DNA of 64,000 nt from a bacterium (lineage in GTDB: Bacteria; Campylobacterota; Campylobacteria; Campylobacterales; Sulfurimonadaceae), in the NCBI GenBank assembly GCA_018825665.1, contig JAHJEG010000011.1:1-64000 (forward strand), written 5' to 3'. Of the stretch, positions 1 to 64,000 are shown piece by piece. The notes below the pieces were generated by a model, which did not search any database, was not told the DNA's origin, and worked only from the letters and a program-made list of their open reading frames with translations. The first letter of the stretch is position 1. Every line of letters begins with the position of its first letter. Made by a program: the position numbers and the translations under genes.

Positions 1-7
1 ATAAAAT

Positions 8-81
8 TGGAGGTGCCACCCAGATTTGAACTGGGGATAGCAGCTTTGCAGGCTGCGGCCTTACCACTTGGCGATGGCACC
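8..81 (-). tRNA. tRNA-Cys (GCA)
   Basis: The reverse complement folds as a cloverleaf: acceptor GGTGCC pairs with GGCACC, the anticodon loop reads CTGCAAA (anticodon GCA), and the T arm carries GGTTCAAATC-type bases. U73, typical of tRNA-Cys, is followed by an encoded CCA (positions 8-10). It is the last of three tightly spaced tRNAs read leftwards. Confidence 0.95.
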
Positions 82-97
82 AGTCAATCAGTTTCTA

Positions 98-184
98 TGG
101 TGCCCGGGGCCGGACTTGAACCGGCACAGTATTGCTACCGGGGGATTTTAAGTCCCCTGCGTCTACCGATTTCGCCACCCGGGC
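98..184 (-). tRNA. tRNA-Leu (TAA)
   Basis: This is a class II tRNA of 87 nt with a long variable arm. The acceptor GCCCGGG pairs with CCCGGGC, followed by A73 and an encoded CCA. The anticodon loop CTTAAAA gives anticodon UAA. It lies 16 nt upstream (in transcription order) of the tRNA-Cys, so the two are probably co-transcribed. Confidence 0.95.
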
Positions 185-211
185 AACGAGTGTTTATTTA
201 CAATTTATAAA

Positions 212-286
212 TGGAGCGGGAAACGAGGTTCGAACTCGCGACCCCAACCTTGGCAAGGTTGTGCTCTACCACTGAGCTATTCCCGC
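212..286 (-). tRNA. tRNA-Gly (GCC)
   Basis: The reverse complement begins GCGGGAATAGCTCAGTGG and closes with GTTCGAACC and CCCGC, then U73 and an encoded CCA. The anticodon loop TTGCCAA reads glycine codons GGC/GGU. It is the first gene of the three-tRNA minus-strand cluster and is divergent from ilvD. Confidence 0.95.
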
Positions 287-382
287 AATTAAAATAACGC
301 ACTTAGTTTTTAAGTGAGCGGAATTATAGCCACTTTATTTTCGTTTGTAAAGAGTATTTGCAAAAAAATTTAAAAAAAATGA

Positions 383-388
383 TATAAT
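383..388 (+). promoter_or_regulatory. -10 box of ilvD
   Basis: TATAAT lies 33 bases before the ilvD ATG. A weak -35-like TTGCAA sits at 358-363, 19 bases upstream, in an A-rich stretch. Sigma-70 promoters of this phylum usually show a strong -10 and little -35. The ribosome site AAGGA is at 411-415. Confidence 0.7.
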
Positions 389-420
389 CGCATTTATATT
401 TATATAGTATAAGGATTTTT

Positions 421-2106
421 ATGAGAAGTGATACTATAAAAAAGGGCTTTGATAAAGCACCTCACCGTTCGTTGCTACGTGCAACCGGCCTTAAAGACGA
501 AGATTTTGACAAGCCGTTTATCGGGATTGCCAATAGTTACATAGATATTATCCCTGGACATTTTTTCTTGCATGAATATGGAGAGATAGTAAAACAAGCC
601 ATACGCGAAGCCGGCGGGGTTCCGTTTGTATTTAACACAATCGGTGTTGATGACGGGATTGCTATGGGTCATGACGGTATGCTTTATTCTTTACCGAGTC
701 GTGAGATTATTGCAGATTCAATTGAGACTGTAATGAATGCCCACAAGCTTGATGCAATGATCTGTATCCCTAACTGTGACAAAATCGTTCCGGGTATGAT
801 TATGGGAGCGCTTCGCGTAAATGTACCTACAGTTTTCGTCTCAGGCGGTCCTATGGCTGCCGGACATAAAAAAGACGGTACTCCTATAGATTTGGCGACC
901 GCTTTTGAAGCTGTAGGTCAACATGCTGAGGGTAAAATCAGTGATGAGGAACTGTACGAGATTGAATGTGAAGCTTGTCCAAGCGGAGGAAGCTGTTCAG
1001 GTATGTTTACCGCAAACTCAATGAATACTCTTTGTGAAGCTATGGGTATCGCCCTTCCGGGCAACGGAACTATTTTGGCTATGACTCCTGCTCGTATTGA
1101 GCTGGTGAAAAAAGCGGCTAAGAGAGTTGTTGAAATGGCCAAGGCTGATGATGCCAAATACAATCTTCGCAATGTTTTAAATGAAAAAGCAGTTCATAAT
1201 GCATTTGTTGTAGATATGGCGATGGGCGGAAGCTCAAATACTGTTTTGCATATGCTTGCAATCGCAAAAGAAGCAGAGGTTGATTTCCCGATTGAAAAAA
1301 TCAACAAAATAGCCGACAATGTTGCACATATAGCAAAAATCTCTCCATCTCTTTCTACTGTTCATATGGATGATATCAACCGTGCCGGCGGTGTAAATGC
1401 AGTGATGAAAGAAGTTAGCCGTCGTGGTGGAATGCTTCACCTGGATAACCCGACCGTAACAGGTGAAACTCTCGGAGAGAGAATTAAGGATGCCAAAATC
1501 CTGGATGAGACAATTATCCATACAAATGAAAATGCATACTCCAAGGTTGGCGGATTGTCTATCCTTTTTGGAAATCTTGCGACTGAAGGTGCGGTTGTTA
1601 AAACTGCCGGTATCACAGGAAATATGCGTCAATTCAAAGGTAAAGCAGTTTGTTTTAATTCCCAACAGCAGGCACTAGCCGGAATAATGGGACACAAAGT
1701 AAAAGCAGGTGATGTTGTTGTTATCCGCTACGAGGGACCAAAAGGGGGACCTGGTATGCAAGAGATGCTTGCTCCTACTTCACTTATCATGGGGATGGGA
1801 CTCGGCGAGAGTGTTGCGCTTATAACAGACGGCCGTTTCTCCGGAGCTACTCGCGGAGCTTCTATAGGACATATCTCTCCAGAAGCAGCTGAGGGCGGCT
1901 TGATAGCCCTGATAGAAGACGGGGATGAAATCGAGCTTGATGTAGATACGCATTTGCTCCAACTCAATGTAAGTGAAGATATTCTTGCATCAAGAAGAGC
2001 TGCGTGGGTACCTCATAAAAATGAGGTAAAATCAAAATGGCTTAAGCGCTATTCTCTCATGGTTTCCAACGCATCAAACGGAGCAGTTCTAAAAACTGAA
2101 TTCTAA
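421..2106 (+). CDS. ilvD: Dihydroxy-acid dehydratase
   Basis: This enzyme dehydrates 2,3-dihydroxy-isovalerate and -methylvalerate to 2-oxo acids, the third step of valine and isoleucine synthesis in the cytoplasm. The 561-residue length is normal. CDKIVPGM near residue 119 and [10 protein letters not shown] near 186-195 supply Fe-S ligands, and SGATRG near 475 is the C-terminal active-site region. The segment [10 protein letters not shown] has glycine where the [2Fe-2S] subclass has a further cysteine, which suggests the oxygen-labile [4Fe-4S] E. coli-like type (inference). Its own promoter and AAGGA site precede the ATG. It is monocistronic here, with no other ilv gene nearby. The paralogous Edd lies at 26.2 kb. 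Confidence 0.96.
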
Positions 2107-2114
2107 TCATTACC

Positions 2115-2125
2115 GGCATGTGGAA
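2115..2125 (+). repeat. GGCATGTGGAA word, intergenic copy
   Basis: Exact copy of the 11-base word that recurs through the window (preceded by C). It lies 9 bases after the ilvD stop in the 191-base gap before thrS. Short complementary bases (TCTCC/GGAGA, 2128-2145) follow it, but no T-run. A degenerate CACATATGCC at 2168-2177 could be a decayed partner. Confidence 0.8.
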
Positions 2126-2297
2126 ATTCTCCTTCAAGGAGGAGATATATCATTGTTTACTGGTTTTCACATATGCCCTTGAGAATGGATAAATACTCTT
2201 GCGGTCCTTACTTAGCTACAAAATTTCATGCGTACTAAAGTAAAAAATGGGCATTATGCTCCAAAATAATACAAATATATTAATAGGATAATTAGAA

Positions 2298-4106
2298 GTG
2301 AATGCAATTGCAATAAAACACAATGATGAAATTATTGATTTACAAACTGCCAAAGAGCTTGGTTTTGAAGGGGAACAGATTCACCTTGACAATTCAAAAG
2401 ATTCTTTGGAGGTACTTCGTCATTCAACAGCGCACCTAATGGCGCAAGCTATAAAATCTTTGTACCCTGATGCCGAATTTTATGTCGGACCGGTAGTAAA
2501 AGAGGGATTTTACTATGACTTCAAAACAAAAGAAGTAATAGGTGAGGGTGATTTAAAAAGTATTGAAAAGCAAATGCTCTCTTTTGCAAAGAAAAAATAC
2601 GAGATTGAAAAATATGAGATCTCCATGGATGAGGCAAAAGAAAAGTTTAAAGATGACCATTTAAAACTTGCTGTTATGCAAAGAATACCCGGTGACAGAG
2701 TCTCTATATACAAGCAGGGGGAATTTGAAGACCTGTGCCGAGGACCGCATCTACCGAATATAGGGCTAATCAGATATTTTAAACTTATGAAAATTGCAGG
2801 TGCCTATCTTGGAGGAGACTCTAAAAATGAGGTGCTCACTCGTATATACGGCATTGCATTTGCCGATAAAGAGTCCTTGAAAGCGCACTTGGATATGATA
2901 GCCGAGGCTGAAAAGCGTGACCATCGTAAACTGGGTAATGAGATGAAGCTTTTTACTTTCAGAGAAGAGGTCGGAGCAGGTTTTCCTATCTGGCTTCCAG
3001 CGGGCGGGCGTCTTCGTGCAAGATTGGAAAGTCTTCTTTTTAAAGCACACCGTAAACGCGGATATGAGCCTGTACGCGGGCCTGAAATGCTTAGAAGCGA
3101 TCTTTGGAAAACATCCGGACACTATCAGAATTATGGTGAGAACATGTATTTCACAAACATAGACGAAGTGGAGTTTGGTGTAAAACCGATGAACTGTGTC
3201 GGACATATAAAAGTGTACGAAGAGGATCTTCACTCTTACAGAGATTTGCCTTTGAAGTATTTTGAGTACGGAGTGGTGCATCGTCATGAGTTTACGGGTG
3301 CGCTTCACGGACTTTTCCGTGTTCGTGAATTTACCCAGGATGATGCGCATATTTTCTGTACGTCCGAGCAGATTGAAGAGCAGATTATTGAAGTGGTGGA
3401 TTTTGTTGATAAGATTATGTCAACATTTGAATTCAATTACAAGATGATGATCTCAACGAAACCTGAAAAAGCTGTCGGTGACGACAAAGTGTGGGAAATT
3501 TCTACACAGGCATTAAAAAATGCAATGGATAAAAACAGCCTTCCGTATGAGATCGATGAAGGCGGAGGTGCATTTTACGGTCCAAAGATCGATATTAAAA
3601 TTACCGATGCAATCGGTCGTGAATGGCAGTGCGGGACAATTCAGCTAGACTTTAATCTGCCTGAGAGATTTGAACTTGAATATAACGGCGAAAATAATGA
3701 TAAAATTCAGCCGGTTATGATTCACAGAGCAATTTTAGGTTCGTTTGAGCGTTTTATTGGTATATTAACGGAACACTATGCTGGTGAATTTCCGATGTTT
3801 ATTGCTCCAACACAGGTCGCGATAGTCCCGATAGCGGAAACTCACAATGCTTATGCTAAGGAATTATCTGATAAACTTATGGATATCGGAGCTGATACGG
3901 AGATTTATTCTAAGAACGATTCTTTAAATAAAAGGATCAGAACAGCTGAAAAAGCTCGTGTTCCAATGATTATCGTTTTAGGTGATGAGGAAGTCGAGAA
4001 TAAGTCTATAGCAGTTAGGGATCGTAGAACGAGAGAACAATATAATCTAAGCGAAGGGGATTTCCTGTCGCTTATACAAACTAAAATAAATGAGGTAAAT
4101 TTTTGA
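2298..4106 (+). CDS. thrS: Threonyl-tRNA synthetase
   Basis: ThrS charges tRNA-Thr with threonine in the cytoplasm. The 602-residue protein carries, in order: a short TGS-like N-terminus (about 1-40), the N2 editing domain with HSTAHLM and CRGPHLP, the class II catalytic core (zinc cysteine in KPMNCVGH near residue 299; [12 protein letters not shown]), and the anticodon-binding domain starting at PTQVAIVPI. The start is a GTG with AGGA at 2285-2288; the nearby ATG is out of frame. The 3' end overlaps infC by four bases (TTGA), so the two are translationally coupled. Confidence 0.96.
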
Positions 4107-4621
4107 GTAAAAAAACAGACCGTGTCATAATGAATGACGATATTCGTGTACCTGAAGTGCGTTGTAATGTAGATGGAGCAGAGTCTTTAGGTATCGTATC
4201 TACTGACGAAGCTATGGAAAAAGCAAATGAATTGGGCTTGGACCTTGTTTTAATCGCTCCTGATGCAAAACCACCTGTTGCGAAGATTATGGACTACGGT
4301 AAGTACAGATATCAAGAAGAGAAAAAACTCAAAGAGCAGCGAAAAAATCAGACTAAGATCGATGTAAAAGAGATCAAGTTGTCTGTAAAAATTGCTGATA
4401 ATGACATAGCGTATAAAGTTAAGCATGCCAGAGAGTTTTTGACTGAAGGCAAGCACGTGAAATTCCGCGTCTTTTTAAGAGGTCGCGAGATGGCTAATCC
4501 GGACGCTGCGAGAGATGTTCTTTTAAAAGTTTGGCCGATGGTTGAAGACCTGGGCACAATGGACAAACCTCCGCGCTTTGAAGGCCGTTATTTCAATATG
4601 CTTGTTTTGCCGAATAAATAG
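4103..4621 (+). CDS. infC: Translation initiation factor IF-3
   Basis: IF-3 binds the 30S subunit, prevents 70S formation and proofreads the start codon. The 172-residue length and the motifs [20 protein letters not shown] and KEIKLSVKI are typical. The start is TTG at 4103, overlapping the thrS stop in TTGA, with GAGG seven bases upstream. A non-AUG start is common for infC and lets IF-3 regulate itself (known for E. coli, where it is AUU). In many bacteria rpmI and rplT follow infC; here a hairpin and a convergent gene follow instead. Confidence 0.96.
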
Positions 4622-4654
4622 GTATAGTTTTTATATAGTTTCTACTACTGCGAT

Positions 4655-4682
4655 TTCCACATGCCGATCTTGGCATGTGGAA
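4655..4682 (+). terminator. Hairpin made of two inverted GGCATGTGGAA words
   Basis: TTCCACATGCC (4655-4665) and GGCATGTGGAA (4672-4682) form a perfect 11-bp stem with a 6-base loop (GATCTT). It sits between the infC stop (4621) and the stop of the convergent transporter (4689). The + strand continues into a moderately T-rich stretch. Paired uptake words serving as bidirectional terminators are known in Neisseria and Pasteurellaceae; a terminator role here is inferred. Confidence 0.7.
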
Positions 4683-4688
4683 TATGAT

Positions 4689-6011
4689 TTATTTTAAAAT
4701 CTTCACTTTAATATCGTCTTCGTTTATTGCTTCCATACTGTACTTTACAACGATTAAATTTTCGGTTTCATTTTCATACCACTCTGCAATATGCTCATTC
4801 TCAAGCGTGCTGAGCTTCTGCATATCGACCGTATCCTGTGCAAGGTAAAGGTGTGCATACTTCGTTGGATTTTGTAATCTTAAAGTCCATAGCAGCCATA
4901 GGACGGCTAGAGCAGCTACTGATACACCGATAGTTTCCCTGTCACTTATATCTAAAAGTAAACCGGCAAGAGTACCGCCGAAAAAAGTAGCAAAATATGC
5001 AACAGAATTGGATATACCCAGCGCGGCACCCTTTTGATGTACTTTGGCAAATTTTGTAATCATAGACTGAACCAATGGCTCCATCATGTTAAATGCTACA
5101 AAAAAGAAAACCACTCCAACGACAAAAACAGTACTTGAAGCTGTAAGTCCCATAATTAAAAAAGAGGCGATGAAAAGAACTATTGAAAAAAGAAAAATCT
5201 CTTTTGGCTTGTTTTTCTTCTCTCCAAAAACCGCAGCAGGGCCCATAGCAAGAAGCCCTAGAACCATTGCCGGCAGATATGCCTTGTATAAATCCGCCTT
5301 TTCCCATCCAAATCCATAGCTTTCATTGGTAAGGATGATAGGAATAAGCACAAATGCAACAGTCATAAGACCTTTTTGCATGGCATTTATAACAATCATA
5401 TTTAAAAGGTTGGAGTCTTTGAGAATATCTGAGGTCTTTGATTTTTCGTGATAAACATGTTTTATTCTCGGAGGAGTAGGCACTTTTGTAAATAAAACGA
5501 CCATAGAAACGATTGCCAAAACAGCCGTGATAATAAATAAAGTATCCACACCGTAGTGTGCACCTATTACAGGTCCGACTCCCATTGCAATAGCAAAACT
5601 TATACCGATAGAAGCACCCATAATGGCCATAGCCTTGCCGCGAATCTCCTCTTCAACAAGATCTGATATCATAGCGGTGATAACGGAACCTATAGCTCCT
5701 GCACCCTGAAGAAATCTGCCTAGCATCAAAGTGTATATATCAGTAGCATAGGCAGATATAATCGAGCCTATTAAAAATATTATCAGACCAAAAAGAATAG
5801 TCGGCTTTCTTCCTATCTTGTCGCTCATGCTTCCAAAAGGAACCTGAAAAAGTGCCTGTGTCAGTGCGTAACCGCCAACAACGACACCGACTAGAAAAGG
5901 TGTGGCACCCTCTAATTCCAAGGCGTAAATCGCAATAACCGGTAAAACTAAAAAGAGACCTAAAAAGCGAAGGGAAAGTATGGCAGAGAGCGGAAAGACT
6001 TTTTTGAACAT
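4689..6011 (-). CDS. Major facilitator superfamily transporter, YajR-like
   Basis: This is a 440-residue inner-membrane transporter of about 12 helices. The MFS motif A is clear as GSMSDKIGRKP near residue 62, after a first hydrophobic helix. About 60 soluble residues follow the last helix (from roughly 380, ending EDDIKVKILK). A small ferredoxin-like domain in that place is the hallmark of E. coli YajR, so a YajR-type proton-driven exporter is the best guess; the substrate is unknown. The start ATG has AGAGGTAA upstream and a TATAAT box at 6029-6034. It is transcribed alone, divergent from rdgB. Confidence 0.85.
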   Translation of the reverse strand: MFKKVFPLSAILSLRFLGLFLVLPVIAIYALELEGATPFLVGVVVGGYALTQALFQVPFGSMSDKIGRKPTILFGLIIFLIGSIISAYATDIYTLMLGRFLQGAGAIGSVITAMISDLVEEEIRGKAMAIMGASIGISFAIAMGVGPVIGAHYGVDTLFIITAVLAIVSMVVLFTKVPTPPRIKHVYHEKSKTSDILKDSNLLNMIVINAMQKGLMTVAFVLIPIILTNESYGFGWEKADLYKAYLPAMVLGLLAMGPAAVFGEKKNKPKEIFLFSIVLFIASFLIMGLTASSTVFVVGVVFFFVAFNMMEPLVQSMITKFAKVHQKGAALGISNSVAYFATFFGGTLAGLLLDISDRETIGVSVAALAVLWLLWTLRLQNPTKYAHLYLAQDTVDMQKLSTLENEHIAEWYENETENLIVVKYSMEAINEDDIKVKILK

Positions 6012-6028
6012 GATTACCTCTATATTTT

Positions 6029-6034
6029 ATTATA
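6029..6034 (-). promoter_or_regulatory. -10 box of the MFS gene
   Basis: TATAAT on the minus strand lies 18 bases before the ATG at 6011. The gap to rdgB is 111 bases and serves both genes. Confidence 0.55.
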
Positions 6035-6122
6035 TAATGTCGCAATTATAGTTAAAGAAATGTTTATAGAAACTTTGTGAACCATAAATCTCAATGTTTA
6101 AAGATAAGTATAAGGAAAAAAT

Positions 6123-6710
6123 TTGAAATTAGTTTTGGCAACATCCAATAAGGGTAAAGTAAGAGAAATAAAAGCGTTATGCGAAAAATTTGAAGTTATT
6201 CCGTATAGTGAATTGATAGAAGAGTTTGAGATTGTAGAAGACGGTGATACTTTTAAAGAAAATGCGCTTATCAAGGCAAGAGCGGTCTTTAAAGCATTGG
6301 ATAACAAAGAGCTGATCGTAATGGCAGATGACAGCGGAATAAGCGTAGATGTACTTGAAGGTGCTCCGGGTATTTTCAGTGCAAGATACGCCGGAGAAAA
6401 CGCTACGGATAAAGATAACCTTTATAAGTTGGTAGAGGATATAAAAGCCAAGGGTGTGCAAAGCTCTCCTGCACATTATACGGCTGCAATAGCTATTGTG
6501 ACAAAAGACGCTGAATATAGTGTGCACGGATGGATGTATGGAACCGCTTTGGCTCAAACCAAAGGCAAGGGCGGTTTTGGATATGATCCGATGTTTATCC
6601 CTGATGGGTATGAAGATACTTTGGGTGAACTTGAAGAGAGTGTAAAGCGTAAGCTATCGCACAGAGCCAAAGCTCTGGCTCTAGCAGGTCTGGTTTTGGA
6701 AACTTTATAA
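6123..6710 (+). CDS. rdgB: dITP/XTP pyrophosphatase (Ham1/RdgB)
   Basis: RdgB hydrolyses non-canonical purine triphosphates (ITP, dITP, XTP) to monophosphates and pyrophosphate, keeping them out of DNA and RNA. The 195-residue length is normal. The substrate motif TSNKGKVREI begins at residue 8, followed by DDSGISVD and GFGYDPMF, then SHRAKAL at the C-terminus. The start is TTG, with AAGGA six bases upstream; no ATG fits the conserved N-terminus MKLVLATSN. It stands alone, and 151 bases with no recognisable feature separate it from uppP. Confidence 0.95.
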   Translation: MKLVLATSNKGKVREIKALCEKFEVIPYSELIEEFEIVEDGDTFKENALIKARAVFKALDNKELIVMADDSGISVDVLEGAPGIFSARYAGENATDKDNLYKLVEDIKAKGVQSSPAHYTAAIAIVTKDAEYSVHGWMYGTALAQTKGKGGFGYDPMFIPDGYEDTLGELEESVKRKLSHRAKALALAGLVLETL

Positions 6711-6861
6711 AACCTTACAACTAAGAGTGTAGAAAATATGCTCTAGCTTACTCAGGAAAATATGTAATTTAGTATTATATCTATGTATAGTCTGCATGAT
6801 ATCTCCTTGTCTTTAACAGGTATCAAACAGCAAATTTTATTCCATATTTCAGGTATGTTTT

Positions 6862-7632
6862 TTAGTTAAACACCGCCAGCAAAAATAGACCGAAAACAAT
6901 TCTATAAATCCCAAAAGCCACAAAGGTGAATTTTTCCAAAAAGACCAAGAACAGCTTTATGGTTAGGTAAGCAACAATGAAGGACACAACAAAACCCACA
7001 GCCAGGGTTAAAAGATTTGCACTGCTGAATTCATGATAGTGCTTCAGCAGGTCATAAGCGGTAACGGCACTCATAACCGGGAATGCAAGTAAAAAACTGA
7101 ACTCTGCACTGGCTTTTCTGTTTAGGCCTACCAATAAAGCTCCGATGATGGTAGAACCCGCTCTGCTTGTCCCCGGGATAAGTGCAAAAATCTGAGCAAA
7201 TCCTATAACGAGAGATTGCTTGAAGGTGACTTTTTCAACATCATCAATGAGGTGATCTCCCTCTTTGATAAAAAACTTCTCAACTATCAAAAATATGATG
7301 CCGCCCACAATAAACATAACTGCCACTATCTGGATGCTAAAGAGTTCTTTTATCTGGGAGGAGAAGATATAGCCGACCGTCCCGATTGGAATAAATGCCA
7401 AGAAGACCTTGCTCCACAAATCTATTTTTTTAAGACTGAACTTATCTTTGTAATTGAAAATGACAGCGAGAATCGCGGCAAACTGAATGATTACCTCATA
7501 GGCTTTTGTCACACTGTTTTGGTCAATACCCAAAAATTCACTTGCCACTATTAAATGCCCGGTGGAAGATATCGGTAAAAATTCGGTAAATCCCTCTATT
7601 ATGCCTAATATTATTGAATCAAAAATCGTCAT
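6862..7632 (-). CDS. uppP: Undecaprenyl-diphosphatase
   Basis: UppP dephosphorylates undecaprenyl diphosphate, recycling the lipid carrier for peptidoglycan and surface glycans, and confers bacitracin tolerance. It is a polytopic membrane protein of 256 residues. The signatures [14 protein letters not shown] near the N-terminus and [10 protein letters not shown] mid-protein hold the active site. The reading frame is open further upstream, but the ATG at 7632 is chosen because AGGA precedes it and a TATAAT box at 7660-7665 puts the transcript start inside the longer version. Confidence 0.94.
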
Positions 7633-7659
7633 ACTATTCCTTATAAAATTGAAGCCGTT

Positions 7660-7665
7660 ATTATA
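7660..7665 (-). promoter_or_regulatory. -10 box of uppP
   Basis: TATAAT on the minus strand, 28 bases before the chosen uppP start. It supports the shorter uppP. Confidence 0.6.
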
Positions 7666-7716
7666 CTGATGCAATGCCAAAATATTCCATAAAAGAGTGA
7701 ATTTAACTTTTTTGGA

Positions 7717-7722
7717 TATAAT
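7717..7722 (+). promoter_or_regulatory. -10 box of the aminotransferase operon
   Basis: GGATATAATACG contains TATAAT 40 bases before the ATG at 7762. AGGA at 7750-7753 is the ribosome site. Confidence 0.65.
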
Positions 7723-7761
7723 ACGAGGTTTTAAAATATATTATCCCGTAGGAACTTTTTT

Positions 7762-8868
7762 ATGCTACTTTTTACTCCTGGACCAACTCCTGTCCCTCAA
7801 AATGTTCGTAATGCCATGTCAGAAGAGACAATGCACCATCGTACACCGGAATTTGAAGCAATCTTTGAAAAAACAAGAAAACATCTTTTTAACCTCTTCA
7901 ACACTGACGAAGTGCTAATGCTCTCATCAAGCGGTACAGGTGCTATGGAGGCTGCTGTAACAAACCTTTGCCATAACACGCTTTTGAATGTTAATTCAGG
8001 AAAGTTTGGAGAGCGGTTTGGAAAAATTGCTGCAGCAAGCGGATTAAAAAACGTAGAGATAAAAAACGAATGGGATACCCCTGTCAGTGTACAGGATATT
8101 GTTGAAGCAGTAAAAAGCAACTCTGATATCGATGCAATAGCCGTTCAGATAAGTGAATCGGCAGGGGGACTTCGTCACCCTGTAGAAGAGATCGCAAAAG
8201 CCGTAAAAGAGATAAATCCCGATATTATGATTATAGCTGACGGCATAACCGCTGTGGGTGTAGAAGTGATCGATATTACAAATATCGATTGTTTGATCGC
8301 GGGCAGCCAAAAAGCATTGATGCTTCCTCCGGGATTGTCGATTTTAGGTCTGAGTCAAAATGCGGTGGATAAAATAGGCTCCGGCAAGGGTTATTATTTT
8401 AATCTGGCTACGGAGATAAAAGCACAAAGAAAGAACACTACGGCATGGACCGCGGCTACTACCCTGATTATAGGACTTTTAGAGGTTTTTGAATCCATTG
8501 AAAAAAAAGGCGGGCTGCAAAAGCTTTACAGCGACACGGCTATAAGAGCAAAGGCTGTAAAAAATTCCCTAGAAGCAATCGGTCTGCATGTCTATCCTAA
8601 ATCTCCGGCAATGTCGATGACGACCATAGATGATGTGGATGCCTCGGCAATCAGAAAGATGCTTCAAAATGAGTTTGATGTGAACGTCGCCGGCGGACAG
8701 GACCATTTGAGCGGCAAGATATTTCGCATAAACCAAATGGGCTTGATTCCTGTTTACGAGATGGCCTGGGTGGTCAACAGTGTGGAGTTGACATTAAGCA
8801 AACTGGGTCGCAGAGCATATGATGGAACTGCAAACAAAATATTTAATGAAATAATTTTTGAAAAATAA
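7762..8868 (+). CDS. PLP-dependent class V aminotransferase (serine/alanine-glyoxylate type)
   Basis: This is a 368-residue fold-type I aminotransferase. The N-terminus LLFTPGPTPVP and the glycine-rich SSSGTGAMEAA near residue 53 bind substrate and cofactor, and the lysine in AGSQKALMLPPG near residue 190 should form the PLP Schiff base. The family moves amino groups between serine or alanine and glyoxylate or pyruvate; the exact substrate cannot be told from sequence. hisZ and purA follow with small gaps (9 and 22 bases), so an amino-acid and purine operon is likely. Confidence 0.88.
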   Translation: MLLFTPGPTPVPQNVRNAMSEETMHHRTPEFEAIFEKTRKHLFNLFNTDEVLMLSSSGTGAMEAAVTNLCHNTLLNVNSGKFGERFGKIAAASGLKNVEIKNEWDTPVSVQDIVEAVKSNSDIDAIAVQISESAGGLRHPVEEIAKAVKEINPDIMIIADGITAVGVEVIDITNIDCLIAGSQKALMLPPGLSILGLSQNAVDKIGSGKGYYFNLATEIKAQRKNTTAWTAATTLIIGLLEVFESIEKKGGLQKLYSDTAIRAKAVKNSLEAIGLHVYPKSPAMSMTTIDDVDASAIRKMLQNEFDVNVAGGQDHLSGKIFRINQMGLIPVYEMAWVVNSVELTLSKLGRRAYDGTANKIFNEIIFEK

Positions 8869-8877
8869 AGAAGAATA

Positions 8878-9726
8878 ATGATATTTGAACACGAAATTCC
8901 GGATGGTTCCAGGCTGTATTTCGGCCAGACAGCTAAAAAGAAAAGAGAAATAGAAAAGATTGCCAGTGACATTTTATATACTGACGGTTTTGAAGAGATA
9001 GTGACGCCTATGTTTTCCTATCATCAACATCACAGTATCGCTGATGAGAAAGAGCTTGTAAGGGTCAATGATGAGAAGAACAATAAAATAAGCCTTCGCG
9101 CAGATTCGACTATTGATGTGGTTCGAATCATAGAAAAGCGCCTGGGACAAAACACTGAACATAAGAAGTGGTTTTATATTCAGCCCGTATTTCGTTATCC
9201 TACCCATGAATTCAATCAAATCGGTGTTGAATTCATGGGTGAAAAAAAACTTTCAAAAGTTATGAGTCTTGCCGTAAATATTTTAGACAGTCTGGAAGTA
9301 AAACCTTTAATTCAAATATCAAATATTAAGATTCCAAAAATATTAACAGAGATGTTTGATGAATTGACTCTGGATGATTTTCGTCATATCAATATAGAGA
9401 AATTTTTAAATCTGAAAGTTGAGTGGCTGGAAAAACTTGTTTATCTTCAGCACGTTGAACAGGTAGATGAACTTTTGAAGATTGTTCCCGACAAAATAAA
9501 AGCAGAACTTTTAAAAATGAAAGAGTTGTGTTCTGAAGCATCATGCAAAAACAGTGTTCTGGCACCAATGTATTATGCGGAAATGCTTTATTATGATGAA
9601 CTGTTTTTTAGAATCATTGATAAGAATGAAGTATACGCACGCGGCGGAAGATATAAAAATTCAGAACTGACATCTGTAGGATTTGCAATCTATACAGATA
9701 TTTTATGTGAAACATTAACTAAATAA
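8878..9726 (+). CDS. hisZ: ATP phosphoribosyltransferase regulatory subunit-like (HisZ)
   Basis: This 282-residue protein resembles the catalytic core of histidyl-tRNA synthetase but lacks its anticodon domain, as HisZ does. Visible landmarks are PDGSRLYFGQTAKKKREIE, LRADSTIDVVR, a motif-2-like QPVFRYP and the late YARGGRYKN. HisZ partners the short form of HisG in the first, feedback-inhibited step of histidine synthesis. No hisG lies in the window. It sits between the aminotransferase gene (9 bases) and purA (22 bases). Confidence 0.82.
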   Translation: MIFEHEIPDGSRLYFGQTAKKKREIEKIASDILYTDGFEEIVTPMFSYHQHHSIADEKELVRVNDEKNNKISLRADSTIDVVRIIEKRLGQNTEHKKWFYIQPVFRYPTHEFNQIGVEFMGEKKLSKVMSLAVNILDSLEVKPLIQISNIKIPKILTEMFDELTLDDFRHINIEKFLNLKVEWLEKLVYLQHVEQVDELLKIVPDKIKAELLKMKELCSEASCKNSVLAPMYYAEMLYYDELFFRIIDKNEVYARGGRYKNSELTSVGFAIYTDILCETLTK

Positions 9727-9748
9727 TTGATATAAAAAGAGGAAAATA

Positions 9749-10996
9749 ATGCAAGCAGATTTAATTGTAGGTATCCAATGGGGAGACGAAGGAAAAGGTA
9801 AGATAGTCGATAGACTGGCAAAAGAGTATGATATGGTTTGTAGAAGCCAGGGCGGGCATAATGCCGGACATACTATCTGGGTTGACGGTGTAAAATATGC
9901 GCTTCATCTTATTCCATCGGGGGTTTTAAATCCTAAGGCAATTAATGTCGTGGGTAACGGGGTCGTTTTGTCTCCGGAATCAATTATAAAAGAGATGGTA
10001 CAGTTTGAAGGCCTAGAAGGGCGTCTTTTTATTTCAGACAAAGCACACCTAAATCTACCTTATCACTCTTTGATTGACCAGGCGCGTGAGAGGCTCAAAG
10101 GGGACAAAGCTATCGGAACAACGGGTAAGGGAATCGGACCTGCCTATTCTGATAAAATAAATCGTGTCGGATTCAGAGTCGGTGAGCTTTTAAATCCTGC
10201 AAAACTTTGCGCATCCATCATAGAGTATTTTGAGCAAAATAGAGCCATATTCGATATCTATGAGATAGCAACGCCTACTGAAAAAGAGTTACTGGCGGAG
10301 CTTGAGGCTTATAATGCCAAACTCGCTCCATTTATTACAGACACAACGCAGATGGTTTGGAACGCACTTGATGCAGATAAGAGAATTCTTTTAGAAGGTG
10401 CGCAGGGAACAATGCTGGACATAGACCATGGTACCTATCCGTATGTGACTTCATCTGCAACTGTAAGTGCCGGTGCATGTACAGGTCTTGGAATCAATCC
10501 TAAGGATATAGGAAAAGTCACAGGGATAGTAAAAGCTTACTGTACCCGTGTGGGCAACGGACCGTTCCCAAGTGAAGATTTGGGCGAAGAGGGTAAAAGA
10601 CTGGGCAAACAGGGACACGAATTCGGTACAACTACGGGCCGTGCAAGAAGATGCGGCTGGTTCGATGCAATCGCTACAAAATATGCAAGCCGTCTTAACG
10701 GTTGTGATGAATTAGCACTTATGAAGCTTGATGTCCTTGATGGTTTTGATGAAGTAAAAGTTTGTATCGCGTACGAGCTTGATGGAAAAGAGATAGATTA
10801 TCTACCGGCAAATCTCGAAGATGTCAAGCCTATTTACAAATCGTTCAAAGGCTGGGACAAATCGGTTGGAGCCAGAACCCTTGAAGAACTTCCTCAAGAA
10901 GCAAGAGATTATATTTTGGCAATCCAGGAGATTACTAAAACAAAAGTAGGTATCATCTCTACATCACCTGAAAGAGAAGATACTATCATACTTTAA
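9749..10996 (+). CDS. purA: Adenylosuccinate synthetase
   Basis: PurA joins IMP and aspartate with GTP hydrolysis, the first committed step to AMP. The 415-residue protein starts with the GTP-binding loop QWGDEGKGK (residues 9-17), followed by [22 protein letters not shown] and [22 protein letters not shown]-type IMP-site sequences. The purA-fliJ-motE order matches Helicobacter pylori (HP0255-HP0257; established synteny as I recall it). Its stop codon overlaps the ribosome site of the next gene. Confidence 0.97.
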
Positions 10997-11007
10997 AGGA
11001 TTCCATT

Positions 11008-11430
11008 TTGAAGACCCGTTTTAGCTCTTTGGTAAATTTGAAAAAAGATACTATGGATAAGAGTGAGCGAGTCTTGCAAAAGGCAAATGCCGATCTAAAC
11101 AGTGCTGCTACAGCACTTGAAATTTCTTATTCATCTTTGGGAGAAATAGAGTCTCCCCTTAGCGGTACTATTACACAACTGCTTGCATCAAGAACACTTT
11201 TTTCTTCTCAAAGAGATATTATAAAGCATAATCAGGAATGGGTGCATTTTGCGAAAAATCAGGTTTTTCAGGCAAAAGAGCAACTTAAATCAGATATGAT
11301 ACAGTATGAAAAGTTTAAGTATCTAGAACTTCAAGAGATAAAAAAGATTATAGACAAACAAAAGGTACAAGAGGTAAAAGAGTTGGATGAAATAGCCTCT
11401 ATCACGCATACCAGAAATAAAAAAGGCTAG
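11008..11430 (+). CDS. fliJ: FliJ-like flagellar export protein
   Basis: This 140-residue, almost wholly alpha-helical, charged coiled-coil protein starts at TTG with AAAGGA seven bases upstream. In size and position right after purA it matches the H. pylori FliJ homologue. FliJ links the export ATPase to the flagellar type III gate and escorts chaperones. The family is too diverged for motifs, so the call rests on length, coiled coil and synteny with the motE-like gene two bases downstream. Confidence 0.7.
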   Translation: MKTRFSSLVNLKKDTMDKSERVLQKANADLNSAATALEISYSSLGEIESPLSGTITQLLASRTLFSSQRDIIKHNQEWVHFAKNQVFQAKEQLKSDMIQYEKFKYLELQEIKKIIDKQKVQEVKELDEIASITHTRNKKG

Positions 11431-11432
11431 AG

Positions 11433-11966
11433 ATGAATTCAATATTGCAAAAGATTTTAGTTAAAGTATTTTTATTTGTATTTTCATTTTCCTCTGTTTT
11501 TGCACTGGAAACAAGTGACAGACTTTTTGAATGTACCGAGATATTCAAAGAGAGAAAAAGTGAACTTTTGGTGGAACTTGAAAGAATTGATGAGCAAAAA
11601 CAGTCTTTAAATGCTTTGAAAACGGCTACAGAAGAGCTTTTGAGAAAAAAAGAGACGAGTCTCAACCAAAGAGAAGAGGTTCTTGACTCAAAGTTGGCCG
11701 AGATAGCACAAAAAGAAGAGTCAATTAAAAAAATGCTTACAAAGAATGAAGCGGTATTAAAAGAGATAAAAGAGATAAAAATGAGTAAAGTGGCCCAGAC
11801 TTTTGCAAAGATGAAAGCGGCTGCAGCATCTAAAATCCTCTCAGATATGAACAAAGAGGAAGCCGCGGGTATTCTCGGCTCGTTAAAACCAAAAACAGTG
11901 GGTCAAATACTAAGCAAAATGGATGCAAAAAAAGCATCAGAATTGACACTAATTTTAAGCAACTAA
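11433..11966 (+). CDS. MotE-like periplasmic flagellar motor protein
   Basis: The 177-residue product has an N-terminal signal segment (about 1-24, ending SSVFA), a long coiled coil (about 40-115) and a C-terminal MgtE-N-like helical repeat: KMKAAAASKILSDMNKEEAA then GSLKPKTVGQILSKMDAKKA. This architecture is that of MotE, a periplasmic chaperone of motor proteins, and of its Campylobacterota relatives. The ATG lies two bases after the fliJ-like stop, so the two are co-translated. The role is inferred. Confidence 0.7.
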   Translation: MNSILQKILVKVFLFVFSFSSVFALETSDRLFECTEIFKERKSELLVELERIDEQKQSLNALKTATEELLRKKETSLNQREEVLDSKLAEIAQKEESIKKMLTKNEAVLKEIKEIKMSKVAQTFAKMKAAAASKILSDMNKEEAAGILGSLKPKTVGQILSKMDAKKASELTLILSN

Positions 11967-12027
11967 TCATATCTTTACCTAAGATATTGTAAAATAACAA
12001 AATTTATATTAACAAATAGGGCCTGCA

Positions 12028-12576
12028 ATGAAAATATCACTTAAATCTATACCTCACATAGCTAGTAAAATTGCGATCGATTTAAATAAAAGTGGTGCAG
12101 TTTCAATGACAAAAGGTCTAGAAGCAATAGCCCATGAAGCTGAAAAAGTAATAGCTGATAACGTAAAAAAAGAGATGGCACTTGAAGAAAAAGTAAGTGA
12201 GATATGTGATGACAACGAAGAGCAGATAGATTTTATGCTGGCAGATGAAAGACAACTGTTTTTTATGATAAAAAAGAAATTGGCTCCAGAATTTGGAGTT
12301 ATATTAAATTATGAAGATAGATTTTCAGATATTTCCCACAAGATATTAGATGAGCTTTACGAAGAAGATTTGATCCATTTTGAAGTGGCGGAAAATAGAA
12401 TTAAAAATATCATATATAACTCTATAACATCTTTTATAGCTGACGATTCTCAATTGCAGGATGCTGTTATGGATAAAATCAGAACATACAAAAAAAGGTA
12501 TATACCTGGGACTGACGAGTTTGAAATTTTATTTGAAAAACTATACAAAGAAGAATTGACGAAGAGAGGGATGTAA
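12028..12576 (+). CDS. DUF507 family protein
   Basis: This is a 182-residue soluble acidic protein made of two similar halves (each with a helix, a charged stretch and a DELYEED- or EKLYKEEL-like segment), a pattern of the DUF507 family found in Campylobacterota, Aquificota and deltaproteobacteria. Function unknown. It lies two bases before carA and shares its transcript; the same adjacency is known from Campylobacter. A TAAAAT box at 11990-11995 and AGGG at 12018-12021 precede the ATG. Confidence 0.8.
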   Translation: MKISLKSIPHIASKIAIDLNKSGAVSMTKGLEAIAHEAEKVIADNVKKEMALEEKVSEICDDNEEQIDFMLADERQLFFMIKKKLAPEFGVILNYEDRFSDISHKILDELYEEDLIHFEVAENRIKNIIYNSITSFIADDSQLQDAVMDKIRTYKKRYIPGTDEFEILFEKLYKEELTKRGM

Positions 12577-12578
12577 GA

Positions 12579-13718
12579 GTGGACGCTCAAATGAAAAAAG
12601 TTTGGATTTATCTCGAAAACGGGACATTTTTGGAAGCGCACAGTTTTGGTGCAGATGATACCAGTGTAGGCGAAATTGTATTTAACACATCCTTGAGCGG
12701 ATATCAGGAGATTATGTCTGACCCATCGTATGCAGGACAATTTGTGACATTTACTATGCCTGAAATAGGCAATGTCGGTGTGAATGATCAGGACATGGAA
12801 AGTAAAAGTGCACATGCCAAGGGGATGTTGGTTCGAAATTATCAGGCCAGATATTCAAATTTCAGAGCTGAAGACTCTTTGGACAGCTTTTTAAAAAAAT
12901 ACAATATTATGGGTATCTGCGATTTGGATACAAGATATCTGACCAAGATGATACGAAGCGAAGGCGCTATGATGATGGTGGCTTCAACTCAAATCAGCGA
13001 AAAAGAAGAGCTGAAAAAGATTTTGGAAAACTCACCCCGTATAGAAGACGTGAACTATATTGATATTGTAAGTACAAAAGAAGCGTATAAACATACCGAT
13101 GCGACCTATTCAAAAGATAAATTTGAATATGAGCAGGCACCGCAGGCGGAAGCCAATATTGCAGTTATAGATTTTGGAGTCAAAAGAAATATCCTAAATG
13201 AATTGGTACATGCTAAAATCGGCGTTGAGGTTATTCCAAATGATTTTGATGCAGATGTGCTAATAAGCCGCTATAACTCAAAAGAAATAGACGGGGTGTT
13301 TTTGTCAAACGGTCCGGGTGATCCGCTTGTGTTAAAAAAAGAGCAGGAGCAGATTAAAAAACTTATAGCCGCAAAGATTCCGATGTTTGGAATTTGTTTG
13401 GGGCATCAGCTTTTGTCAATATCTCATGGTTATGATACGTATAAGCTGAAGTTTGGGCATCATGGCGGAAATCATCCTGTCAAAAATGCAAAAACAGGCC
13501 TGGTTGAAATCACTGCACAAAACCACAACTATAATGTTCCTGATAGTATCGTAGAGATTGCAGAGGTCACACATACGAATCTTTTTGACAATACGATTGA
13601 AGGGCTAAAATATAATGATGCACCGATTTTTTCTGTTCAGCATCACCCGGAATCAAGTCCGGGTCCCAAAGAGAGTAGATATATATTCAATGAATTCTTA
13701 TCTTTAATAAAAAGATAA
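12579..13718 (+). CDS. carA: Carbamoyl-phosphate synthase small subunit
   Basis: CarA is the glutaminase subunit: it releases ammonia from glutamine for the CarB synthase, feeding arginine and pyrimidine synthesis. The 379-residue protein has the N-terminal CarA domain (FNTSLSGYQEIMSDPSYAGQ) and a class I amidotransferase domain with the nucleophile in FGICLGHQ (about C273) and the His-Glu pair in QHHPESSPG. The GTG start is preferred to the ATG at 12591 because AGAGAGGG lies nine bases before it. carB is not in the window. Confidence 0.95.
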   Translation: MDAQMKKVWIYLENGTFLEAHSFGADDTSVGEIVFNTSLSGYQEIMSDPSYAGQFVTFTMPEIGNVGVNDQDMESKSAHAKGMLVRNYQARYSNFRAEDSLDSFLKKYNIMGICDLDTRYLTKMIRSEGAMMMVASTQISEKEELKKILENSPRIEDVNYIDIVSTKEAYKHTDATYSKDKFEYEQAPQAEANIAVIDFGVKRNILNELVHAKIGVEVIPNDFDADVLISRYNSKEIDGVFLSNGPGDPLVLKKEQEQIKKLIAAKIPMFGICLGHQLLSISHGYDTYKLKFGHHGGNHPVKNAKTGLVEITAQNHNYNVPDSIVEIAEVTHTNLFDNTIEGLKYNDAPIFSVQHHPESSPGPKESRYIFNEFLSLIKR

Positions 13719-13720
13719 AA

Positions 13721-13744
13721 GGACACCTTTTAAAAAAGGTGTCC
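13721..13744 (+). terminator. Hairpin after carA
   Basis: GGACACCTTT (13721-13730) pairs with AAAGGTGTCC (13735-13744), a 10-bp stem with a 4-base loop two bases after the carA stop. No T-run follows, so it may stabilise the mRNA end or pause polymerase rather than terminate by itself. The rest of the gap to 13950 is AT-rich and holds the ccoN promoter (CATAAT around 13918-13923). Confidence 0.5.
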
Positions 13745-13950
13745 GTAGACTGCGTAAAATTGTAACATCTTTGAATTCTTAAAATAAAATAAAATTTCAA
13801 AAGTAAACAAAAAGATAATAAATCATCAAATATAACTTCAAATTAAGATTACTTAAACATATCTATTGATATTATGACAATGTTAATTGGTCTAAATTTT
13901 TATTTTAAAACTTTAGGCATAATTGCTTTGAATCTTTAAGGAGGCTATAT

Positions 13951-15444
13951 ATGGAGAATCGTCCATTAGAGTACGACTATACAGTTGCAAAGATGTTCAT
14001 GCTTACAACAATCATTTTAGGGATTGTTGGTATGCTCATCGGTGTGATATTAGCATTTCAACTTGCTTTTCCAGAGGTTAATCTAATCTTAGGTGAAGGT
14101 CTAGCTGAATACACTAACTTTAGTCGTCTTCGTCCACTGCATACTGATGCAGTTATTTTCGGGTTTACATTTAGTGGTATTTTTTCTACTTGGTATTATG
14201 TTGGTCAACGTGTACTAAAAGTGTCAATGGCAGAGTCAGGCTTTTTGATGTTTATTGGTAAGTTACATTTCTGGTTATATTTAGTAGGTGTTGCAGCTGT
14301 TGTTGTTTCATTGTTCATGGGTATAACTACTTCAAAAGAGTACGCTGAATTTGAATGGCCAATCGACATCGCTATCGTTGTTGTATGGGTTCTATTTGGT
14401 TTAAGTATATTTGGTCTTATCGGTATTCGCCGTGAAAAATCATTATACATCTCTATTTGGTACTATATAGCTACATTCTTAGGTATAGCAATGCTTTATC
14501 TATTTAACAATATGGAAATTCCTACAATGTTGGCACAAAGTGCTGCAGGAGAATCCGGTATTGGTGCATGGTACCATTCAGTATCAATGTATGCAGGTAC
14601 TAATGATGCCCTAGTACAATGGTGGTATGGTCACAATGCGGTTGCATTTGGTTTTACAGTTCCTATTGTTGCTATGATTTATTATTTCCTACCAAAAGAG
14701 TCTGGTCAAGCTATCTACTCATACAAATTGTCATTACTTTCTTTCTGGGGATTGATGTTCGTATATTTATGGGCTGGTGGACACCACTTATTGTACTCAA
14801 CTGTTCCAGACTGGATGCAGACTATGGGTTCAATATTCTCTGTTATCCTGATCCTTCCATCATGGGGTTCAGCTATCAATATGCTTCTTACAATGAAGGG
14901 TGAGTGGCAACAAGTTGCAGCATCTCCATTGATCAAGTTTATGGTTCTTGGTTCAACATTCTATATGTTCTCTACATTAGAAGGTCCAATCCAGGCAATC
15001 AAATCTGTTAATGCAATCGCACACTTTACTGACTGGATCGTCGGTCACGTACATGACGGTGTTCTTGGATGGGTTGGCTTTATGATTATGGCTGCACTTT
15101 TCCACATGGCACCTCGTGTGTTCAAGCGTGAGATTTACTCTAAATCTTTGATGGCTACACAATTCTGGATCCAAACTTTAGGTGTTGTTTTATACTTCAC
15201 TTCAATGTGGATTGCTGGTATTACTCAAGGTATGATGTGGCGTGCTCACGATGAATTCGGTAACTTAGCGTACTCATTTATCGATACAGTAACTGTACTT
15301 CATCCTTATTACACTATTCGTGGTGTAGGTGGTCTCTTGTACCTAGTTGGTTTCTTGATGTTTGCTTATAACATTTATAAAACTATGTCTGCTCGTCCTG
15401 TTGAAGAATCTGAGCTACAAAACGCTTCGCCTATGGGCGCATAA
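13951..15444 (+). CDS. ccoN: cbb3-type cytochrome c oxidase subunit I
   Basis: CcoN holds the haem b, haem b3 and CuB centres where oxygen is reduced to water. The 497-residue, 12-helix protein shows the low-spin haem ligand region RLRPLHTDAVIFGF (near residue 55), WWYGHNAVAFG with the CuB histidine, GGHHLLYS, and HVHDGVLGWVGF with the two haem histidines. AAGGAGG sits seven bases before the ATG. It opens an eight-gene run with 10-15 base gaps. Codon choice is strongly biased, as in highly expressed genes. cbb3 oxidases have high oxygen affinity, which fits a microaerophile. Confidence 0.97.
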   Translation: MENRPLEYDYTVAKMFMLTTIILGIVGMLIGVILAFQLAFPEVNLILGEGLAEYTNFSRLRPLHTDAVIFGFTFSGIFSTWYYVGQRVLKVSMAESGFLMFIGKLHFWLYLVGVAAVVVSLFMGITTSKEYAEFEWPIDIAIVVVWVLFGLSIFGLIGIRREKSLYISIWYYIATFLGIAMLYLFNNMEIPTMLAQSAAGESGIGAWYHSVSMYAGTNDALVQWWYGHNAVAFGFTVPIVAMIYYFLPKESGQAIYSYKLSLLSFWGLMFVYLWAGGHHLLYSTVPDWMQTMGSIFSVILILPSWGSAINMLLTMKGEWQQVAASPLIKFMVLGSTFYMFSTLEGPIQAIKSVNAIAHFTDWIVGHVHDGVLGWVGFMIMAALFHMAPRVFKREIYSKSLMATQFWIQTLGVVLYFTSMWIAGITQGMMWRAHDEFGNLAYSFIDTVTVLHPYYTIRGVGGLLYLVGFLMFAYNIYKTMSARPVEESELQNASPMGA

Positions 15445-15459
15445 AGAAAAGGAGATAAT

Positions 15460-16152
15460 ATGTTTCATTGGTTAGAAAAACATCCGTTCTTTTTTGCGGT
15501 AGGTGTATTTTTAGTAATTTCGTTTGCAGGTTTGATTGAAATTCTTCCAAACTTTGCTCAAGCGTCTCGTCCTGTTATCGGTACGACTCCTTATTCAACT
15601 TTGGAATTAGCAGGTCGTCATGTTTATATCAAAAACAGTTGTAATGCTTGTCACTCACAATTGGTTCGTCCGTTTAAATCAGAAACTGACCGTTACGGTC
15701 ACTACTCTTTAAGTGGTGAATATGCATATGACCGTCCATTCCTTTGGGGTTCTAAAAGAACTGGTCCGGATTTATGGCGTGTGGGTAACTACCGTACTAC
15801 AGACTGGCATGAAAATCATATGAAAGATCCAGCCGGTGTTGTTCCAGGTTCAATTATGCCTGCATACCGTTGGATGTTTACAAACAATGCTGATATTGAC
15901 ACTGCTTTTGCAGAACAATTAACGGTAGCTCAGTTCTTTTCAGTTCCTTACAACAAACCGGTTCCTATGAAAGACGGATCTACAACAGTTGTTAAAATGG
16001 GATCAAGTGTTGCAGAAGCAAACGCTTTAGCATTGGCTGAAGCAAAACTTATTGCAGCTGATATGAAAGATCAAGATGTTAAAGATGCAGTAGCAAACGG
16101 TCAGATTCCTGAAATCGTTGCTTTAATTGCATATTTAAATAGTCTTAAGTAG
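15460..16152 (+). CDS. ccoO: cbb3 oxidase mono-haem cytochrome c subunit II
   Basis: CcoO passes electrons from soluble cytochrome c or CcoP to CcoN. The 230-residue protein has one N-terminal membrane anchor (about 8-30) and a periplasmic domain with the haem motif CNACH at about residues 61-65, followed by SQLVRPF. The methionine ligand is probably in GSIMPAYRWMF near residue 135. It follows ccoN by 15 bases with an AAGGAG site. Confidence 0.96.
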   Translation: MFHWLEKHPFFFAVGVFLVISFAGLIEILPNFAQASRPVIGTTPYSTLELAGRHVYIKNSCNACHSQLVRPFKSETDRYGHYSLSGEYAYDRPFLWGSKRTGPDLWRVGNYRTTDWHENHMKDPAGVVPGSIMPAYRWMFTNNADIDTAFAEQLTVAQFFSVPYNKPVPMKDGSTTVVKMGSSVAEANALALAEAKLIAADMKDQDVKDAVANGQIPEIVALIAYLNSLK

Positions 16153-16164
16153 TAGGGGTTTGTA

Positions 16165-16371
16165 GTGGATATTGCTGAATTACAGGCTTATGGCTATTTT
16201 GCATTAACTGGTTTTATGGTACTTGTTCTTTATGGATACATCTATCATTTATATTCAAAGAAAAAAGATGCAGATGGGCATGATTATGAAGATTATAGCA
16301 ATATGGCACTAAACGATGACATAGATGATGCACCTGTAACATCTATGTCTGATGATAAAGAGAAGAAATAG
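16165..16371 (+). CDS. ccoQ: cbb3 oxidase small subunit CcoQ/FixQ
   Basis: This 68-residue protein has one transmembrane helix (about 10-30, YFALTGFMVLVLYGYIYHLY) and an acidic cytoplasmic tail. The position between ccoO and ccoP and the helix followed by YSKKK are typical of CcoQ, which stabilises the oxidase. It starts at GTG with AGGGG upstream. Confidence 0.88.
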   Translation: MDIAELQAYGYFALTGFMVLVLYGYIYHLYSKKKDADGHDYEDYSNMALNDDIDDAPVTSMSDDKEKK

Positions 16372-16380
16372 GAGAGATAT

Positions 16381-17304
16381 ATGAATAAGCTTTATCTTTG
16401 GGGAATTATATTTACTGCTCTAATGTTACTGTTCACTTACATGTCAGTAGCTGGTTCAGAGGGTGGTTTAAATGATGATATCGTCAATATACTTGCAATT
16501 GCCGGTGCTGTAGCACTTGTTTTAATTTCAGTATTTGTTGTTATCAAGTATGTTCGCCAAATGCAAACTGACACTGCTGATGGTCAATTAGCAGATGAGA
16601 GTTGGGATGGTATTGGTGAGTATTTAAATGAAGTACCAAAAGGCTGGGCAATTATGTTCTTGCTTACTATGGTATGGGGTATGTGGTATTTTACAGTTGG
16701 TTACCCGGTGAATGCATATTCACAAATTGGTGAATACAATGAAGATACTGCAGCACATAATGAAAAGTTCAATGCACAATACGCGTCTATTACTGGTGAG
16801 AGACTAGTAGAGATGGGTGAATCTGTGTTTTTGGCTGAATGTAAAATTTGTCACGGTATTGCTGCGGACGGTATTGACGGTAAGGCAGCAAATCTTAATG
16901 TAAGAATTGAAGCTAATGTTGTTAAGCATGTTGTAGAAAACGGTTCAAACAACAGTTTACTAGGCAGTGAAATGCCAATGCCGGATCGTAATGGATTATT
17001 TAACAATAATACAGGTGCTTTAATTACTGATGCTGAGATAGATGCTGTATCTGCTTATGTAGCAAATGGTATGAGTGGAGCCGGTGCTGATGTATTTGCT
17101 GGTACTTGTGCTGCTTGTCACGGTGAAGATGGTAAAGGTATGGAATATGTTGCTCCTAGTGTAGCTACATTTACTCCTGAACTTGTTACTAATATTCTTA
17201 ACCATGGTAAAAAAGGTGTAATCGGTGAAATGCCTAAGTTTGATAGACTTAATGCTAAGCAAAAAGAAGCGGTTGGTGCTTACATCACTAGCTTAAGTAA
17301 ATAA
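16381..17304 (+). CDS. ccoP: cbb3 oxidase di-haem cytochrome c subunit III
   Basis: CcoP is the electron entry subunit. The 307-residue protein has two N-terminal membrane helices (about 5-22 and 36-56), a third near 93-112, then two cytochrome c domains with CKICH at about 154 and CAACH at about 243. Both have downstream methionines (SEMPMPD, GEMPKFD) as likely axial ligands. Two N-terminal helices before the conserved WD-region are common in Campylobacterota CcoP. Confidence 0.95.
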   Translation: MNKLYLWGIIFTALMLLFTYMSVAGSEGGLNDDIVNILAIAGAVALVLISVFVVIKYVRQMQTDTADGQLADESWDGIGEYLNEVPKGWAIMFLLTMVWGMWYFTVGYPVNAYSQIGEYNEDTAAHNEKFNAQYASITGERLVEMGESVFLAECKICHGIAADGIDGKAANLNVRIEANVVKHVVENGSNNSLLGSEMPMPDRNGLFNNNTGALITDAEIDAVSAYVANGMSGAGADVFAGTCAACHGEDGKGMEYVAPSVATFTPELVTNILNHGKKGVIGEMPKFDRLNAKQKEAVGAYITSLSK

Positions 17305-17314
17305 GGAGTCAGGT

Positions 17315-17524
17315 ATGAATGAAAACAGAAGCGTATTTGCTCTTGATGGCGTAACTGGTATGTTGATTGCAACAGTATTATTACTTATTATTTTAGCTGT
17401 TTTAACGGTTTGGGGTTTACAAGTACAAAATGCTAGCGCAACAAATTTTTACGATATTAAAGATGAGCAATCAATCAAGATGTTTAGTGCTGATAACGCT
17501 AAACACTTAGTTGATGTGAAGTAA
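17315..17524 (+). CDS. DUF4006 family small membrane protein
   Basis: This 69-residue protein with one central helix (about 14-38, rich in Leu/Ile) and a polar tail lies ten bases after ccoP. Its N-terminus MNENRSVFALDGVTGML is typical of DUF4006, a family tied to cbb3 operons in Campylobacterota. A role in oxidase assembly or stability is inferred from context only. Confidence 0.78.
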   Translation: MNENRSVFALDGVTGMLIATVLLLIILAVLTVWGLQVQNASATNFYDIKDEQSIKMFSADNAKHLVDVK

Positions 17525-17534
17525 AGGATAGATA

Positions 17535-17624
17535 ATGGAAAAAATAATTTCATGGGGCCTCGTAATCATGGCCATTTATACACTTTACGCGGTTGTAACA
17601 CCAAATCATCTTTTTATCGGTTAG
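17535..17624 (+). CDS. Small membrane protein in the cbb3 operon (29 aa)
   Basis: A short frame of 29 codons starts at ATG with AAAGGA seven bases upstream and ends at TAG. The product begins MEKIISWGLVIMAIYTLYAV and is a single hydrophobic helix with a short polar end (TPNHLFIG). It fits exactly between the DUF4006 gene (10 bases) and the next gene (9 bases), and its stop overlaps that gene's ribosome site. Tiny single-helix subunits are known in cbb3 oxidases (CcoM), so an oxidase-associated peptide is plausible. Gene callers with a length cut-off would miss it. Confidence 0.68.
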   Translation: MEKIISWGLVIMAIYTLYAVVTPNHLFIG

Positions 17625-17633
17625 GAAATTTCA

Positions 17634-18344
17634 TTGAAATTTTCAAGAGGGCTTGCGGCCCTCATCCTCATCCTCATCACAATCTTTCAAACAACATTAT
17701 CGGCAGAATATTTATATAAAGACGAAGTTATTAATAATCCGAGTTTTACACAAGAAGTGGAAAAATTGGGAGCAGAGCTTTATCAAAAGACAGGAATATC
17801 TTTAAGACTACTGATGCTTAGAGAGTTGCCGAACAAGCAATCGATTGTAGAATATGAGAAAGAACTTATAAAATCTTTTTCTGAGCCTACGATTTTATTG
17901 ACTTTTTCAGAATTGGATTCCAAGGTTGATATCTTAGCCAGTGAGCCTTCTTTATATGAGTATTTTGATAAAAAACAGGTTCTTAGTCCTGTTGCTTCTC
18001 CTGTTCAGGCTTTTTTGATGGCACTGTTTTACAGTGACGGATTTGAAAGCTTTAAGGAGATAGCAAGCAGTTCAGGCGGAACCATATTGCCACTGCTTGC
18101 ACAAAAAGCCAAGGACAATCAGCAGCTTGGAAAGTATTCGGGCTCTATGTACAACGGATATGTAGATATAGCAGAGCAGGTCGCAGAATATAAAAATGTC
18201 GTTTTGGACAATGCAGCAGGTAATGCGAACAAAAACAGTATATTAATTGTGAAGCTGTTGTTCTACGGTATGATAATCTATGGTATATTTCTCTACATTA
18301 AAAGAAAGATATACATAAGAAGGCAAAACAGTGAAGCAAAGTAG
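17634..18344 (+). CDS. Exported membrane-anchored protein, possibly TPM-domain-like
   Basis: This 236-residue protein has an N-terminal signal segment (about 6-24), a globular periplasmic region, and a C-terminal helix (about 205-222) ending in a basic tail KRKIYIRRQ. The layout and segments such as LGAELYQKTGISLRLLML and ILLTFSELDSKV recall the TPM (TLP18.3) fold, but the usual acidic metal motif is not obvious. TTG start with AGGAA six bases before. Co-transcribed with the cbb3 genes and overlapping fixH by 14 bases, so a role in oxidase assembly is inferred. Confidence 0.6.
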   Translation: MKFSRGLAALILILITIFQTTLSAEYLYKDEVINNPSFTQEVEKLGAELYQKTGISLRLLMLRELPNKQSIVEYEKELIKSFSEPTILLTFSELDSKVDILASEPSLYEYFDKKQVLSPVASPVQAFLMALFYSDGFESFKEIASSSGGTILPLLAQKAKDNQQLGKYSGSMYNGYVDIAEQVAEYKNVVLDNAAGNANKNSILIVKLLFYGMIIYGIFLYIKRKIYIRRQNSEAK

Positions 18345-18837
18345 CGGAAGAATATGGCCTTATGCCATAGGCGGGTCAATAATATTGGTATTTGGATTTT
18401 GTGTAGCGACAATAGTCGTTGCAAGTAAATTGCCTGTAGAGAACAGTGACACGTATATGATGGGTTACCATGATGCGGATGACAAAGCAAATGAGCTCAT
18501 TGAAGCAAGAATCGCTTTTGACAAAAAATACAAGATAGAATATATCACAGACGGGCTTAATACGAAAAACAGTGTAATCAGGTATAAAGTTACGGACACA
18601 AACTCCAATCTTGTAAATACTGCAAAAGTAAAAGTAATTATTACAAGACCAAACAATCACAAGCACGACCAGGAACTTATCAATCCAAGCGTACAAGACG
18701 GCATATATACATTCTCCGGTATTGAGCTTCCTCAAGAGGGAAGATGGGATATTATGGCAAAGGTCGATGTGGGCGAAGTCAGCAGATACTATAATGTAAA
18801 AGCGGATACCAGAGCCAAAGAAGCATTTGAGTACTAA
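18331..18837 (+). CDS. ccoH: FixH/CcoH-like cbb3 oxidase assembly protein
   Basis: This 168-residue protein has one N-terminal helix (about 10-32), then MMGYHDADDKANELI and a beta-rich extracytoplasmic domain with GIELPQEGRWDIMAKVD, the usual end of FixH proteins. FixH/CcoH is needed for stable cbb3 assembly. The GTG start has AAGAAGG seven bases upstream and lies inside the previous gene. The copper ATPase partner (CcoI) is not in this window. Confidence 0.8.
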   Translation: MKQSSGRIWPYAIGGSIILVFGFCVATIVVASKLPVENSDTYMMGYHDADDKANELIEARIAFDKKYKIEYITDGLNTKNSVIRYKVTDTNSNLVNTAKVKVIITRPNNHKHDQELINPSVQDGIYTFSGIELPQEGRWDIMAKVDVGEVSRYYNVKADTRAKEAFEY

Positions 18838-18851
18838 GAGTACTCTTTACT

Positions 18852-21197
18852 ATGAATAAAACTACAATAGTTTTGCCCTCTGCCCGTGCTATTAGGCATG
18901 AGCAATTACTTCTTGAGAGTGAAACACTTTTCCTTCCGAATTACATCACTATGTCAGATTTTATTTCTAAACTCTGCATAGTAAAAGATTTCAAGATGAT
19001 TGATGCTGATAGCAGAGTCTTACTGCTCCTTGAAGCGTCAGATTTCAATGCATTCTCAAACCTCCAAATACAGAGAAATTTTTTCACATTTACCAAGAAT
19101 TCCACGTATATATTCAAATTTTTTGAAGAGCTGAGTGCGGAGATGTATGATATACATAAGTTGGATACTTCGGATATCTATGCCGAATATGAAGAACATA
19201 TCACTATTTTACAGGAGTTGCATAAAAGATATGAAGCTCTATGCACGCAGAGAAAGATATTGGACAGGATTTTTTTGCCCAAACTTTACGAGTTTAATTC
19301 AGAATATGCAAAAATGCATAAACATATTGAAATAAATGTTCAAGGCCATTTAACCAATTTTGAGTTGTCTTTACTTCAGGAGTGCTGTCTTTACAGTGAA
19401 ATTACAATAACAATGAGTACAAGCAAGTTCAATACGAAAATGCAAAGCAGATTTCTGGATTTGGGTATTGAGCTGGAAAAAGAGTACCACTATAAAATAT
19501 CATTGAACCAAAAAAAGATCTTGGAGAAAAAAGCACTTACGAGAAACACGAATGTATTCTCAGAGCCTCTGAGCGAACCGCTTTTGCAGGTAGCATTTAT
19601 AAAGAAAAAGATATATGATTTTGTCAAAAAAGGGCACAAGCCCCAAAACATAGCTGTAATACTTCCGGATGAGAGTTTTGCCGATATTTTGAAAACATTT
19701 GATGACAAATCTAATTTCAACTTTGCAATGGGGGAATCTTTTTCCAAAAGCTGGATCTATAAAAAGCTGAATTCCACATGCCAGGCTATAGAGATCGATT
19801 CAAAAGAGAATGAGGCCAGACTTGCAAGAGTAGGCGATGAGATCTACTTTGAGTTATACAGCGTTTATTTCAAAAAAGCGGATGAGATAGATTTTATAGG
19901 ATTTTTGAAAAGCTATAAAGAACATTTTGCCAATAAAACAGAACTTAGGATTTTTGAAGAAGAGATACACAGTTTTAAAAATATACTTCCTTACATGCAG
20001 GAGATGAGTGTGAAATCGCTCATCCATCTCTTTTTGCAGCGTCTCTCAGCCAGAACTATGGACGACATCAGAGGCGGAAAAATCACTGTTATGGGAGTAT
20101 TGGAGACAAGGGCGGTAGAATTTGATGCCGTAATCATAGTCGATTTTAGCAACTCAAATGTTCCAAAAAGAAGCGACAAAGATATGTTTTTAAATACAAA
20201 AATCAGAGAAACGGCTTCGCTTCCCACTATGAACGACAGGGAAAATCTGCAAAAACACTACTACGCAATGCTTATACATAATAGTAAAGAGGTGGCGATA
20301 TCGTATGTGAAATCAAGTGAGAGCAGTGCTTCAAGGTTTTTAAAACAGCTGGATATAAAAACAGTTGAGTCGCATACGGAACTCGATTATGCCCATATAC
20401 TTTTTAACAGGTCTGTTCAGCCTGTGAAGAAAGAGCAAGAGATAGTCTTGCGACACAGTTTTAAAGAGCAAAAACTCTCCGCTACAAAACTCAAAGCCTT
20501 TTTGACATGCAGAAGAAAATATTACTATAAATACATAAAGCACATTCAAAACCATATTATCCCAAAAGATATGCCCCAGGAATGGGAGATAGGGCTTGAT
20601 ATCCACAGTGCTCTGAATGAGCTTTACAGTAAAAAAAATGTTTATACAAACGTGCAGGAGCTGAAAAAAGATTTGCATCGTGAGCTTGACTCGGCATGTG
20701 GAAAGAGTGAGCTTGAGAAATATCTCATAAGTATGTATAAAAAGACCCTGGATCCGTTTTGTGAGCTTGAAGTGCAGAGGTTCAAAGATGGCTGGCATGT
20801 GGAAGTTTGCGAGAAGAGTTTTGAATGCGAATTTGCCGGGGTAACTTTGATGGGGCAGATTGACAGGATAGACAAACGAGGCTCAGAGATATACGTGCTT
20901 GATTATAAAACAGGTTCCTACCCTCTGTATAATGCGAAGAATCTTACAGATGCAACAGACTTTCAGCTGGAGTTTTACTATCTCTTGTCAAGGGGATTGG
21001 GCTCTGACATACGATGCGGATATTATGACCTCAAAGAATCAAAGATTGTGGATGAACCCTTTTTGGAAGAAAAAATCGGAGTTTTGCAATCGAATATAAA
21101 AGATATGCTGCTTCATGAAGAGTTTGAGTTTGGGATGTGCGAAGATTTGAAAAACTGCCAGTATTGTGAGTATGCGACAATGTGTAAGAGAGATTAG
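18852..21197 (+). CDS. addB: AddB-like helicase-nuclease subunit
   Basis: This 781-residue protein is half of the AddAB end-resection complex that repairs double-strand breaks with RecA. The N-terminal helicase-like part (VLPSARAI near residue 8) lacks a clear Walker A motif, as in the shorter AddB proteins of Campylobacterota. The C-terminus carries a PD-(D/E)XK nuclease: MGQIDRIDK then VLDYKTGSYP near residue 690. Cysteines in FLTCRRKYYYKY and CQYCEYATMC would hold an Fe-S cluster. The ribosome site is weak, and a 12-base palindrome (AAGAGTACTCTT, 18836-18847) sits just upstream. Three exact GGCATGTGGAA words lie inside. Confidence 0.85.
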   Translation: MNKTTIVLPSARAIRHEQLLLESETLFLPNYITMSDFISKLCIVKDFKMIDADSRVLLLLEASDFNAFSNLQIQRNFFTFTKNSTYIFKFFEELSAEMYDIHKLDTSDIYAEYEEHITILQELHKRYEALCTQRKILDRIFLPKLYEFNSEYAKMHKHIEINVQGHLTNFELSLLQECCLYSEITITMSTSKFNTKMQSRFLDLGIELEKEYHYKISLNQKKILEKKALTRNTNVFSEPLSEPLLQVAFIKKKIYDFVKKGHKPQNIAVILPDESFADILKTFDDKSNFNFAMGESFSKSWIYKKLNSTCQAIEIDSKENEARLARVGDEIYFELYSVYFKKADEIDFIGFLKSYKEHFANKTELRIFEEEIHSFKNILPYMQEMSVKSLIHLFLQRLSARTMDDIRGGKITVMGVLETRAVEFDAVIIVDFSNSNVPKRSDKDMFLNTKIRETASLPTMNDRENLQKHYYAMLIHNSKEVAISYVKSSESSASRFLKQLDIKTVESHTELDYAHILFNRSVQPVKKEQEIVLRHSFKEQKLSATKLKAFLTCRRKYYYKYIKHIQNHIIPKDMPQEWEIGLDIHSALNELYSKKNVYTNVQELKKDLHRELDSACGKSELEKYLISMYKKTLDPFCELEVQRFKDGWHVEVCEKSFECEFAGVTLMGQIDRIDKRGSEIYVLDYKTGSYPLYNAKNLTDATDFQLEFYYLLSRGLGSDIRCGYYDLKESKIVDEPFLEEKIGVLQSNIKDMLLHEEFEFGMCEDLKNCQYCEYATMCKRD
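19772..19782 (-). repeat. GGCATGTGGAA word in addB
   Basis: Exact TTCCACATGCC on the + strand, read here as codons for S-T-C-Q. It is the first of five copies within 3.8 kb of addB-addA. Confidence 0.75.
20693..20703 (+). repeat. GGCATGTGGAA word in addB
   Basis: Exact copy, preceded by C, read as S-A-C-G. Confidence 0.75.
20794..20804 (+). repeat. GGCATGTGGAA word in addB
   Basis: Exact copy, preceded by T, only 101 bases after the previous one and in another reading frame (W-H-V-E). Confidence 0.75.
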
Positions 21198-21198
21198 G

Positions 21199-23949
21199 AT
21201 GTTTGTAAATAACCTGGCCTATGAGGCGAGTGCGGGGAGCGGGAAGACTTTTATGCTTGTCGTGCGCTATCTGAGTCTTCTTTTTATGGGGGCGGAACCC
21301 GGCAGGATTTTGGCTCTGACTTTTACGAACAAGGCTGCAAATGAGATGCAGGAGCGTATTGTCCTCACCCTTGAGGAGCTTGAGACTCGCGGAGAACTTG
21401 AGGAGATTATAAAAGTAACGGCGCTTGAGAGGGACTATCTCCTCAAAAATCGTCAGGCTGTATTGGAGAAGTTTTTAAACTCCAATACAAAGATTATGAC
21501 CATCGATAAGTTTTTTGCCCAAATACTCAGAAAATTTTCTCTGTATGCCTCCCTTATGCCTGATTTTAGCACCATGAGTTCGCAGCATGAACTCAAACTG
21601 CTTTCGAGATTTTTAAAAGAGGTAAGCGTGGCGGGCAAAAAAGATGTTTTGATACATCTTTCCCTGCAATCAAAAAAGAGACTGGAGAGTATTTTTACCC
21701 TTCTTGACGAGTTTTATATAAAGCAAAAAGAGCTGAGCCATATAAGGTTCACAAAACAGCAGACAGGAACATATGAAGAAGAGGCGATGGCGTGTCTTGG
21801 TGCGCTTAAAAAGATAATCGATGCATGTGACAAAGCCTCCTCTACGGTAAAAAAAGCGGTTACCGCCGAAAATTTTGAAGAGCTCAGCACCAAGAGCTGG
21901 ATGGCAAGAGAGAGTCTGAACTACAGTACATTCTCTAAATGTTTTACCCCTGCCATGGATGAGCTCTTGTATAAAATCCAAGAAGCCGTAAAAAATCAAA
22001 GCCGTGCAAAAGAGCAGAATTTTTTTTATGCGCTTCGTGAACTCACAGATATTTATGTAAAATCCAAGCAGGCACTTTTTAGTGATGACGCAGAGCTGAG
22101 TTTCAGCGATGTCACGGTATTGGTCTACTATCTCTTAAAAGAGCGGATTGACAGTGAGTTCTTATATTTCAGGCTTGATTCGCAGATAGAGCATATTTTG
22201 CTTGATGAGTTCCAGGACACGAGCATATTGCAGTATGAGATACTCAAACCTCTTATCGTCGAGATATTGTCGGGCAAGGGTGTTAGCGAGGAGGGCAGTT
22301 TCTTTTTTGTGGGTGACGTCAAGCAGTCTATTTACAGGTTCCGCGGAGGCGTGAGCGCACTTTTTGGAGCGGTCAAGGAGGAGTGTGCGACCAAAACAGA
22401 AGCACTTGTTACAAACTACCGCTCACAAAGAGAGGTGATAGAGTTTGTCAACAATGTATTTCAAGACAAGATAAAAAACTATCTGCCCCAAACAGTAAGA
22501 AAAGAGGTAGATAAAGGATATGTTGAAGTAATAAGCAGTGATGAGGTCCTGCAGGAGGCTTTGGCACAGGTGAAACGACTTATCCTGCTTGGTGCGGATA
22601 TAAACGAAGTGGCAATTCTGTGTGCGACAAACGGTGACGGAGAGGCGGTAAAACAGCTGCTCCAAAAAGAGAAGATAGAGGTTGTCACGGAAACGACAAC
22701 CAAGCTTATCAGCCAGCAAAGCGTAAAAGCGGTTTTGGAGTATCTGAAATATCTTTACTTTTTGGAGGATATCTACAGATACAACTTTTTTGCGCTCATC
22801 AACAGAGATGTACAAGAGATAAGAAGAGTTGATTGGAACAAGACAGAACTTTTGGAAACGGTAAAAAGGGTGATATGGGAGTATAACCTTTTTGCCGATG
22901 ATTTTCATCTTATCCGTTTTATCAATGCTCTGGCAAAATATCAGGATATTGAGAGTCTTCTTTTTGAATATGAAAGATTGGACCTGAGCGGTGCTGCATC
23001 GGACCTTAAAGGAGTGCGGGTCTTGACCGTGCACAAATCCAAGGGTCTGGAGTATGAGCATGTCATTGTTATGGACAGGATTAAAAAGGCTCCGCCGGCG
23101 CGCGATAGTATTATTTACGAGTATGAGGGGATAAACCTAAAAGAGGTCTATCTTCGTATAAGGGGGAGAGATGCTCTGGATAAACAGTATGCAAACGCTC
23201 TTGCCAAGGAGAAGATACTTGCAAAAGAAGACAGTTTGAACGCGCTTTATGTCGCTTTTACCAGAGCAAGGGAAAACCTTTTTGTGATTGTAAAGTCAAA
23301 AGATTCCACCTTTGAGATCCTGGACCTGGCATGTGGAAGCAGCGGAAGTCTGCAATGCGCTGCTTCTGCAGGCTCTTTTAAAAGCCAAGATTCTCTTGAG
23401 CCTTTACAATACAAGGCACTCTACTATGGGACCCAAAGCGATATTTTGGCTCTTGAGAGGGATAAAGAGGAGGATTTAAAGGCTGTAAACTTTGGTATAG
23501 GGCTCCATTATATGCTTGAAATGCTCGGCGCATTTGAGATTGAGAATATTCCACATGCCAAGGATATGCTGATAAACAAATACGGCTACATACTTCAGGA
23601 GAGTGAAGTGGAGGATATCGTTCAAAGAGTACAAAGAGCAGTGGAAGATCCCGGGTTTCAAGCTCTTGTCTTTGGCGAATGTTATAGAGAAAAAGGGATA
23701 AAGTATAAGAGTAATCTTCGCTATATCGATCTTTTGGTTAAAAGCGGAAATACACAAAACGACCCTCTTTCCTTATTCCAAGAAGAAAGATGGAATGTTA
23801 TCGACTATAAGAGTTCCCTCTCGTACGCAAAGGAGCATATGCAACAGGTCCGTTACTATGTCAAGGCGATTCAGGAGATTACAAACGATGAGGTGGAGGG
23901 GTATATCTGCTATCTGCTCGAAGATGAAATCAAGATAATAAAAGTTTAG
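21199..23949 (+). CDS. addA: AddA-like UvrD-family helicase-nuclease
   Basis: The ATP-dependent helicase and nuclease partner of AddB, 916 residues. Superfamily 1 motifs appear in order: Walker A ASAGSGKT (about 9-16), LTFTNKAANEM, DEFQDTS, VGDVKQSIYRFRGG, TNYRSQRE, LTVHKSKGLEYEH and ALYVAFTRARENLF. A RecB-type nuclease ends the protein (VIDYKSSLSYA). The start is ATG at 21199, two bases after the addB stop; the frame is open further upstream but that would overlap addB and precede the conserved N-terminus. Two GGCATGTGGAA words lie in its 3' third. Confidence 0.92.
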   Translation: MFVNNLAYEASAGSGKTFMLVVRYLSLLFMGAEPGRILALTFTNKAANEMQERIVLTLEELETRGELEEIIKVTALERDYLLKNRQAVLEKFLNSNTKIMTIDKFFAQILRKFSLYASLMPDFSTMSSQHELKLLSRFLKEVSVAGKKDVLIHLSLQSKKRLESIFTLLDEFYIKQKELSHIRFTKQQTGTYEEEAMACLGALKKIIDACDKASSTVKKAVTAENFEELSTKSWMARESLNYSTFSKCFTPAMDELLYKIQEAVKNQSRAKEQNFFYALRELTDIYVKSKQALFSDDAELSFSDVTVLVYYLLKERIDSEFLYFRLDSQIEHILLDEFQDTSILQYEILKPLIVEILSGKGVSEEGSFFFVGDVKQSIYRFRGGVSALFGAVKEECATKTEALVTNYRSQREVIEFVNNVFQDKIKNYLPQTVRKEVDKGYVEVISSDEVLQEALAQVKRLILLGADINEVAILCATNGDGEAVKQLLQKEKIEVVTETTTKLISQQSVKAVLEYLKYLYFLEDIYRYNFFALINRDVQEIRRVDWNKTELLETVKRVIWEYNLFADDFHLIRFINALAKYQDIESLLFEYERLDLSGAASDLKGVRVLTVHKSKGLEYEHVIVMDRIKKAPPARDSIIYEYEGINLKEVYLRIRGRDALDKQYANALAKEKILAKEDSLNALYVAFTRARENLFVIVKSKDSTFEILDLACGSSGSLQCAASAGSFKSQDSLEPLQYKALYYGTQSDILALERDKEEDLKAVNFGIGLHYMLEMLGAFEIENIPHAKDMLINKYGYILQESEVEDIVQRVQRAVEDPGFQALVFGECYREKGIKYKSNLRYIDLLVKSGNTQNDPLSLFQEERWNVIDYKSSLSYAKEHMQQVRYYVKAIQEITNDEVEGYICYLLEDEIKIIKV
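23328..23338 (+). repeat. GGCATGTGGAA word in addA
   Basis: Exact copy, preceded by T, read as L-A-C-G. It falls in a poorly conserved stretch between helicase motif VI and the nuclease domain. Confidence 0.75.
23549..23559 (-). repeat. GGCATGTGGAA word in addA
   Basis: Exact TTCCACATGCC on the + strand, read as I-P-H-A, 221 bases after the previous copy and in opposite orientation. Confidence 0.75.
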
Positions 23950-23993
23950 GTTTTGTTTAAATTATAAGCAATCCAATGTAGTGTTTTATATGA

Positions 23994-23999
23994 TATTAT
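23994..23999 (+). promoter_or_regulatory. Probable -10 box of the Entner-Doudoroff operon
   Basis: TATTAT lies 28 bases before the zwf ATG, in the 77-base gap after addA. AAAAGG at 24012-24017 is the ribosome site. Confidence 0.5.
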
Positions 24000-24026
24000 G
24001 TCAAACTTATTAAAAGGTTTTGAATA

Positions 24027-25490
24027 ATGGATAGTAATAAAGCTTGTGATATCATCATTTTCGGCGGTCATGGAGACCTTGCACTTCGCAAGCTTATGCC
24101 CGCTTTATATCATCTTTTTCAGGATGGACACTTATGCAAAGAAAGCAGGATTATCGCAGTTTCGCGTGAAAAGTTGGATACGGCGCAGTATTGCGGATTG
24201 ATAGCTGAGAAATTTCAAACTAATTTTAAAGATGACAGTTTTGATGTGGATGTTTTTGAAAATTTTAAGACGAAGCTGTTTTATCTCAGTATAGACCTGA
24301 CTTCAAAAGATGCTTATGCAGGTTTGTCCGAGATACTAAAAGAGTGTCCGCAAAATGAGCGTATAAACTACCTCTCGACGGCACCCTCTCTTTTTGGCAC
24401 GATATGTAAGCATTTGTACGAGTCGGAGTTGATTCTTCCGACTTCGCGTGTTGTTTTGGAAAAACCTATCGGCAATGACTTGCAGTCGTCTCAGATTATA
24501 AACAATCAGGTGGCGGAATATTTTAAAGAATCTGCCATATTCAGAATAGACCATTATTTGGGAAAAGATACGGTTCAAAATATTCTGGCTCTTCGATTTT
24601 CCAATATGCTTTTTGCTCCGATATGGAATGCACAGTATATAGACCATATACAAATAACGGTAGCCGAGAGTGTAGGGCTTGAAGGCAGATGGAGCTACTA
24701 TAACGACTACGGGGCTATGCGTGACATGGTTCAAAATCATTTGCTTCAACTGCTTTGTCTTATCACTATGGAGCCGCCCTCAACGCTCAAAGGGGATAGC
24801 GTACGTGATGAAAAGTTAAAGGTGATCCGTTCTTTGCGTTGTATAGAAGGGGAAGACTTAAGACTTAAGACGGTCCGCGGACAATACGCCTCAGGCGTAA
24901 GCAACAAAGAAGCGGTTCCAGGATACCTTGAAGAAGACGGCGGAAATGTGAACAGTGATACGGAGACCTTTGTTGCAATTAGGGCAGATATAGACAACTG
25001 GAGATGGAACGGCGTACCCGTATATCTAAGAACGGGAAAAAGGATGCGTCAAAGGTACAGTGAGGTTGTCATAAACTTCAAAGATGTCCCGCACTCTATT
25101 TTTCCAAAAGGCGGAGAATGCATAGACAGCAACAAGCTTGTTATCCGTTTGCAGCCGGAGGAGAGTATCTCTTTGTTTATCATGAACAAGGTTCCGGGAC
25201 TCAATGAGGGGATGCGGCTTGAGCAGGTTGAGCTTGACCTAAACATACAAAAAGACGCACCACGCTCACCCGATGCATACGAGCATCTTTTGCTCGATGT
25301 AGTCCGTAACAATCCTACGCTCTTTATGCGACGTGACGAGGTTGAAGCGGCATGGGTATGGGCAGACAAGATTCTAGACGGATGGAAAGAGCAAAAGGTC
25401 AAGACGAAACCGTACACAGCAGGAACAGACGGTCCGGCGGCATCTATAGCTCTCATAGAAAGAGACGGCAGAAGCTGGTATGAAAAATAA
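24027..25490 (+). CDS. zwf: Glucose-6-phosphate 1-dehydrogenase
   Basis: Zwf oxidises glucose-6-phosphate to 6-phosphogluconolactone with NAD(P)+, the entry to the oxidative Entner-Doudoroff route. The 487-residue length is normal. The coenzyme loop GGHGDLALRKL (about 13-23) and the active-site signature RIDHYLGKD (about 173-181) are clear. It is the first gene of zwf-pgl-edd-eda, in which each gene overlaps the next by 7-11 bases, so all four are coupled. Many Campylobacterota lack this pathway. Confidence 0.96.
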   Translation: MDSNKACDIIIFGGHGDLALRKLMPALYHLFQDGHLCKESRIIAVSREKLDTAQYCGLIAEKFQTNFKDDSFDVDVFENFKTKLFYLSIDLTSKDAYAGLSEILKECPQNERINYLSTAPSLFGTICKHLYESELILPTSRVVLEKPIGNDLQSSQIINNQVAEYFKESAIFRIDHYLGKDTVQNILALRFSNMLFAPIWNAQYIDHIQITVAESVGLEGRWSYYNDYGAMRDMVQNHLLQLLCLITMEPPSTLKGDSVRDEKLKVIRSLRCIEGEDLRLKTVRGQYASGVSNKEAVPGYLEEDGGNVNSDTETFVAIRADIDNWRWNGVPVYLRTGKRMRQRYSEVVINFKDVPHSIFPKGGECIDSNKLVIRLQPEESISLFIMNKVPGLNEGMRLEQVELDLNIQKDAPRSPDAYEHLLLDVVRNNPTLFMRRDEVEAAWVWADKILDGWKEQKVKTKPYTAGTDGPAASIALIERDGRSWYEK

Positions 25491-26181
25491 TTACAAACTC
25501 TATGCGTTTGAGGATACAGAGCATTTAGTCTCCTCTTTATGCGAGCGTATTGTCTCAGATCTAAAGAGGGCGATTGACGCAAGGGGAGGAGCCTGTTTGG
25601 CAGTTTCGGGCGGTTCAACTCCGAAAAAGCTTTTTGAGAGACTTTCGCTGGCCGATTTGGAGTGGGATAAAGTCACACTCACTCTTGTCGATGAGCGCTG
25701 GGTAAACAGTTATGATGAAAACAGCAATGAGAGACTGGTGTATGAACACCTGATAAAAAACAAGGCAAAATCGGCCAAGTTCATTCCTCTAAAGAACATT
25801 GTTTCAAGAGCCAAAGAGGGAACCGAAATAACACAAAACAGACTTAAGAACATACAGAGCCTGGATGTTGTTGTCCTGGGTATGGGAACAGATGCCCATA
25901 CCGCCTCTTTTTTCCCCTCCAAATATGAGATAGAGGAGCTTGAAAACGCATTGAGCACAGAGGATTTATGCTGTGCGACAACCGCTACGGCAGAGCCGAC
26001 CGAGCGTATCACCATTAGCCGTTCTTTTTTACTTACCGCCTCTTCGCTTCTTTTGCATATTGAGGGGAGAGTTAAGAAAGATGTTTTCGATACTGCCTGC
26101 ATGAGCGATGATTATCTGAAAATGCCGATAATCTCGATGATGCAGCAGGAGAAGCCTATTTTGGAGGTTTATTATGCATGA
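25480..26181 (+). CDS. pgl: 6-phosphogluconolactonase (DevB/Pgl)
   Basis: Pgl hydrolyses 6-phosphogluconolactone to 6-phosphogluconate. The 233-residue protein has the family loops AVSGGSTPKKLFERL (about 44-58) and VDERWV (about 69-74), and GMGTDAHTASFFP (about 134-146). Its ATG lies inside the 3' end of zwf (11-base overlap). The call is well supported by sequence and by place between zwf and edd. Confidence 0.94.
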   Translation: MKNNYKLYAFEDTEHLVSSLCERIVSDLKRAIDARGGACLAVSGGSTPKKLFERLSLADLEWDKVTLTLVDERWVNSYDENSNERLVYEHLIKNKAKSAKFIPLKNIVSRAKEGTEITQNRLKNIQSLDVVVLGMGTDAHTASFFPSKYEIEELENALSTEDLCCATTATAEPTERITISRSFLLTASSLLLHIEGRVKKDVFDTACMSDDYLKMPIISMMQQEKPILEVYYA

Positions 26182-28003
26182 AACACTGCAAAGCGTAACA
26201 GAGAATATTATACAACGCTCTCTTAAAACCAGAAAGGCGTATCTGGAGCGTATAGAAACGGCGCATCATACAAAAGTGGAGCGGGCAGGGCTGAGCTGCA
26301 GTAATCTTGCACATGCCATGGCTCCTTGCAGTGCGCACGAAAAAGAGAATCTTGCTTCTATGAAAAAAGAGAATATCGCCATAGTCTCCGCATACAACGA
26401 TATGCTTTCTGCACATCAGCCCTTCGTGAACTTTCCGCCTCTGATAAAAAGGACGCTGAATCTAAAGGGTGCGGGCGCACAGTTTGCCGGCGGCGTTCCC
26501 GCCATGTGTGATGGTGTGACACAATCCCAACCCGGGATGGAGCTGAGTCTCTTTAGCAGAGATACTATAGCAATGTCCTGTGCAATTGCGCTTTCCCACA
26601 ACATGTTTGACGGTGCGATTATGCTCGGTGTCTGCGACAAGATAGTCCCGGGAATGTTTATTGGCGCTATGCAGTTTGGGCATCTTCCTACAGTATTTGC
26701 TCCTGCTGGGCCGATGGAATCGGGGATAAGCAACAGCCAAAAAGCAAAAATCCGTCAAGAGTACGCTAAGGGAAAGGTGGGTAGAGAGGAGCTTTTAAAA
26801 GCGGAATCCGCGTCTTACCACTCCTCGGGGACCTGTACCTTTTACGGTACGGCTAACTCCAATCAGATGCTTATGGAGATAATGGGGCTTCACCTTCCGG
26901 GGGGCTCGTTCGTCAATGCAAACACCGCTCTTAGAGATGCTTTGACCGAGGCGATAACGTTAAAGAGTCTGGAGCTTTCACCTTTGGGTGAGAACTATAT
27001 GCCGATTGGACGGATGATTGATGAGAAAAGTTTTGTCAATGCTATCGTAGGACTTTTGGCAACTGGAGGCTCTACCAATCTTACGATACACCTTATCGCA
27101 ATGGCGCGCGCCTGCGGGATTATCTTGAACTGGGATGATTTTGATGCACTCTCAGGCATAACACCGCTCTTATGCAGAATGTATCCTAACGGAAGTGCGG
27201 ATGTGAACCATTTTCACGCGGCAGGCGGTATGGCCGTAGTTATCTCAGAACTGCTCAAAGCGGGTCTTTTGCACGAAGATGTTCAGACTATCATGGGGCA
27301 GGGGCTTTCCCTTTATCTTCAGGAGCCTTTTTTGGGGGATAACAAACTGCACTATAAACCTGCGCCAAGAGTATCCGCGGATAAGGAAGTGATAAGCAGC
27401 ATAGAAAACCCTTTTGACCCTGAGGGCGGCTTGAAAGTGCTAAGCGGGAATATAGGACGATGTATCATAAAAACCTCTGCACTGCAGCAGCAAGACAGGG
27501 TTATCAAAGCCCCTGCAAAAGTGTTTTATTCCCAAGAGGCGCTCAAAGAGGCTTTTTCCAAGGGTTTATTACATATGGATTTTATAGCGGTTCTTCCGTA
27601 TCAGGGTCCTAAATCCAACGGTATGCCCGAACTTCACGGTCTGATGCCCTCTATGGGCGCTTTGCAGGATGAGGGCTACAAGGTGGCTATTATCACCGAT
27701 GGAAGAATGTCCGGAGCATCCGGAAAAGTCGCTTCTGCCATTCATCTTTGCCCCGAGGCAAAAGAGGGCGGCATAATCTCCAAGATAGCGGATGGGGATA
27801 TCATCACGCTCAACTGCGATAAAGGCACACTTTTTCTGGATGTATCACAAGAAGAGCTTGAAAAACGCTCTGCACCTGTTTTGGATCTGTCCGCAAATAT
27901 GCACGGAGTGGGACGCGAACTTTTTTCTATGATGAGAAAAAGCGTAAACTCCGCAGAAGAGGGGGCTTGCACTTTTGAGCCGGTAGGAGAAGAGATATGT
28001 TAA
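26174..28003 (+). CDS. edd: Phosphogluconate dehydratase
   Basis: Edd dehydrates 6-phosphogluconate to 2-keto-3-deoxy-6-phosphogluconate. It belongs to the same Fe-S dehydratase family as IlvD but is longer (609 residues). Family marks are [56 protein letters not shown] and TDGRMSGASGKV. Length and the phosphate-binding N-terminal region separate it from DHAD. It overlaps pgl by 8 bases and eda by 7. A near copy of the repeated word (TTGCACATGCC, 26307-26317) lies near its start. Confidence 0.95.
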   Translation: MHETLQSVTENIIQRSLKTRKAYLERIETAHHTKVERAGLSCSNLAHAMAPCSAHEKENLASMKKENIAIVSAYNDMLSAHQPFVNFPPLIKRTLNLKGAGAQFAGGVPAMCDGVTQSQPGMELSLFSRDTIAMSCAIALSHNMFDGAIMLGVCDKIVPGMFIGAMQFGHLPTVFAPAGPMESGISNSQKAKIRQEYAKGKVGREELLKAESASYHSSGTCTFYGTANSNQMLMEIMGLHLPGGSFVNANTALRDALTEAITLKSLELSPLGENYMPIGRMIDEKSFVNAIVGLLATGGSTNLTIHLIAMARACGIILNWDDFDALSGITPLLCRMYPNGSADVNHFHAAGGMAVVISELLKAGLLHEDVQTIMGQGLSLYLQEPFLGDNKLHYKPAPRVSADKEVISSIENPFDPEGGLKVLSGNIGRCIIKTSALQQQDRVIKAPAKVFYSQEALKEAFSKGLLHMDFIAVLPYQGPKSNGMPELHGLMPSMGALQDEGYKVAIITDGRMSGASGKVASAIHLCPEAKEGGIISKIADGDIITLNCDKGTLFLDVSQEELEKRSAPVLDLSANMHGVGRELFSMMRKSVNSAEEGACTFEPVGEEIC

Positions 28004-28623
28004 ATGCGCGCGATGTAATGAAGGTGTCAAAGATCATTCCCGTCATAAGCGTGAACACTCCTGAGCAGATGCTCTATTTGGCCGATGCGCTTATAAAAGG
28101 GGGTGTGTCGATTTTTGAGATAACACTCCGCACCCCCTCCGCTCTTCAAGCCATAGAAGCCGTAGCAAAAGAGTTTCCACATGCCATGACGGGTGCGGGA
28201 ACCGTTATTAACGCTGCTACTTACAGGGATGTGGAAAATGCGGGTGCAAAGTTCGCCATATCCCCTGGTCTGACAAAAGAGCTGGCACTTGCTTCTGAAA
28301 ATTCCCACATGCCTCTGCTTCCGGGAGTCGCAACTGCGAGTGAGATTATGCAGGGGCTTGCCTACGGATTTGACGCATTTAAACTCTTTCCCGCTGCAGT
28401 CGTTGGCGGAGTAGCGGCTCTCAAAGCCTTTGGTGGGCCGTTTCAGGATGTGGTTTTTTGCCCGACGGGCGGAATCAATGCAGAGAATGCGAAGAGTTTT
28501 TTAGACCTTCCCAATGTGCTTTGTATAGGGGGAAGCTGGATTGTACCCCAGGACCTCATAGAGGCCAAAAAGTTTGGCGAGATAACAGAGCTTACACGCC
28601 AGGCAGTAAAACTGCTTAGCTGA
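27997..28623 (+). CDS. eda: KDPG aldolase (2-keto-3-deoxy-6-phosphogluconate aldolase)
   Basis: Eda splits KDPG into pyruvate and glyceraldehyde-3-phosphate, completing the Entner-Doudoroff route. The 208-residue class I aldolase shows EITLRTPSA (active-site Glu), GAGTVINA and FKLFPAA, whose lysine (about 129) forms the Schiff base. It ends 8 bases inside the 3' end of the convergent pgm, so the two transcripts overlap. It holds one exact and one single-mismatch repeat word. Confidence 0.95.
   Translation: MLNARDVMKVSKIIPVISVNTPEQMLYLADALIKGGVSIFEITLRTPSALQAIEAVAKEFPHAMTGAGTVINAATYRDVENAGAKFAISPGLTKELALASENSHMPLLPGVATASEIMQGLAYGFDAFKLFPAAVVGGVAALKAFGGPFQDVVFCPTGGINAENAKSFLDLPNVLCIGGSWIVPQDLIEAKKFGEITELTRQAVKLLS
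28175..28185 (-). repeat. GGCATGTGGAA word in eda
   Basis: Exact TTCCACATGCC on the + strand, read as F-P-H-A. A second copy with one change (TCCCACATGCC, 28303-28313) follows 128 bases later in a different frame. Confidence 0.75.
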
Positions 28624-30244
28624 TTACACCCAAAACAAGGGCTTTTGCCTCTTCCTGGATACGTTTGAGATGCTCTTTTGAGATAAAACTCTCGGCATAG
28701 ATCTTGTAGATATCTTCAGTTCCTGAGGGTCTTGCCGCAAACCAGCCGTTTTTGGTAGTCACTTTAAGTCCTCCAATCGCCTGGTTATTGCCGGGTGCAT
28801 TTACAAATATCCCCTCTATCTCTTCTCCTGCGAGCGTTTTTGATTGTATGTCATCAGGGGAGAGTTTTTTCAGTTTTGCTTTTTGCTGCGGAGAAGCAGC
28901 CGCATCACTTCTTTCATAGTAGGATACTCCAAACTTCTCTTCAAGCTCTTTATAGATAATTCCAGGATCCTTTTGGAGTCTTTGCGTAATCTCAAAGGCC
29001 AGAAGGTTGAGGATGATTCCGTCTTTGTCGGTGGTCCATGCAGAACCGTCACGTCTTAGGAATGAAGCTCCCGCACTCTCTTCCCCGCCAAACCCGACAG
29101 TACCGTTGCTAAGACCCTCTACAAACCATTTAAACCCTACGGGTACTTCAACGATTTCACGATTGATCGAAGCGGCGACACGGTCGATCATAGAACTCGA
29201 CACCAGTGTCTTGCCGATTTTAAGCGAAGAGGACCACTCTGTTCTGTACTGAAAAAGATACCAGATGGCTACGGAAAGATAATGGTTTGGATTCATCAAT
29301 CCTACACTTTTTGTGACTATGCCGTGACGGTCAAAGTCGGGGTCGTTTGCAAAGGCCAAATCGTAGTTGTCTTTGAGTGAGATAAGAGAAGCCATTGCAT
29401 ATGCGGAGGAGCAGTCCATTCTGATTTTTCCGTCATGGTCAAGGGACATAAAACTAAAAGTGGGGTCGACATCTTCATTGACTATATCAAGGTTAAGACC
29501 GTAGATCTCATTGATCTTTTTATATACGGCAATCCCTGAGCCGCCAAGGGGATCCACACCCACTTTTAATTTGCTTGCTTGTAAAAGATCCATATCTATA
29601 ATCGTGGAGAGGGCCTTGACATAAGGAGTGATAAAATCTATAGTAGCGACCTTTGAGAGCGCCTCTTGCACACTTACCTTTTTTACCCCCTCAAGAGAGT
29701 TCATAAGATACTCGTTCGCCATTTTTTCTATAAGGGAGGTCGCATCCGTGTCTGCCGGACCGCCGTGTGGCGGGTTGTACTTAAATCCACCGTCTTGGGG
29801 AGGATTATGCGAGGGGGTGATTACTACACCATCACAAGGTTCTTTTGCAGTTTTGTTCGCCTCTATGACGGTAAAGGAAAGAACGGGAGTCGGAGTATAC
29901 TCCTCATCCTCCGCAATAGCGCAGTCAACACCGTTTGCAATACAAACCTGCAAAGCACTGAGCTGAGCCGGAGTTGAGAGCGCATGTGTGTCTTTTGCGA
30001 TAAAAAGACGCCCCGTAATGTTTTGAGAGACCCGGTAATCGCAAAGTGCCTGTGTTACTGCAAAGATATGATATTCGTTAAAACTTTTTTTAAAAGCCGA
30101 ACCGCGGTGACCCGAGGTCCCAAAAGCTACCAACTGTGTAGAATCAGTCGTGTCAGGTGTTTTTGTATAATAATCGCAAATCAGATTCGGTATATTTATT
30201 AATGTGTCTCGTGTAACTTTTTGTCCTGCGTTTTTGTCCGGCAT
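28616..30244 (-). CDS. pgm: Phosphoglucomutase (alpha-D-glucose-specific)
   Basis: Pgm interconverts glucose-1-phosphate and glucose-6-phosphate. The 542-residue length and the N-terminus AFGTSGHRGSAFKKSF are those of the E. coli Pgm group. TPSHNPPQDGG carries the phosphoserine near residue 144; metal residues are in NDPDFDRHG near 300. The start ATG is itself part of a TTCCACATGCC word, with AGGGGAG upstream and a TATAAT box at 30274-30279. It converges on eda and diverges from the glucosylglycerate operon, so it can link glucose-1-phosphate from that operon to the Entner-Doudoroff genes. Confidence 0.96.
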   Translation of the reverse strand: MPDKNAGQKVTRDTLINIPNLICDYYTKTPDTTDSTQLVAFGTSGHRGSAFKKSFNEYHIFAVTQALCDYRVSQNITGRLFIAKDTHALSTPAQLSALQVCIANGVDCAIAEDEEYTPTPVLSFTVIEANKTAKEPCDGVVITPSHNPPQDGGFKYNPPHGGPADTDATSLIEKMANEYLMNSLEGVKKVSVQEALSKVATIDFITPYVKALSTIIDMDLLQASKLKVGVDPLGGSGIAVYKKINEIYGLNLDIVNEDVDPTFSFMSLDHDGKIRMDCSSAYAMASLISLKDNYDLAFANDPDFDRHGIVTKSVGLMNPNHYLSVAIWYLFQYRTEWSSSLKIGKTLVSSSMIDRVAASINREIVEVPVGFKWFVEGLSNGTVGFGGEESAGASFLRRDGSAWTTDKDGIILNLLAFEITQRLQKDPGIIYKELEEKFGVSYYERSDAAASPQQKAKLKKLSPDDIQSKTLAGEEIEGIFVNAPGNNQAIGGLKVTTKNGWFAARPSGTEDIYKIYAESFISKEHLKRIQEEAKALVLGVIS

Positions 30245-30250
30245 GTGGAA
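30240..30250 (+). repeat. GGCATGTGGAA word covering the pgm start codon
   Basis: Read on the minus strand it is TTCCACATGCC, and its internal ATG is the pgm start codon. It is an exact copy, preceded by C on the + strand. Confidence 0.75.
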
Positions 30251-30273
30251 CTCCCCTATATTTTAATTCACTT

Positions 30274-30279
30274 ATTATA
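30274..30279 (-). promoter_or_regulatory. -10 box of pgm
   Basis: TATAAT on the minus strand, 30 bases before the pgm ATG. The ribosome site AGGGGAG is at 30251-30257. Confidence 0.6.
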
Positions 30280-30390
30280 CATCAAAGTCAAAAGAATCAG
30301 ATAAATACAATGATGAAAATATATACGAGTCAAAAAAAGTCGCTGTTTATTTATTGGGCATCAAATAAACAATATTGTTTTGAAATAAGT

Positions 30391-30396
30391 TATAAT
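30391..30396 (+). promoter_or_regulatory. -10 box of the glucosylglycerate operon
   Basis: TATAAT lies 30 bases before the proposed AUC start at 30426. With transcription starting near 30403 the leader is only about 20 bases, with AAGAGGGAG at 30412-30420. This limits how far upstream the first gene can begin. Confidence 0.65.
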
Positions 30397-30425
30397 TTGT
30401 GTGAATTTAAAAAGAGGGAGCCATC

Positions 30426-31223
30426 ATCCATCAACTTATATTTACCGATCTTGACGGAACACTGCTCAATCATAATGATTACAGTTTTGAAGATGCCAAA
30501 GAGGCTATCGATTACATAAAGAAAAAATCCATCCCTTTGATCATAGTAACAAGTAAAACATTTGCAGAGGTAAGGATATTGCAGGAAAAACTTGGGATTC
30601 AGTGCCCATTTATAGTGGAAAACGGTGCGGGTATATTTATTCCGCCGGATTCTATTTTTGCCCAGGCGATGCCTCAGGAAAACAGATACATCAAAATAAG
30701 CCAGTCGCGGAGTTATCTGGAACTCAGACTCTTTTTCAAGCAACTGCAAAAAGAGTATCCCCTGCGAGGATTCGGAGATATGCAGGTTCGGGAGGTTATG
30801 GACTTGACAGGTCTGGGTGAGACCGGTGCAAAATACTCCATGCAAAGAGATTTTACCGAGCCTTTTATTCTTGAGGGTGAAACAGACTTGAATGCTCTGC
30901 AGAACAGAGTCGCAGAAGCAGGACTGGAAATTGTGAAAGGGGGGAGGTTTTTTCATCTTATCTCTAGCGGGCAGGACAAGGCCAAGGCAATGAAGCATCT
31001 GACACACATGTATGAAGAGCACTTCAATAAAAAACTCCAAATGATAGCCTTGGGTGACAGCGCCAATGATTTTACAATGCTAAAGAGTGCGGATATCGGT
31101 GTTTTGATCCCTCTTTATGATGGAAGTTTTGCAGATATAGATACGGATGATATAATAAAAGCAGAGTTTCCGGGTCCAAAAGGCTGGAACAAAGCTCTGT
31201 TGGAGATTTTAGATGTACGCTAA
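30426..31223 (+). CDS. Glucosyl-3-phosphoglycerate phosphatase (MpgP/GpgP-type HAD)
   Basis: It removes the phosphate from glucosyl- (or mannosyl-) 3-phosphoglycerate to give the free solute. HAD-IIB signs: TDLDGTLLNH (motif I, residues 8-17), VTSKT (motif II), VENGAGIF, and GDSANDFTML (motif IV). The 265-residue version begins at ATC (30426), because no ATG, GTG or TTG lies in frame between the stop at 30408 and motif I; GAGGGAG is five bases upstream. Starting at the next TTG (30537) would delete the catalytic aspartates. The GT81 synthase two genes on favours the glucosyl substrate. Confidence 0.82.
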   Translation: MHQLIFTDLDGTLLNHNDYSFEDAKEAIDYIKKKSIPLIIVTSKTFAEVRILQEKLGIQCPFIVENGAGIFIPPDSIFAQAMPQENRYIKISQSRSYLELRLFFKQLQKEYPLRGFGDMQVREVMDLTGLGETGAKYSMQRDFTEPFILEGETDLNALQNRVAEAGLEIVKGGRFFHLISSGQDKAKAMKHLTHMYEEHFNKKLQMIALGDSANDFTMLKSADIGVLIPLYDGSFADIDTDDIIKAEFPGPKGWNKALLEILDVR

Positions 31224-32508
31224 AGATAGTGCGCGGGATATTTTTCATCATGCCTTGCAAAGTGTGTTGCCGGAGAATTTCATGGCCGGGTATTGCCGTC
31301 TTGACGATGAGTTTCTCAGGGTGTCAGATAAAAAATACAATTTGCAAAAGTATAAAAATATTTATGTTTTTGGTTCAGGAAAAGCGGCCTATACCATGGC
31401 AAAAGAGATGGAGAAGATACTTGGAGACAGAGTCTATAAAGGACTCATAGTCTCCCCCTATGATAATAAAGAGCTAAAAAATATAAAAGTGAGAATCGGT
31501 TCCCACCCTGTTCCCGACCAAAAGAGCCTTGATGCAGCCAAAGCACTTTTGGATAGGATGCAAGAGTGCGGTGAAGATGACCTTTATATCTATCTGCTCT
31601 CAGGCGGAAGTTCGGCTCTTATCGAGATTCCCATACCCCCTGTTGATTTAGAAGACCTGCAAAAGAGCACAAACCTGATGCTCTCCCATAATCTTGATAT
31701 TTTGGAAATAAATACGCTGCGAAAACATATTTCACAGATAAAAGGGGGACGTCTTGCCACGGAGTGCAAGGCTGAGGGGATTGTGCTTGTGATATCCGAT
31801 ATTGTCGACAATGATCTCTACAGTATAGGTTCTGCTCCTTTGTACGCCGATAAAAGCAGTTTTGCCGATGCAAAAAATATTTTGGATATGAAAGATCTGT
31901 ATTTCCACATGCCGGACTCTGTTACGGAGGTCTTGCAAAAAGGTTTGCAGGGGGAGATAAAAGAATCGCCCAAAGAACCCCTTGAGAGGGTTGAGCACAG
32001 GATAATCGCTTCAAATTCACACGCACTGCAAGCCGCAAAAGAGTATGCCCTTTCACTTGGGTTGAGCGTAAAAATAGCGCAAGAGATGATGCAGGGCGAA
32101 GTAGAAGAGATGGTAAAAAAGATGCTTGAAATCGCAAAAAGCTCCAAGGAGAGATGTATCCTGTTTGGCGGCGAATGCACGGTCGAACTTGCCGGAGAGG
32201 GGCAGGGCGGAAGAAATCAGCATGCGGCACTGCTGATGTTAAAAGAGATATCCCAAAAGAATCTGAATATGACATTCCTCTCAGCCGGAACCGACGGAAT
32301 AGACGGAAACTCCGATGCGGCAGGCGGTGTGGTGGATAAAGCGAGTTGCATAAGAGCCAAAGAGCTAAATCTGAATCTGGACAGATATCTGCAAAATTTT
32401 GACAGTCACAGTTTTTTAAAGCAAATCGATGACCTTATTATCACGGGAGCAAGCGGTACTAATGTGATCGATATAGCAATACTTATAAAAGGAGATGATG
32501 ATGGCTGA
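31213..32508 (+). CDS. gckA: Glycerate 2-kinase (GK-II/MOFRL family)
   Basis: It phosphorylates glycerate to 2-phosphoglycerate with ATP. The 431-residue protein has an N-terminal domain with VFGSGKAAYTMA (about 51-62), IGSHPVPDQ, LLSGGSSALIEIP and the C-terminal MOFRL domain with GGECTVEL and GTDGIDGNSDAAGG. Family members return glycerate to lower glycolysis. Here it would use the glycerate released by the phosphorylase at 33718. It overlaps the phosphatase gene by 11 bases. Confidence 0.9.
   Translation: MYAKDSARDIFHHALQSVLPENFMAGYCRLDDEFLRVSDKKYNLQKYKNIYVFGSGKAAYTMAKEMEKILGDRVYKGLIVSPYDNKELKNIKVRIGSHPVPDQKSLDAAKALLDRMQECGEDDLYIYLLSGGSSALIEIPIPPVDLEDLQKSTNLMLSHNLDILEINTLRKHISQIKGGRLATECKAEGIVLVISDIVDNDLYSIGSAPLYADKSSFADAKNILDMKDLYFHMPDSVTEVLQKGLQGEIKESPKEPLERVEHRIIASNSHALQAAKEYALSLGLSVKIAQEMMQGEVEEMVKKMLEIAKSSKERCILFGGECTVELAGEGQGGRNQHAALLMLKEISQKNLNMTFLSAGTDGIDGNSDAAGGVVDKASCIRAKELNLNLDRYLQNFDSHSFLKQIDDLIITGASGTNVIDIAILIKGDDDG
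31903..31913 (-). repeat. GGCATGTGGAA word in the glycerate kinase gene
   Basis: Exact TTCCACATGCC on the + strand, read as F-H-M-P. Confidence 0.75.
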
Positions 32509-33718
32509 TTTTTTTCAAAATGGTGTGATTACGACCTTGCAAGACCTTGGTGGACGCTCCCTTGAAGATATGGAGACTGAACTCGAGGAGTTTGCAAAAC
32601 GAAGAAATATGGTCTTGCTCTTACCCGCGTTGTATTCTGAATTTGAAACTCCCGCGATGCAGACGATTATAGACGAGCTAAAAAATGTGAAATATCTTCA
32701 TAAAATTATTTTGGGGCTTGACTGCGCTACAAAAGAGCAGTTTATGGAGGTCAAAGAGCGGATGAGTGTGCTCAAATGTACCGTAGATGTGCTTTGGAAT
32801 GACGGTCCGCGCATAAAAGAGATCTACGCAACACTCACAGAGGAACATTTCCCTGGTCTGGACACTCCCGGAAAAGGGCGAAATGTCTGGACGATGATAG
32901 GCTACGGTCTTACCGACCAGGAAAACTATGCCTTTGCCCTGCATGACTGTGACATAGTCAACTACAAACGTGACATTGTTGCCCGTTTGTTCTATCCCAT
33001 AGTGCATCCCGGACTGGATTTTGAATTCAACAAAGGGTACTACTCCCGCGTGACAGATAAACTTCACGGCCGTGTCACCCGTCTTTTTTATACTCCGCTC
33101 ATCAAGGCTTTGAGTATCACTTTTGGGACGAACCGTTATCTGGACTATATGGAGAGTTTTCGATATGCGCTCTCGGGAGAATTTGCTTTTATCCGTTCTT
33201 TGGGCCGCGGTGTGGGAATCTCACCGACATGGGGTTTGGAAGTCTCAACACTCTCGGAAGTTTATAAGAACACCTCAAACCGCCGTATATGCCAAACCGA
33301 GATTATGGAGAGTTATGAGCATAAACATCAGGAGCTCGGCTCTGCGGGCGAGGGGGGAGGCGTATATAAAATGGCAAATGATATTGCCAAAACACTTTTC
33401 AGGATTTTATCGCAGGAGGGGATTGTCTTTTCCAAGGCCTCCTTTAAGACACTGCTTTCTTCCTATTATCAGGAATCCAGATTTGAGATTTCAAAATACA
33501 ATGCATTGAGTAAAATCAACGGACTTTCCTATAACAGACAAAATGAGATTCTCGCAGTCGAAGCGTTCCAAGACGCGATAAAAGAAGCAGCCGAAGAATT
33601 TTATGAAGATCCTATGGGTGTGCCTCTGCTCTCTCCGTGGATTACGGTACGCTCAGTTATGCCTGAGTTCTCGGATCTGTTTTATGCGTCTGTAAAACTT
33701 GATAACGAGGGTAAATAA
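32501..33718 (+). CDS. gpgS: Glucosyl-3-phosphoglycerate synthase (GT81-like)
   Basis: It transfers glucose from a nucleotide sugar to 3-phosphoglycerate, the first step of glucosylglycerate synthesis. The 405-residue protein starts ADFFQNGVITTLQDL, like known GpgS proteins, and has LPALYSEFETPAM, the acceptor/donor loop PGKGRNVW, and the metal-binding HDCDIV (about D149/D151). ATGs also occur at 32495 and 32498; 32501 is chosen because AAAAGGAG ends six bases before it. It overlaps the kinase gene and abuts the phosphorylase gene. Mannosyl transfer cannot be excluded. Confidence 0.85.
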   Translation: MADFFQNGVITTLQDLGGRSLEDMETELEEFAKRRNMVLLLPALYSEFETPAMQTIIDELKNVKYLHKIILGLDCATKEQFMEVKERMSVLKCTVDVLWNDGPRIKEIYATLTEEHFPGLDTPGKGRNVWTMIGYGLTDQENYAFALHDCDIVNYKRDIVARLFYPIVHPGLDFEFNKGYYSRVTDKLHGRVTRLFYTPLIKALSITFGTNRYLDYMESFRYALSGEFAFIRSLGRGVGISPTWGLEVSTLSEVYKNTSNRRICQTEIMESYEHKHQELGSAGEGGGVYKMANDIAKTLFRILSQEGIVFSKASFKTLLSSYYQESRFEISKYNALSKINGLSYNRQNEILAVEAFQDAIKEAAEEFYEDPMGVPLLSPWITVRSVMPEFSDLFYASVKLDNEGK

Positions 33719-35433
33719 TGCCAAATATACAGTATGAATCCCATACCATACATGAACGTCTGGAAGTTTTATACGGTGCGGAGGATGCAAAAAAAGCTTT
33801 GAGCTCACTGAAGGAGCTTATCTCAAAATATGACAAGCTTATCTCGCCGCAGGAGTATCATCTCAGTGAAAAGGATACGATTCTCATCACATACGGAGAT
33901 CAGGTACAGCGCCCGAATGAAGCTCCTTTACACACCTTGGGTACGTTTTTGGATACCTATTTGAAGGGGATAGTCAATTCCGTGCATATACTCCCCTTTT
34001 ATCCCTATTCCTCCGATGACGGTTTTTCCGTGATTAACTACAGTGAGGTCGATCCCAAAATGGGCTCATGGAAAGAGATTGAGGAGATAAGCAAAAACTA
34101 CCGTTTGATGGTGGATGGAGTCATTAATCATATTTCCCAGTATTCTGACTGGTTTAAGGCGTATTTGGCAAAAGACCCTGAATATGCCAACTTCTTTCTT
34201 GATCTCGATCCTACGACCGACCTCTCAAAAGTGGTACGGCCAAGGGCTACACCGCTGCTTTCGGAATTTACGGATTCTGATGGCAAACTGCATAATATCT
34301 GGACGACGTTCAGCCGTGACCAGGTTGATTTGAATTATTCAAACTACAAAGTGCTTGTTGCGGTACTGGATGCTCTTTTTTATTATGTTTACAAGGGTGC
34401 TACGCTGATACGTCTGGATGCCATCGCTTTTATATGGAAAGAGATAGGGAGCGAATCCGTGCACCTTCCCCAGACGCATGAACTTATCCAGCTGATGCGC
34501 GAGGTCCTGCATGAAGTGGCACCGGAAGTTATCATCATTACAGAGACGAATGTCCCGCATGATGAAAATATCTCATATTTTGGAAGCGGCGAGGATGAGG
34601 CCCAGATGGTTTACAACTTTGCTCTCCCTCCGCTTCTGGCACATTCAATCTTGCAATCGGATACGAGTGTCCTTACAAAATGGGCAAAGACCCTGACCCT
34701 TCCGAGCGACAAGGTGTGTTTTTTTAATTTTACGGCAAGTCATGACGGCTGCGGGATGCGTCCGGTAAGCGGACTGCTCAGTGAAGAGGAGATTGACTTT
34801 CTTGTTAAAAATACTGAAAAAAACGGAGGTCTTGTTTCGTACAGACATACGCCAGAGGGGGATAAACCTTATGAGCTCAACTGTTCCTATATTGATATTT
34901 TAAGTCATCCGGATGAAGATAAGCTGCTCAAGACCAAACGTTTGCTCTTAACACAGGCAGTAACACTGGCGATGCCAGGAGTTCCGGGAATCTATTTTCA
35001 CTCTCTTGTAGGCTCGCAGAATTATCATGAGGGTGTCAAGCTAAGCGCAATCAACAGAACAATCAACCGTGAAAAATTTAATTATGACCGTTTGAGGGAG
35101 ATGCTTGAGAGTGACGGTTCAATGCAAAAAATAGTTTTTTCGGCATACAGACGGCTCATCTCGATCCGCATCAATGAAAAAGCTTTTAATCCCTTTGGGA
35201 AATTTGTGTTTTATGATATCCATACATCTCTTTTTTGTGTCTACCAACATTCCCTGGATGAAAAAGAGAGCATCTTAGCAATACATAACTTTTCAAATGA
35301 TACAATCAGCTTTTCATTGCCGGAGAGTTTAGAGTACCCCTTATCGGACTTATTAACAGATACCGTCGTATCCGCAGAGGATACAGTAACAATCAATCCA
35401 TATCAGATGATGTGGCTCAAAAATTCAAAATAG
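33718..35433 (+). CDS. ggaP: Sucrose phosphorylase-like GH13 enzyme, probable glucosylglycerate phosphorylase
   Basis: This 571-residue GH13 subfamily 18 enzyme has the catalytic set: nucleophile in RLDAIAF (about D234), acid/base in ITETNVPH (about E276) and ASHDGCG (about D343). Subfamily 18 holds sucrose, sucrose-6-phosphate and glucosylglycerate phosphorylases; all use phosphate to release alpha-glucose-1-phosphate. Sitting with synthase, phosphatase and glycerate kinase, glucosylglycerate is the most likely substrate (inference from context). It shares one base with gpgS, and its TAG stop overlaps the galU ribosome site. Confidence 0.85.
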   Translation: MPNIQYESHTIHERLEVLYGAEDAKKALSSLKELISKYDKLISPQEYHLSEKDTILITYGDQVQRPNEAPLHTLGTFLDTYLKGIVNSVHILPFYPYSSDDGFSVINYSEVDPKMGSWKEIEEISKNYRLMVDGVINHISQYSDWFKAYLAKDPEYANFFLDLDPTTDLSKVVRPRATPLLSEFTDSDGKLHNIWTTFSRDQVDLNYSNYKVLVAVLDALFYYVYKGATLIRLDAIAFIWKEIGSESVHLPQTHELIQLMREVLHEVAPEVIIITETNVPHDENISYFGSGEDEAQMVYNFALPPLLAHSILQSDTSVLTKWAKTLTLPSDKVCFFNFTASHDGCGMRPVSGLLSEEEIDFLVKNTEKNGGLVSYRHTPEGDKPYELNCSYIDILSHPDEDKLLKTKRLLLTQAVTLAMPGVPGIYFHSLVGSQNYHEGVKLSAINRTINREKFNYDRLREMLESDGSMQKIVFSAYRRLISIRINEKAFNPFGKFVFYDIHTSLFCVYQHSLDEKESILAIHNFSNDTISFSLPESLEYPLSDLLTDTVVSAEDTVTINPYQMMWLKNSK

Positions 35434-35441
35434 GAGAGATA

Positions 35442-36266
35442 ATGATAACAAAATGTTTATTCCCAGCAGCAGGATACGGAACGAGGTTTTTACCGGCGAC
35501 AAAGGCGATGCCAAAAGAGATGCTTCCGATTTTAACAAAACCGCTTATTCAATACGGTGTAGAAGAGGCTTATGATGCAGGATGCTGTATTATGGCTACG
35601 ATAACAGGACGCGGAAAGCGCGCTATTACCGATCATTTTGACAAATCATATGAACTTGAACACCAGATTCAGGATACATCCAAAGAGAACCTGCTCAAAG
35701 AGATCAGAGACCTGATTAAAAACTGTACCTTTACATACACGCGTCAAAATGAGATGAAAGGTTTGGGTGATGCGATATACAAGGGCAAATCACTTGTTGG
35801 GGACCAGGAGCCATTTGCGGTAATCCTTGCAGATGATTTATGTGTCAATCCTGATGGTGATGGAGTCTTGACCCAGATGGTGAAGCTCTACAACAAGTAC
35901 AAATGCTCGATAGTCGCGATTATGGAAGTGCCGAAAGATCAGGTGCATAAATACGGAGTGATAGCGGGTAAAGAGATTGAAGACGGTATCTTTATGATTA
36001 ATGATATGGTTGAAAAGCCTGACAATGATAAAGCCCCTACCAACCTTGCAATAATAGGCCGTTATATACTGACACCGGAAATTTTTGAAATAATCAAACA
36101 AACAAAACCCGGAAAAAATGGAGAGATTCAAATCACAGACGCTCTTTTGACACAGGCAAAAAACGGTATGGTCCTCGGGTATAAATTCAAAGGCAAACGT
36201 TTTGACTGCGGCAGTGTAGAGGGATACGTAGAAGCTACAAATTACTTTTATAACATGCACAAGTAG
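35442..36266 (+). CDS. galU: UTP-glucose-1-phosphate uridylyltransferase
   Basis: GalU makes UDP-glucose from glucose-1-phosphate and UTP. The 274-residue protein has the nucleotide loop LFPAAGYGTRFLPATKAMPKE-type sequence at its N-terminus, FAVILADDLC (metal aspartates), VEKPDNDKAPTNLAIIGRY and FDCGSVEGYVEA. The start is ATG at 35442 with AGGAGAG upstream, although the frame is open further back into ggaP. As the last enzyme of the cluster it can supply the sugar donor for GpgS as well as surface glycans. Confidence 0.95.
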   Translation: MITKCLFPAAGYGTRFLPATKAMPKEMLPILTKPLIQYGVEEAYDAGCCIMATITGRGKRAITDHFDKSYELEHQIQDTSKENLLKEIRDLIKNCTFTYTRQNEMKGLGDAIYKGKSLVGDQEPFAVILADDLCVNPDGDGVLTQMVKLYNKYKCSIVAIMEVPKDQVHKYGVIAGKEIEDGIFMINDMVEKPDNDKAPTNLAIIGRYILTPEIFEIIKQTKPGKNGEIQITDALLTQAKNGMVLGYKFKGKRFDCGSVEGYVEATNYFYNMHK

Positions 36267-36272
36267 AAAGTC

Positions 36273-36695
36273 TTGTCTTTTACTCCCCATACCCCCTATC
36301 TCGCGACCGACGGTATCGTTGAGATCTATAGCAGCTCAAACGAATTCGAGGGGATAGTCCTGATCCAAAGAAAAAACGAACCGCTGGGCCTTGCTCTTCC
36401 AGGCGGATTTGTTGATGTCGGCGAGTGCGTAGAGGATGCAGTTGTAAGGGAGATGCAAGAAGAGATCTCTCTGGACGTCAGGATACAAAAACTTCAGGGT
36501 GTCTACTCTGACCCCTCACGCGATAAAAGGTTTCATACAGCATCTGTGGTCTATGTCTGCCTGGCATGTGGAATTCCACATGGAGCGGATGACGCAAAAG
36601 AAGCACATGTGTATAGACTGGATGAGATACCGCTGGACAAACTCGTTTTTGACCATAAAAAAATACTTCAGGACTACCTTGGAAATAAATCTTAA
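36273..36695 (+). CDS. Nudix hydrolase
   Basis: This 140-residue protein has a complete Nudix box, starting GGFVDVGECVEDAVVREMQ at about residue 44 and ending EEISLDV, so it hydrolyses a nucleoside diphosphate linked to another group. The N-terminus TDGIVEIYSSSNEFEGIVLIQRK and the length resemble ADP-ribose or ADP-sugar pyrophosphatases; the substrate is not certain. TTG start, seven bases after galU. An exact repeat word and an 18-base perfect palindrome (36565-36582) are embedded in it. Confidence 0.85.
   Translation: MSFTPHTPYLATDGIVEIYSSSNEFEGIVLIQRKNEPLGLALPGGFVDVGECVEDAVVREMQEEISLDVRIQKLQGVYSDPSRDKRFHTASVVYVCLACGIPHGADDAKEAHVYRLDEIPLDKLVFDHKKILQDYLGNKS
36563..36584 (+). repeat. GGCATGTGGAA word with back-to-back inverted partner
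   Basis: GGCATGTGGAA (36563-36573) is followed directly by TTCCACATGGA (36574-36584, two changes), giving the perfect 18-base palindrome at 36565-36582. It is read as L-A-C-G-I-P-H-G inside the Nudix gene, between the Nudix box and the C-terminus. Confidence 0.75.
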
Positions 36696-36733
36696 ATAAA
36701 CCTAAAATTAAGCAATATTTAAGTTTATATGGA

Positions 36734-36739
36734 TATACT
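36734..36739 (+). promoter_or_regulatory. -10 box of rplM-rpsI
   Basis: TATACT in the AT-rich gap after the Nudix gene, 61 bases before the rplM ATG. AAGGG at 36788-36792 is the ribosome site. Confidence 0.5.
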
Positions 36740-36799
36740 TTCGCCACTAAAACAAACATTTGAAATGTTGATTTAAAATACAAGATGAAGGGTTCAAGA

Positions 36800-37222
36800 A
36801 TGAAATTTACAAAAATTGCAACTTCTGAACAAATCGATCAAAAATGGGTTTTGATTGATGCTGAAGGTAAAACATTTGGTCGTATGATTACAGAAGTAGC
36901 AACTATACTTCGCGGTAAGAACAAAACATGTTATACACCAAACGTTGACTGTGGTGACTATGTTGTAATCGTTAATGCTTCTAAAGCAAAATTTAACGGT
37001 CTTGGCAAAATAGCTAACAAAGAGTATTTTTCATACTCAGGTTACTTCGGTAGCACAAAAAGCGTTAAGATGACTGAGCTTTTAGAAAAAAATCCTGAGA
37101 AGTTATATAAACTGGCTACTCGTGGTATGCTTCCTAAAACTAAGCTTGGTGTTAAGATGCTTAAGAAATTAAAAATTTATGCAGGTGCTGAGCATCCTCA
37201 CACTGCACAACTTGCTAAATAA
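36800..37222 (+). CDS. rplM: Ribosomal protein L13
   Basis: L13 is an early-assembling 50S protein. The 140-residue chain has the family segments [37 protein letters not shown] and [14 protein letters not shown]. The upstream ATG at 36785 is in frame, but the one at 36800 is chosen because AAGGG sits seven bases before it and MKFTK matches L13 starts. It is paired with rpsI 11 bases downstream, as in most bacteria. Confidence 0.96.
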
Positions 37223-37233
37223 GGATTGTTTAC

Positions 37234-37623
37234 ATGGCAAAAATATATGCAACAGGTCGTCGTAAAGCGTCTATAGCAAAAGTATGGTTAACTCCGGGTA
37301 CTGGTAACATTTCTATCAACGGTCTTTCTTTAGACGCATGGTTAGGTGGATTGGAAGCTAAAAAACTTCGTGTTAAGCAGCCACTTGCTTTAACAAAACA
37401 AGATACTTCGGTTGATATCGTAGCTAGCACAAACGGTGGTGGTTTCGGTGGTCAAGCGGATGCACTTCGTCACGGTATTTCTCGTGCACTGGTGAAATTT
37501 AACCCAGAGTTAAAAGCTATTCTAAAACCAGAAGGTATGATGACTCGTGATTCACGTGTTGTTGAACGTAAGAAGCCAGGTAAGCGTAAAGCTCGTCGTT
37601 CTCGTCAGTTCTCAAAACGTTAA
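37234..37623 (+). CDS. rpsI: Ribosomal protein S9
   Basis: S9 lies in the 30S head, and its C-terminal tail reaches the P-site tRNA. The 129-residue protein begins [19 protein letters not shown] and ends [11 protein letters not shown], the conserved basic tail. [19 protein letters not shown] is the central signature. It shares the rplM transcript. Confidence 0.97.
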
Positions 37624-37644
37624 TACTTTTCTTTCGTTTCTTAT

Positions 37645-37673
37645 CAGTGCATCTTTGCACTGGTATATTTTTT
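37645..37673 (+). terminator. Rho-independent terminator of rplM-rpsI
   Basis: CAGTGC (37645-37650) pairs with GCACTG (37657-37662) around a 6-base loop, followed shortly by a run of T (37668-37673). It lies 22 bases after the rpsI stop. Confidence 0.7.
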
Positions 37674-37723
37674 CTCTTCCACTAAAAAAAACACTATTTA
37701 ATCTTACTTTTTATTTATTTCTA

Positions 37724-37729
37724 TATAAT
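37724..37729 (+). promoter_or_regulatory. -10 box of the gene at 37778
   Basis: TATAAT lies 48 bases before the ATG at 37778; AAGGA at 37765-37769 is the ribosome site. Confidence 0.6.
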
Positions 37730-37777
37730 CTATCCCTCTGATTAGAATCAGCCGTACCAGATCCAAGGATAAAACAA

Positions 37778-39157
37778 ATGAAAAAATTTCTCATAATCAG
37801 CATTCTTATCATTCTTTTCATCGCATTGCTCCCTCTTGTCGGCAATAAGATAGTAGAAGATGAACTCAAAAACAGGATTGAACTCTTGACATCCTATGGG
37901 GTTAAAGTCCAAAACAGCGCTACGGACTCTAATTATTTTTCTACAAAAAGACATTATGAATTCCTGCTCAGTGATGCGGAGAAGTTCATGGAGTATCTCA
38001 ACCAGTATTCAGATACGCAGCTCCCTCCCTATGTCAATGCAATGCTGCATGGCACGGTGATAGGGATAGACATACACTACAGCAACTTTCCTCTTAGCGA
38101 TTCCGTATCTGTAGATATCTATCCTCTTTCCCTTTCCTCAGAGATTGCCCAAAATATTAAAAAGAGCGATTTCGGTTTTTACAACTATCTGAAAACTCTG
38201 CTTGAGAGCAAGGGCGTTCTCTATCATATCGATTACAATATTTTAAACAGAGAGTTTAACGGATATATCAAAGATATCAAAGAGGGGCATCTTTTGGAGG
38301 ATAATTCCAAGATAACCCTGAATATATCAAAAGCGCTTTATGACGGGGAGGGAGCCTTGATAGCTCCGACAAAACTCAATGCAAGCGCCGATTTGCTTGG
38401 TTTTAAAGTTGAAAAGCCAAAGGAGCTCTTTAGTGCAGATCTAAAGGGTTTTAGAAGTTCTTCAATCTTTGAATCCGAGACGACCTATGCTTCAAGCATT
38501 ATGATCTCAGATATAGAGTTTTTAGTAAAAGAGAGTAGTTTTAGAGACACGCTTCTTCAGGCCAAAAATATAAAAGTAAATCTCTCTTCAAATACGCAGG
38601 GCGCCAAAGCGGAGTTTTATGCAAAAAGTTCCTTTGAGGATTTCAAACTTCAAACAGACAGCGCAAAGATAAGGGCAAGTGATTTTAATTATGATATATC
38701 TCTAAGCGAGGTAGACAAGGACAGCTTTGAAGAGCTGAGAATCCTGATGGCAAAGGCAAAAACAAACTCCACGGATGAGCTTCAGGCCAAAATGGAGCAG
38801 AGCATCTATAAGATTATGTCCAAGGGAGTGATTGTGACCCTTGCTGATTTTTCTGTTGAAAAAATCGGTGCAGAGGACAAAGAAGCTATGAAGGGCTTTA
38901 GCATCAAAGCGAACATTATTTTGGCAGAGGATGCAAATATGACAAAAAATATACGCAAATCACCGCTTTTGCTCGCGAAAAACCTTACGGTGGATGCCAA
39001 GATCAAAATCTCAAAAGAGATATTCGCCTTTGTAAATGAAAAAGCGCCCATGAGTTCTCTGGCGAAGATGTATGCAAAAGAAGAGGGGGAAGTCCTGGTC
39101 TTTGATATCAAGTACGATAAAGGAGAGTTAAACATCAATGGCAAGGGCTTACAATAA
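37778..39157 (+). CDS. Membrane-anchored protein of unknown function, DUF945-like
   Basis: This 459-residue protein starts with a single uncleaved-looking helix (about 4-24) and continues as a soluble, presumably periplasmic, beta-rich domain. The order (anchor, GNKIVEDELKNRIE, alternating short strands, late IKISKEIFAFV and FDIKYDKGELNINGKGLQ at the very end) resembles DUF945/YdgA-type proteins, but I cannot confirm membership by eye. No catalytic motif is seen. It has its own promoter after the rpsI terminator and is followed by a separate promoter, so it is monocistronic. Confidence 0.7.
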   Translation: MKKFLIISILIILFIALLPLVGNKIVEDELKNRIELLTSYGVKVQNSATDSNYFSTKRHYEFLLSDAEKFMEYLNQYSDTQLPPYVNAMLHGTVIGIDIHYSNFPLSDSVSVDIYPLSLSSEIAQNIKKSDFGFYNYLKTLLESKGVLYHIDYNILNREFNGYIKDIKEGHLLEDNSKITLNISKALYDGEGALIAPTKLNASADLLGFKVEKPKELFSADLKGFRSSSIFESETTYASSIMISDIEFLVKESSFRDTLLQAKNIKVNLSSNTQGAKAEFYAKSSFEDFKLQTDSAKIRASDFNYDISLSEVDKDSFEELRILMAKAKTNSTDELQAKMEQSIYKIMSKGVIVTLADFSVEKIGAEDKEAMKGFSIKANIILAEDANMTKNIRKSPLLLAKNLTVDAKIKISKEIFAFVNEKAPMSSLAKMYAKEEGEVLVFDIKYDKGELNINGKGLQ

Positions 39158-39162
39158 TAGGG

Positions 39163-39168
39163 TATAAT
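39163..39168 (+). promoter_or_regulatory. -10 box of the binding-protein gene
   Basis: TATAAT directly after the preceding stop codon, 28 bases before the ATG at 39196. The predicted transcript start is near 39175, followed by a small CACTC/GAGTG repeat. Confidence 0.6.
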
Positions 39169-39195
39169 CACTCAAAAAAAGAGTGATTGGCTTTT

Positions 39196-40704
39196 ATGAA
39201 ACATATACTATTTCTACTTTTGTATCTGAACCTTTTTGCATCGACACTTCATCTTGCGACCTCCGCAAACCCTTCAAGACTCAATCCTATCCTGGCAACA
39301 GATTCAAGTTCATCGGAGATAGCGGGGTTCTTGTTTAACGGACTTGTCAAATATGACAAAGATTCTTCCAAAATAATCGGTGATCTGGCAAAAGAGTTTT
39401 ATTATGAGGACAATACGACTTTGATTTTTAAGCTGCATCCACATGCCAGATGGCATGACGGGAAAAAGTTTGGTGCAAGGGATGTCGTATTCACCTATGA
39501 GGTACTTATATCCCCTAAGATAGTTTCGCCATACAGCGCCGGTTTCAGGTTTGTTCAGAGCGTTGAAGCCGTAGATGAGTATACTATCAGAGTAAGGTAT
39601 AAACAGCCCTATTTCAAGGCTCTTGAGACTTGGATGATGGGGATTCTTCCTGAGCATATCCTAAAAGATGAAAAAAACCTGATGAATTCCCCTTTTAACA
39701 TAAAGCCGATCGGCACGGGTGCATATAAACTCCATCAGCTGGAACATTCCAAAAATATAATCCTGGTGGCCAATGACGATTACTTTCAAGGCAGACCGAA
39801 GATAGACAGAATATCCTTCCATGTGATAGCCGATCCAATGACAAGGTTTTTGATGCTCAAAGCATCCTCTCTTGACATAGGCGGTTTAGACCCGATGCAG
39901 TATGAGAGACAACTTGAAAACTCTTTTTTTGACAGATTCAACATTTACGAAGAGATAAGTTATTCCTACACATATCTTGGGTTTAATTTGCGCTTGGAAA
40001 AGTTTAAAAATCCAAAAGTACGAGAAGCCTTGTCCCTTGCCATAGACAGGGAAGAGCTTGTAAAAATCTTATTTTTTGAACATGCAAAAGTGTGTACAGG
40101 CCCTTTTTTACCCCGTACGAATGCCTTTAACAAGGAGGTGAAAGCACCGATTCGCAATATACAAAAAGCGAAGCAGCTCCTGAATGAAGCCGGCTATAAT
40201 GAAAATAATCCATTTACTTTTGAGATAGCGACCTCCAATTCAAATGCCACCAGACCCTATGCGGCCCAAATTCTTCAACACCAGCTCAAACAGGCGGGTG
40301 TCATCGTAAATCTAAGAGTTATGGAATGGCAGGCATTTTTAAATATGGTGGTTTTCCCCAATACATTTGAGAGTGTGCTCTTGGGCTGGGGACTCTCACC
40401 CACACCCGACCCCTATCTCTTTTGGCACAGCGACAATGACAGGCAGGGCGGATTCAATCTGACCGGATACAAAAATCCAAAGATAGATAAGATGATAGAA
40501 GAATCACAAAGCATCATTGATACAAAAATACTCTCGGGCATGTGGAAAGAGATGTTTAAAATAATAGTGCAGGACAATCCCTATCTCTTTTTATATATCC
40601 CGAACTCTATTACAGCACTCAGCAAAGAGATAAAAAATGTAGAACCGGCATTGAGCGGAATTTGGCACAACTACATAGAATGGGAGAAGGCAGAGATACA
40701 ATGA
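39196..40704 (+). CDS. Peptide/nickel-type ABC transporter substrate-binding protein
   Basis: This 502-residue SBP family 5 protein has a signal peptide (about 1-18) and then the typical start LHLATSANPSRLNPILATD. Later landmarks are HPHARWHDGKKFGARDVVFTYE-like and YTYLGFNLRLEKFKNPKVREAL sequences, the usual signature of the DppA/OppA/NikA group. It would capture a peptide or metal chelate in the periplasm. No permease or ATPase gene is nearby, so its transporter is elsewhere or it works alone. TTG at 39187 is an alternative start. It ends in an ATGA overlap with the HAD gene. Confidence 0.88.
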   Translation: MKHILFLLLYLNLFASTLHLATSANPSRLNPILATDSSSSEIAGFLFNGLVKYDKDSSKIIGDLAKEFYYEDNTTLIFKLHPHARWHDGKKFGARDVVFTYEVLISPKIVSPYSAGFRFVQSVEAVDEYTIRVRYKQPYFKALETWMMGILPEHILKDEKNLMNSPFNIKPIGTGAYKLHQLEHSKNIILVANDDYFQGRPKIDRISFHVIADPMTRFLMLKASSLDIGGLDPMQYERQLENSFFDRFNIYEEISYSYTYLGFNLRLEKFKNPKVREALSLAIDREELVKILFFEHAKVCTGPFLPRTNAFNKEVKAPIRNIQKAKQLLNEAGYNENNPFTFEIATSNSNATRPYAAQILQHQLKQAGVIVNLRVMEWQAFLNMVVFPNTFESVLLGWGLSPTPDPYLFWHSDNDRQGGFNLTGYKNPKIDKMIEESQSIIDTKILSGMWKEMFKIIVQDNPYLFLYIPNSITALSKEIKNVEPALSGIWHNYIEWEKAEIQ

Positions 40705-41348
40705 TTATACTTTTTGATTTAGACGGAACACTTATAGATTCCACAGAGGCGATTTTGGAGAGTTTTCACCATACATTTGAGACACATGCATGTAAAAATC
40801 CAAGCGATGAAGAGATAAAGGCCCTTATCGGCTATCCTCTGGATGTGATGTTTGCAGATTTGGGCGTGGAAGAAGATAAGGTCTGGGATTTTGTAGATAC
40901 GTATAAAGAGCATTACAGAAAGATATCCACGCAAAAAACGATACTTTTAGACAGAGCAAGAGAAGCTGTCCACAAAGCAAGTACATTTGCAGTTCTTGGG
41001 ATTGTCACCACAAAAACAGGACACTACTCCAGAATACTGATGGAGCATTTTGGATTGATGGAATATTTTGAAGTATTGATAGGACGGGAAGATGTGACTG
41101 AGCCAAAGCCGCATGCAGAGCCGATACTCAAAGCCCTGGAAGCCATGGACACCGAAGGGAAATCGATCTGGATGATAGGGGATACGAAACTGGACCTGAT
41201 ATCTGCAAAAAATGCAGGTGTCAATTCAATAGCGGTCTTAAGCGGATATGACACGCATGAAACATTAAAAGAGTTCAGTAATATTATTTTATGTGATGCG
41301 TATGAAGCTGTGGAGCATATTGAGAGTATGTTAATATCACACAAGTAA
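40701..41348 (+). CDS. HAD-superfamily phosphatase, phosphoglycolate phosphatase-like
   Basis: This 215-residue protein has HAD motif I FDLDGTLIDS (residues 5-14), motif II VTTKTG, a lysine in TEPKPHAEP and motif IV GDTKLDLISAKNAG. Gph-type enzymes hydrolyse 2-phosphoglycolate or related small phosphates; the substrate is inferred from overall similarity. The ATG at 40701 overlaps the previous stop codon (ATGA) and has GAGAAGG upstream, so it replaces an in-frame upstream extension. Confidence 0.85.
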   Translation: MIILFDLDGTLIDSTEAILESFHHTFETHACKNPSDEEIKALIGYPLDVMFADLGVEEDKVWDFVDTYKEHYRKISTQKTILLDRAREAVHKASTFAVLGIVTTKTGHYSRILMEHFGLMEYFEVLIGREDVTEPKPHAEPILKALEAMDTEGKSIWMIGDTKLDLISAKNAGVNSIAVLSGYDTHETLKEFSNIILCDAYEAVEHIESMLISHK

Positions 41349-41402
41349 CTTAGTTCGCCTGTCAGAGAATATATTTCAAGCTGTATTTAAGAGCAACTTG
41401 TC

Positions 41403-41408
41403 TAAAAT
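41403..41408 (+). promoter_or_regulatory. Probable -10 box of porCDAB
   Basis: TAAAAT lies 51 bases before the porC ATG; AAAGGAG at 41447-41453 is the ribosome site. Confidence 0.45.
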
Positions 41409-41458
41409 ACAGAAACTTAGAATTAAGAGAAACTCTTTAAAAAAACAAAGGAGAATTT

Positions 41459-42016
41459 ATGCTAGAGATTAGATGGCATAGTCGTGCTGGACAAGGTGCC
41501 GTAACAGGTGCAAAGGGTTTGGCAGATGTTATTTCTACAACTGGTAAGCATGTACAGGCATTCGCATTTTATGGGTCTGCTAAGCGTGGAGCTGCAATGA
41601 CTGCATATAACCGTGTGAATGATAAGATGATCATGAATCATGAAAAATATATGGAACCAGATTTTGTTTTTGTTATTGACCCTGCGTTAGTATTTACGTC
41701 AGACGTTACTATAAATCACAAAGAGAATACTGTTTATATTATTACGACCCACATGAGCACTGAAGAGCTTGTAGCGGCTCAGCCAAAACTTGCAGGCAAA
41801 AAAGTCTATACCGTAGACTGTATTAAAATAGCTCAGGAGACTATCGGTCGTCCTATTCCAAATACACCTATGCTTGGTGCATTTATGAAAGTTTCAGAGA
41901 TGTATGACATTGAATTTTTCAAAGAGAGTATGGTTAGAATTCTTGGAAAATTACCACAAAAAATCATTGATGCAAATATGGTGGCTATCCAACGTGCATA
42001 TGATGAAGTGAAATAA
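41459..42016 (+). CDS. porC: Pyruvate:ferredoxin/flavodoxin oxidoreductase gamma subunit
   Basis: This is the gamma subunit (185 residues) of the four-subunit enzyme that interconverts pyruvate + CoA and acetyl-CoA + CO2. The N-terminus LEIRWHSRAGQGAVTGAKGL is the family signature. First gene of porC-porD-porA-porB (gamma, delta, alpha, beta), the order used in Helicobacter and Campylobacter. Strong codon bias (GGT, GCT, CGT) suggests high expression. In autotrophic relatives the enzyme runs reductively to fix CO2. Confidence 0.95.
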   Translation: MLEIRWHSRAGQGAVTGAKGLADVISTTGKHVQAFAFYGSAKRGAAMTAYNRVNDKMIMNHEKYMEPDFVFVIDPALVFTSDVTINHKENTVYIITTHMSTEELVAAQPKLAGKKVYTVDCIKIAQETIGRPIPNTPMLGAFMKVSEMYDIEFFKESMVRILGKLPQKIIDANMVAIQRAYDEVK

Positions 42017-42026
42017 GGAGAGAAGA

Positions 42027-42422
42027 ATGGCAAATACAGGATGGGATGAATTCGAAATAGGAGCTATGCTCCGTTCATTTGACGGAAAAATAGACGATAT
42101 CGCCGGTACATTACAAGAAGACCGTAAGTATTCACCAAACAACTCTTTTATGGCGAGTGTTGCTGACTGGAGAATTGAAAAACCGATTTTTTCAAAAGAT
42201 TTTTGTATAGATTGTCAATTTTGCTGGATATATTGTCCGGATATGTCAATCATCGCAAGAGATAAAAAAATGATCGGTGTGGATATGGACCACTGTAAGG
42301 GTTGTGGAATCTGTGTTGAGGTTTGTCCTACAAACCCTAAATCACTGTTAATGTTCCCAGAACAAGCAGACGAAGAAGCAGAACTGGCACAGTGGCCTGC
42401 TAAAGATGAGAAGGAAAAATAA
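42027..42422 (+). CDS. porD: Pyruvate oxidoreductase delta (ferredoxin-like) subunit
   Basis: This 131-residue subunit carries two [4Fe-4S] cluster motifs: CIDCQFCWIYCPD near residue 54 and CKGCGICVEVCP near 90. It passes electrons between the TPP site of PorB and the external carrier. AAGGAG precedes the ATG, and its stop shares one base with the porA start. Confidence 0.95.
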   Translation: MANTGWDEFEIGAMLRSFDGKIDDIAGTLQEDRKYSPNNSFMASVADWRIEKPIFSKDFCIDCQFCWIYCPDMSIIARDKKMIGVDMDHCKGCGICVEVCPTNPKSLLMFPEQADEEAELAQWPAKDEKEK

Positions 42423-43645
42423 TGGCATTTGATAAAATGGAATTAAGAGATATTGAAGTATGGGATGGGAACTTTGCTGCTGCTCAGGCTTTGAGACAGT
42501 GTCAAATCGATGTTGTTGCAGCGTACCCTATTACTCCATCAACTCCTATTGTTGAAGGTTATGCAAAATTTTTGGCAGACGGTTATGTTGAGGGTGAATT
42601 CGTAATGGTTGAATCTGAGCATGCTGCAATGTCAGGATGTATAGGTGCTGCTGCTGCGGGTGGTCGTGTTGCTACTGCTACATCATCTCAAGGTTTTGCG
42701 CTTATGGTTGAGACACTTTACCAGGCTTCTGGTATGCGTTTGCCAATCGTTTTAAATGTTGTAAACCGTGCACTTGCCGCTCCTCTTAACGTTAACGGTG
42801 ACCATTCAGATATGTATCTCGGTCGTGACAGCGGCTGGATTCAGCTGGATGCTTATTGCCCTCAAGATGCTTATGATCTTAACTTCATAGCATTTAGAGT
42901 ATCTGAAGACCATGACGTAAGACTTCCTTGTATGGTTCACCAAGATGGATTTATGACTTCTCATACGGCTCAAGGTGTTAAAACGTTGACTGATGATGAG
43001 GGATATAACTTCGTTGGTGATTTTAAACCAATGAACGACATGCTTGACTTTGAACATCCGGTTACTCACGGTGTACAAACGGAAGAAGACTGGCACTTTG
43101 AGCATAAAGCTCGTCAGCACAATGATTTAATGACAAAAGTTATGCCAAAAATCCAGGCTGCATTTGATGACTTTGAAAAACTTTCAGGCCGTAAATATAA
43201 CATAGTGGAAAACTACGATATGGATGACGCTGACGTTGCAGTTGTCTGTATGGGTACATCGGTTGAAACTGCCAGAGAAGTTGCAACTGAAATGAGAGCA
43301 AAAGGGATCAAAGCAGGTGTGGTTGGTATACGTGTAATCCGTCCATTCCCGTTTATGCAAATCGCTGAAGCACTTAAGGGCGTAAAAGCTGTAGCTACAC
43401 TTGACCGTTCTGCACCGGGCGGTACGGTAGGTATGTTATTTAATGAGATAGCAGGCTGTCTTTATAATTTAGATACGAGACCTATGTTATCCGGTAAAAT
43501 CTATGGTCTTGGCGGTCGTGACTTGACTAAAAAACATTTAGTGGATTTATATACAGAGCTTCAAGCAAATGTTGATGCAGGTAAAATAACTACTCCATTA
43601 CAACAGTTTATCGGTGTTCGTGGACCGAAACTATCATTTTTATAA
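42422..43645 (+). CDS. porA: Pyruvate oxidoreductase alpha subunit
   Basis: The 407-residue alpha subunit holds the pyrimidine-binding domain (AAYPITPSTPIVEGYAKFL near residue 34; VESEHAAMSGCIGAAAAGGR with the active-site Glu) and the transketolase C-terminal domain (ATLDRSAPGGTVG). It pairs with PorB to bind TPP. It starts at the ATG overlapping the porD stop. Confidence 0.96.
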   Translation: MAFDKMELRDIEVWDGNFAAAQALRQCQIDVVAAYPITPSTPIVEGYAKFLADGYVEGEFVMVESEHAAMSGCIGAAAAGGRVATATSSQGFALMVETLYQASGMRLPIVLNVVNRALAAPLNVNGDHSDMYLGRDSGWIQLDAYCPQDAYDLNFIAFRVSEDHDVRLPCMVHQDGFMTSHTAQGVKTLTDDEGYNFVGDFKPMNDMLDFEHPVTHGVQTEEDWHFEHKARQHNDLMTKVMPKIQAAFDDFEKLSGRKYNIVENYDMDDADVAVVCMGTSVETAREVATEMRAKGIKAGVVGIRVIRPFPFMQIAEALKGVKAVATLDRSAPGGTVGMLFNEIAGCLYNLDTRPMLSGKIYGLGGRDLTKKHLVDLYTELQANVDAGKITTPLQQFIGVRGPKLSFL

Positions 43646-43655
43646 GGAGAAAACT

Positions 43656-44612
43656 ATGAGTGAAATGAAAAAAATTAAAAACTTAAAAGAGTTTTCAACA
43701 TCGGCAGACCGTTTTGAAGGCGCAAACCTTCTTTGTCCTGGTTGTGCTCACTCTATCATTGTTCGTGAAGTATTAAATGCTACAAACGATGATTTGGTAC
43801 TTTCGGCATCTACCGGATGTCTTGAAGTTTGTACTGCTGTTTATCCGTATACATCTTGGGATGCTTCGTGGATTCATATCGGTTTTGAAAACGGTTCAAC
43901 TGCAGTTGCAGGTGCAGAAGCTATGCATAAAGCACTTAAAAACAAAGGGCGTTTAAAACAACCTGAGCGTAATCCTAAGTTTATCTCTTTTGCAGGTGAC
44001 GGTGCTTCTTACGATATCGGTTTTCAGTGGATTTCCGGCTGTATGGAGCGTGGTCATAATATTATGCACGTTGTTCTTGACAATGAAGTATATGCAAATA
44101 CAGGTGGACAGCGTTCATCTTCTACTCCAATAGGCGGTAGTAATACAACAACACCAGCTGGTCGTGTATCGTATGGTGAAAAAAGAAATAAAAAAGATAT
44201 GGTAGCTATTATGGCTTCTCACGGTATCCCATATTCAGCACAAGTTGCTCCAAACAAATGGAAAGATATGGTAAAGAAGATTCAACACGGTATGGCTGTG
44301 GACGGTCCGGTATTTATCAATGCTGTTTCTCCATGTACGACTGAGTGGAAATTCGATCCTAAAGATACAATGATGTTAACTGACCTTTCAACGGATTCAT
44401 TGGTGTTCCCACTTTATGAAATCATTGACGGACATGAGTTAAATATCACATATAGACCTAAAAACGTAGTTCCTGTTGAAGAATACCTGGCAGCGCAAGG
44501 ACGTTTCAAGCACTTGTTCAAAGATGAGTATAAATACTTGATCAAAGAATGGCAAGAGCGTGTAGATGCAAACTGGGCATATTTAAACCGCCGCGAAGAA
44601 GCACGCGTTTAA
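43656..44612 (+). CDS. porB: Pyruvate oxidoreductase beta subunit
   Basis: The 318-residue beta subunit binds the TPP pyrophosphate and Mg2+ through GDGASYDIG and the following DNEVYANTGGQRSSSTP. Cysteines in LLCPGCAHS and STGCLEVCT bind an Fe-S cluster next to TPP. The ATG at 43656 with AAGGAG upstream is chosen; the open frame before it lies in porA. End of the operon. Confidence 0.96.
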   Translation: MSEMKKIKNLKEFSTSADRFEGANLLCPGCAHSIIVREVLNATNDDLVLSASTGCLEVCTAVYPYTSWDASWIHIGFENGSTAVAGAEAMHKALKNKGRLKQPERNPKFISFAGDGASYDIGFQWISGCMERGHNIMHVVLDNEVYANTGGQRSSSTPIGGSNTTTPAGRVSYGEKRNKKDMVAIMASHGIPYSAQVAPNKWKDMVKKIQHGMAVDGPVFINAVSPCTTEWKFDPKDTMMLTDLSTDSLVFPLYEIIDGHELNITYRPKNVVPVEEYLAAQGRFKHLFKDEYKYLIKEWQERVDANWAYLNRREEARV

Positions 44613-44825
44613 AAAATATTTAGCTCAGGCTTTATGTCAAGCTCGGACACGGCATACTTTTGGTATAGCCCCGTCTGAGTGAAGCACTATCTTTCCCTTT
44701 AACGTCTCAAGCTTTTTACTTTTTTTCCCACATGCCGTGATAATTTTTTTACTTAACTTTTTTACTTCAACAATTTAAAAACTAATCCCGATACAATACA
44801 AGAGATAAATTAGCAAGGATTTTAT
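44613..44825 (+). other. Intergenic region porB-luxS with imperfect hairpin and repeat-word relic
   Basis: The first half can fold imperfectly: CTCAGGC (about 44623) with GTCTGAG (about 44674), and inside it GGCATAC with GTATAGCC around TTTTG, with one bulge. No T-run follows directly, so terminator strength is unclear. A single-mismatch word TCCCACATGCC lies at 44726-44736. TACAAT at 44792-44797 is the luxS -10 box, and AAGGA at 44815-44819 is its ribosome site. Confidence 0.5.
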
Positions 44826-45332
44826 ATGCCATTATTAGACTCATTTACAGTTGACCATACTATTATGCCCGCACCCGCGGTTCGCAAGGCAAAAGGGATG
44901 AAGACTCCGCATGGAGATAACATTACAGTATTTGATTTACGCTTTGTCAGACCCAATGAGGGGATTCTTTCAGAAAAGGGTATTCATACCTTGGAGCATC
45001 TTTTTGCGGGTTTTATGAGAGACCATTTGAACTCGGACAAGACTGAAATCATAGATCTTTCCCCTATGGGATGCAGAACAGGATTTTATATGTCCGTGAT
45101 TGGTAGTCCAAGTGAAGAAATCGTAGCAGATGCATGGGAAGCCTCTATGAAAGATGTCTTAGATGTCAAAGAGCAAAATGATATTCCCGAACTTAATATT
45201 TATCAGTGCGGCACATATAAAATGCACTCGCTTGATGAAGCAAAACAGATAGCTTCCGAGGTATTAAGAAAAGATATAGATATCATGGATAATGAAGCCT
45301 TGAAGCTTGACTTATCAAAGTTAGGAGAATAG
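44826..45332 (+). CDS. luxS: S-ribosylhomocysteine lyase
   Basis: LuxS cleaves S-ribosylhomocysteine to homocysteine and the autoinducer-2 precursor DPD. The 168-residue length is normal. The metal-binding HTLEH near residue 57 and the cysteine in MGCRTGFY near residue 83 are intact. Two small unknown genes and mnmD follow at 0-8 bases, suggesting a methyl-cycle or tRNA-modification operon. The pfs nucleosidase gene is not here. Confidence 0.96.
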
Positions 45333-45635
45333 ATGTATATTTTAGTTCCAATGGATACTTCTGACGTACAAGAAGCCAAATTGACAAAAGTAAGTGATGC
45401 AAAAATCTGGGCACAAATACTTGTGGAAGAGGGTGAGGTTGTCGAGATACTGCACAATAAGGAGTATGACGGCTTTGAGAGTTTTTCCGAAGCGGTAATA
45501 TTTATGGATGATTTTGAAAATCCTATGCCTTTTATCGAGTTAAGCATGATGCCTTTAGTCGCGCATACACAAAGAACCATAGATGAAATAGTGGAAGCCT
45601 ATCTCTTTAGAGAGCTTCACGATATGGCATACTAG
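45333..45635 (+). CDS. Conserved protein of unknown function, NifX/NifB-like fold possible
   Basis: This 100-residue soluble acidic protein starts MYILVPMDTSDVQEAKLTKV immediately after the luxS stop (no gap; AGGAG inside luxS). The first strand, a DAKIWAQILVEEGEVVEIL segment and the regular alternation suggest a small alpha/beta fold somewhat like dinitrogenase iron-molybdenum cofactor proteins, but without their conserved residues. I do not recognise the family. Confidence 0.6.
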   Translation: MYILVPMDTSDVQEAKLTKVSDAKIWAQILVEEGEVVEILHNKEYDGFESFSEAVIFMDDFENPMPFIELSMMPLVAHTQRTIDEIVEAYLFRELHDMAY

Positions 45636-45643
45636 GAAAAAGG

Positions 45644-46141
45644 ATGGATTTAAAACAGTTTTTAGAACTTTTTAATCCGCTTCCGGGCAATCACTATATT
45701 CAGGTGACTACAAAAATCGACGAAACCACTGAGGCTTTGTATGAGTTACTGGAAAATAAATCGGGTGAACTTAGAATTGCCTATTATCACGATGGTGAAA
45801 TGCCCGCGGAGATAAATTCAAAGTTTCCACATGCCAAGATACAGCATGTGTCCAATTTTGTACAGCCGTTTCGTGCATTGCCCCGTGATAACGACAGGGT
45901 GATATTCAAAGACCTGTTCCATCTGCACCACAAACCTGAACTTCTTTTAAAAACGGCATACACCACGCTCGCAAATGCAGCAGAGATTATCATCATGCAA
46001 GAAAAAGGAACGATGGATGTAGAAGCAATACTTCAAGAACTGGAAAGATTTGAGTTTAGAGCACCAAATTACATAGATGTACTTCCGGAATACGACCTTG
46101 TAATAGCCAAGAAGATGCATATGTGGGGTAACGGGCTCTAG
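45644..46141 (+). CDS. Conserved protein of unknown function, degenerate methyltransferase-like
   Basis: This 165-residue soluble protein has segments such as GELRIAYYHDG, HLHHKPELLLKTAYTTLANAAEIIIMQ and PEYDLVIAKKMHMWG, which read like the second half of a Rossmann methyltransferase. No glycine-rich SAM loop is present, so it is probably not an active enzyme. Its stop codon shares one base with the GTG of mnmD, implying coupled translation and perhaps a shared complex. Function not known. Confidence 0.6.
   Translation: MDLKQFLELFNPLPGNHYIQVTTKIDETTEALYELLENKSGELRIAYYHDGEMPAEINSKFPHAKIQHVSNFVQPFRALPRDNDRVIFKDLFHLHHKPELLLKTAYTTLANAAEIIIMQEKGTMDVEAILQELERFEFRAPNYIDVLPEYDLVIAKKMHMWGNGL
45825..45835 (-). 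repeat. GGCATGTGGAA word in the gene at 45644
   Basis: Exact TTCCACATGCC on the + strand, read as F-P-H-A. Confidence 0.75.
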
Positions 46142-46893
46142 TGAAATCTTTTGATGATGAACTCCATTCGATGGTCTTGAGTGAAGACGGAAGCTATACC
46201 GCTTATTCAAAAGAGTACGAAGAGCATTACCATTCTACCAGGGACGGTGCTCTCAATGAATCGCTTGTCAAACACGTCATTCCGGCTCTTGGTATCAAAT
46301 CCGGACAGGATGAGGTACATATCCTTGATATCTGTTTCGGGCTCGGTTTCAATACTTTGGCCACGCTGTATTACGTAAAACAAAACAATATCAACTCAAG
46401 AATCCATATCTACTCACCCGAGCTTGATGCTTCGCTTATTCGCTCATTGAAAAATTTCACCTATCCAAAAGAGTTCGATGAATTCAGGCACATTATTTTG
46501 GAGTTGGCTGAAACGGGATACTATGATGACGGATTGTGGCATGTGGAAGTTTTTATAGGTGATGCAAGAGAATATATCAAAAAGTTTGAAAATAGCTTTG
46601 ACATAGTATACCAAGATGCTTTCTCGCCGAGAACAAATCCGATACTCTGGACAAAAGAGTATTTCAGCGACATAGCACATCTGATAAAAAAAGATGCCAT
46701 TCTAACCACCTATTCCGTAGCATTGCCCACGAGGCTGGCTCTTTATGAGAATGGATTCCATGTGTATACCTATCACACAAAGGGAGCCAGAAAGTCTACA
46801 ATCGCATCTTTAACAGAGTTGGAGGGATTTGAAAAAGTGGATATAAAACACAAAATTTCCTGTAATCCACATGCCGAGCCTTTAAGAGACTGA
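46141..46893 (+). CDS. mnmD: tRNA 5-methylaminomethyl-2-thiouridine methyltransferase (MnmC1/MnmD)
   Basis: It methylates the wobble uridine side chain (nm5 to mnm5) in tRNAs for Lys, Glu, Gln and others. The 250-residue protein corresponds to the methyltransferase domain of MnmC alone: SAM loop ILDICFGLGFNTLA (about 60-73), then VYQDAFSPRTNPILWT, the family signature with the catalytic Asp. There is no FAD oxidase domain. mnmG, which makes the preceding modification, lies at 53.9 kb. GTG start overlapping the previous stop. Confidence 0.88.
   Translation: MKSFDDELHSMVLSEDGSYTAYSKEYEEHYHSTRDGALNESLVKHVIPALGIKSGQDEVHILDICFGLGFNTLATLYYVKQNNINSRIHIYSPELDASLIRSLKNFTYPKEFDEFRHIILELAETGYYDDGLWHVEVFIGDAREYIKKFENSFDIVYQDAFSPRTNPILWTKEYFSDIAHLIKKDAILTTYSVALPTRLALYENGFHVYTYHTKGARKSTIASLTELEGFEKVDIKHKISCNPHAEPLRD
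46538..46548 (+). repeat. GGCATGTGGAA word in mnmD
   Basis: Exact copy, preceded by T, read as W-H-V-E. A single-mismatch copy (ATCCACATGCC, 46865-46875) lies near the 3' end of the gene. Confidence 0.75.
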
Positions 46894-46912
46894 TATATAA
46901 AAATATTTGTGC

Positions 46913-46918
46913 TACAAT
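46913..46918 (+). promoter_or_regulatory. -10 box of the binding protein-diguanylate cyclase pair
   Basis: TACAAT lies 23 bases before the ATG at 46941, after the mnmD stop. Confidence 0.5.
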
Positions 46919-46940
46919 GAAAAAAACATAAAAGAGTACT

Positions 46941-47774
46941 ATGAGATTCATTGCATCGTTTGCGTTTTTTCTTAGCATTGTTTTCCTCTGTTCTTTGCCT
47001 GCATCCGAAAAAAGAACGGTTTATTTCACCCCTTTGCCTATGAAGAATGAGCAAAAGACAATAGAGGAGTTTTTGCCTCTTGTGGACTATATGCAAAAAG
47101 AATCAAATTTTACAATCAAATTCAAATACGAAAAAGACTACAAAGATATACTTGAGGGATTCAAGCAACATACTATAGACATGGCATATTTGGGACCTCT
47201 CCCGTTTGCCATACTCATGTCCCAATATCCGCATGTAAAGCCCATCATCTCCTTCAGACAAAAAGACGGTTCTGTAAAGTACAGGTGTGTTATAAGCAAA
47301 TATGAGAAAGATGAACTTGATTTGAATGTACCGATTAAGGTCGCACTCACACAGCCTCTCTCCACCTGCGGCTATTTTATGACAAAACAGCTGCTACAAA
47401 AGAGATACGGCATCCCTTTGGAAAATCAGCTGTTTAAATATACCATGTCTCATACAAATGCGCTTTTGGGTGTGCTGCAGGAGAAGTTCCTAATCGCAGG
47501 AAGCAGTGAAGATATAGCAATGAAACACGAAAGCCTCGGGATGCAGATCATCGAAAAAAGCGAACTGCTTCCGGGATTTGCTATAGTCGTCAATACGCAA
47601 ACACTCAAAAAAGAGGAGATTGATGCGATCACGCAAACTCTGCTTTTAATACCAAAAAGCAGGTATGCAAAGTGGGGCAACAAGATGGCACACGGTATGG
47701 TCCCTGCGGATGAAAAATCGTATGAAAGTCTCTTTATAGACTACAGTATCCCCAATGAAGGGAATATGCCGTGA
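46941..47774 (+). CDS. PhnD-like periplasmic substrate-binding protein
   Basis: This 277-residue protein has a signal peptide (about 1-22) and the PhnD/phosphonate-binding fold: VYFTPLPMKNEQKTIEEFLPLVDYM, then IDMAYLGPLPFAIL (family signature) and HTNALLGVLQEKFLIAG. Such proteins bind phosphate, phosphite or phosphonates for ABC import, or serve as sensor inputs. No permease is nearby; instead the next gene, overlapping by GTGA, is a membrane diguanylate cyclase. A sensory role is therefore likelier than transport (inference). Confidence 0.82.
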   Translation: MRFIASFAFFLSIVFLCSLPASEKRTVYFTPLPMKNEQKTIEEFLPLVDYMQKESNFTIKFKYEKDYKDILEGFKQHTIDMAYLGPLPFAILMSQYPHVKPIISFRQKDGSVKYRCVISKYEKDELDLNVPIKVALTQPLSTCGYFMTKQLLQKRYGIPLENQLFKYTMSHTNALLGVLQEKFLIAGSSEDIAMKHESLGMQIIEKSELLPGFAIVVNTQTLKKEEIDAITQTLLLIPKSRYAKWGNKMAHGMVPADEKSYESLFIDYSIPNEGNMP

Positions 47775-50071
47775 AAAAGAGTATCTTTGCCAGTTTCATT
47801 TTCACCTTGATTATGACAGCCCTGTTAATCGTTTATTTGGACAGATCAAAAGAGGAAGCTATCAACGATTTTGCCAAACATTCTCTTATCTCTATCAATG
47901 CAAGCTACCAGGCCGTAGTGGATACATATGTCGTAGCTGCTACAAAAGACTACTACGCCCTTATGAATAATTCTGAAGCACTGCAGCTGCTTATGCGGTT
48001 TAAATACGCCGGTTCCAAAAAAGAGGAAAATCTTCTGCGAGGGGAACTTTATAGAATCCTGTACAAGTGGTACGAGCAGATGAAGAGCCTGCATGTGAGA
48101 CAGTTCCATTTTCATACACATGAGGGCAAAAGTCTTCTGCGTTTTCATCTTCCCTATGAAAACGGAGATTCTCTGAGAGATTTCAGAAAATCTGTGCACA
48201 TAGCCAATACCGAGAAAAAAAGTGTTTTCGGATTTGAAGCGGGAAGGGTGTATCCGGGATACCGTTATATCTTTCCTATACTTTATGAGGGAGAGCATCT
48301 CGGGAGTGTTGAGTTTTCCATATCCTTTGAGGGGATAGAAGAAAAACTGAGCAAGCTTTTGCCTCTGTATGCGTATCAGATTATTATGTCGAAAAACATC
48401 AGTGTTGACAAGGTGTTTGAGTGGCAGAGAAGTTTATTTTCTGTTTCAGGCTTTGGTGAAAACTATTACATAGAAAATACACTCTTGTCTAAAAACCCAA
48501 ATGCAAAAATGGGGACTGCCTTGCTTTTGAAGCTGATACAATCAGCCAAAGAATCACCGGACTTTTTTACAAGACTATCTGCAGGTGAAAATTTTTCTGT
48601 CCCTGTAATTGATGTGGATAAAAGCTATATCATCGGCTTTATCGCTCTTGAAGACACGGACAACAAGCATGCAGGCTACATTGTGTCTTTTGGGGAAGTA
48701 AAAGAGATTTTAGACATCAGCAAACACTATAACAGTTATATTTTTATGAGTATCTTATCTGCGATTTTCGTCTTTATATTGCTGGTCGTTATCATCAGGC
48801 AGGTGGATAAACTTGCCAGAAATCAAAAAAAACTGCTTGCAATCAACGACTCTTTAAAAACAGCCCAAAAGATTGCCCGTTTTGGTTCATGGGAGCTTGA
48901 CCTTCTCAAGAACAAGCTTCATCTCAGCGATGAGGTGTATAAGATATTCGGTCTTGAGCCGGAGTCTTCGGAAGCTTCCTATGAGGTCTTTTTCTCGTTT
49001 ATTCACCCTGAGGATAAAGAAAAGGTGGTAAAAGTTTATAATGATTCCCTAAAAGACAGAGGTGAATATGAGGTTCGTTACCGAATCGTGAAGAAAAACG
49101 GTGAGGTGTGTTTTTTGGAACAGCACGGCAGCCATGAAACGGATGAAAATGATAAAATCGTAAAAAGCATAGGCACGGTCTACGATATTACACAGCAGGT
49201 TGATGCCTATACCAATTTGGAAAAGTTTATCGACCTGCAAAGTTCCATTGTTATCTTGACGGACGCAAATGAGTTTAAATTCGCCAATAAAAGTTTTTAT
49301 AATTTTTTTGGATTTGAAAGTTTAAAGAGATTCAGAGAGAACTATAACTGTATCTGTGAGCTTTTTATTCATCATGAGAGCTTTTTCAGTTTGCAAAGCG
49401 TCAGGGAGGATGAAAAAAACTGGATTGAGAGTCTTTTAAATCTCTCTGTAAGACAAAGAATCGTCTCCATGCTTGACAGTACGGCAACACCTCATGCTTT
49501 TAACGTGTTTATAAACAAATACGACAAGAGTCATTTTATAGTGGAGTTCAGTGATATAAGCGAGAGTATGATGCAAAAACTTCACCTTGAGAGACAGCTC
49601 AGTCGGGACCAGCTTACAAATGCACACAACAGAGTTTACTTTGAAACGAACAGTGCAGGCATTATGGGTGAACATAAGAAAAAAGGTTTAAAAACAGGTG
49701 TTATATTTTTTGATATTGATTATTTTAAACTGATAAACGACACCTATGGACATGATGCGGGTGATGAGGTCTTAGTGGAGATTGTCAAACTTGTGCAGAG
49801 CAAGATACGAGATACCGACCATTTTATTCGCTGGGGAGGTGAAGAGTTTGTCATCATTATGGGGTGCGAGACAAGAGATGCTGCCGTAAAAATGGCGGAG
49901 CATCTCAGAATTTCCATTCAAGAGAATGTTTTTAAAGGTATCCAAAAGCTGACATGCAGTTTTGGAGTTGCAATAAAAGAGGATGAAGAAACAATAAAAG
50001 CAGCAATAACAAGAGCCGACCAAAAATTATATGAGGCAAAAAACGGAGGAAGAAACAAAGTCTGCGTTTAG
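47771..50071 (+). CDS. Membrane diguanylate cyclase with Cache-like, PAS and GGDEF domains
   Basis: This 766-residue protein should make cyclic di-GMP from two GTP. In order: helix 1 (about 5-23), a large periplasmic Cache-like domain with QFHFHTHEGKSLLRFHLPYE (about 113), helix 2 (about 321-339), a PAS domain (FGSWELDLLKNKLHLSD to about 475), a second PAS-like stretch, and a GGDEF domain. The active motif is GGEEF at about 688-692, and the inhibitory RxxD site (RDTD) sits five residues before it, so it looks active and product-inhibited. GTG start overlapping the binding-protein stop. A single-mismatch repeat word (50071-50081) begins at its last base. Confidence 0.9.
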   Translation: MKKSIFASFIFTLIMTALLIVYLDRSKEEAINDFAKHSLISINASYQAVVDTYVVAATKDYYALMNNSEALQLLMRFKYAGSKKEENLLRGELYRILYKWYEQMKSLHVRQFHFHTHEGKSLLRFHLPYENGDSLRDFRKSVHIANTEKKSVFGFEAGRVYPGYRYIFPILYEGEHLGSVEFSISFEGIEEKLSKLLPLYAYQIIMSKNISVDKVFEWQRSLFSVSGFGENYYIENTLLSKNPNAKMGTALLLKLIQSAKESPDFFTRLSAGENFSVPVIDVDKSYIIGFIALEDTDNKHAGYIVSFGEVKEILDISKHYNSYIFMSILSAIFVFILLVVIIRQVDKLARNQKKLLAINDSLKTAQKIARFGSWELDLLKNKLHLSDEVYKIFGLEPESSEASYEVFFSFIHPEDKEKVVKVYNDSLKDRGEYEVRYRIVKKNGEVCFLEQHGSHETDENDKIVKSIGTVYDITQQVDAYTNLEKFIDLQSSIVILTDANEFKFANKSFYNFFGFESLKRFRENYNCICELFIHHESFFSLQSVREDEKNWIESLLNLSVRQRIVSMLDSTATPHAFNVFINKYDKSHFIVEFSDISESMMQKLHLERQLSRDQLTNAHNRVYFETNSAGIMGEHKKKGLKTGVIFFDIDYFKLINDTYGHDAGDEVLVEIVKLVQSKIRDTDHFIRWGGEEFVIIMGCETRDAAVKMAEHLRISIQENVFKGIQKLTCSFGVAIKEDEETIKAAITRADQKLYEAKNGGRNKVCV

Positions 50072-50088
50072 TCCACATGCCAAACTCT

Positions 50089-51864
50089 TTACGAGTTTAT
50101 AAGCTCTAAAAAATCCTCGCCGTATTGTTCATATTTTTTTTCTCCAATCCCGTTGACCTCAAGCATAGATGCCTTGTCGTGGGGTTTTTCGGCTGCGAGA
50201 TGTTTGAGTGTCTTGTCTGTAAAGATGATATATGCGGGCACCCCGAGTTCTTTTGCTGTTTCAGCCCGTTTCATCCGCAGATTTTCAAAAAGAATCTCAT
50301 CATATTCAAACTCTTCACTTCGTTTGACTTTTTTCTCTTTTACCGTGATTTGCAGTCGCGAAGATTTGATATGCACCGGTTTTTTGCCTTTTAAAACATC
50401 AATGGCATCCTCTGTGAGTTTTAATGCGCTGAACTCTCCCAAGGCCAAAATTTTCAGCTCCAAAAGTCTCTCAAGTATCACAAACCACTCTTTTTTGCTC
50501 AGGTGTGTTCCTATGTTATACACGGAGAGTTTGTCCGCCTCGTTGCTCAAAAGTTTTTGTTCCCGTGAACCTCTTAAAATATCTATGATATAGTTTTTTC
50601 CGAAACTCTGCTGCGTTTTGTACACGGCACTCAAAAACATTTGGGCTTCTCTGCTTATATCTTCCCGTAATGCATCCGATTCCAGACAGTTGTCGCATCT
50701 GTCTTTGCAGGCATCAAGCGTATCGTCAAAATACTCGGCAAGCTGTTTGTGAAAACAGACCTCGCTTGTAGAATATTTATAGATTCCCTCTATCTTTGCA
50801 TCCAGATGCGCCTTGTACTCCTGGTCTTGAATATCATGCAAAAAGCGTTTTTGCAAAACCATATCCGCGGCATTAAAAAGCAGCAAGACTTCGCTGTCTT
50901 CGCCATCTCTTCCTGCCCTGCCTATCTCCTGATAATAATTTTCCTGAGACTTTGGCAGCGACATATGGACCACAAAACGGATATCACTTTTATCTATACC
51001 CATCCCAAAGGCAATGGTGGCGACCATGATATTGACCTTGTCATTTACAAAAATTCTGAAGTTCTGTTCACGCACATGCTGAGGAAGTCCCGCATGGTAA
51101 GGGAGTGCCTTGTAGCCGTTGAGGTTTAAGAAGACACTGACGTCCTCCGCTTTTTTTCTTGAACTTACATAGATAATGCCGCTCTCGTCCTTATGGCGGT
51201 TTAAAAAGCTTTGAAGCTGCGGGTAACCGTTGGCAAGTCTTCTCTCTGCAGAGATGAAAATATTTTTGCGAAATATCTTCCCCTTTAAGACCACAGGCTC
51301 TTCGAGGCGAAGCTCCCTTAGTATATCCTCGGTGACATGATTGGTAGAGGTCGCCGTAAAGGCGCATATGTTGGCATGTGGAAAGTTGTGCTTTAGATTG
51401 CCAAGTGCGCGGTAATCCTCACGAAACTCGTGCCCCCATTGCGAGATACAGTGGGCTTCGTCTATCACAAAAAAGTTTATCTTGAGTGACTTGAGAAGGT
51501 TGTAGGTGGATTCGGTATTTAATCTCTCAGGGGAAAGATACAGAAATTTCAAGGCACCGTTCTTTGCTTTTTGTATAATCTCATCCACATCATCTCTGGA
51601 TTGGGCGGAGGAGATCATATCGGCACTTATATTCTGTGCCTGCAATGAGCGGACTTGATCCTGCATAAGTGCTATAAGAGGGGAAATAACTATGCTAATG
51701 CCCTCTTTTATCAGGGTGGGGAGCTGATAGACAAGTGATTTTCCCCCTCCCGTGGGTAAGATCATAAGCAGGTCCTGACCGCCTAGTACGGCATCTATTC
51801 CCTCTTCTTGCAGCTCTCTGAAGCTGTTATGCCCAAAGATGTCTTTTAATATCTTGTATTTCAT
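50089..51864 (-). CDS. recQ: ATP-dependent DNA helicase RecQ
   Basis: RecQ is a 3'-5' superfamily 2 helicase in recombination and fork repair. The 591-residue protein shows LPTGGGKSLVYQLP (motif I, about 36), DEAHCISQWGHEFR (motif II), TATSTNHV, FGMGIDKSD and QEIGRAGRDGE (motif VI), then the zinc cysteines CKDRCDNC and a C-terminal HRDC domain. Last gene of a five-gene minus-strand operon; its ATG overlaps the flhX stop. It converges on the diguanylate cyclase gene. Confidence 0.96.
   Translation of the reverse strand: MKYKILKDIFGHNSFRELQEEGIDAVLGGQDLLMILPTGGGKSLVYQLPTLIKEGISIVISPLIALMQDQVRSLQAQNISADMISSAQSRDDVDEIIQKAKNGALKFLYLSPERLNTESTYNLLKSLKINFFVIDEAHCISQWGHEFREDYRALGNLKHNFPHANICAFTATSTNHVTEDILRELRLEEPVVLKGKIFRKNIFISAERRLANGYPQLQSFLNRHKDESGIIYVSSRKKAEDVSVFLNLNGYKALPYHAGLPQHVREQNFRIFVNDKVNIMVATIAFGMGIDKSDIRFVVHMSLPKSQENYYQEIGRAGRDGEDSEVLLLFNAADMVLQKRFLHDIQDQEYKAHLDAKIEGIYKYSTSEVCFHKQLAEYFDDTLDACKDRCDNCLESDALREDISREAQMFLSAVYKTQQSFGKNYIIDILRGSREQKLLSNEADKLSVYNIGTHLSKKEWFVILERLLELKILALGEFSALKLTEDAIDVLKGKKPVHIKSSRLQITVKEKKVKRSEEFEYDEILFENLRMKRAETAKELGVPAYIIFTDKTLKHLAAEKPHDKASMLEVNGIGEKKYEQYGEDFLELINS
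51373..51383 (+). repeat. GGCATGTGGAA word in recQ
   Basis: Exact copy on the + strand, preceded by T; on the coding (minus) strand it reads F-P-H-A. Confidence 0.75.
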
Positions 51865-52121
51865 CTTCTGGCTTTTTTTTCATTTTTCATAAGCCAAATA
51901 AAAACCTCTACAACACTTTGATAAAGTTCGCCCGGTATCTCCTGGTCTATCTCCAGATCCACGAGCGAGTTTACAAGTGTTTCATTCGCAAAGACGGGAA
52001 TATCAAATGCATGCGCTTTTTCTATGATTTTTTTTGCAAGTTCGCCCCTGCCGGATGCGACGACCTTTGGAGCATTGCCGCTTTTTTTGTTATATTCAAG
52101 AGCGGCAGCTTTTGTTGCCAA
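51861..52121 (-). CDS. flhX: FlhX: stand-alone FlhB C-terminal domain
   Basis: This 86-residue protein corresponds to the part of FlhB after the NPTH autocleavage site (AALEYNKKSGNAPKVVASGR, then ELAKKIIEKA and DIPVFANETLVNSL). The membrane domain and the NPTH motif are absent. In H. pylori such an orphan (FlhX) can replace the FlhB C-terminus in switching export specificity. TTG start, with AGGA overlapping the ribE stop. FlhB itself is not in the window. Confidence 0.85.
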   Translation of the reverse strand: MATKAAALEYNKKSGNAPKVVASGRGELAKKIIEKAHAFDIPVFANETLVNSLVDLEIDQEIPGELYQSVVEVFIWLMKNEKKARR

Positions 52122-52124
52122 ATC

Positions 52125-52736
52125 CTAGTACCTTGCACTTATGGAATCGATTTCATCCCAGCTTAACGATGGCTTTTGATGCGCTATGATATGTGAGACA
52201 TAGCGGGCAAACATATCTGTTTCCACGTTGACCTTTGAGCCTTTTTTATAGTTTTTAAAAAGTGTTTCTTTCATGGTATGGGGGATGATTGTAAGCCTGA
52301 AACTGTTGGCATTGACATCATTAACCGTCAGACTGACCCCGTCTATGGTGATAGAGCCTTTTGGAACGACAAAGGGGATGAACTTTTTGTCAAGTTCTAT
52401 AAACACATCATAGGAGTTGCCGTTGTTCTTGATCTCTTTAACGGTTCCTATGGCATCCACATGCCCTTGGACCACATGCCCTTCAAATCTGTCACCCATC
52501 ATCATGGCGGGTTCTATATGGACCTCGTTTTTATAGTTTTCCATTGCAAGAAGTTTTTGGCTCTCAGGGGAAAGCTCTACGGCAAATCCGTCTGCAAAGA
52601 CCTTGACGACTGTTAGACATGCACCGTTTATGGCTATGGAATCACCGAGTTTTGCTTTATGGTTTGCACGGATGGTGAGTGTGCTTCCGGAGAGGCTTTT
52701 AACATTTGCGATTTCGCGAATTAGTCCTGTGAACAA
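52125..52736 (-). CDS. ribE: Riboflavin synthase, alpha chain
   Basis: It dismutates two 6,7-dimethyl-8-ribityllumazines into riboflavin. The 203-residue protein has the expected two lumazine-binding repeats: MFTGLIREI with GDSIAINGACLTV, and FEGHVVQGHVDAIGTV with GSITIDGVSLTVND. TTG start with AAGGAA upstream. The GHVD codons create a near copy of the repeated word (52455-52465), which may therefore be protein-driven. Confidence 0.94.
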   Translation of the reverse strand: MFTGLIREIANVKSLSGSTLTIRANHKAKLGDSIAINGACLTVVKVFADGFAVELSPESQKLLAMENYKNEVHIEPAMMMGDRFEGHVVQGHVDAIGTVKEIKNNGNSYDVFIELDKKFIPFVVPKGSITIDGVSLTVNDVNANSFRLTIIPHTMKETLFKNYKKGSKVNVETDMFARYVSHIIAHQKPSLSWDEIDSISARY

Positions 52737-52754
52737 GTGTTTTCCTTTGGATGT

Positions 52755-53441
52755 TTAAAAAACAATTTTACCGTCTTCTTGAAGACTTTTGATAATTGAT
52801 TTGGCTTTTTCATGCCCTTTGTACGCGGCTTTGCGGCATAAATCAAGTGCCATGTCATGGTCCGCGTCGCATCCCACACCCTGATCGTACAGCTGCCCCA
52901 GATTGTAAAGCCCCTCAGCCAGTCCGCCCTCAGCAGCACGGCTGAAACAGATAAAACATCTAGCATCGTCTACGGGTACTCCGTGACCCTCTTTGTAGAG
53001 AACGCCAAGATTGTTAAAGCACTCCAAGTGACCTCTTTTTGCTCCCTCTTCATACCAAAAAGCGGCCTCGGAATAGTTCTGCATACATCCGAGTCCGCGC
53101 TCAAGCATAAGAGCTACTTCATACATTGCCGGCGGTACTTCTCTTGTCGCCGCTTCCATGAAAAGTTCATGCGCCTTAAACTGGTCGTGCTCCACTCCGC
53201 CCAAGCCGTTTGTATATAAAATGGCCAGGTTGAAAAGTGCATAGGGCTGATTGGACTCTGCGGCTTTTGTATAAAACTCCAGTGCCTTTGCCTCGTCTTT
53301 TTCACACCCCTGAGCATTTTGATACATAAATCCAAGTGAAGTCTGGGCATTCGCGTCACCCTCGTTTGAGAGTTGTGTATAAAGCTCAAATGCAGTTTTA
53401 AAATCTTTTGCATTATAGGCCTGATGTGCTTTTTGAATCAT
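52755..53441 (-). CDS. Sel1-repeat protein
   Basis: This 228-residue protein is made of about six tandem 36-residue Sel1 (TPR-like) repeats; each carries the pattern A-LG-MY--G-G----D---A--W--KAA. No signal peptide is seen, so it is probably cytoplasmic, unlike the secreted Hcp proteins of Helicobacter with similar repeats. Such proteins act as scaffolds; partner unknown. GGAGGAA lies just before the ATG. Second gene of the minus-strand operon. Confidence 0.88.
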   Translation of the reverse strand: MIQKAHQAYNAKDFKTAFELYTQLSNEGDANAQTSLGFMYQNAQGCEKDEAKALEFYTKAAESNQPYALFNLAILYTNGLGGVEHDQFKAHELFMEAATREVPPAMYEVALMLERGLGCMQNYSEAAFWYEEGAKRGHLECFNNLGVLYKEGHGVPVDDARCFICFSRAAEGGLAEGLYNLGQLYDQGVGCDADHDMALDLCRKAAYKGHEKAKSIIKSLQEDGKIVF

Positions 53442-53454
53442 TGTTCCTCCGAGC

Positions 53455-53841
53455 CTAATTTTTATCGTTTTCTGTACGTATATTTTGTCTAAAAGTTGTC
53501 TGGTTTGATTTTCTGGCAGCCTTTGCCTTTCTGATCTTTTCTATCAAAGCCGCTTTTGTAGAGAGATGGCTTTCTCTAATCTTATGCTCATCGCTTCCGT
53601 CGACCTCAGGATCGTATTCCAATATTTCAGGAACATAATCCTGGAGCATATCCTGTATGGACTTTTTCTTTTCCTGGGAAATCTTTACGAAATTCGTCTC
53701 TTTTTTATGCGTGTCTTTTACCTGAATGTATTCCATTTTCTGCGGTTTTTTCCCGCCGTCTGTTTGGGGATTATATTCTATGACCTCGGGTACGTAATCT
53801 TTAAAAAGATCTTTCGCACTTACCTCTTTATCGATACTCAT
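53455..53841 (-). CDS. Unknown protein with a duplicated DYVPE-EY-P motif
   Basis: This 128-residue, charged, soluble protein contains two copies of one motif: FKDYVPEVIEYNPQTDGG (about 15-32) and LQDYVPEILEYDPEVDGS (about 64-81), each after a Lys-rich segment. The C-terminus is basic and helical. I do not recognise the family; a small binding or adaptor protein is possible. The frame is open further upstream, but the ATG at 53841 has AAGG nine bases before it, and the extra residues would be a hydrophobic stretch encoded in the promoter region shared with mnmG. Confidence 0.6.
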   Translation of the reverse strand: MSIDKEVSAKDLFKDYVPEVIEYNPQTDGGKKPQKMEYIQVKDTHKKETNFVKISQEKKKSIQDMLQDYVPEILEYDPEVDGSDEHKIRESHLSTKAALIEKIRKAKAARKSNQTTFRQNIRTENDKN

Positions 53842-53938
53842 CTTAAAAACCTTGACTAATTTTATATATATTATGCAAATGATACTTAAAAATGATAAAA
53901 TCCGCTTTAATATTTTAGTCAATCTAATGGAATAATAA

Positions 53939-55813
53939 ATGAATTATGATGTAATCGTAGTAGGCGGAGGGCATGCCGGAGTAGAAGCGGCTCTTGCATC
54001 TGCCAGAATGGGCAACAAAACTTTAATGATATCGATGCTCGCCGAAAACGTGGGAGCTACAAGCTGTAATCCTGCCGTGGGCGGTCTAGCCAAAGGACAC
54101 CTTGTTCGGGAGTTGGACGCTCTTGGCGGAGAGATGGGGCTTATCACAGATGAAGCCGGAATACAGTTTCGCATACTCAATCAGACAAAAGGGCCTGCCG
54201 TACGAGGAAGCCGTGCGCAGATAGATATGGACAAGTACCGTGTAATTGCAAGAAACACCATACTTAAAACTCCAAACCTGGATCTTGTCCAGGAGATGGT
54301 TGAATCGCTTATAATTGAAGATGAAAGCGTACAAGGGGTTAAGACCAATCTTTTAAATGAATACGGCGCAAAAAAAGTAATCATAACTACAGGGACCTTT
54401 TTAAAAGGTGTCATCCATATAGGCGAGATTAAGCAGGTCGGCGGAAGATTCGGTGAGCAAAGCAGTGAAGGACTGAGCGATGCACTCTTGGCATGTGGAC
54501 TTCAGATGGGAAGATTAAAAACAGGGACGTGCGCACGTATAGACAGCTCAAGTATCGATTTTTCCGTTATGGAAGAACAAGACGGCGATATGCTGCCAAG
54601 TCCTTTTAGTTTTAGAACAAACCGGGAAGAGTTCAGAAAAACCAAAAAACAGCTACCGTGTTTCATAGCGTATACCAATGAAGAGACACACAGCATCATA
54701 GAGGGCAATTTTTACAGAGCGCCGCTGTTTACGGGTCAAATCGAGGGAACAGGTCCGAGGTATTGTCCAAGTATAGAGGATAAGGTGAACCGTTTTCGCG
54801 ACAAGGACAGACATCATCTTTTTATAGAACCGCAGACGATGGATAATACGGAGTGCTATATAAACGGGATGAGCACTTCTTTGCCGCCGGAGGTGCAGCA
54901 GCAGATGATCCATTCGGTCAAAGGGATGGAAAATGCCAAGATTGTTCGTTACGGCTATGCAATAGAGTATGATTTTGTGGACCCCAGAGAGCTCAAGCAT
55001 TCCCTGGAGACGAAAAAGATCAGCGGACTTTATCTCGCAGGTCAGATAAACGGAACGACAGGCTACGAAGAAGCCGCTGCACAGGGTCTTATGGCAGGTA
55101 TCAATGCTTCTTTGTCCCTCCAAGAAAAAGAGCCTCTGATACTTAGACGCGATGAAGCATATATAGGTGTTTTGATAGATGATCTGGTGACAAAAGGGAC
55201 AAAAGAACCTTATAGAATGTTTACCTCACGTGCCGAATACAGACTGCTCCTTCGTGAGGAATCGGCAGATACGAGACTCACCCGTTACGGACATGCTTTG
55301 GGCTTAATCAGCGATGAGGTTTATAAATCCGTTGAGCTAAAAGAGCGTCAGATACAATCGGGAGCGCGCCTTTTAGAGGAGACAAAATTCACTCCCAACA
55401 AAGAATTTATCGCATTTTTGGCTGAGATGGACGAGCAGCCTATAAAAGATATCTCCACCGCACAGCAGCTGGTTGCGAGAAAGACTTTTGATGTGCATAA
55501 AATGATAAAACTGCTGCCTGAATTAGATATATATGATGACTATATAAAAGAGGAAATACTAGTAGAGGGTAAATATGCCCGTTACATTGACAAGCAAAGC
55601 GAAGAGATAGAGCGAATGAAAAAATATCTCAAAGTGGAAATACCGCAGGATTTTGACTTCAAAAGAGTAAGCGGACTCTCAAAAGAGATAGTAGAAAAAC
55701 TAGAAACATTCAATCCGCCGACCCTTCAAGCGGCAATGGGCATCAGCGGAATCACACCCGCTGCTATTGAGATACTGCATATATATATTAGAATAGCTAA
55801 GAAAAAAGCTTAA
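53939..55813 (+). CDS. mnmG: tRNA uridine 5-carboxymethylaminomethyl modification enzyme MnmG (GidA)
   Basis: With MnmE it installs the cmnm5/nm5 group on wobble uridine 34. The 624-residue flavoprotein starts with the FAD loop [17 protein letters not shown], followed by [31 protein letters not shown] and GRFGEQSS. The C-terminal helical domain ([25 protein letters not shown]) binds tRNA and MnmE. A TAAAAT box at 53896-53901 is a possible -10 in the short divergent gap. Confidence 0.96.
54490..54500 (+). repeat. Near copy of the GGCATGTGGAA word in mnmG
   Basis: GGCATGTGGAC (one mismatch at the last base), preceded by T, read as L-A-C-G just before the GRLKTGTC motif. Confidence 0.5.
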
Positions 55814-55849
55814 AAGCCTCAGGCAAAAAGGTGATTTTTAGTGCATGCC

Positions 55850-55867
55850 CACGCTTGGCATGTGCAA
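55850..55867 (+). repeat. Imperfect inverted pair of the repeated word after mnmG
   Basis: GGCATGTGCAA (55857-55867, one mismatch) is preceded by TGCATGCC, so GCATGCC can pair with GGCATGT/C over a short loop. It lies 37-54 bases after the mnmG stop and just before the next ribosome site. It is a weaker version of the pair at 4655-4682. Confidence 0.45.
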
Positions 55868-55883
55868 ATCAAAAAGGACAACT

Positions 55884-56750
55884 ATGAAAATATACTATTA
55901 TGTACATACAGGGCACCGCATAGGGCTTGACAGATTCAGACGTGCATGCACAATTATCCGCTCTTTGGGAGATATGGACATCACGCTTTTAAGCTCAGAC
56001 TACAGAATAGCACAGGTTGCGCGTGACTTTGGTGTAGAGAAAAGCGTAGGGGTTGACGTAGTCAGAAATATCCCTCAAATCGCACTCAACGGCGATAAGC
56101 TGATTTTTGATTCAGCAGAAGCAAATCCGATTATGCTTGAGGATATGAGACAGTATTTCTCCACTTTTATAAGAGTCAGTGATGATAAGGATGACAAAAA
56201 AGGGGGCAATGAATTTTTAATCTCCCCTTATTTAGAGGGAGAGGGGATTTGCAATGCCTATGCGATTGATGATTCTTTTTTTGAAACCTGCGAGAAAACG
56301 ATCAAGCTTTCCTATTTTTTCGGTGACGATGACTACGAAAAAGATTTGCAAAAGAACCTCTCTTTTTTAGATGGCTTGAATCCTGATTTGCAGCTTGGAT
56401 TTTACTATTTTTTAGACTATGAAGATGAATTGAAAAAAAAGTTTCCGAATCATCATGAATTTGAAGACTACGAAGAGATGATAAAAAAATCAGAGATTCT
56501 CATTAGCGCATCACCTCAGGCAGTTTTGGAAAGTTTGGCATGTGGAAGCAAACCCATTTACATCCAAAGGGAAGATTACACTACAGAGTTCAGAGACTTG
56601 TTTAAGGATTTAAATATACCTATTATTGATAATTATGATAATTCTGAATTATCTGTGATTATTAAAACAATAAATAATATTAATTACTTGAAACCAAAAC
56701 AAAAGTGTAACAAAATTTCCAAATTTATAAAAGAAAGCTTAAATTTATAA
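55884..56750 (+). CDS. Unknown protein, GT-B glycosyltransferase-like
   Basis: This 288-residue soluble protein begins MKIYYYVHTGHRIGLDRFRR and has a late segment ISASPQAVLESLACGSKPIYI that reads like the donor-site loop of GT-B glycosyltransferases (glutamate followed by a glycine after a small residue). No family can be named with confidence. AAAAGGA precedes the ATG at 55884; an in-frame ATG at 55845 lies in the repeat region and lacks a ribosome site. The last 40 codons are much more AT-rich than the rest. Confidence 0.6.
   Translation: MKIYYYVHTGHRIGLDRFRRACTIIRSLGDMDITLLSSDYRIAQVARDFGVEKSVGVDVVRNIPQIALNGDKLIFDSAEANPIMLEDMRQYFSTFIRVSDDKDDKKGGNEFLISPYLEGEGICNAYAIDDSFFETCEKTIKLSYFFGDDDYEKDLQKNLSFLDGLNPDLQLGFYYFLDYEDELKKKFPNHHEFEDYEEMIKKSEILISASPQAVLESLACGSKPIYIQREDYTTEFRDLFKDLNIPIIDNYDNSELSVIIKTINNINYLKPKQKCNKISKFIKESLNL
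56537..56547 (+). repeat. GGCATGTGGAA word in the gene at 55884
   Basis: Exact copy, preceded by T, read as L-A-C-G. Confidence 0.75.
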
Positions 56751-56771
56751 TTAATTAAAACTTATTTGGTA

Positions 56772-56777
56772 TATAAT
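56772..56777 (+). promoter_or_regulatory. -10 box of petABC
   Basis: TATAAT in the AT-rich 60-base gap, 34 bases before the petA ATG. Confidence 0.65.
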
Positions 56778-56810
56778 AAGCCTTTAAAATTCACACTAAA
56801 GTGAGCAAAT

Positions 56811-57335
56811 ATGATAAATGAGAGCCGTAGAGGTTTTATGGGTAAGGCGTTCGGTGCTGTTGCGGCAGTCGGTGCAGTAGGCTCATTGGTTGCGATGAAG
56901 AAGTCTTGGGATCCACTTCCAAGCGTTATGGCAGCTGGTTTTACTACTGTAGATTTAAGTAATTTTACTGCAAATAAACTTGAGATAGCTAAATGGCAGG
57001 GTAAGCCGATTTTTATATTGAAGTTTGGTGCAGATATGCCAGAGGTAGAAAAAAGAAGTGTGAAAGTTGGGGCGCATTACTATTCAGTTATGATTGGTTT
57101 GTGTACACACTTAGGTTGTATACCTGCATATAAAGATTCTGAACATACGTTTAAGTGTGCATGCCACGGTGGTGAGTTTAATGCTGCCGGTGTTCATACT
57201 TTTGGTCCTCCACCTCGTCCACTGGATATTCCTCCTTTTTCTATCAAAGATGAAAACACTATTGTTTTGGGTGAAGTTGGTCCAGAGTACACAGAGTTGA
57301 TTGCCCGTCTTTCAACAGACACTAATATTGCGTAA
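56811..57335 (+). CDS. petA: Ubiquinol-cytochrome c reductase Rieske iron-sulfur subunit
   Basis: This 174-residue protein holds the [2Fe-2S] centre that takes the first electron from quinol in the bc1 complex. The ligands are in CTHLGC (C98, H100) and CACHGG (C116, H119), with C103 and C118 as the likely disulfide. The N-terminus has a twin-arginine pattern (SRRGFMGKAF) before its single helix, so it is exported folded by Tat. First gene of petA-petB-petC, with strong codon bias. Confidence 0.96.
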   Translation: MINESRRGFMGKAFGAVAAVGAVGSLVAMKKSWDPLPSVMAAGFTTVDLSNFTANKLEIAKWQGKPIFILKFGADMPEVEKRSVKVGAHYYSVMIGLCTHLGCIPAYKDSEHTFKCACHGGEFNAAGVHTFGPPPRPLDIPPFSIKDENTIVLGEVGPEYTELIARLSTDTNIA

Positions 57336-57346
57336 GGGGGAAGAGT

Positions 57347-58597
57347 ATGGCAGAATTCGAAAAAGCTAACTCTGTAGGTGAGTGGTTCGACCAAAGACTA
57401 AATACAAGCGGTTTTTGGCGTGTGATGATGACGGAATATTGGATTCCTAAAAATATTAACTTCTTATGGGCGATGGGCGCATTACTTGCAATGCTGTTCA
57501 CTCTGTTATTGGTAACAGGTATCTTTTTATTGATGTACTATAAGCCGGATGTAAATATGGCTTTTGACAGTGTAAACTACACAATTATGCAAGAAGTTGC
57601 TTATGGATGGTTATTCAGAAATGTTCACGGTGTTGGGGCATCTGTTGTTTTCCTGGTAATCTATATCCATATGTTTACTGCGATTTATTACGGTTCATAC
57701 AAGAAAGGGCGTGAGATGATCTGGCTCTCGGGTATGTTGCTGTTTGTGACATTCTCGGCAGAAGGTTTCTCAGGGTATATGCTTCCATGGGGTCAAATGT
57801 CTTACTGGGCAGCTTATGTTATTACTGAAATTTTTGGTGGTATCCCTTTTATCGGTGATGAACTTGTTATTTGGATTCGTGGTAACTTTTATGTTGCAGA
57901 CGCTACATTGACTCGTTTCTTTATGCTTCATGTACTTTTAATTCCTATGGCTATTTTGGGTGCGATTGTATTTCACTTTTACACTCTTAGATTTCCTCAC
58001 GTTAACAACGAAGAGGGTGAATTCTTTGATTATAAAGAAGAGAGTGAAAAATACTTAGCGGGTAAAAAAGCTGAGTCTAAAGTTATTGCATTCTGGCCTG
58101 ATTTCTTATCTAAAGATTTTATGGTTATCTCTATCTTTATGATTTTCTTCTTTTATTTGGTTTTCTACCATAATGCATTTGCAATGGACCCGGTAAACTT
58201 TGATAAAGCAGACGGTATGAAAACTCCTGCGCATATTTATCCTGAGTGGTATTTCTTATGGTCTTATGAGGTTCTTCGCGGATTCTTCTTTGATATAGCA
58301 GGAATTTCCGGTAAGTCTTTAGGTTTAATGGCATTTGGTTTTGCTCAGGGTATTTTCATGGTACTTCCTTGGTTGGACAGATCACCGATGGTTAAACCTG
58401 CAAACCAAAGACCAATATTTAAATACTGGTTCTGGTTATTGATGGCTGACCTTTTTGTACTTACTATTTTTGGTAAGCTGCCGCCGACAGGTGCAAACGC
58501 ATGGGTAGGTTTCTTCTCATCGATCACATTCTTAGGACTGTTTATAGCATTGCCGTTCCTAACTAAAATAGAAGCTAAAATGGTAGGGGGTAAATAA
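57347..58597 (+). CDS. petB: Cytochrome b subunit of the bc1 complex
   Basis: PetB binds two b haems and both quinone sites. The 416-residue protein includes the haem histidines in RNVHGVGASVVFLVIYIHM (near residue 98) and LHVLLIPMAILGAIVFHFY, the GYMLPWGQMSYW loop and the Q-o-site-type PEWYFLWSYEVLR (the PEWY motif). At about eight helices it is the full-length fused form. It follows petA by 11 bases, and its stop shares one base with petC. Confidence 0.96.
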   Translation: MAEFEKANSVGEWFDQRLNTSGFWRVMMTEYWIPKNINFLWAMGALLAMLFTLLLVTGIFLLMYYKPDVNMAFDSVNYTIMQEVAYGWLFRNVHGVGASVVFLVIYIHMFTAIYYGSYKKGREMIWLSGMLLFVTFSAEGFSGYMLPWGQMSYWAAYVITEIFGGIPFIGDELVIWIRGNFYVADATLTRFFMLHVLLIPMAILGAIVFHFYTLRFPHVNNEEGEFFDYKEESEKYLAGKKAESKVIAFWPDFLSKDFMVISIFMIFFFYLVFYHNAFAMDPVNFDKADGMKTPAHIYPEWYFLWSYEVLRGFFFDIAGISGKSLGLMAFGFAQGIFMVLPWLDRSPMVKPANQRPIFKYWFWLLMADLFVLTIFGKLPPTGANAWVGFFSSITFLGLFIALPFLTKIEAKMVGGK

Positions 58598-59655
58598 TGT
58601 TTTCAATTATCGTAGGTCTAATAGTAGCCGTAATACTAATCATTTTAAACATTGTCCTTCAAAAAGTATCTTTCCCTAAAGAGGGAAGAATTTTAGCTAT
58701 CATTGTTATCATGACAGGATACATTTACTGGGGTTTTGAGCCGTATGCTCACCATGAAATGCACCCTCATGTTGCAGATGCCACATATACTTTTGACGGT
58801 AAGGCAGATGTAGAAGCATTGAAAGAAGCCGGAGCTGATACTGCAGAGACTGAAGCATTCTGGGCTAAGGCTGTTGAAGCCGCTTCATTAAGCGGAAACG
58901 TAGCAGCAGGTAAAGAGCTTGTAGCTGCAAACTGTACCGGTTGTCACTCAATCACTAGCGAAGGTTTTCCTGAACTTATGAGTGATGCCGATGCAGCAGC
59001 ATCTTATGGTGTAACTCCTCCTGATTTATCTATAGCGGGCAAGATTTATGATAAGAACTTTCTTGCAGCAGTTATCATGGACCCGGTTAAAGCGATGCAC
59101 ATTGAGCATAAATACCCTGTAGGGGGAGACAAAGTTTTCCCAATGCCTGCATCTGATTGGATGGCACCTCAGGAAATTGCTGATATGGTAGCATACCTGG
59201 CATCGGCTGCATCCAAAGTACCTGCTGTTGAAACAAAAGAGGGTGCAAGCGAGTTTGAAATCTCAAAAGCACAAAACAAGCAAGTATTTGAGGCAGCCTG
59301 TGTTCGTTGTCACCCGATGTCTTACGCAGGTATCGAAGCTAAGACACCGGCTGATATTATGAGTGCATATATAGGTGCAACTCCTCCTGACTTGTCTCAA
59401 CACATAAGAAGTCGTGGTGATCACTACTTACACAACTTCATCAATGACCCGCAAAGAAAATTACCAGGAACTGGTATGCCTCGTGTTGGTCTGACACAAG
59501 AAGCTGAAAAACAAGTAGTTGAGTATATGACGCAAATAGGTGATTCTAAGAAGCAAGAAAGAGAAGAATTAGGACCAAAAGTTTTAATCTATCTAGTTAT
59601 CCTTGCTATCTTTGCTCTTCTATGGAAAAAACAGATTTGGAGAGATTTACACTAA
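58597..59655 (+). CDS. petC: Di-haem cytochrome c subunit of the bc1 complex
   Basis: This 352-residue protein replaces classical mono-haem cytochrome c1 and carries electrons to soluble cytochrome c. It has an N-terminal helix (about 2-22), two cytochrome c domains with CTGCH near residue 112 and CVRCH near 235, and a C-terminal anchor (VLIYLVILAIFALLW) before the basic end. Methionines in FPMPASDWM and GTGMPRVG are probable axial ligands. Two-haem c-type subunits of this kind are usual in Campylobacterota. Confidence 0.95.
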   Translation: MFSIIVGLIVAVILIILNIVLQKVSFPKEGRILAIIVIMTGYIYWGFEPYAHHEMHPHVADATYTFDGKADVEALKEAGADTAETEAFWAKAVEAASLSGNVAAGKELVAANCTGCHSITSEGFPELMSDADAAASYGVTPPDLSIAGKIYDKNFLAAVIMDPVKAMHIEHKYPVGGDKVFPMPASDWMAPQEIADMVAYLASAASKVPAVETKEGASEFEISKAQNKQVFEAACVRCHPMSYAGIEAKTPADIMSAYIGATPPDLSQHIRSRGDHYLHNFINDPQRKLPGTGMPRVGLTQEAEKQVVEYMTQIGDSKKQEREELGPKVLIYLVILAIFALLWKKQIWRDLH

Positions 59656-59681
59656 TCTCTTCATAATTATCCAAAACTTAT

Positions 59682-59699
59682 CCGGAGCCTTTGCTCCGG
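59682..59699 (+). terminator. Terminator of petABC
   Basis: CCGGAGC (59682-59688) pairs with GCTCCGG (59693-59699) around CTTT and is followed by a T-rich TTCCTTT. It lies 26 bases after the petC stop. Confidence 0.75.
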
Positions 59700-59861
59700 T
59701 TCCTTTAAATCCCCTGAATTTCACCGTTTCTACGAATTTTATTTAACAATCTAAAATAAGAAAAAGATATAACACACTCCCTTTTAACCCACATATGAGA
59801 AAAAAGTAAACAAAGTGTAAATTAAAAGTATGGTTTAAACTTAAATTAAAAATTAGCAATA

Positions 59862-59867
59862 TATAAT
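59862..59867 (+). promoter_or_regulatory. -10 box of the porin gene
   Basis: TATAAT lies 112 bases before the ATG, in a very AT-rich region. The predicted leader of about 105 bases carries the long hairpin. Confidence 0.65.
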
Positions 59868-59891
59868 GAAGGTTCAATTTAAGATATCACA

Positions 59892-59948
59892 TTCTTAGAA
59901 GTGATAGTAAGATAACAGCTACTGTTTTTTTACTATCACTTTTAAGAA
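59892..59948 (+). promoter_or_regulatory. Long hairpin in the porin 5' leader
   Basis: Bases 59892-59910 pair with 59930-59948: 19 bp with a single G-U pair; the perfect core is AAGTGATAGTAA with TTACTATCACTT. The 19-base loop contains a further AACAG/CTGTT stem (59914-59918 with 59922-59926). It ends 31 bases before the start codon. A 5' stabilising stem as in ompA-type mRNAs, a regulatory leader, or an operator dyad are all possible. Confidence 0.7.
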
Positions 59949-59979
59949 GTGGTACCTTAAAACAAAACAGGAGAATTGA

Positions 59980-61191
59980 ATGAAAAAAATAATCGTATCT
60001 GTTGCTGTTGCAGCAATCGCTCTATCAACTACTGCAAGTGCATTAGAAGATATTAAAGTAAATGGTCAAGCTAAAGTTTGGTATGAAACTGATAATGCTA
60101 ACAGCAGTGTAAATGGTGAGATGTTTGATAATACACAATCATCTGCTGAAGTAGTATTCAAACTTGGTATGACTGGTAAACAAGGTGATGTAGGTTTCGG
60201 TACTTCTATTTACCAAACTTCAACTATGGGTCTTGAAGGTACATTGGTAGGTGCAACACGTACAAATACAACAAACCTTCAAGGTGACGGCGAGATGTTC
60301 GTTGGTGAAGCATATATCACTGCACCAATCGCTCCAAAAACTGTTCTTAAGTTCGGTAAGCAAGAATTAGATACTCCTTTAGCGTTTACTGAAAGATGGA
60401 ATGCAGTTCCTAATACATTCAATGCTGCTGTAGCTATCAATAGTTCAGTTGATAATGTAACTTTAATCGGTGCATACGTTGGTCAAGACAGTTCAGCTTC
60501 ATGGAAAGTTGACGGTGAAGTTGATCAGCAATACTTTGGTGGCGCATTTGCTTTAGCAGCTTTATATTCAGCTGACGGCGTAGGTGCAAATTTCTGGGCT
60601 TACCACATCAATAACGTTGGTTCAACTGGTTTAGCTTGGTTAACAGGTGGTGCATCAGGTGTTTCTGTTGACGCTGCATGGGTAGACGCTGGTATGAAAG
60701 TAGCAGATATAAACTTAAAAGGTTACGGAGCATTCGTAACTCACGATGGTTCAGGTGCAAAAGAAACTACAGCACTTGCAGCTTCTGCTGATATGGATGT
60801 ACAGGGTTGGAATTTATTTGCAGCTGTATCTGGTGTTTCTACAGGTGATTTACCAGTAGCAAATACTGCAACTAACTTCAAGAAAACTAAACTTCCAACT
60901 GCTGGTGTATATACAGATGGTCAGTACGTAGGTCAACCGGGTGCAACTGCGATTAAAATCAAAGCTGCCGGTAAAGTTGCTGACACAGGTGTAGCACTAC
61001 AAGTTGTTAATAATGAAGACAGAAATAATAATGACGCTAAAGACACAACTGAGATAGATTTAATTCTTTCTCAAAAAGTGGGTGTAGTAGATTTAAAAGG
61101 TATAATCATGCACAGAATGTTTGCTGATTCTGCTACTGAAGATGCTGCTGGTGGTCAACACGTTCGTGTTATCGCTTCTATAAACTTCTAA
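59980..61191 (+). CDS. Outer-membrane porin
   Basis: This 403-residue protein has a signal peptide (about 1-21, cut after TASA), alternating amphipathic strands rich in Gly, Ala and aromatic residues, and a C-terminal phenylalanine (RVIASINF), all marks of a beta-barrel outer-membrane protein. The early LEDIKVNGQAKVWYET and KFGKQELDTPLAFTERWN sequences resemble the major porins of Campylobacterota. It probably passes small solutes. Codon bias and the structured leader suggest abundant expression. Confidence 0.85.
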   Translation: MKKIIVSVAVAAIALSTTASALEDIKVNGQAKVWYETDNANSSVNGEMFDNTQSSAEVVFKLGMTGKQGDVGFGTSIYQTSTMGLEGTLVGATRTNTTNLQGDGEMFVGEAYITAPIAPKTVLKFGKQELDTPLAFTERWNAVPNTFNAAVAINSSVDNVTLIGAYVGQDSSASWKVDGEVDQQYFGGAFALAALYSADGVGANFWAYHINNVGSTGLAWLTGGASGVSVDAAWVDAGMKVADINLKGYGAFVTHDGSGAKETTALAASADMDVQGWNLFAAVSGVSTGDLPVANTATNFKKTKLPTAGVYTDGQYVGQPGATAIKIKAAGKVADTGVALQVVNNEDRNNNDAKDTTEIDLILSQKVGVVDLKGIIMHRMFADSATEDAAGGQHVRVIASINF

Positions 61192-61220
61192 GAAACGGTA
61201 ATCGTATTACTTTTCTTCTT

Positions 61221-61242
61221 TTCCCAAGCCCAGGCTTGGGAA
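61221..61242 (+). terminator. Hairpin after the porin gene
   Basis: TTCCCAAGC pairs with GCTTGGGAA (61221-61229 with 61234-61242), 9 bp with a CCAG loop. A T-rich stretch precedes it rather than follows, so a classical terminator is only partly supported on the + strand. Confidence 0.55.
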
Positions 61243-61275
61243 AATCCTTCTTATATCAATACAAAGAGACTCATT

Positions 61276-61890
61276 ATGCAAATATTTAAAATCCTTTTTC
61301 TTTCAATTGTACTGCTGCTTTTATCCGGATGTGCGAGAGTACCATTTAAAGAGAAAGAACCCCTAAAAGATGCAGCCCTGGTCTATGTATATGTATCCTC
61401 TGAGAGCGGAATTAATGATACGGACAGAAAACCCTCTTATAAAATTACGATTAACGAGAAACAGGCTGAGGGATACATGCATACGAATGAATATATGGTG
61501 TTTGATGTGCAGGCAAAGCATACAGAATTTTTGGCGGCAAGAGCTGACATTGAGATACACTCTTTATCTTTGGATTTAAAAGCCGGTGAAACGTATTATT
61601 TGAGAATCAAAAGCTATTCAGACGATTTTGGAAAATTTGAATTTAAACAAATCGAACATTCCTTGGGACTTAAGGAGCTCAAATCTACCTATTTGGCAGC
61701 TTCGGTCGAAAAAGAAAAGCTTATAGATGAATTAACAGAGCCTTTGAAGTCAAAAGATGAAAACACGGCTGAAACTTCCAAGAACATCTCAAAAACAGAT
61801 GAACTTGCAAAAGCTTACAAATTAAAAGAGCAGGGTGTTTTAAATGATGAAGAGTTTGAAAAACTAAAAACCGAGATACTTTCTCAATAA
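61276..61890 (+). CDS. Lipoprotein with DUF2846-like and C-terminal SHOCT domains
   Basis: This 204-residue protein has a lipoprotein signal with lipobox LLSGC (cysteine about 19), then a beta-rich domain (ALVYVYVSSESG; GETYYLRIKSY) typical of DUF2846, a linker, and a C-terminal SHOCT motif (ELAKAYKLKEQGVLNDEEFE, about 176-195). SHOCT domains occur at the ends of many secreted and membrane proteins and may mediate oligomerisation. Function unknown. The transcript may be separate from the porin, since a hairpin lies between. Confidence 0.75.
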   Translation: MQIFKILFLSIVLLLLSGCARVPFKEKEPLKDAALVYVYVSSESGINDTDRKPSYKITINEKQAEGYMHTNEYMVFDVQAKHTEFLAARADIEIHSLSLDLKAGETYYLRIKSYSDDFGKFEFKQIEHSLGLKELKSTYLAASVEKEKLIDELTEPLKSKDENTAETSKNISKTDELAKAYKLKEQGVLNDEEFEKLKTEILSQ

Positions 61891-61896
61891 TATTTC

Positions 61897-61925
61897 CGGA
61901 TGAATGAGATACACTCCCTCATCCG
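61897..61925 (+). terminator. Possible terminator after the lipoprotein gene
   Basis: CGGATGA (61897-61903) pairs with TCATCCG (61919-61925) around a 15-base loop that can form an extra GAG/CTC pairing. A moderately T-rich stretch follows. Seven bases after the stop. Confidence 0.5.
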
Positions 61926-61987
61926 ATATGCTTCCTTATATTTTCAACTTTCTGATGCGAGTCAATCTTTTTTTTAGCTCCAAAAGA

Positions 61988-61993
61988 TATAAT
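61988..61993 (+). promoter_or_regulatory. -10 box of moaA
   Basis: TATAAT lies 30 bases before the moaA ATG; AGGA at 62013-62016 is the ribosome site. Confidence 0.6.
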
Positions 61994-62022
61994 ACATCCA
62001 TAAAATTACTGCAGGAAAAATA

Positions 62023-62988
62023 ATGCTAATTGACAGCTATGACAGAGTAGTGGATTATCTTCGTGTTTCAGTTACAGAAAGATGTAATTTCAGATGTCAG
62101 TATTGTATGCCCGAAAAGCCTTTTTCATGGGTGCCAAAGGAAAATCTTTTATCTTTTGAAGAGTTGTTTGAGTTTATAAAAATAGCGATTGATGAAGGCG
62201 TTAACAAGATTCGAATCACTGGCGGAGAGCCGCTTCTTCGTGAAGATCTGGACAAGTTCTTAAAGATGATTTATGATTACAAGCCCGATGTTGACCTCTC
62301 AATGACCACAAATGCCTACTTGTTAAAGGGGACTGCGCAGAGACTTAAAGATGCCGGACTCAAACGTATTAATGTCTCGATTGACACATTAAAACCCGAA
62401 GTCGCTCTTGCAATAGCGGGAAAAGATGTTTTAAAAAATGTACTCGCCGGAGTGGAAGAAGCACTGAGAGTCGGCTTAAAGGTCAAAGTAAATATGGTGC
62501 CTATGAAAGGGATGAATGCGAATGAGATTGTGGATGTTTTAGAATATTGCAAAAAGCGCGATATGAGCATAAGATTTATAGAATATATGGAAAATGCACA
62601 TGCCAAAGCAGATATCAGCGGGATGAAATCTCCGGAACTTTTAGAGCTTCTAAACGCTAGGTATACATTCAGGGATGAGGGATTTGACGGCTCCTCCCCT
62701 TCACATTATTACACTATGGAAGATGGATATAAGTTCGGGATTATAGAGCCTTATGAGGATGATTTTTGCAAAAAATGTAACCGTATAAGACTTACTGCAG
62801 AGGGTCATCTGATACCTTGTCTGTATTTTGATGAGGCTATGAGCATAGCTGAGTCTATTAAAAGAGGCGATATCAAAGGTGCTGCACTTGTGTTAAAAGA
62901 GGTTGTCAGAACCAAACCTGAAAAAAACCGCTGGGGCGGTGAGGAAGGTGAAGTCTCAAGCCGTGCTTTTTATGAGACAGGCGGGTGA
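62023..62988 (+). CDS. moaA: GTP 3',8-cyclase MoaA
   Basis: MoaA is a radical SAM enzyme that rearranges GTP in the first step of molybdenum cofactor synthesis. The 321-residue protein has the SAM cluster motif CNFRCQYC (C21, C25, C28), GGEPLLR, and the second cluster [18 protein letters not shown] (C249, C252, C266). The C-terminal Gly-Gly (FYETGG), needed for activity in this family, is intact. queE and queD follow; the pairing of cofactor and queuosine genes may be only positional. Confidence 0.95.
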
Positions 62989-62992
62989 TTCA

Positions 62993-63751
62993 TTGATTTT
63001 TTTAGTGGAACATTTTTACTCCATACAGGGCGAGGGCAGATACACGGGTGTGCCCTCGCTCTTTTTTCGTTTTGGCGGGTGCAATATGAAGTGCGAAGGT
63101 TTTGGATGCAGAGAAAAAGCCGAGGATGGAACTGTCGTACTTGGATGTGATACGGTATATGCGGTTAACAAAGAGCATTTTTCACATAACTGGAGCCCAG
63201 TGAAGAGCGCAAAAGAACTTTTAAATATACTAAGCCTCTATGAGCTGCCCGAACATGTGGATATAGTGCTTACAGGCGGAGAACCGCTTATCTATGCGAA
63301 TGATGAGATCTTTATAGAATTTTTAGAAGAACTGCATAAAAAAGGACATAATATAACCTTTGAGACTAACGGTTCTTTGGCAGTTGATTTTGTAAAGTAT
63401 CCTATATACAGAAAGTGCATCTTTGCACTTTCTGTTAAGCTTTCAAATTCACAAGAGCCCTACAAAAAAAGGGTAAAAGGGGATGTGATCTACGAGATTA
63501 CGTCCAATGCAAAAGAGGCTTTTTTTAAGTTCAGCATAGATGCGGAGTCTATTGATCTGGGTCTGGAAGATGAAATAGAAAATATCATTTTGCATTCACC
63601 CGGGACTAAGGTTTATTGTATGCCTCTTGGCGGAAACAAAGCAGAAGTTGAAAAAAATACGGAGCCTCTTATAGAGTTTTGTAAATCTAAGGGGTATAAT
63701 TTCAGCGACAGACTTCATATAAGAATTTGGGATCAGAACAAAGGTGTGTAA
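62993..63751 (+). CDS. queE: 7-carboxy-7-deazaguanine synthase
   Basis: QueE is a radical SAM enzyme converting 6-carboxytetrahydropterin to 7-carboxy-7-deazaguanine, a step to queuosine in tRNA. The product is about 252 residues. VEHFYSIQGEGRYTGVPSLF is the family N-terminus, and TGGEPLIY follows. The cluster loop reads GCNMKCEGFGC, a CX3CX4C spacing unlike the usual CX3CX2C. The start is uncertain: TTG at 62993 with GGTGA upstream is preferred; ATG at 62972 and GTG at 63005 are alternatives. It overlaps queD by one base. Confidence 0.85.
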   Translation: MIFLVEHFYSIQGEGRYTGVPSLFFRFGGCNMKCEGFGCREKAEDGTVVLGCDTVYAVNKEHFSHNWSPVKSAKELLNILSLYELPEHVDIVLTGGEPLIYANDEIFIEFLEELHKKGHNITFETNGSLAVDFVKYPIYRKCIFALSVKLSNSQEPYKKRVKGDVIYEITSNAKEAFFKFSIDAESIDLGLEDEIENIILHSPGTKVYCMPLGGNKAEVEKNTEPLIEFCKSKGYNFSDRLHIRIWDQNKGV

Positions 63752-64000
63752 TGATTATAAGAAAACTTTTTAAATTTGAAAATGCTCATATAGTCAGAGG
63801 ATGCTCCAGCATAAAGTGCAGAAGCTCCATTCATGGACATTCCTACAAGGTTGAGTTGCTTTTTGAATCAAACTTTTTGGATAATGGACAGATGGTGTAT
63901 GACTTTGGACTCATGAAGCAGAACATGAAAGCTTTGGTTGAGAGTTTTGACCATGCCGTAGCTCTTTGGAATGGTGATGATGAAGCGTATCTTCATGATA
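63751..64000 (+). CDS. queD: 6-carboxytetrahydropterin synthase QueD (5' part)
   Basis: The frame starts at the ATG overlapping the queE stop and runs off the window after 83 codons. FKFENAHIVRGCSSIKCRSS and IHGHSYKVE show the zinc-binding histidines and catalytic cysteine of the QueD/6-pyruvoyltetrahydropterin synthase family; YDFGLMKQNMK and FDHAVALW follow in the usual order. QueD supplies the substrate of QueE. The 3' end is outside the window. Confidence 0.9.
   Translation, partial: MIIRKLFKFENAHIVRGCSSIKCRSSIHGHSYKVELLFESNFLDNGQMVYDFGLMKQNMKALVESFDHAVALWNGDDEAYLHD

Follow-up and report, generated by a model that had tools for sequence, protein, structure and literature searches.

A repeated 11-nucleotide word of Sulfurimonas, a putative DNA uptake sequence, forms inverted-pair hairpins behind stop codons

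In the stretch of bacterial DNA analysed here (64,000 nt; contig JAHJEG010000011.1 of assembly GCA_018825665.1, positions 1 to 64,000; hereafter the window), the most over-represented 11-mer is GGCATGTGGAA. The word is abundant throughout its host genome, that of a sulfur-cycling bacterium placed in Sulfurimonas via named relatives. Its close inverted pairs outnumber direct ones and lie at the 3′ ends of genes, and a hairpin recurs at the orthologous junction of related species. Taking these observations together, we regard it as reasonably probable that GGCATGTGGAA is an uptake word whose close inverted pairs are kept almost only behind stop codons, where they would serve as mRNA 3′-end hairpins.

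The hairpin at positions 4655–4682 reads TTCCACATGCC-GATCTT-GGCATGTGGAA and is built from two oppositely oriented, exact copies of the word: the left arm (4655–4665) carries GGCATGTGGAA on the minus strand, and the right arm (4672–4682) carries it on the plus strand. The arms pair perfectly over 11 bp around a 6-nt loop (4666–4671), in which a G–U contact closes one further pair in the plus-strand RNA. The hairpin lies in a 67-nt gap (4622–4688), on one side of which is the stop codon of infC (translation initiation factor IF-3; 4103–4621, plus strand; Pfam IF3_N and IF3_C) and on the other that of a convergent MFS transporter gene (4689–6011, minus strand; Pfam MFS_1). It starts 33 nt past the infC stop and ends, at its other side, 6 nt past the MFS gene stop. 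The preliminary description had given the same account of stem, loop and convergent gap, and the sequence and the Pfam assignments of the genes bear out both its coordinates and its wording. RNA folding yields –19.5 kcal/mol for the plus strand and –19.3 kcal/mol for the minus strand, corresponding to z-scores against shuffled sequences of –4.95 and –5.71, respectively, with 0 of 200 shuffles folding equally well. A stable GC-rich hairpin close behind the stop codon, as expected of a terminator, is therefore present at this junction. On the plus strand it is followed by an interrupted T-tail (TATGATTTAT, T in 5 of 8 nt) that passes a loose terminator scan, and on the minus strand T occupies 2 of the following 8 nt, so that a T-rich tail is absent.

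Within the window the word occurs in 17 exact copies, which start at positions 2115, 4655, 4672, 19772, 20693, 20794, 23328, 23549, 28175, 30240, 31903, 36563, 40537, 45825, 46538, 51373 and 56537. The first (2115–2125, plus strand) is a scattered copy between two co-directed genes; at 36563–36584 an exact word is followed immediately by an opposite copy with two mismatches, which creates a second inverted arrangement. Across the 2.34 Mb of the genome the word is counted 535 times (254 forward, 281 reverse) and the reversed control not once, i.e., the over-representation in both orientations that characterizes the uptake words of Neisseria (DUS) and Pasteurellaceae (USS). The flanks show weak preferences only, for C or T at –3 to –1 and for A, T, T at +11 to +13 (present in 43–49% of the copies), and about 3 nt away from the word their information content is already close to zero. 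The spacing of the copies, tested for evenness, is no more even than random.

Close pairs were searched genome-wide as 10-mer copies separated by a gap of 0–24 nt. Inverted pairs number 39, of which 24 have the –/+ arrangement of the focal hairpin and 15 the +/– arrangement, versus 7 direct pairs (binomial p = 2e-6); a rough estimate from word density alone predicts about 3 inverted pairs. A simple home-made codon-usage caller, which predicted 554 genes (89% coding), assigned the gene context over 635 kb comprising the window and 31 stretches chosen around the 39 inverted pairs, and because of this choice the intergenic share was computed separately for pairs and single words. Of the 39 inverted pairs, 36 lie outside genes: 14 have convergent neighbours, 21 tandem, co-directed ones and none divergent ones, and one is at a contig edge, whereas 78% of the single words are intragenic and 39 of 178 intergenic (Fisher p 9e-17). 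Placement at gene ends is therefore mainly a property of the pair and not of the word. Divergent gaps are avoided (0/35, p 3e-4), convergent gaps are enriched (14/35 versus 20% expected), and most stems begin no more than about 30 nt from a stop codon. The loops vary from pair to pair, and the gap lengths run from 0 to 24 in both orientations. An excess of inverted pairs behind genes, with direct pairs rare, is a further mark of the DUS/USS class; the parallel with Neisseria and Haemophilus drawn in the preliminary description is thus real, at frequencies beyond chance. We note separately that one +/– pair of this genome (L105, 10117–10140) abuts a tRNA T-arm-like sequence (GAGTTCGAATCC); ARAGORN finds no tRNA in this context.

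The relatives searched comprise 135 genomes of the genus, several of them fragmentary MAGs. Apparent duplicates, recognized among other things by identical places or counts, were counted once (G165/G077, G160/G083, G158/G096, G163/G111, G162/G084, G161/G107, G150/G159 and G098/G164). The form GCATGTGGAA is present in 331–1014 copies in eight Sulfurimonas species, in about 50–200 copies in a further group, and at background level in some 110 genomes. At least eight species have a high word density, each with 17–96 inverted pairs. With the 9-mer core, the genomes G000, G077, G083, G084, G096, G107, G108 and G110 contain 24, 22, 17, 45, 22, 35, 9 and 44 pairs in the –/+ arrangement (the G084 count being taken under the alias G162) and 14, 17, 42, 37, 26, 32, 8 and 52 in the +/– arrangement, respectively. 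The sums, 218 and 228, reveal no consistent orientation bias across the eight species.

The sequence of the word is differently guarded in different genomes. One-off variants amount to 0.24–0.37 per exact copy in the host genome, G083 and G084, in which near-misses are purged, and to 2.1–4.3 in G111, G156 and G159, in which the variants are spread across the word. In G129, G100, G164, G036 and G168 variation is confined to the edges around a fixed core, in the manner of dialects: TGGCATGTGG followed by A or G in G129, G100 and G164, CATGTGGAA preceded by G or A in G036, and TTGGCATGTG in G168. Such lineage dialects around a conserved core are likewise found in the DUS/USS class. GGCATGTGGAA appears to be an actively maintained, species-group-specific repeated word, which most likely serves a naturally transformable Sulfurimonas clade as its DNA uptake sequence.

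Other repeated words are present in the order. Several neighbouring Campylobacterales genomes (L050, L052, L058, L066 and L070; G166, G167, G170 and G171) contain, roughly every 1–5 kb, a near-palindromic word of another kind, (G)CTTACATGTAAG. It has the CATGT core in common with the Sulfurimonas word, and it may likewise be an uptake word, or else a site for a regulator. AAACGCAG(C) is over-represented in some of the word-less Sulfurimonas (G016, G173 (L007), L006, L008 and L032), by 11–16 fold in G016 and G173.

Orthologous infC–MFS junctions were fetched with thrS (threonyl-tRNA synthetase; 2298–4106, plus strand; Pfam), located upstream of infC, as a handle. Word pairs occupy the junction in L011 and L055, in L011 with a tail of 6 T in 8 nt. 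In L003 the pair carries the same, compensatory change in both arms and contains GGCATGTAGAA twice; this form was considered as the dialect of that genome and rejected, since its 12 copies, versus 77 of the standard word, read as decay. The L010 junction has a 16-bp stem based on a single word, that of L013 a decayed word pair, and in species without the word the gap is occupied by unrelated hairpins. Judged from these junctions, the infC–MFS site calls for a hairpin, and word-bearing species appear to build theirs from words.

The preliminary description likened the pair to the terminators that inverted uptake words form in Neisseria and Haemophilus. Position behind genes and a folded stem stand; the terminator attributes as a whole are only partly supported. 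Downstream of 42 gene-end word hairpins the 8 following nucleotides contain 2.64 T on average, against a background of 2.57 and against 3.47 after non-word hairpins of the same genome, and at least 5 T of 8 follow 14% of the word hairpins, compared with 12.5% of the background and 29% of the non-word hairpins. This background T content, together with the lack of an orientation bias that would go with T-tails, does not support a strict terminator claim. The reading of the pair as a classical Rho-independent terminator, a GC-rich hairpin plus U-tract in which the uptake word is recycled as the stem as in Neisseria, is therefore rather unlikely, even though the pairs stand just behind stops, convergent gaps are enriched for them, the focal plus strand passes the loose scan and L011 has its T-rich tail; the focal minus strand, with T in 2 of 8 nt, offers no such tail. 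A plausible alternative, which nonetheless falls short of probable, keeps the word as an uptake word and makes the hairpin itself non-terminating, an exonuclease barrier that stops 3′-end trimming after Rho-dependent termination in the manner of E. coli REP elements. Strong stems near stops without a U-tract would fit such a barrier, and the about equal use of the two pair orientations suits a need for the stem alone, but the partial U-rich tails at some sites, including the focal plus strand, do not. Common to both alternatives is a hairpin at the end of the message, and the word hairpins likely act as mRNA 3′-end hairpins.

Readings that dispense with an uptake word fare less well. If the pair were a double-stranded palindrome for a DNA-binding protein, either a regulator or a nucleoid protein, with the single words as half-sites, the exact 24-bp palindromes formed by some +/– pairs in G083 and G077 would be accommodated; yet spacings of 0 to 24 nt in both orientations are unlike a dimer site, divergent promoter gaps are the ones avoided, and the majority of the words are single and intragenic, which together make this reading improbable. 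High copy number and a hairpin at gene ends would also suit a mobile or duplicating repeat of the REP or MITE type, of which the focal hairpin would be one copy. Conservation, however, extends past the word by no more than a few bases, the loops differ among pairs and the single words are mostly intragenic; with no conserved element beyond the word, such a repeat is very improbable. A polar recombination or segregation motif of the Chi or KOPS type, to which the high copy number and the non-palindromic form of the word would be suited, is disfavoured by the lack of strand bias (73:76 for single words relative to the G-rich strand, 254:281 overall) and would leave the inverted pairs behind genes unexplained, so that we consider it extremely improbable. 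The palindromes themselves are an observation in their own right: in G083 and G077 many +/– pairs are the exact 24-bp sequence GGCATGTGGAAATTTCCACATGCC, e.g., at G083:C13:14059–14082.

In the explanation we propose, of an uptake word re-used as a 3′-end hairpin, a pilus-borne receptor would read the word during DNA uptake. Retention of close opposite copies would be nearly restricted to sites just past stop codons, since a pair transcribed there would give a strong hairpin by which the 3′ end is formed or protected. On one strand the hairpin at 4655–4682 may thereby form or protect the mRNA 3′ end of infC, and on the opposite strand that of the MFS gene, acting on the RNA either as a terminator or as an exonuclease block.

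Support for the uptake role is indirect and comes from the purging of near-misses, the decay of the word elsewhere, its lack of strand polarity and the competence genes. The host genome encodes an intact ComEC of 432 aa and ten N-methyl prepilin N-terminal motifs, i.e., the uptake machinery (ComEC and type IV pilus-like pilins) that a DUS/USS-class word calls for. ComEC was considered as a marker of word-bearing species and rejected, as it is near-universal in the genus (78 of 79 good-quality genomes). The only good-quality genome without a ComEC hit is G156 (99% complete), in which the word is decaying; in G111, with a decaying word as well, comEC is without its N-terminal part (L156, 3355–4119). 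Overall, ComEC is intact in 10 word-maintaining genomes, with 2 more undecided, and lost or truncated in 2 of 4 decaying ones (Fisher estimate about 0.07). The other two, G078 and G150, retain ComEC of normal length, and the link between word decay and comEC loss or truncation is therefore only suggestive. The normal ComEC of these two genomes counts against the proposed explanation, as do the near-universality of ComEC, the random-like spacing of the copies and the general lack of U-tracts behind word hairpins. Adjoining comEC in the host genome, dnaB (replicative helicase; L097, 6775–9255) appears to carry an intein.

One published statement limits the known uptake words to Neisseriaceae and Pasteurellaceae (PMC12616744). 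No joint report of uptake sequences and Sulfurimonas was found in the literature searched, and a search for the word gave unrelated strings among the matches listed. In Neisseria and Haemophilus, inverted pairs of the uptake word are commoner than direct ones and are located behind genes, and the prevalence of the +/– arrangement in Neisseria probably reflects the A- and T-tails that it provides (PMC1852404). The Neisseria DUS (GCCGTCTGAA) resembles the Sulfurimonas word in being a word of 10–12 nt with hundreds of copies, inverted pairs in tail-to-tail gaps and behind genes, rare close direct pairs, and dialects that differ at the edges of a fixed core (PMC1852404, PMC3630211, PMC12616744). 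Unlike the DUS, the Sulfurimonas word, whose uptake role is putative, belongs to another phylum, is unrelated in sequence and comes without a T-tail and without a consistent preference for +/– pairs. The Pasteurellaceae USS (AAGTGCGGT / ACAAGCGGT) shares the hairpin pairs behind genes and the lineage-specific variants, but it is likewise unrelated in sequence, and its long AT-rich 3′ extension is only hinted at in Sulfurimonas by the A, T, T preference. By architecture, then, the word would work like DUS and USS, as a putative member of that class.

Within the same phylum, Campylobacterota, C. jejuni also discriminates self-DNA in transformation, as is putative for Sulfurimonas, but relies for this on the methylated RAATTY site, which is short and methylation-dependent (PMC10046745), whereas the Sulfurimonas word is long, strongly enriched and non-palindromic. 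The hairpins in turn recall a further system in their proximity to stops and their general lack of a U-tract. E. coli REP elements likewise form stem-loops shortly after stop codons and have no U-tract; they are longer, whereas the Sulfurimonas stem consists of two word copies alone, which also occur singly in genes.

From these comparisons, Sulfurimonas may well hold a third, independently evolved family of uptake words (core GCATGTG), with dialects, with ongoing gain and loss within the genus, and with pairs re-used as mRNA 3′-end hairpins lacking a U-tract, in a phylum otherwise known for methylation-based discrimination only. Hairpin and T-tail, which coincide in Neisseria, are separated here, the position of the hairpin being kept without the T-tail. 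A third origin, if true, would provide one genus with maintaining, dialect, losing and word-less species, in which direct tests of the origin, spread and decay of an uptake word, and of its coupling to transformation, would become possible.
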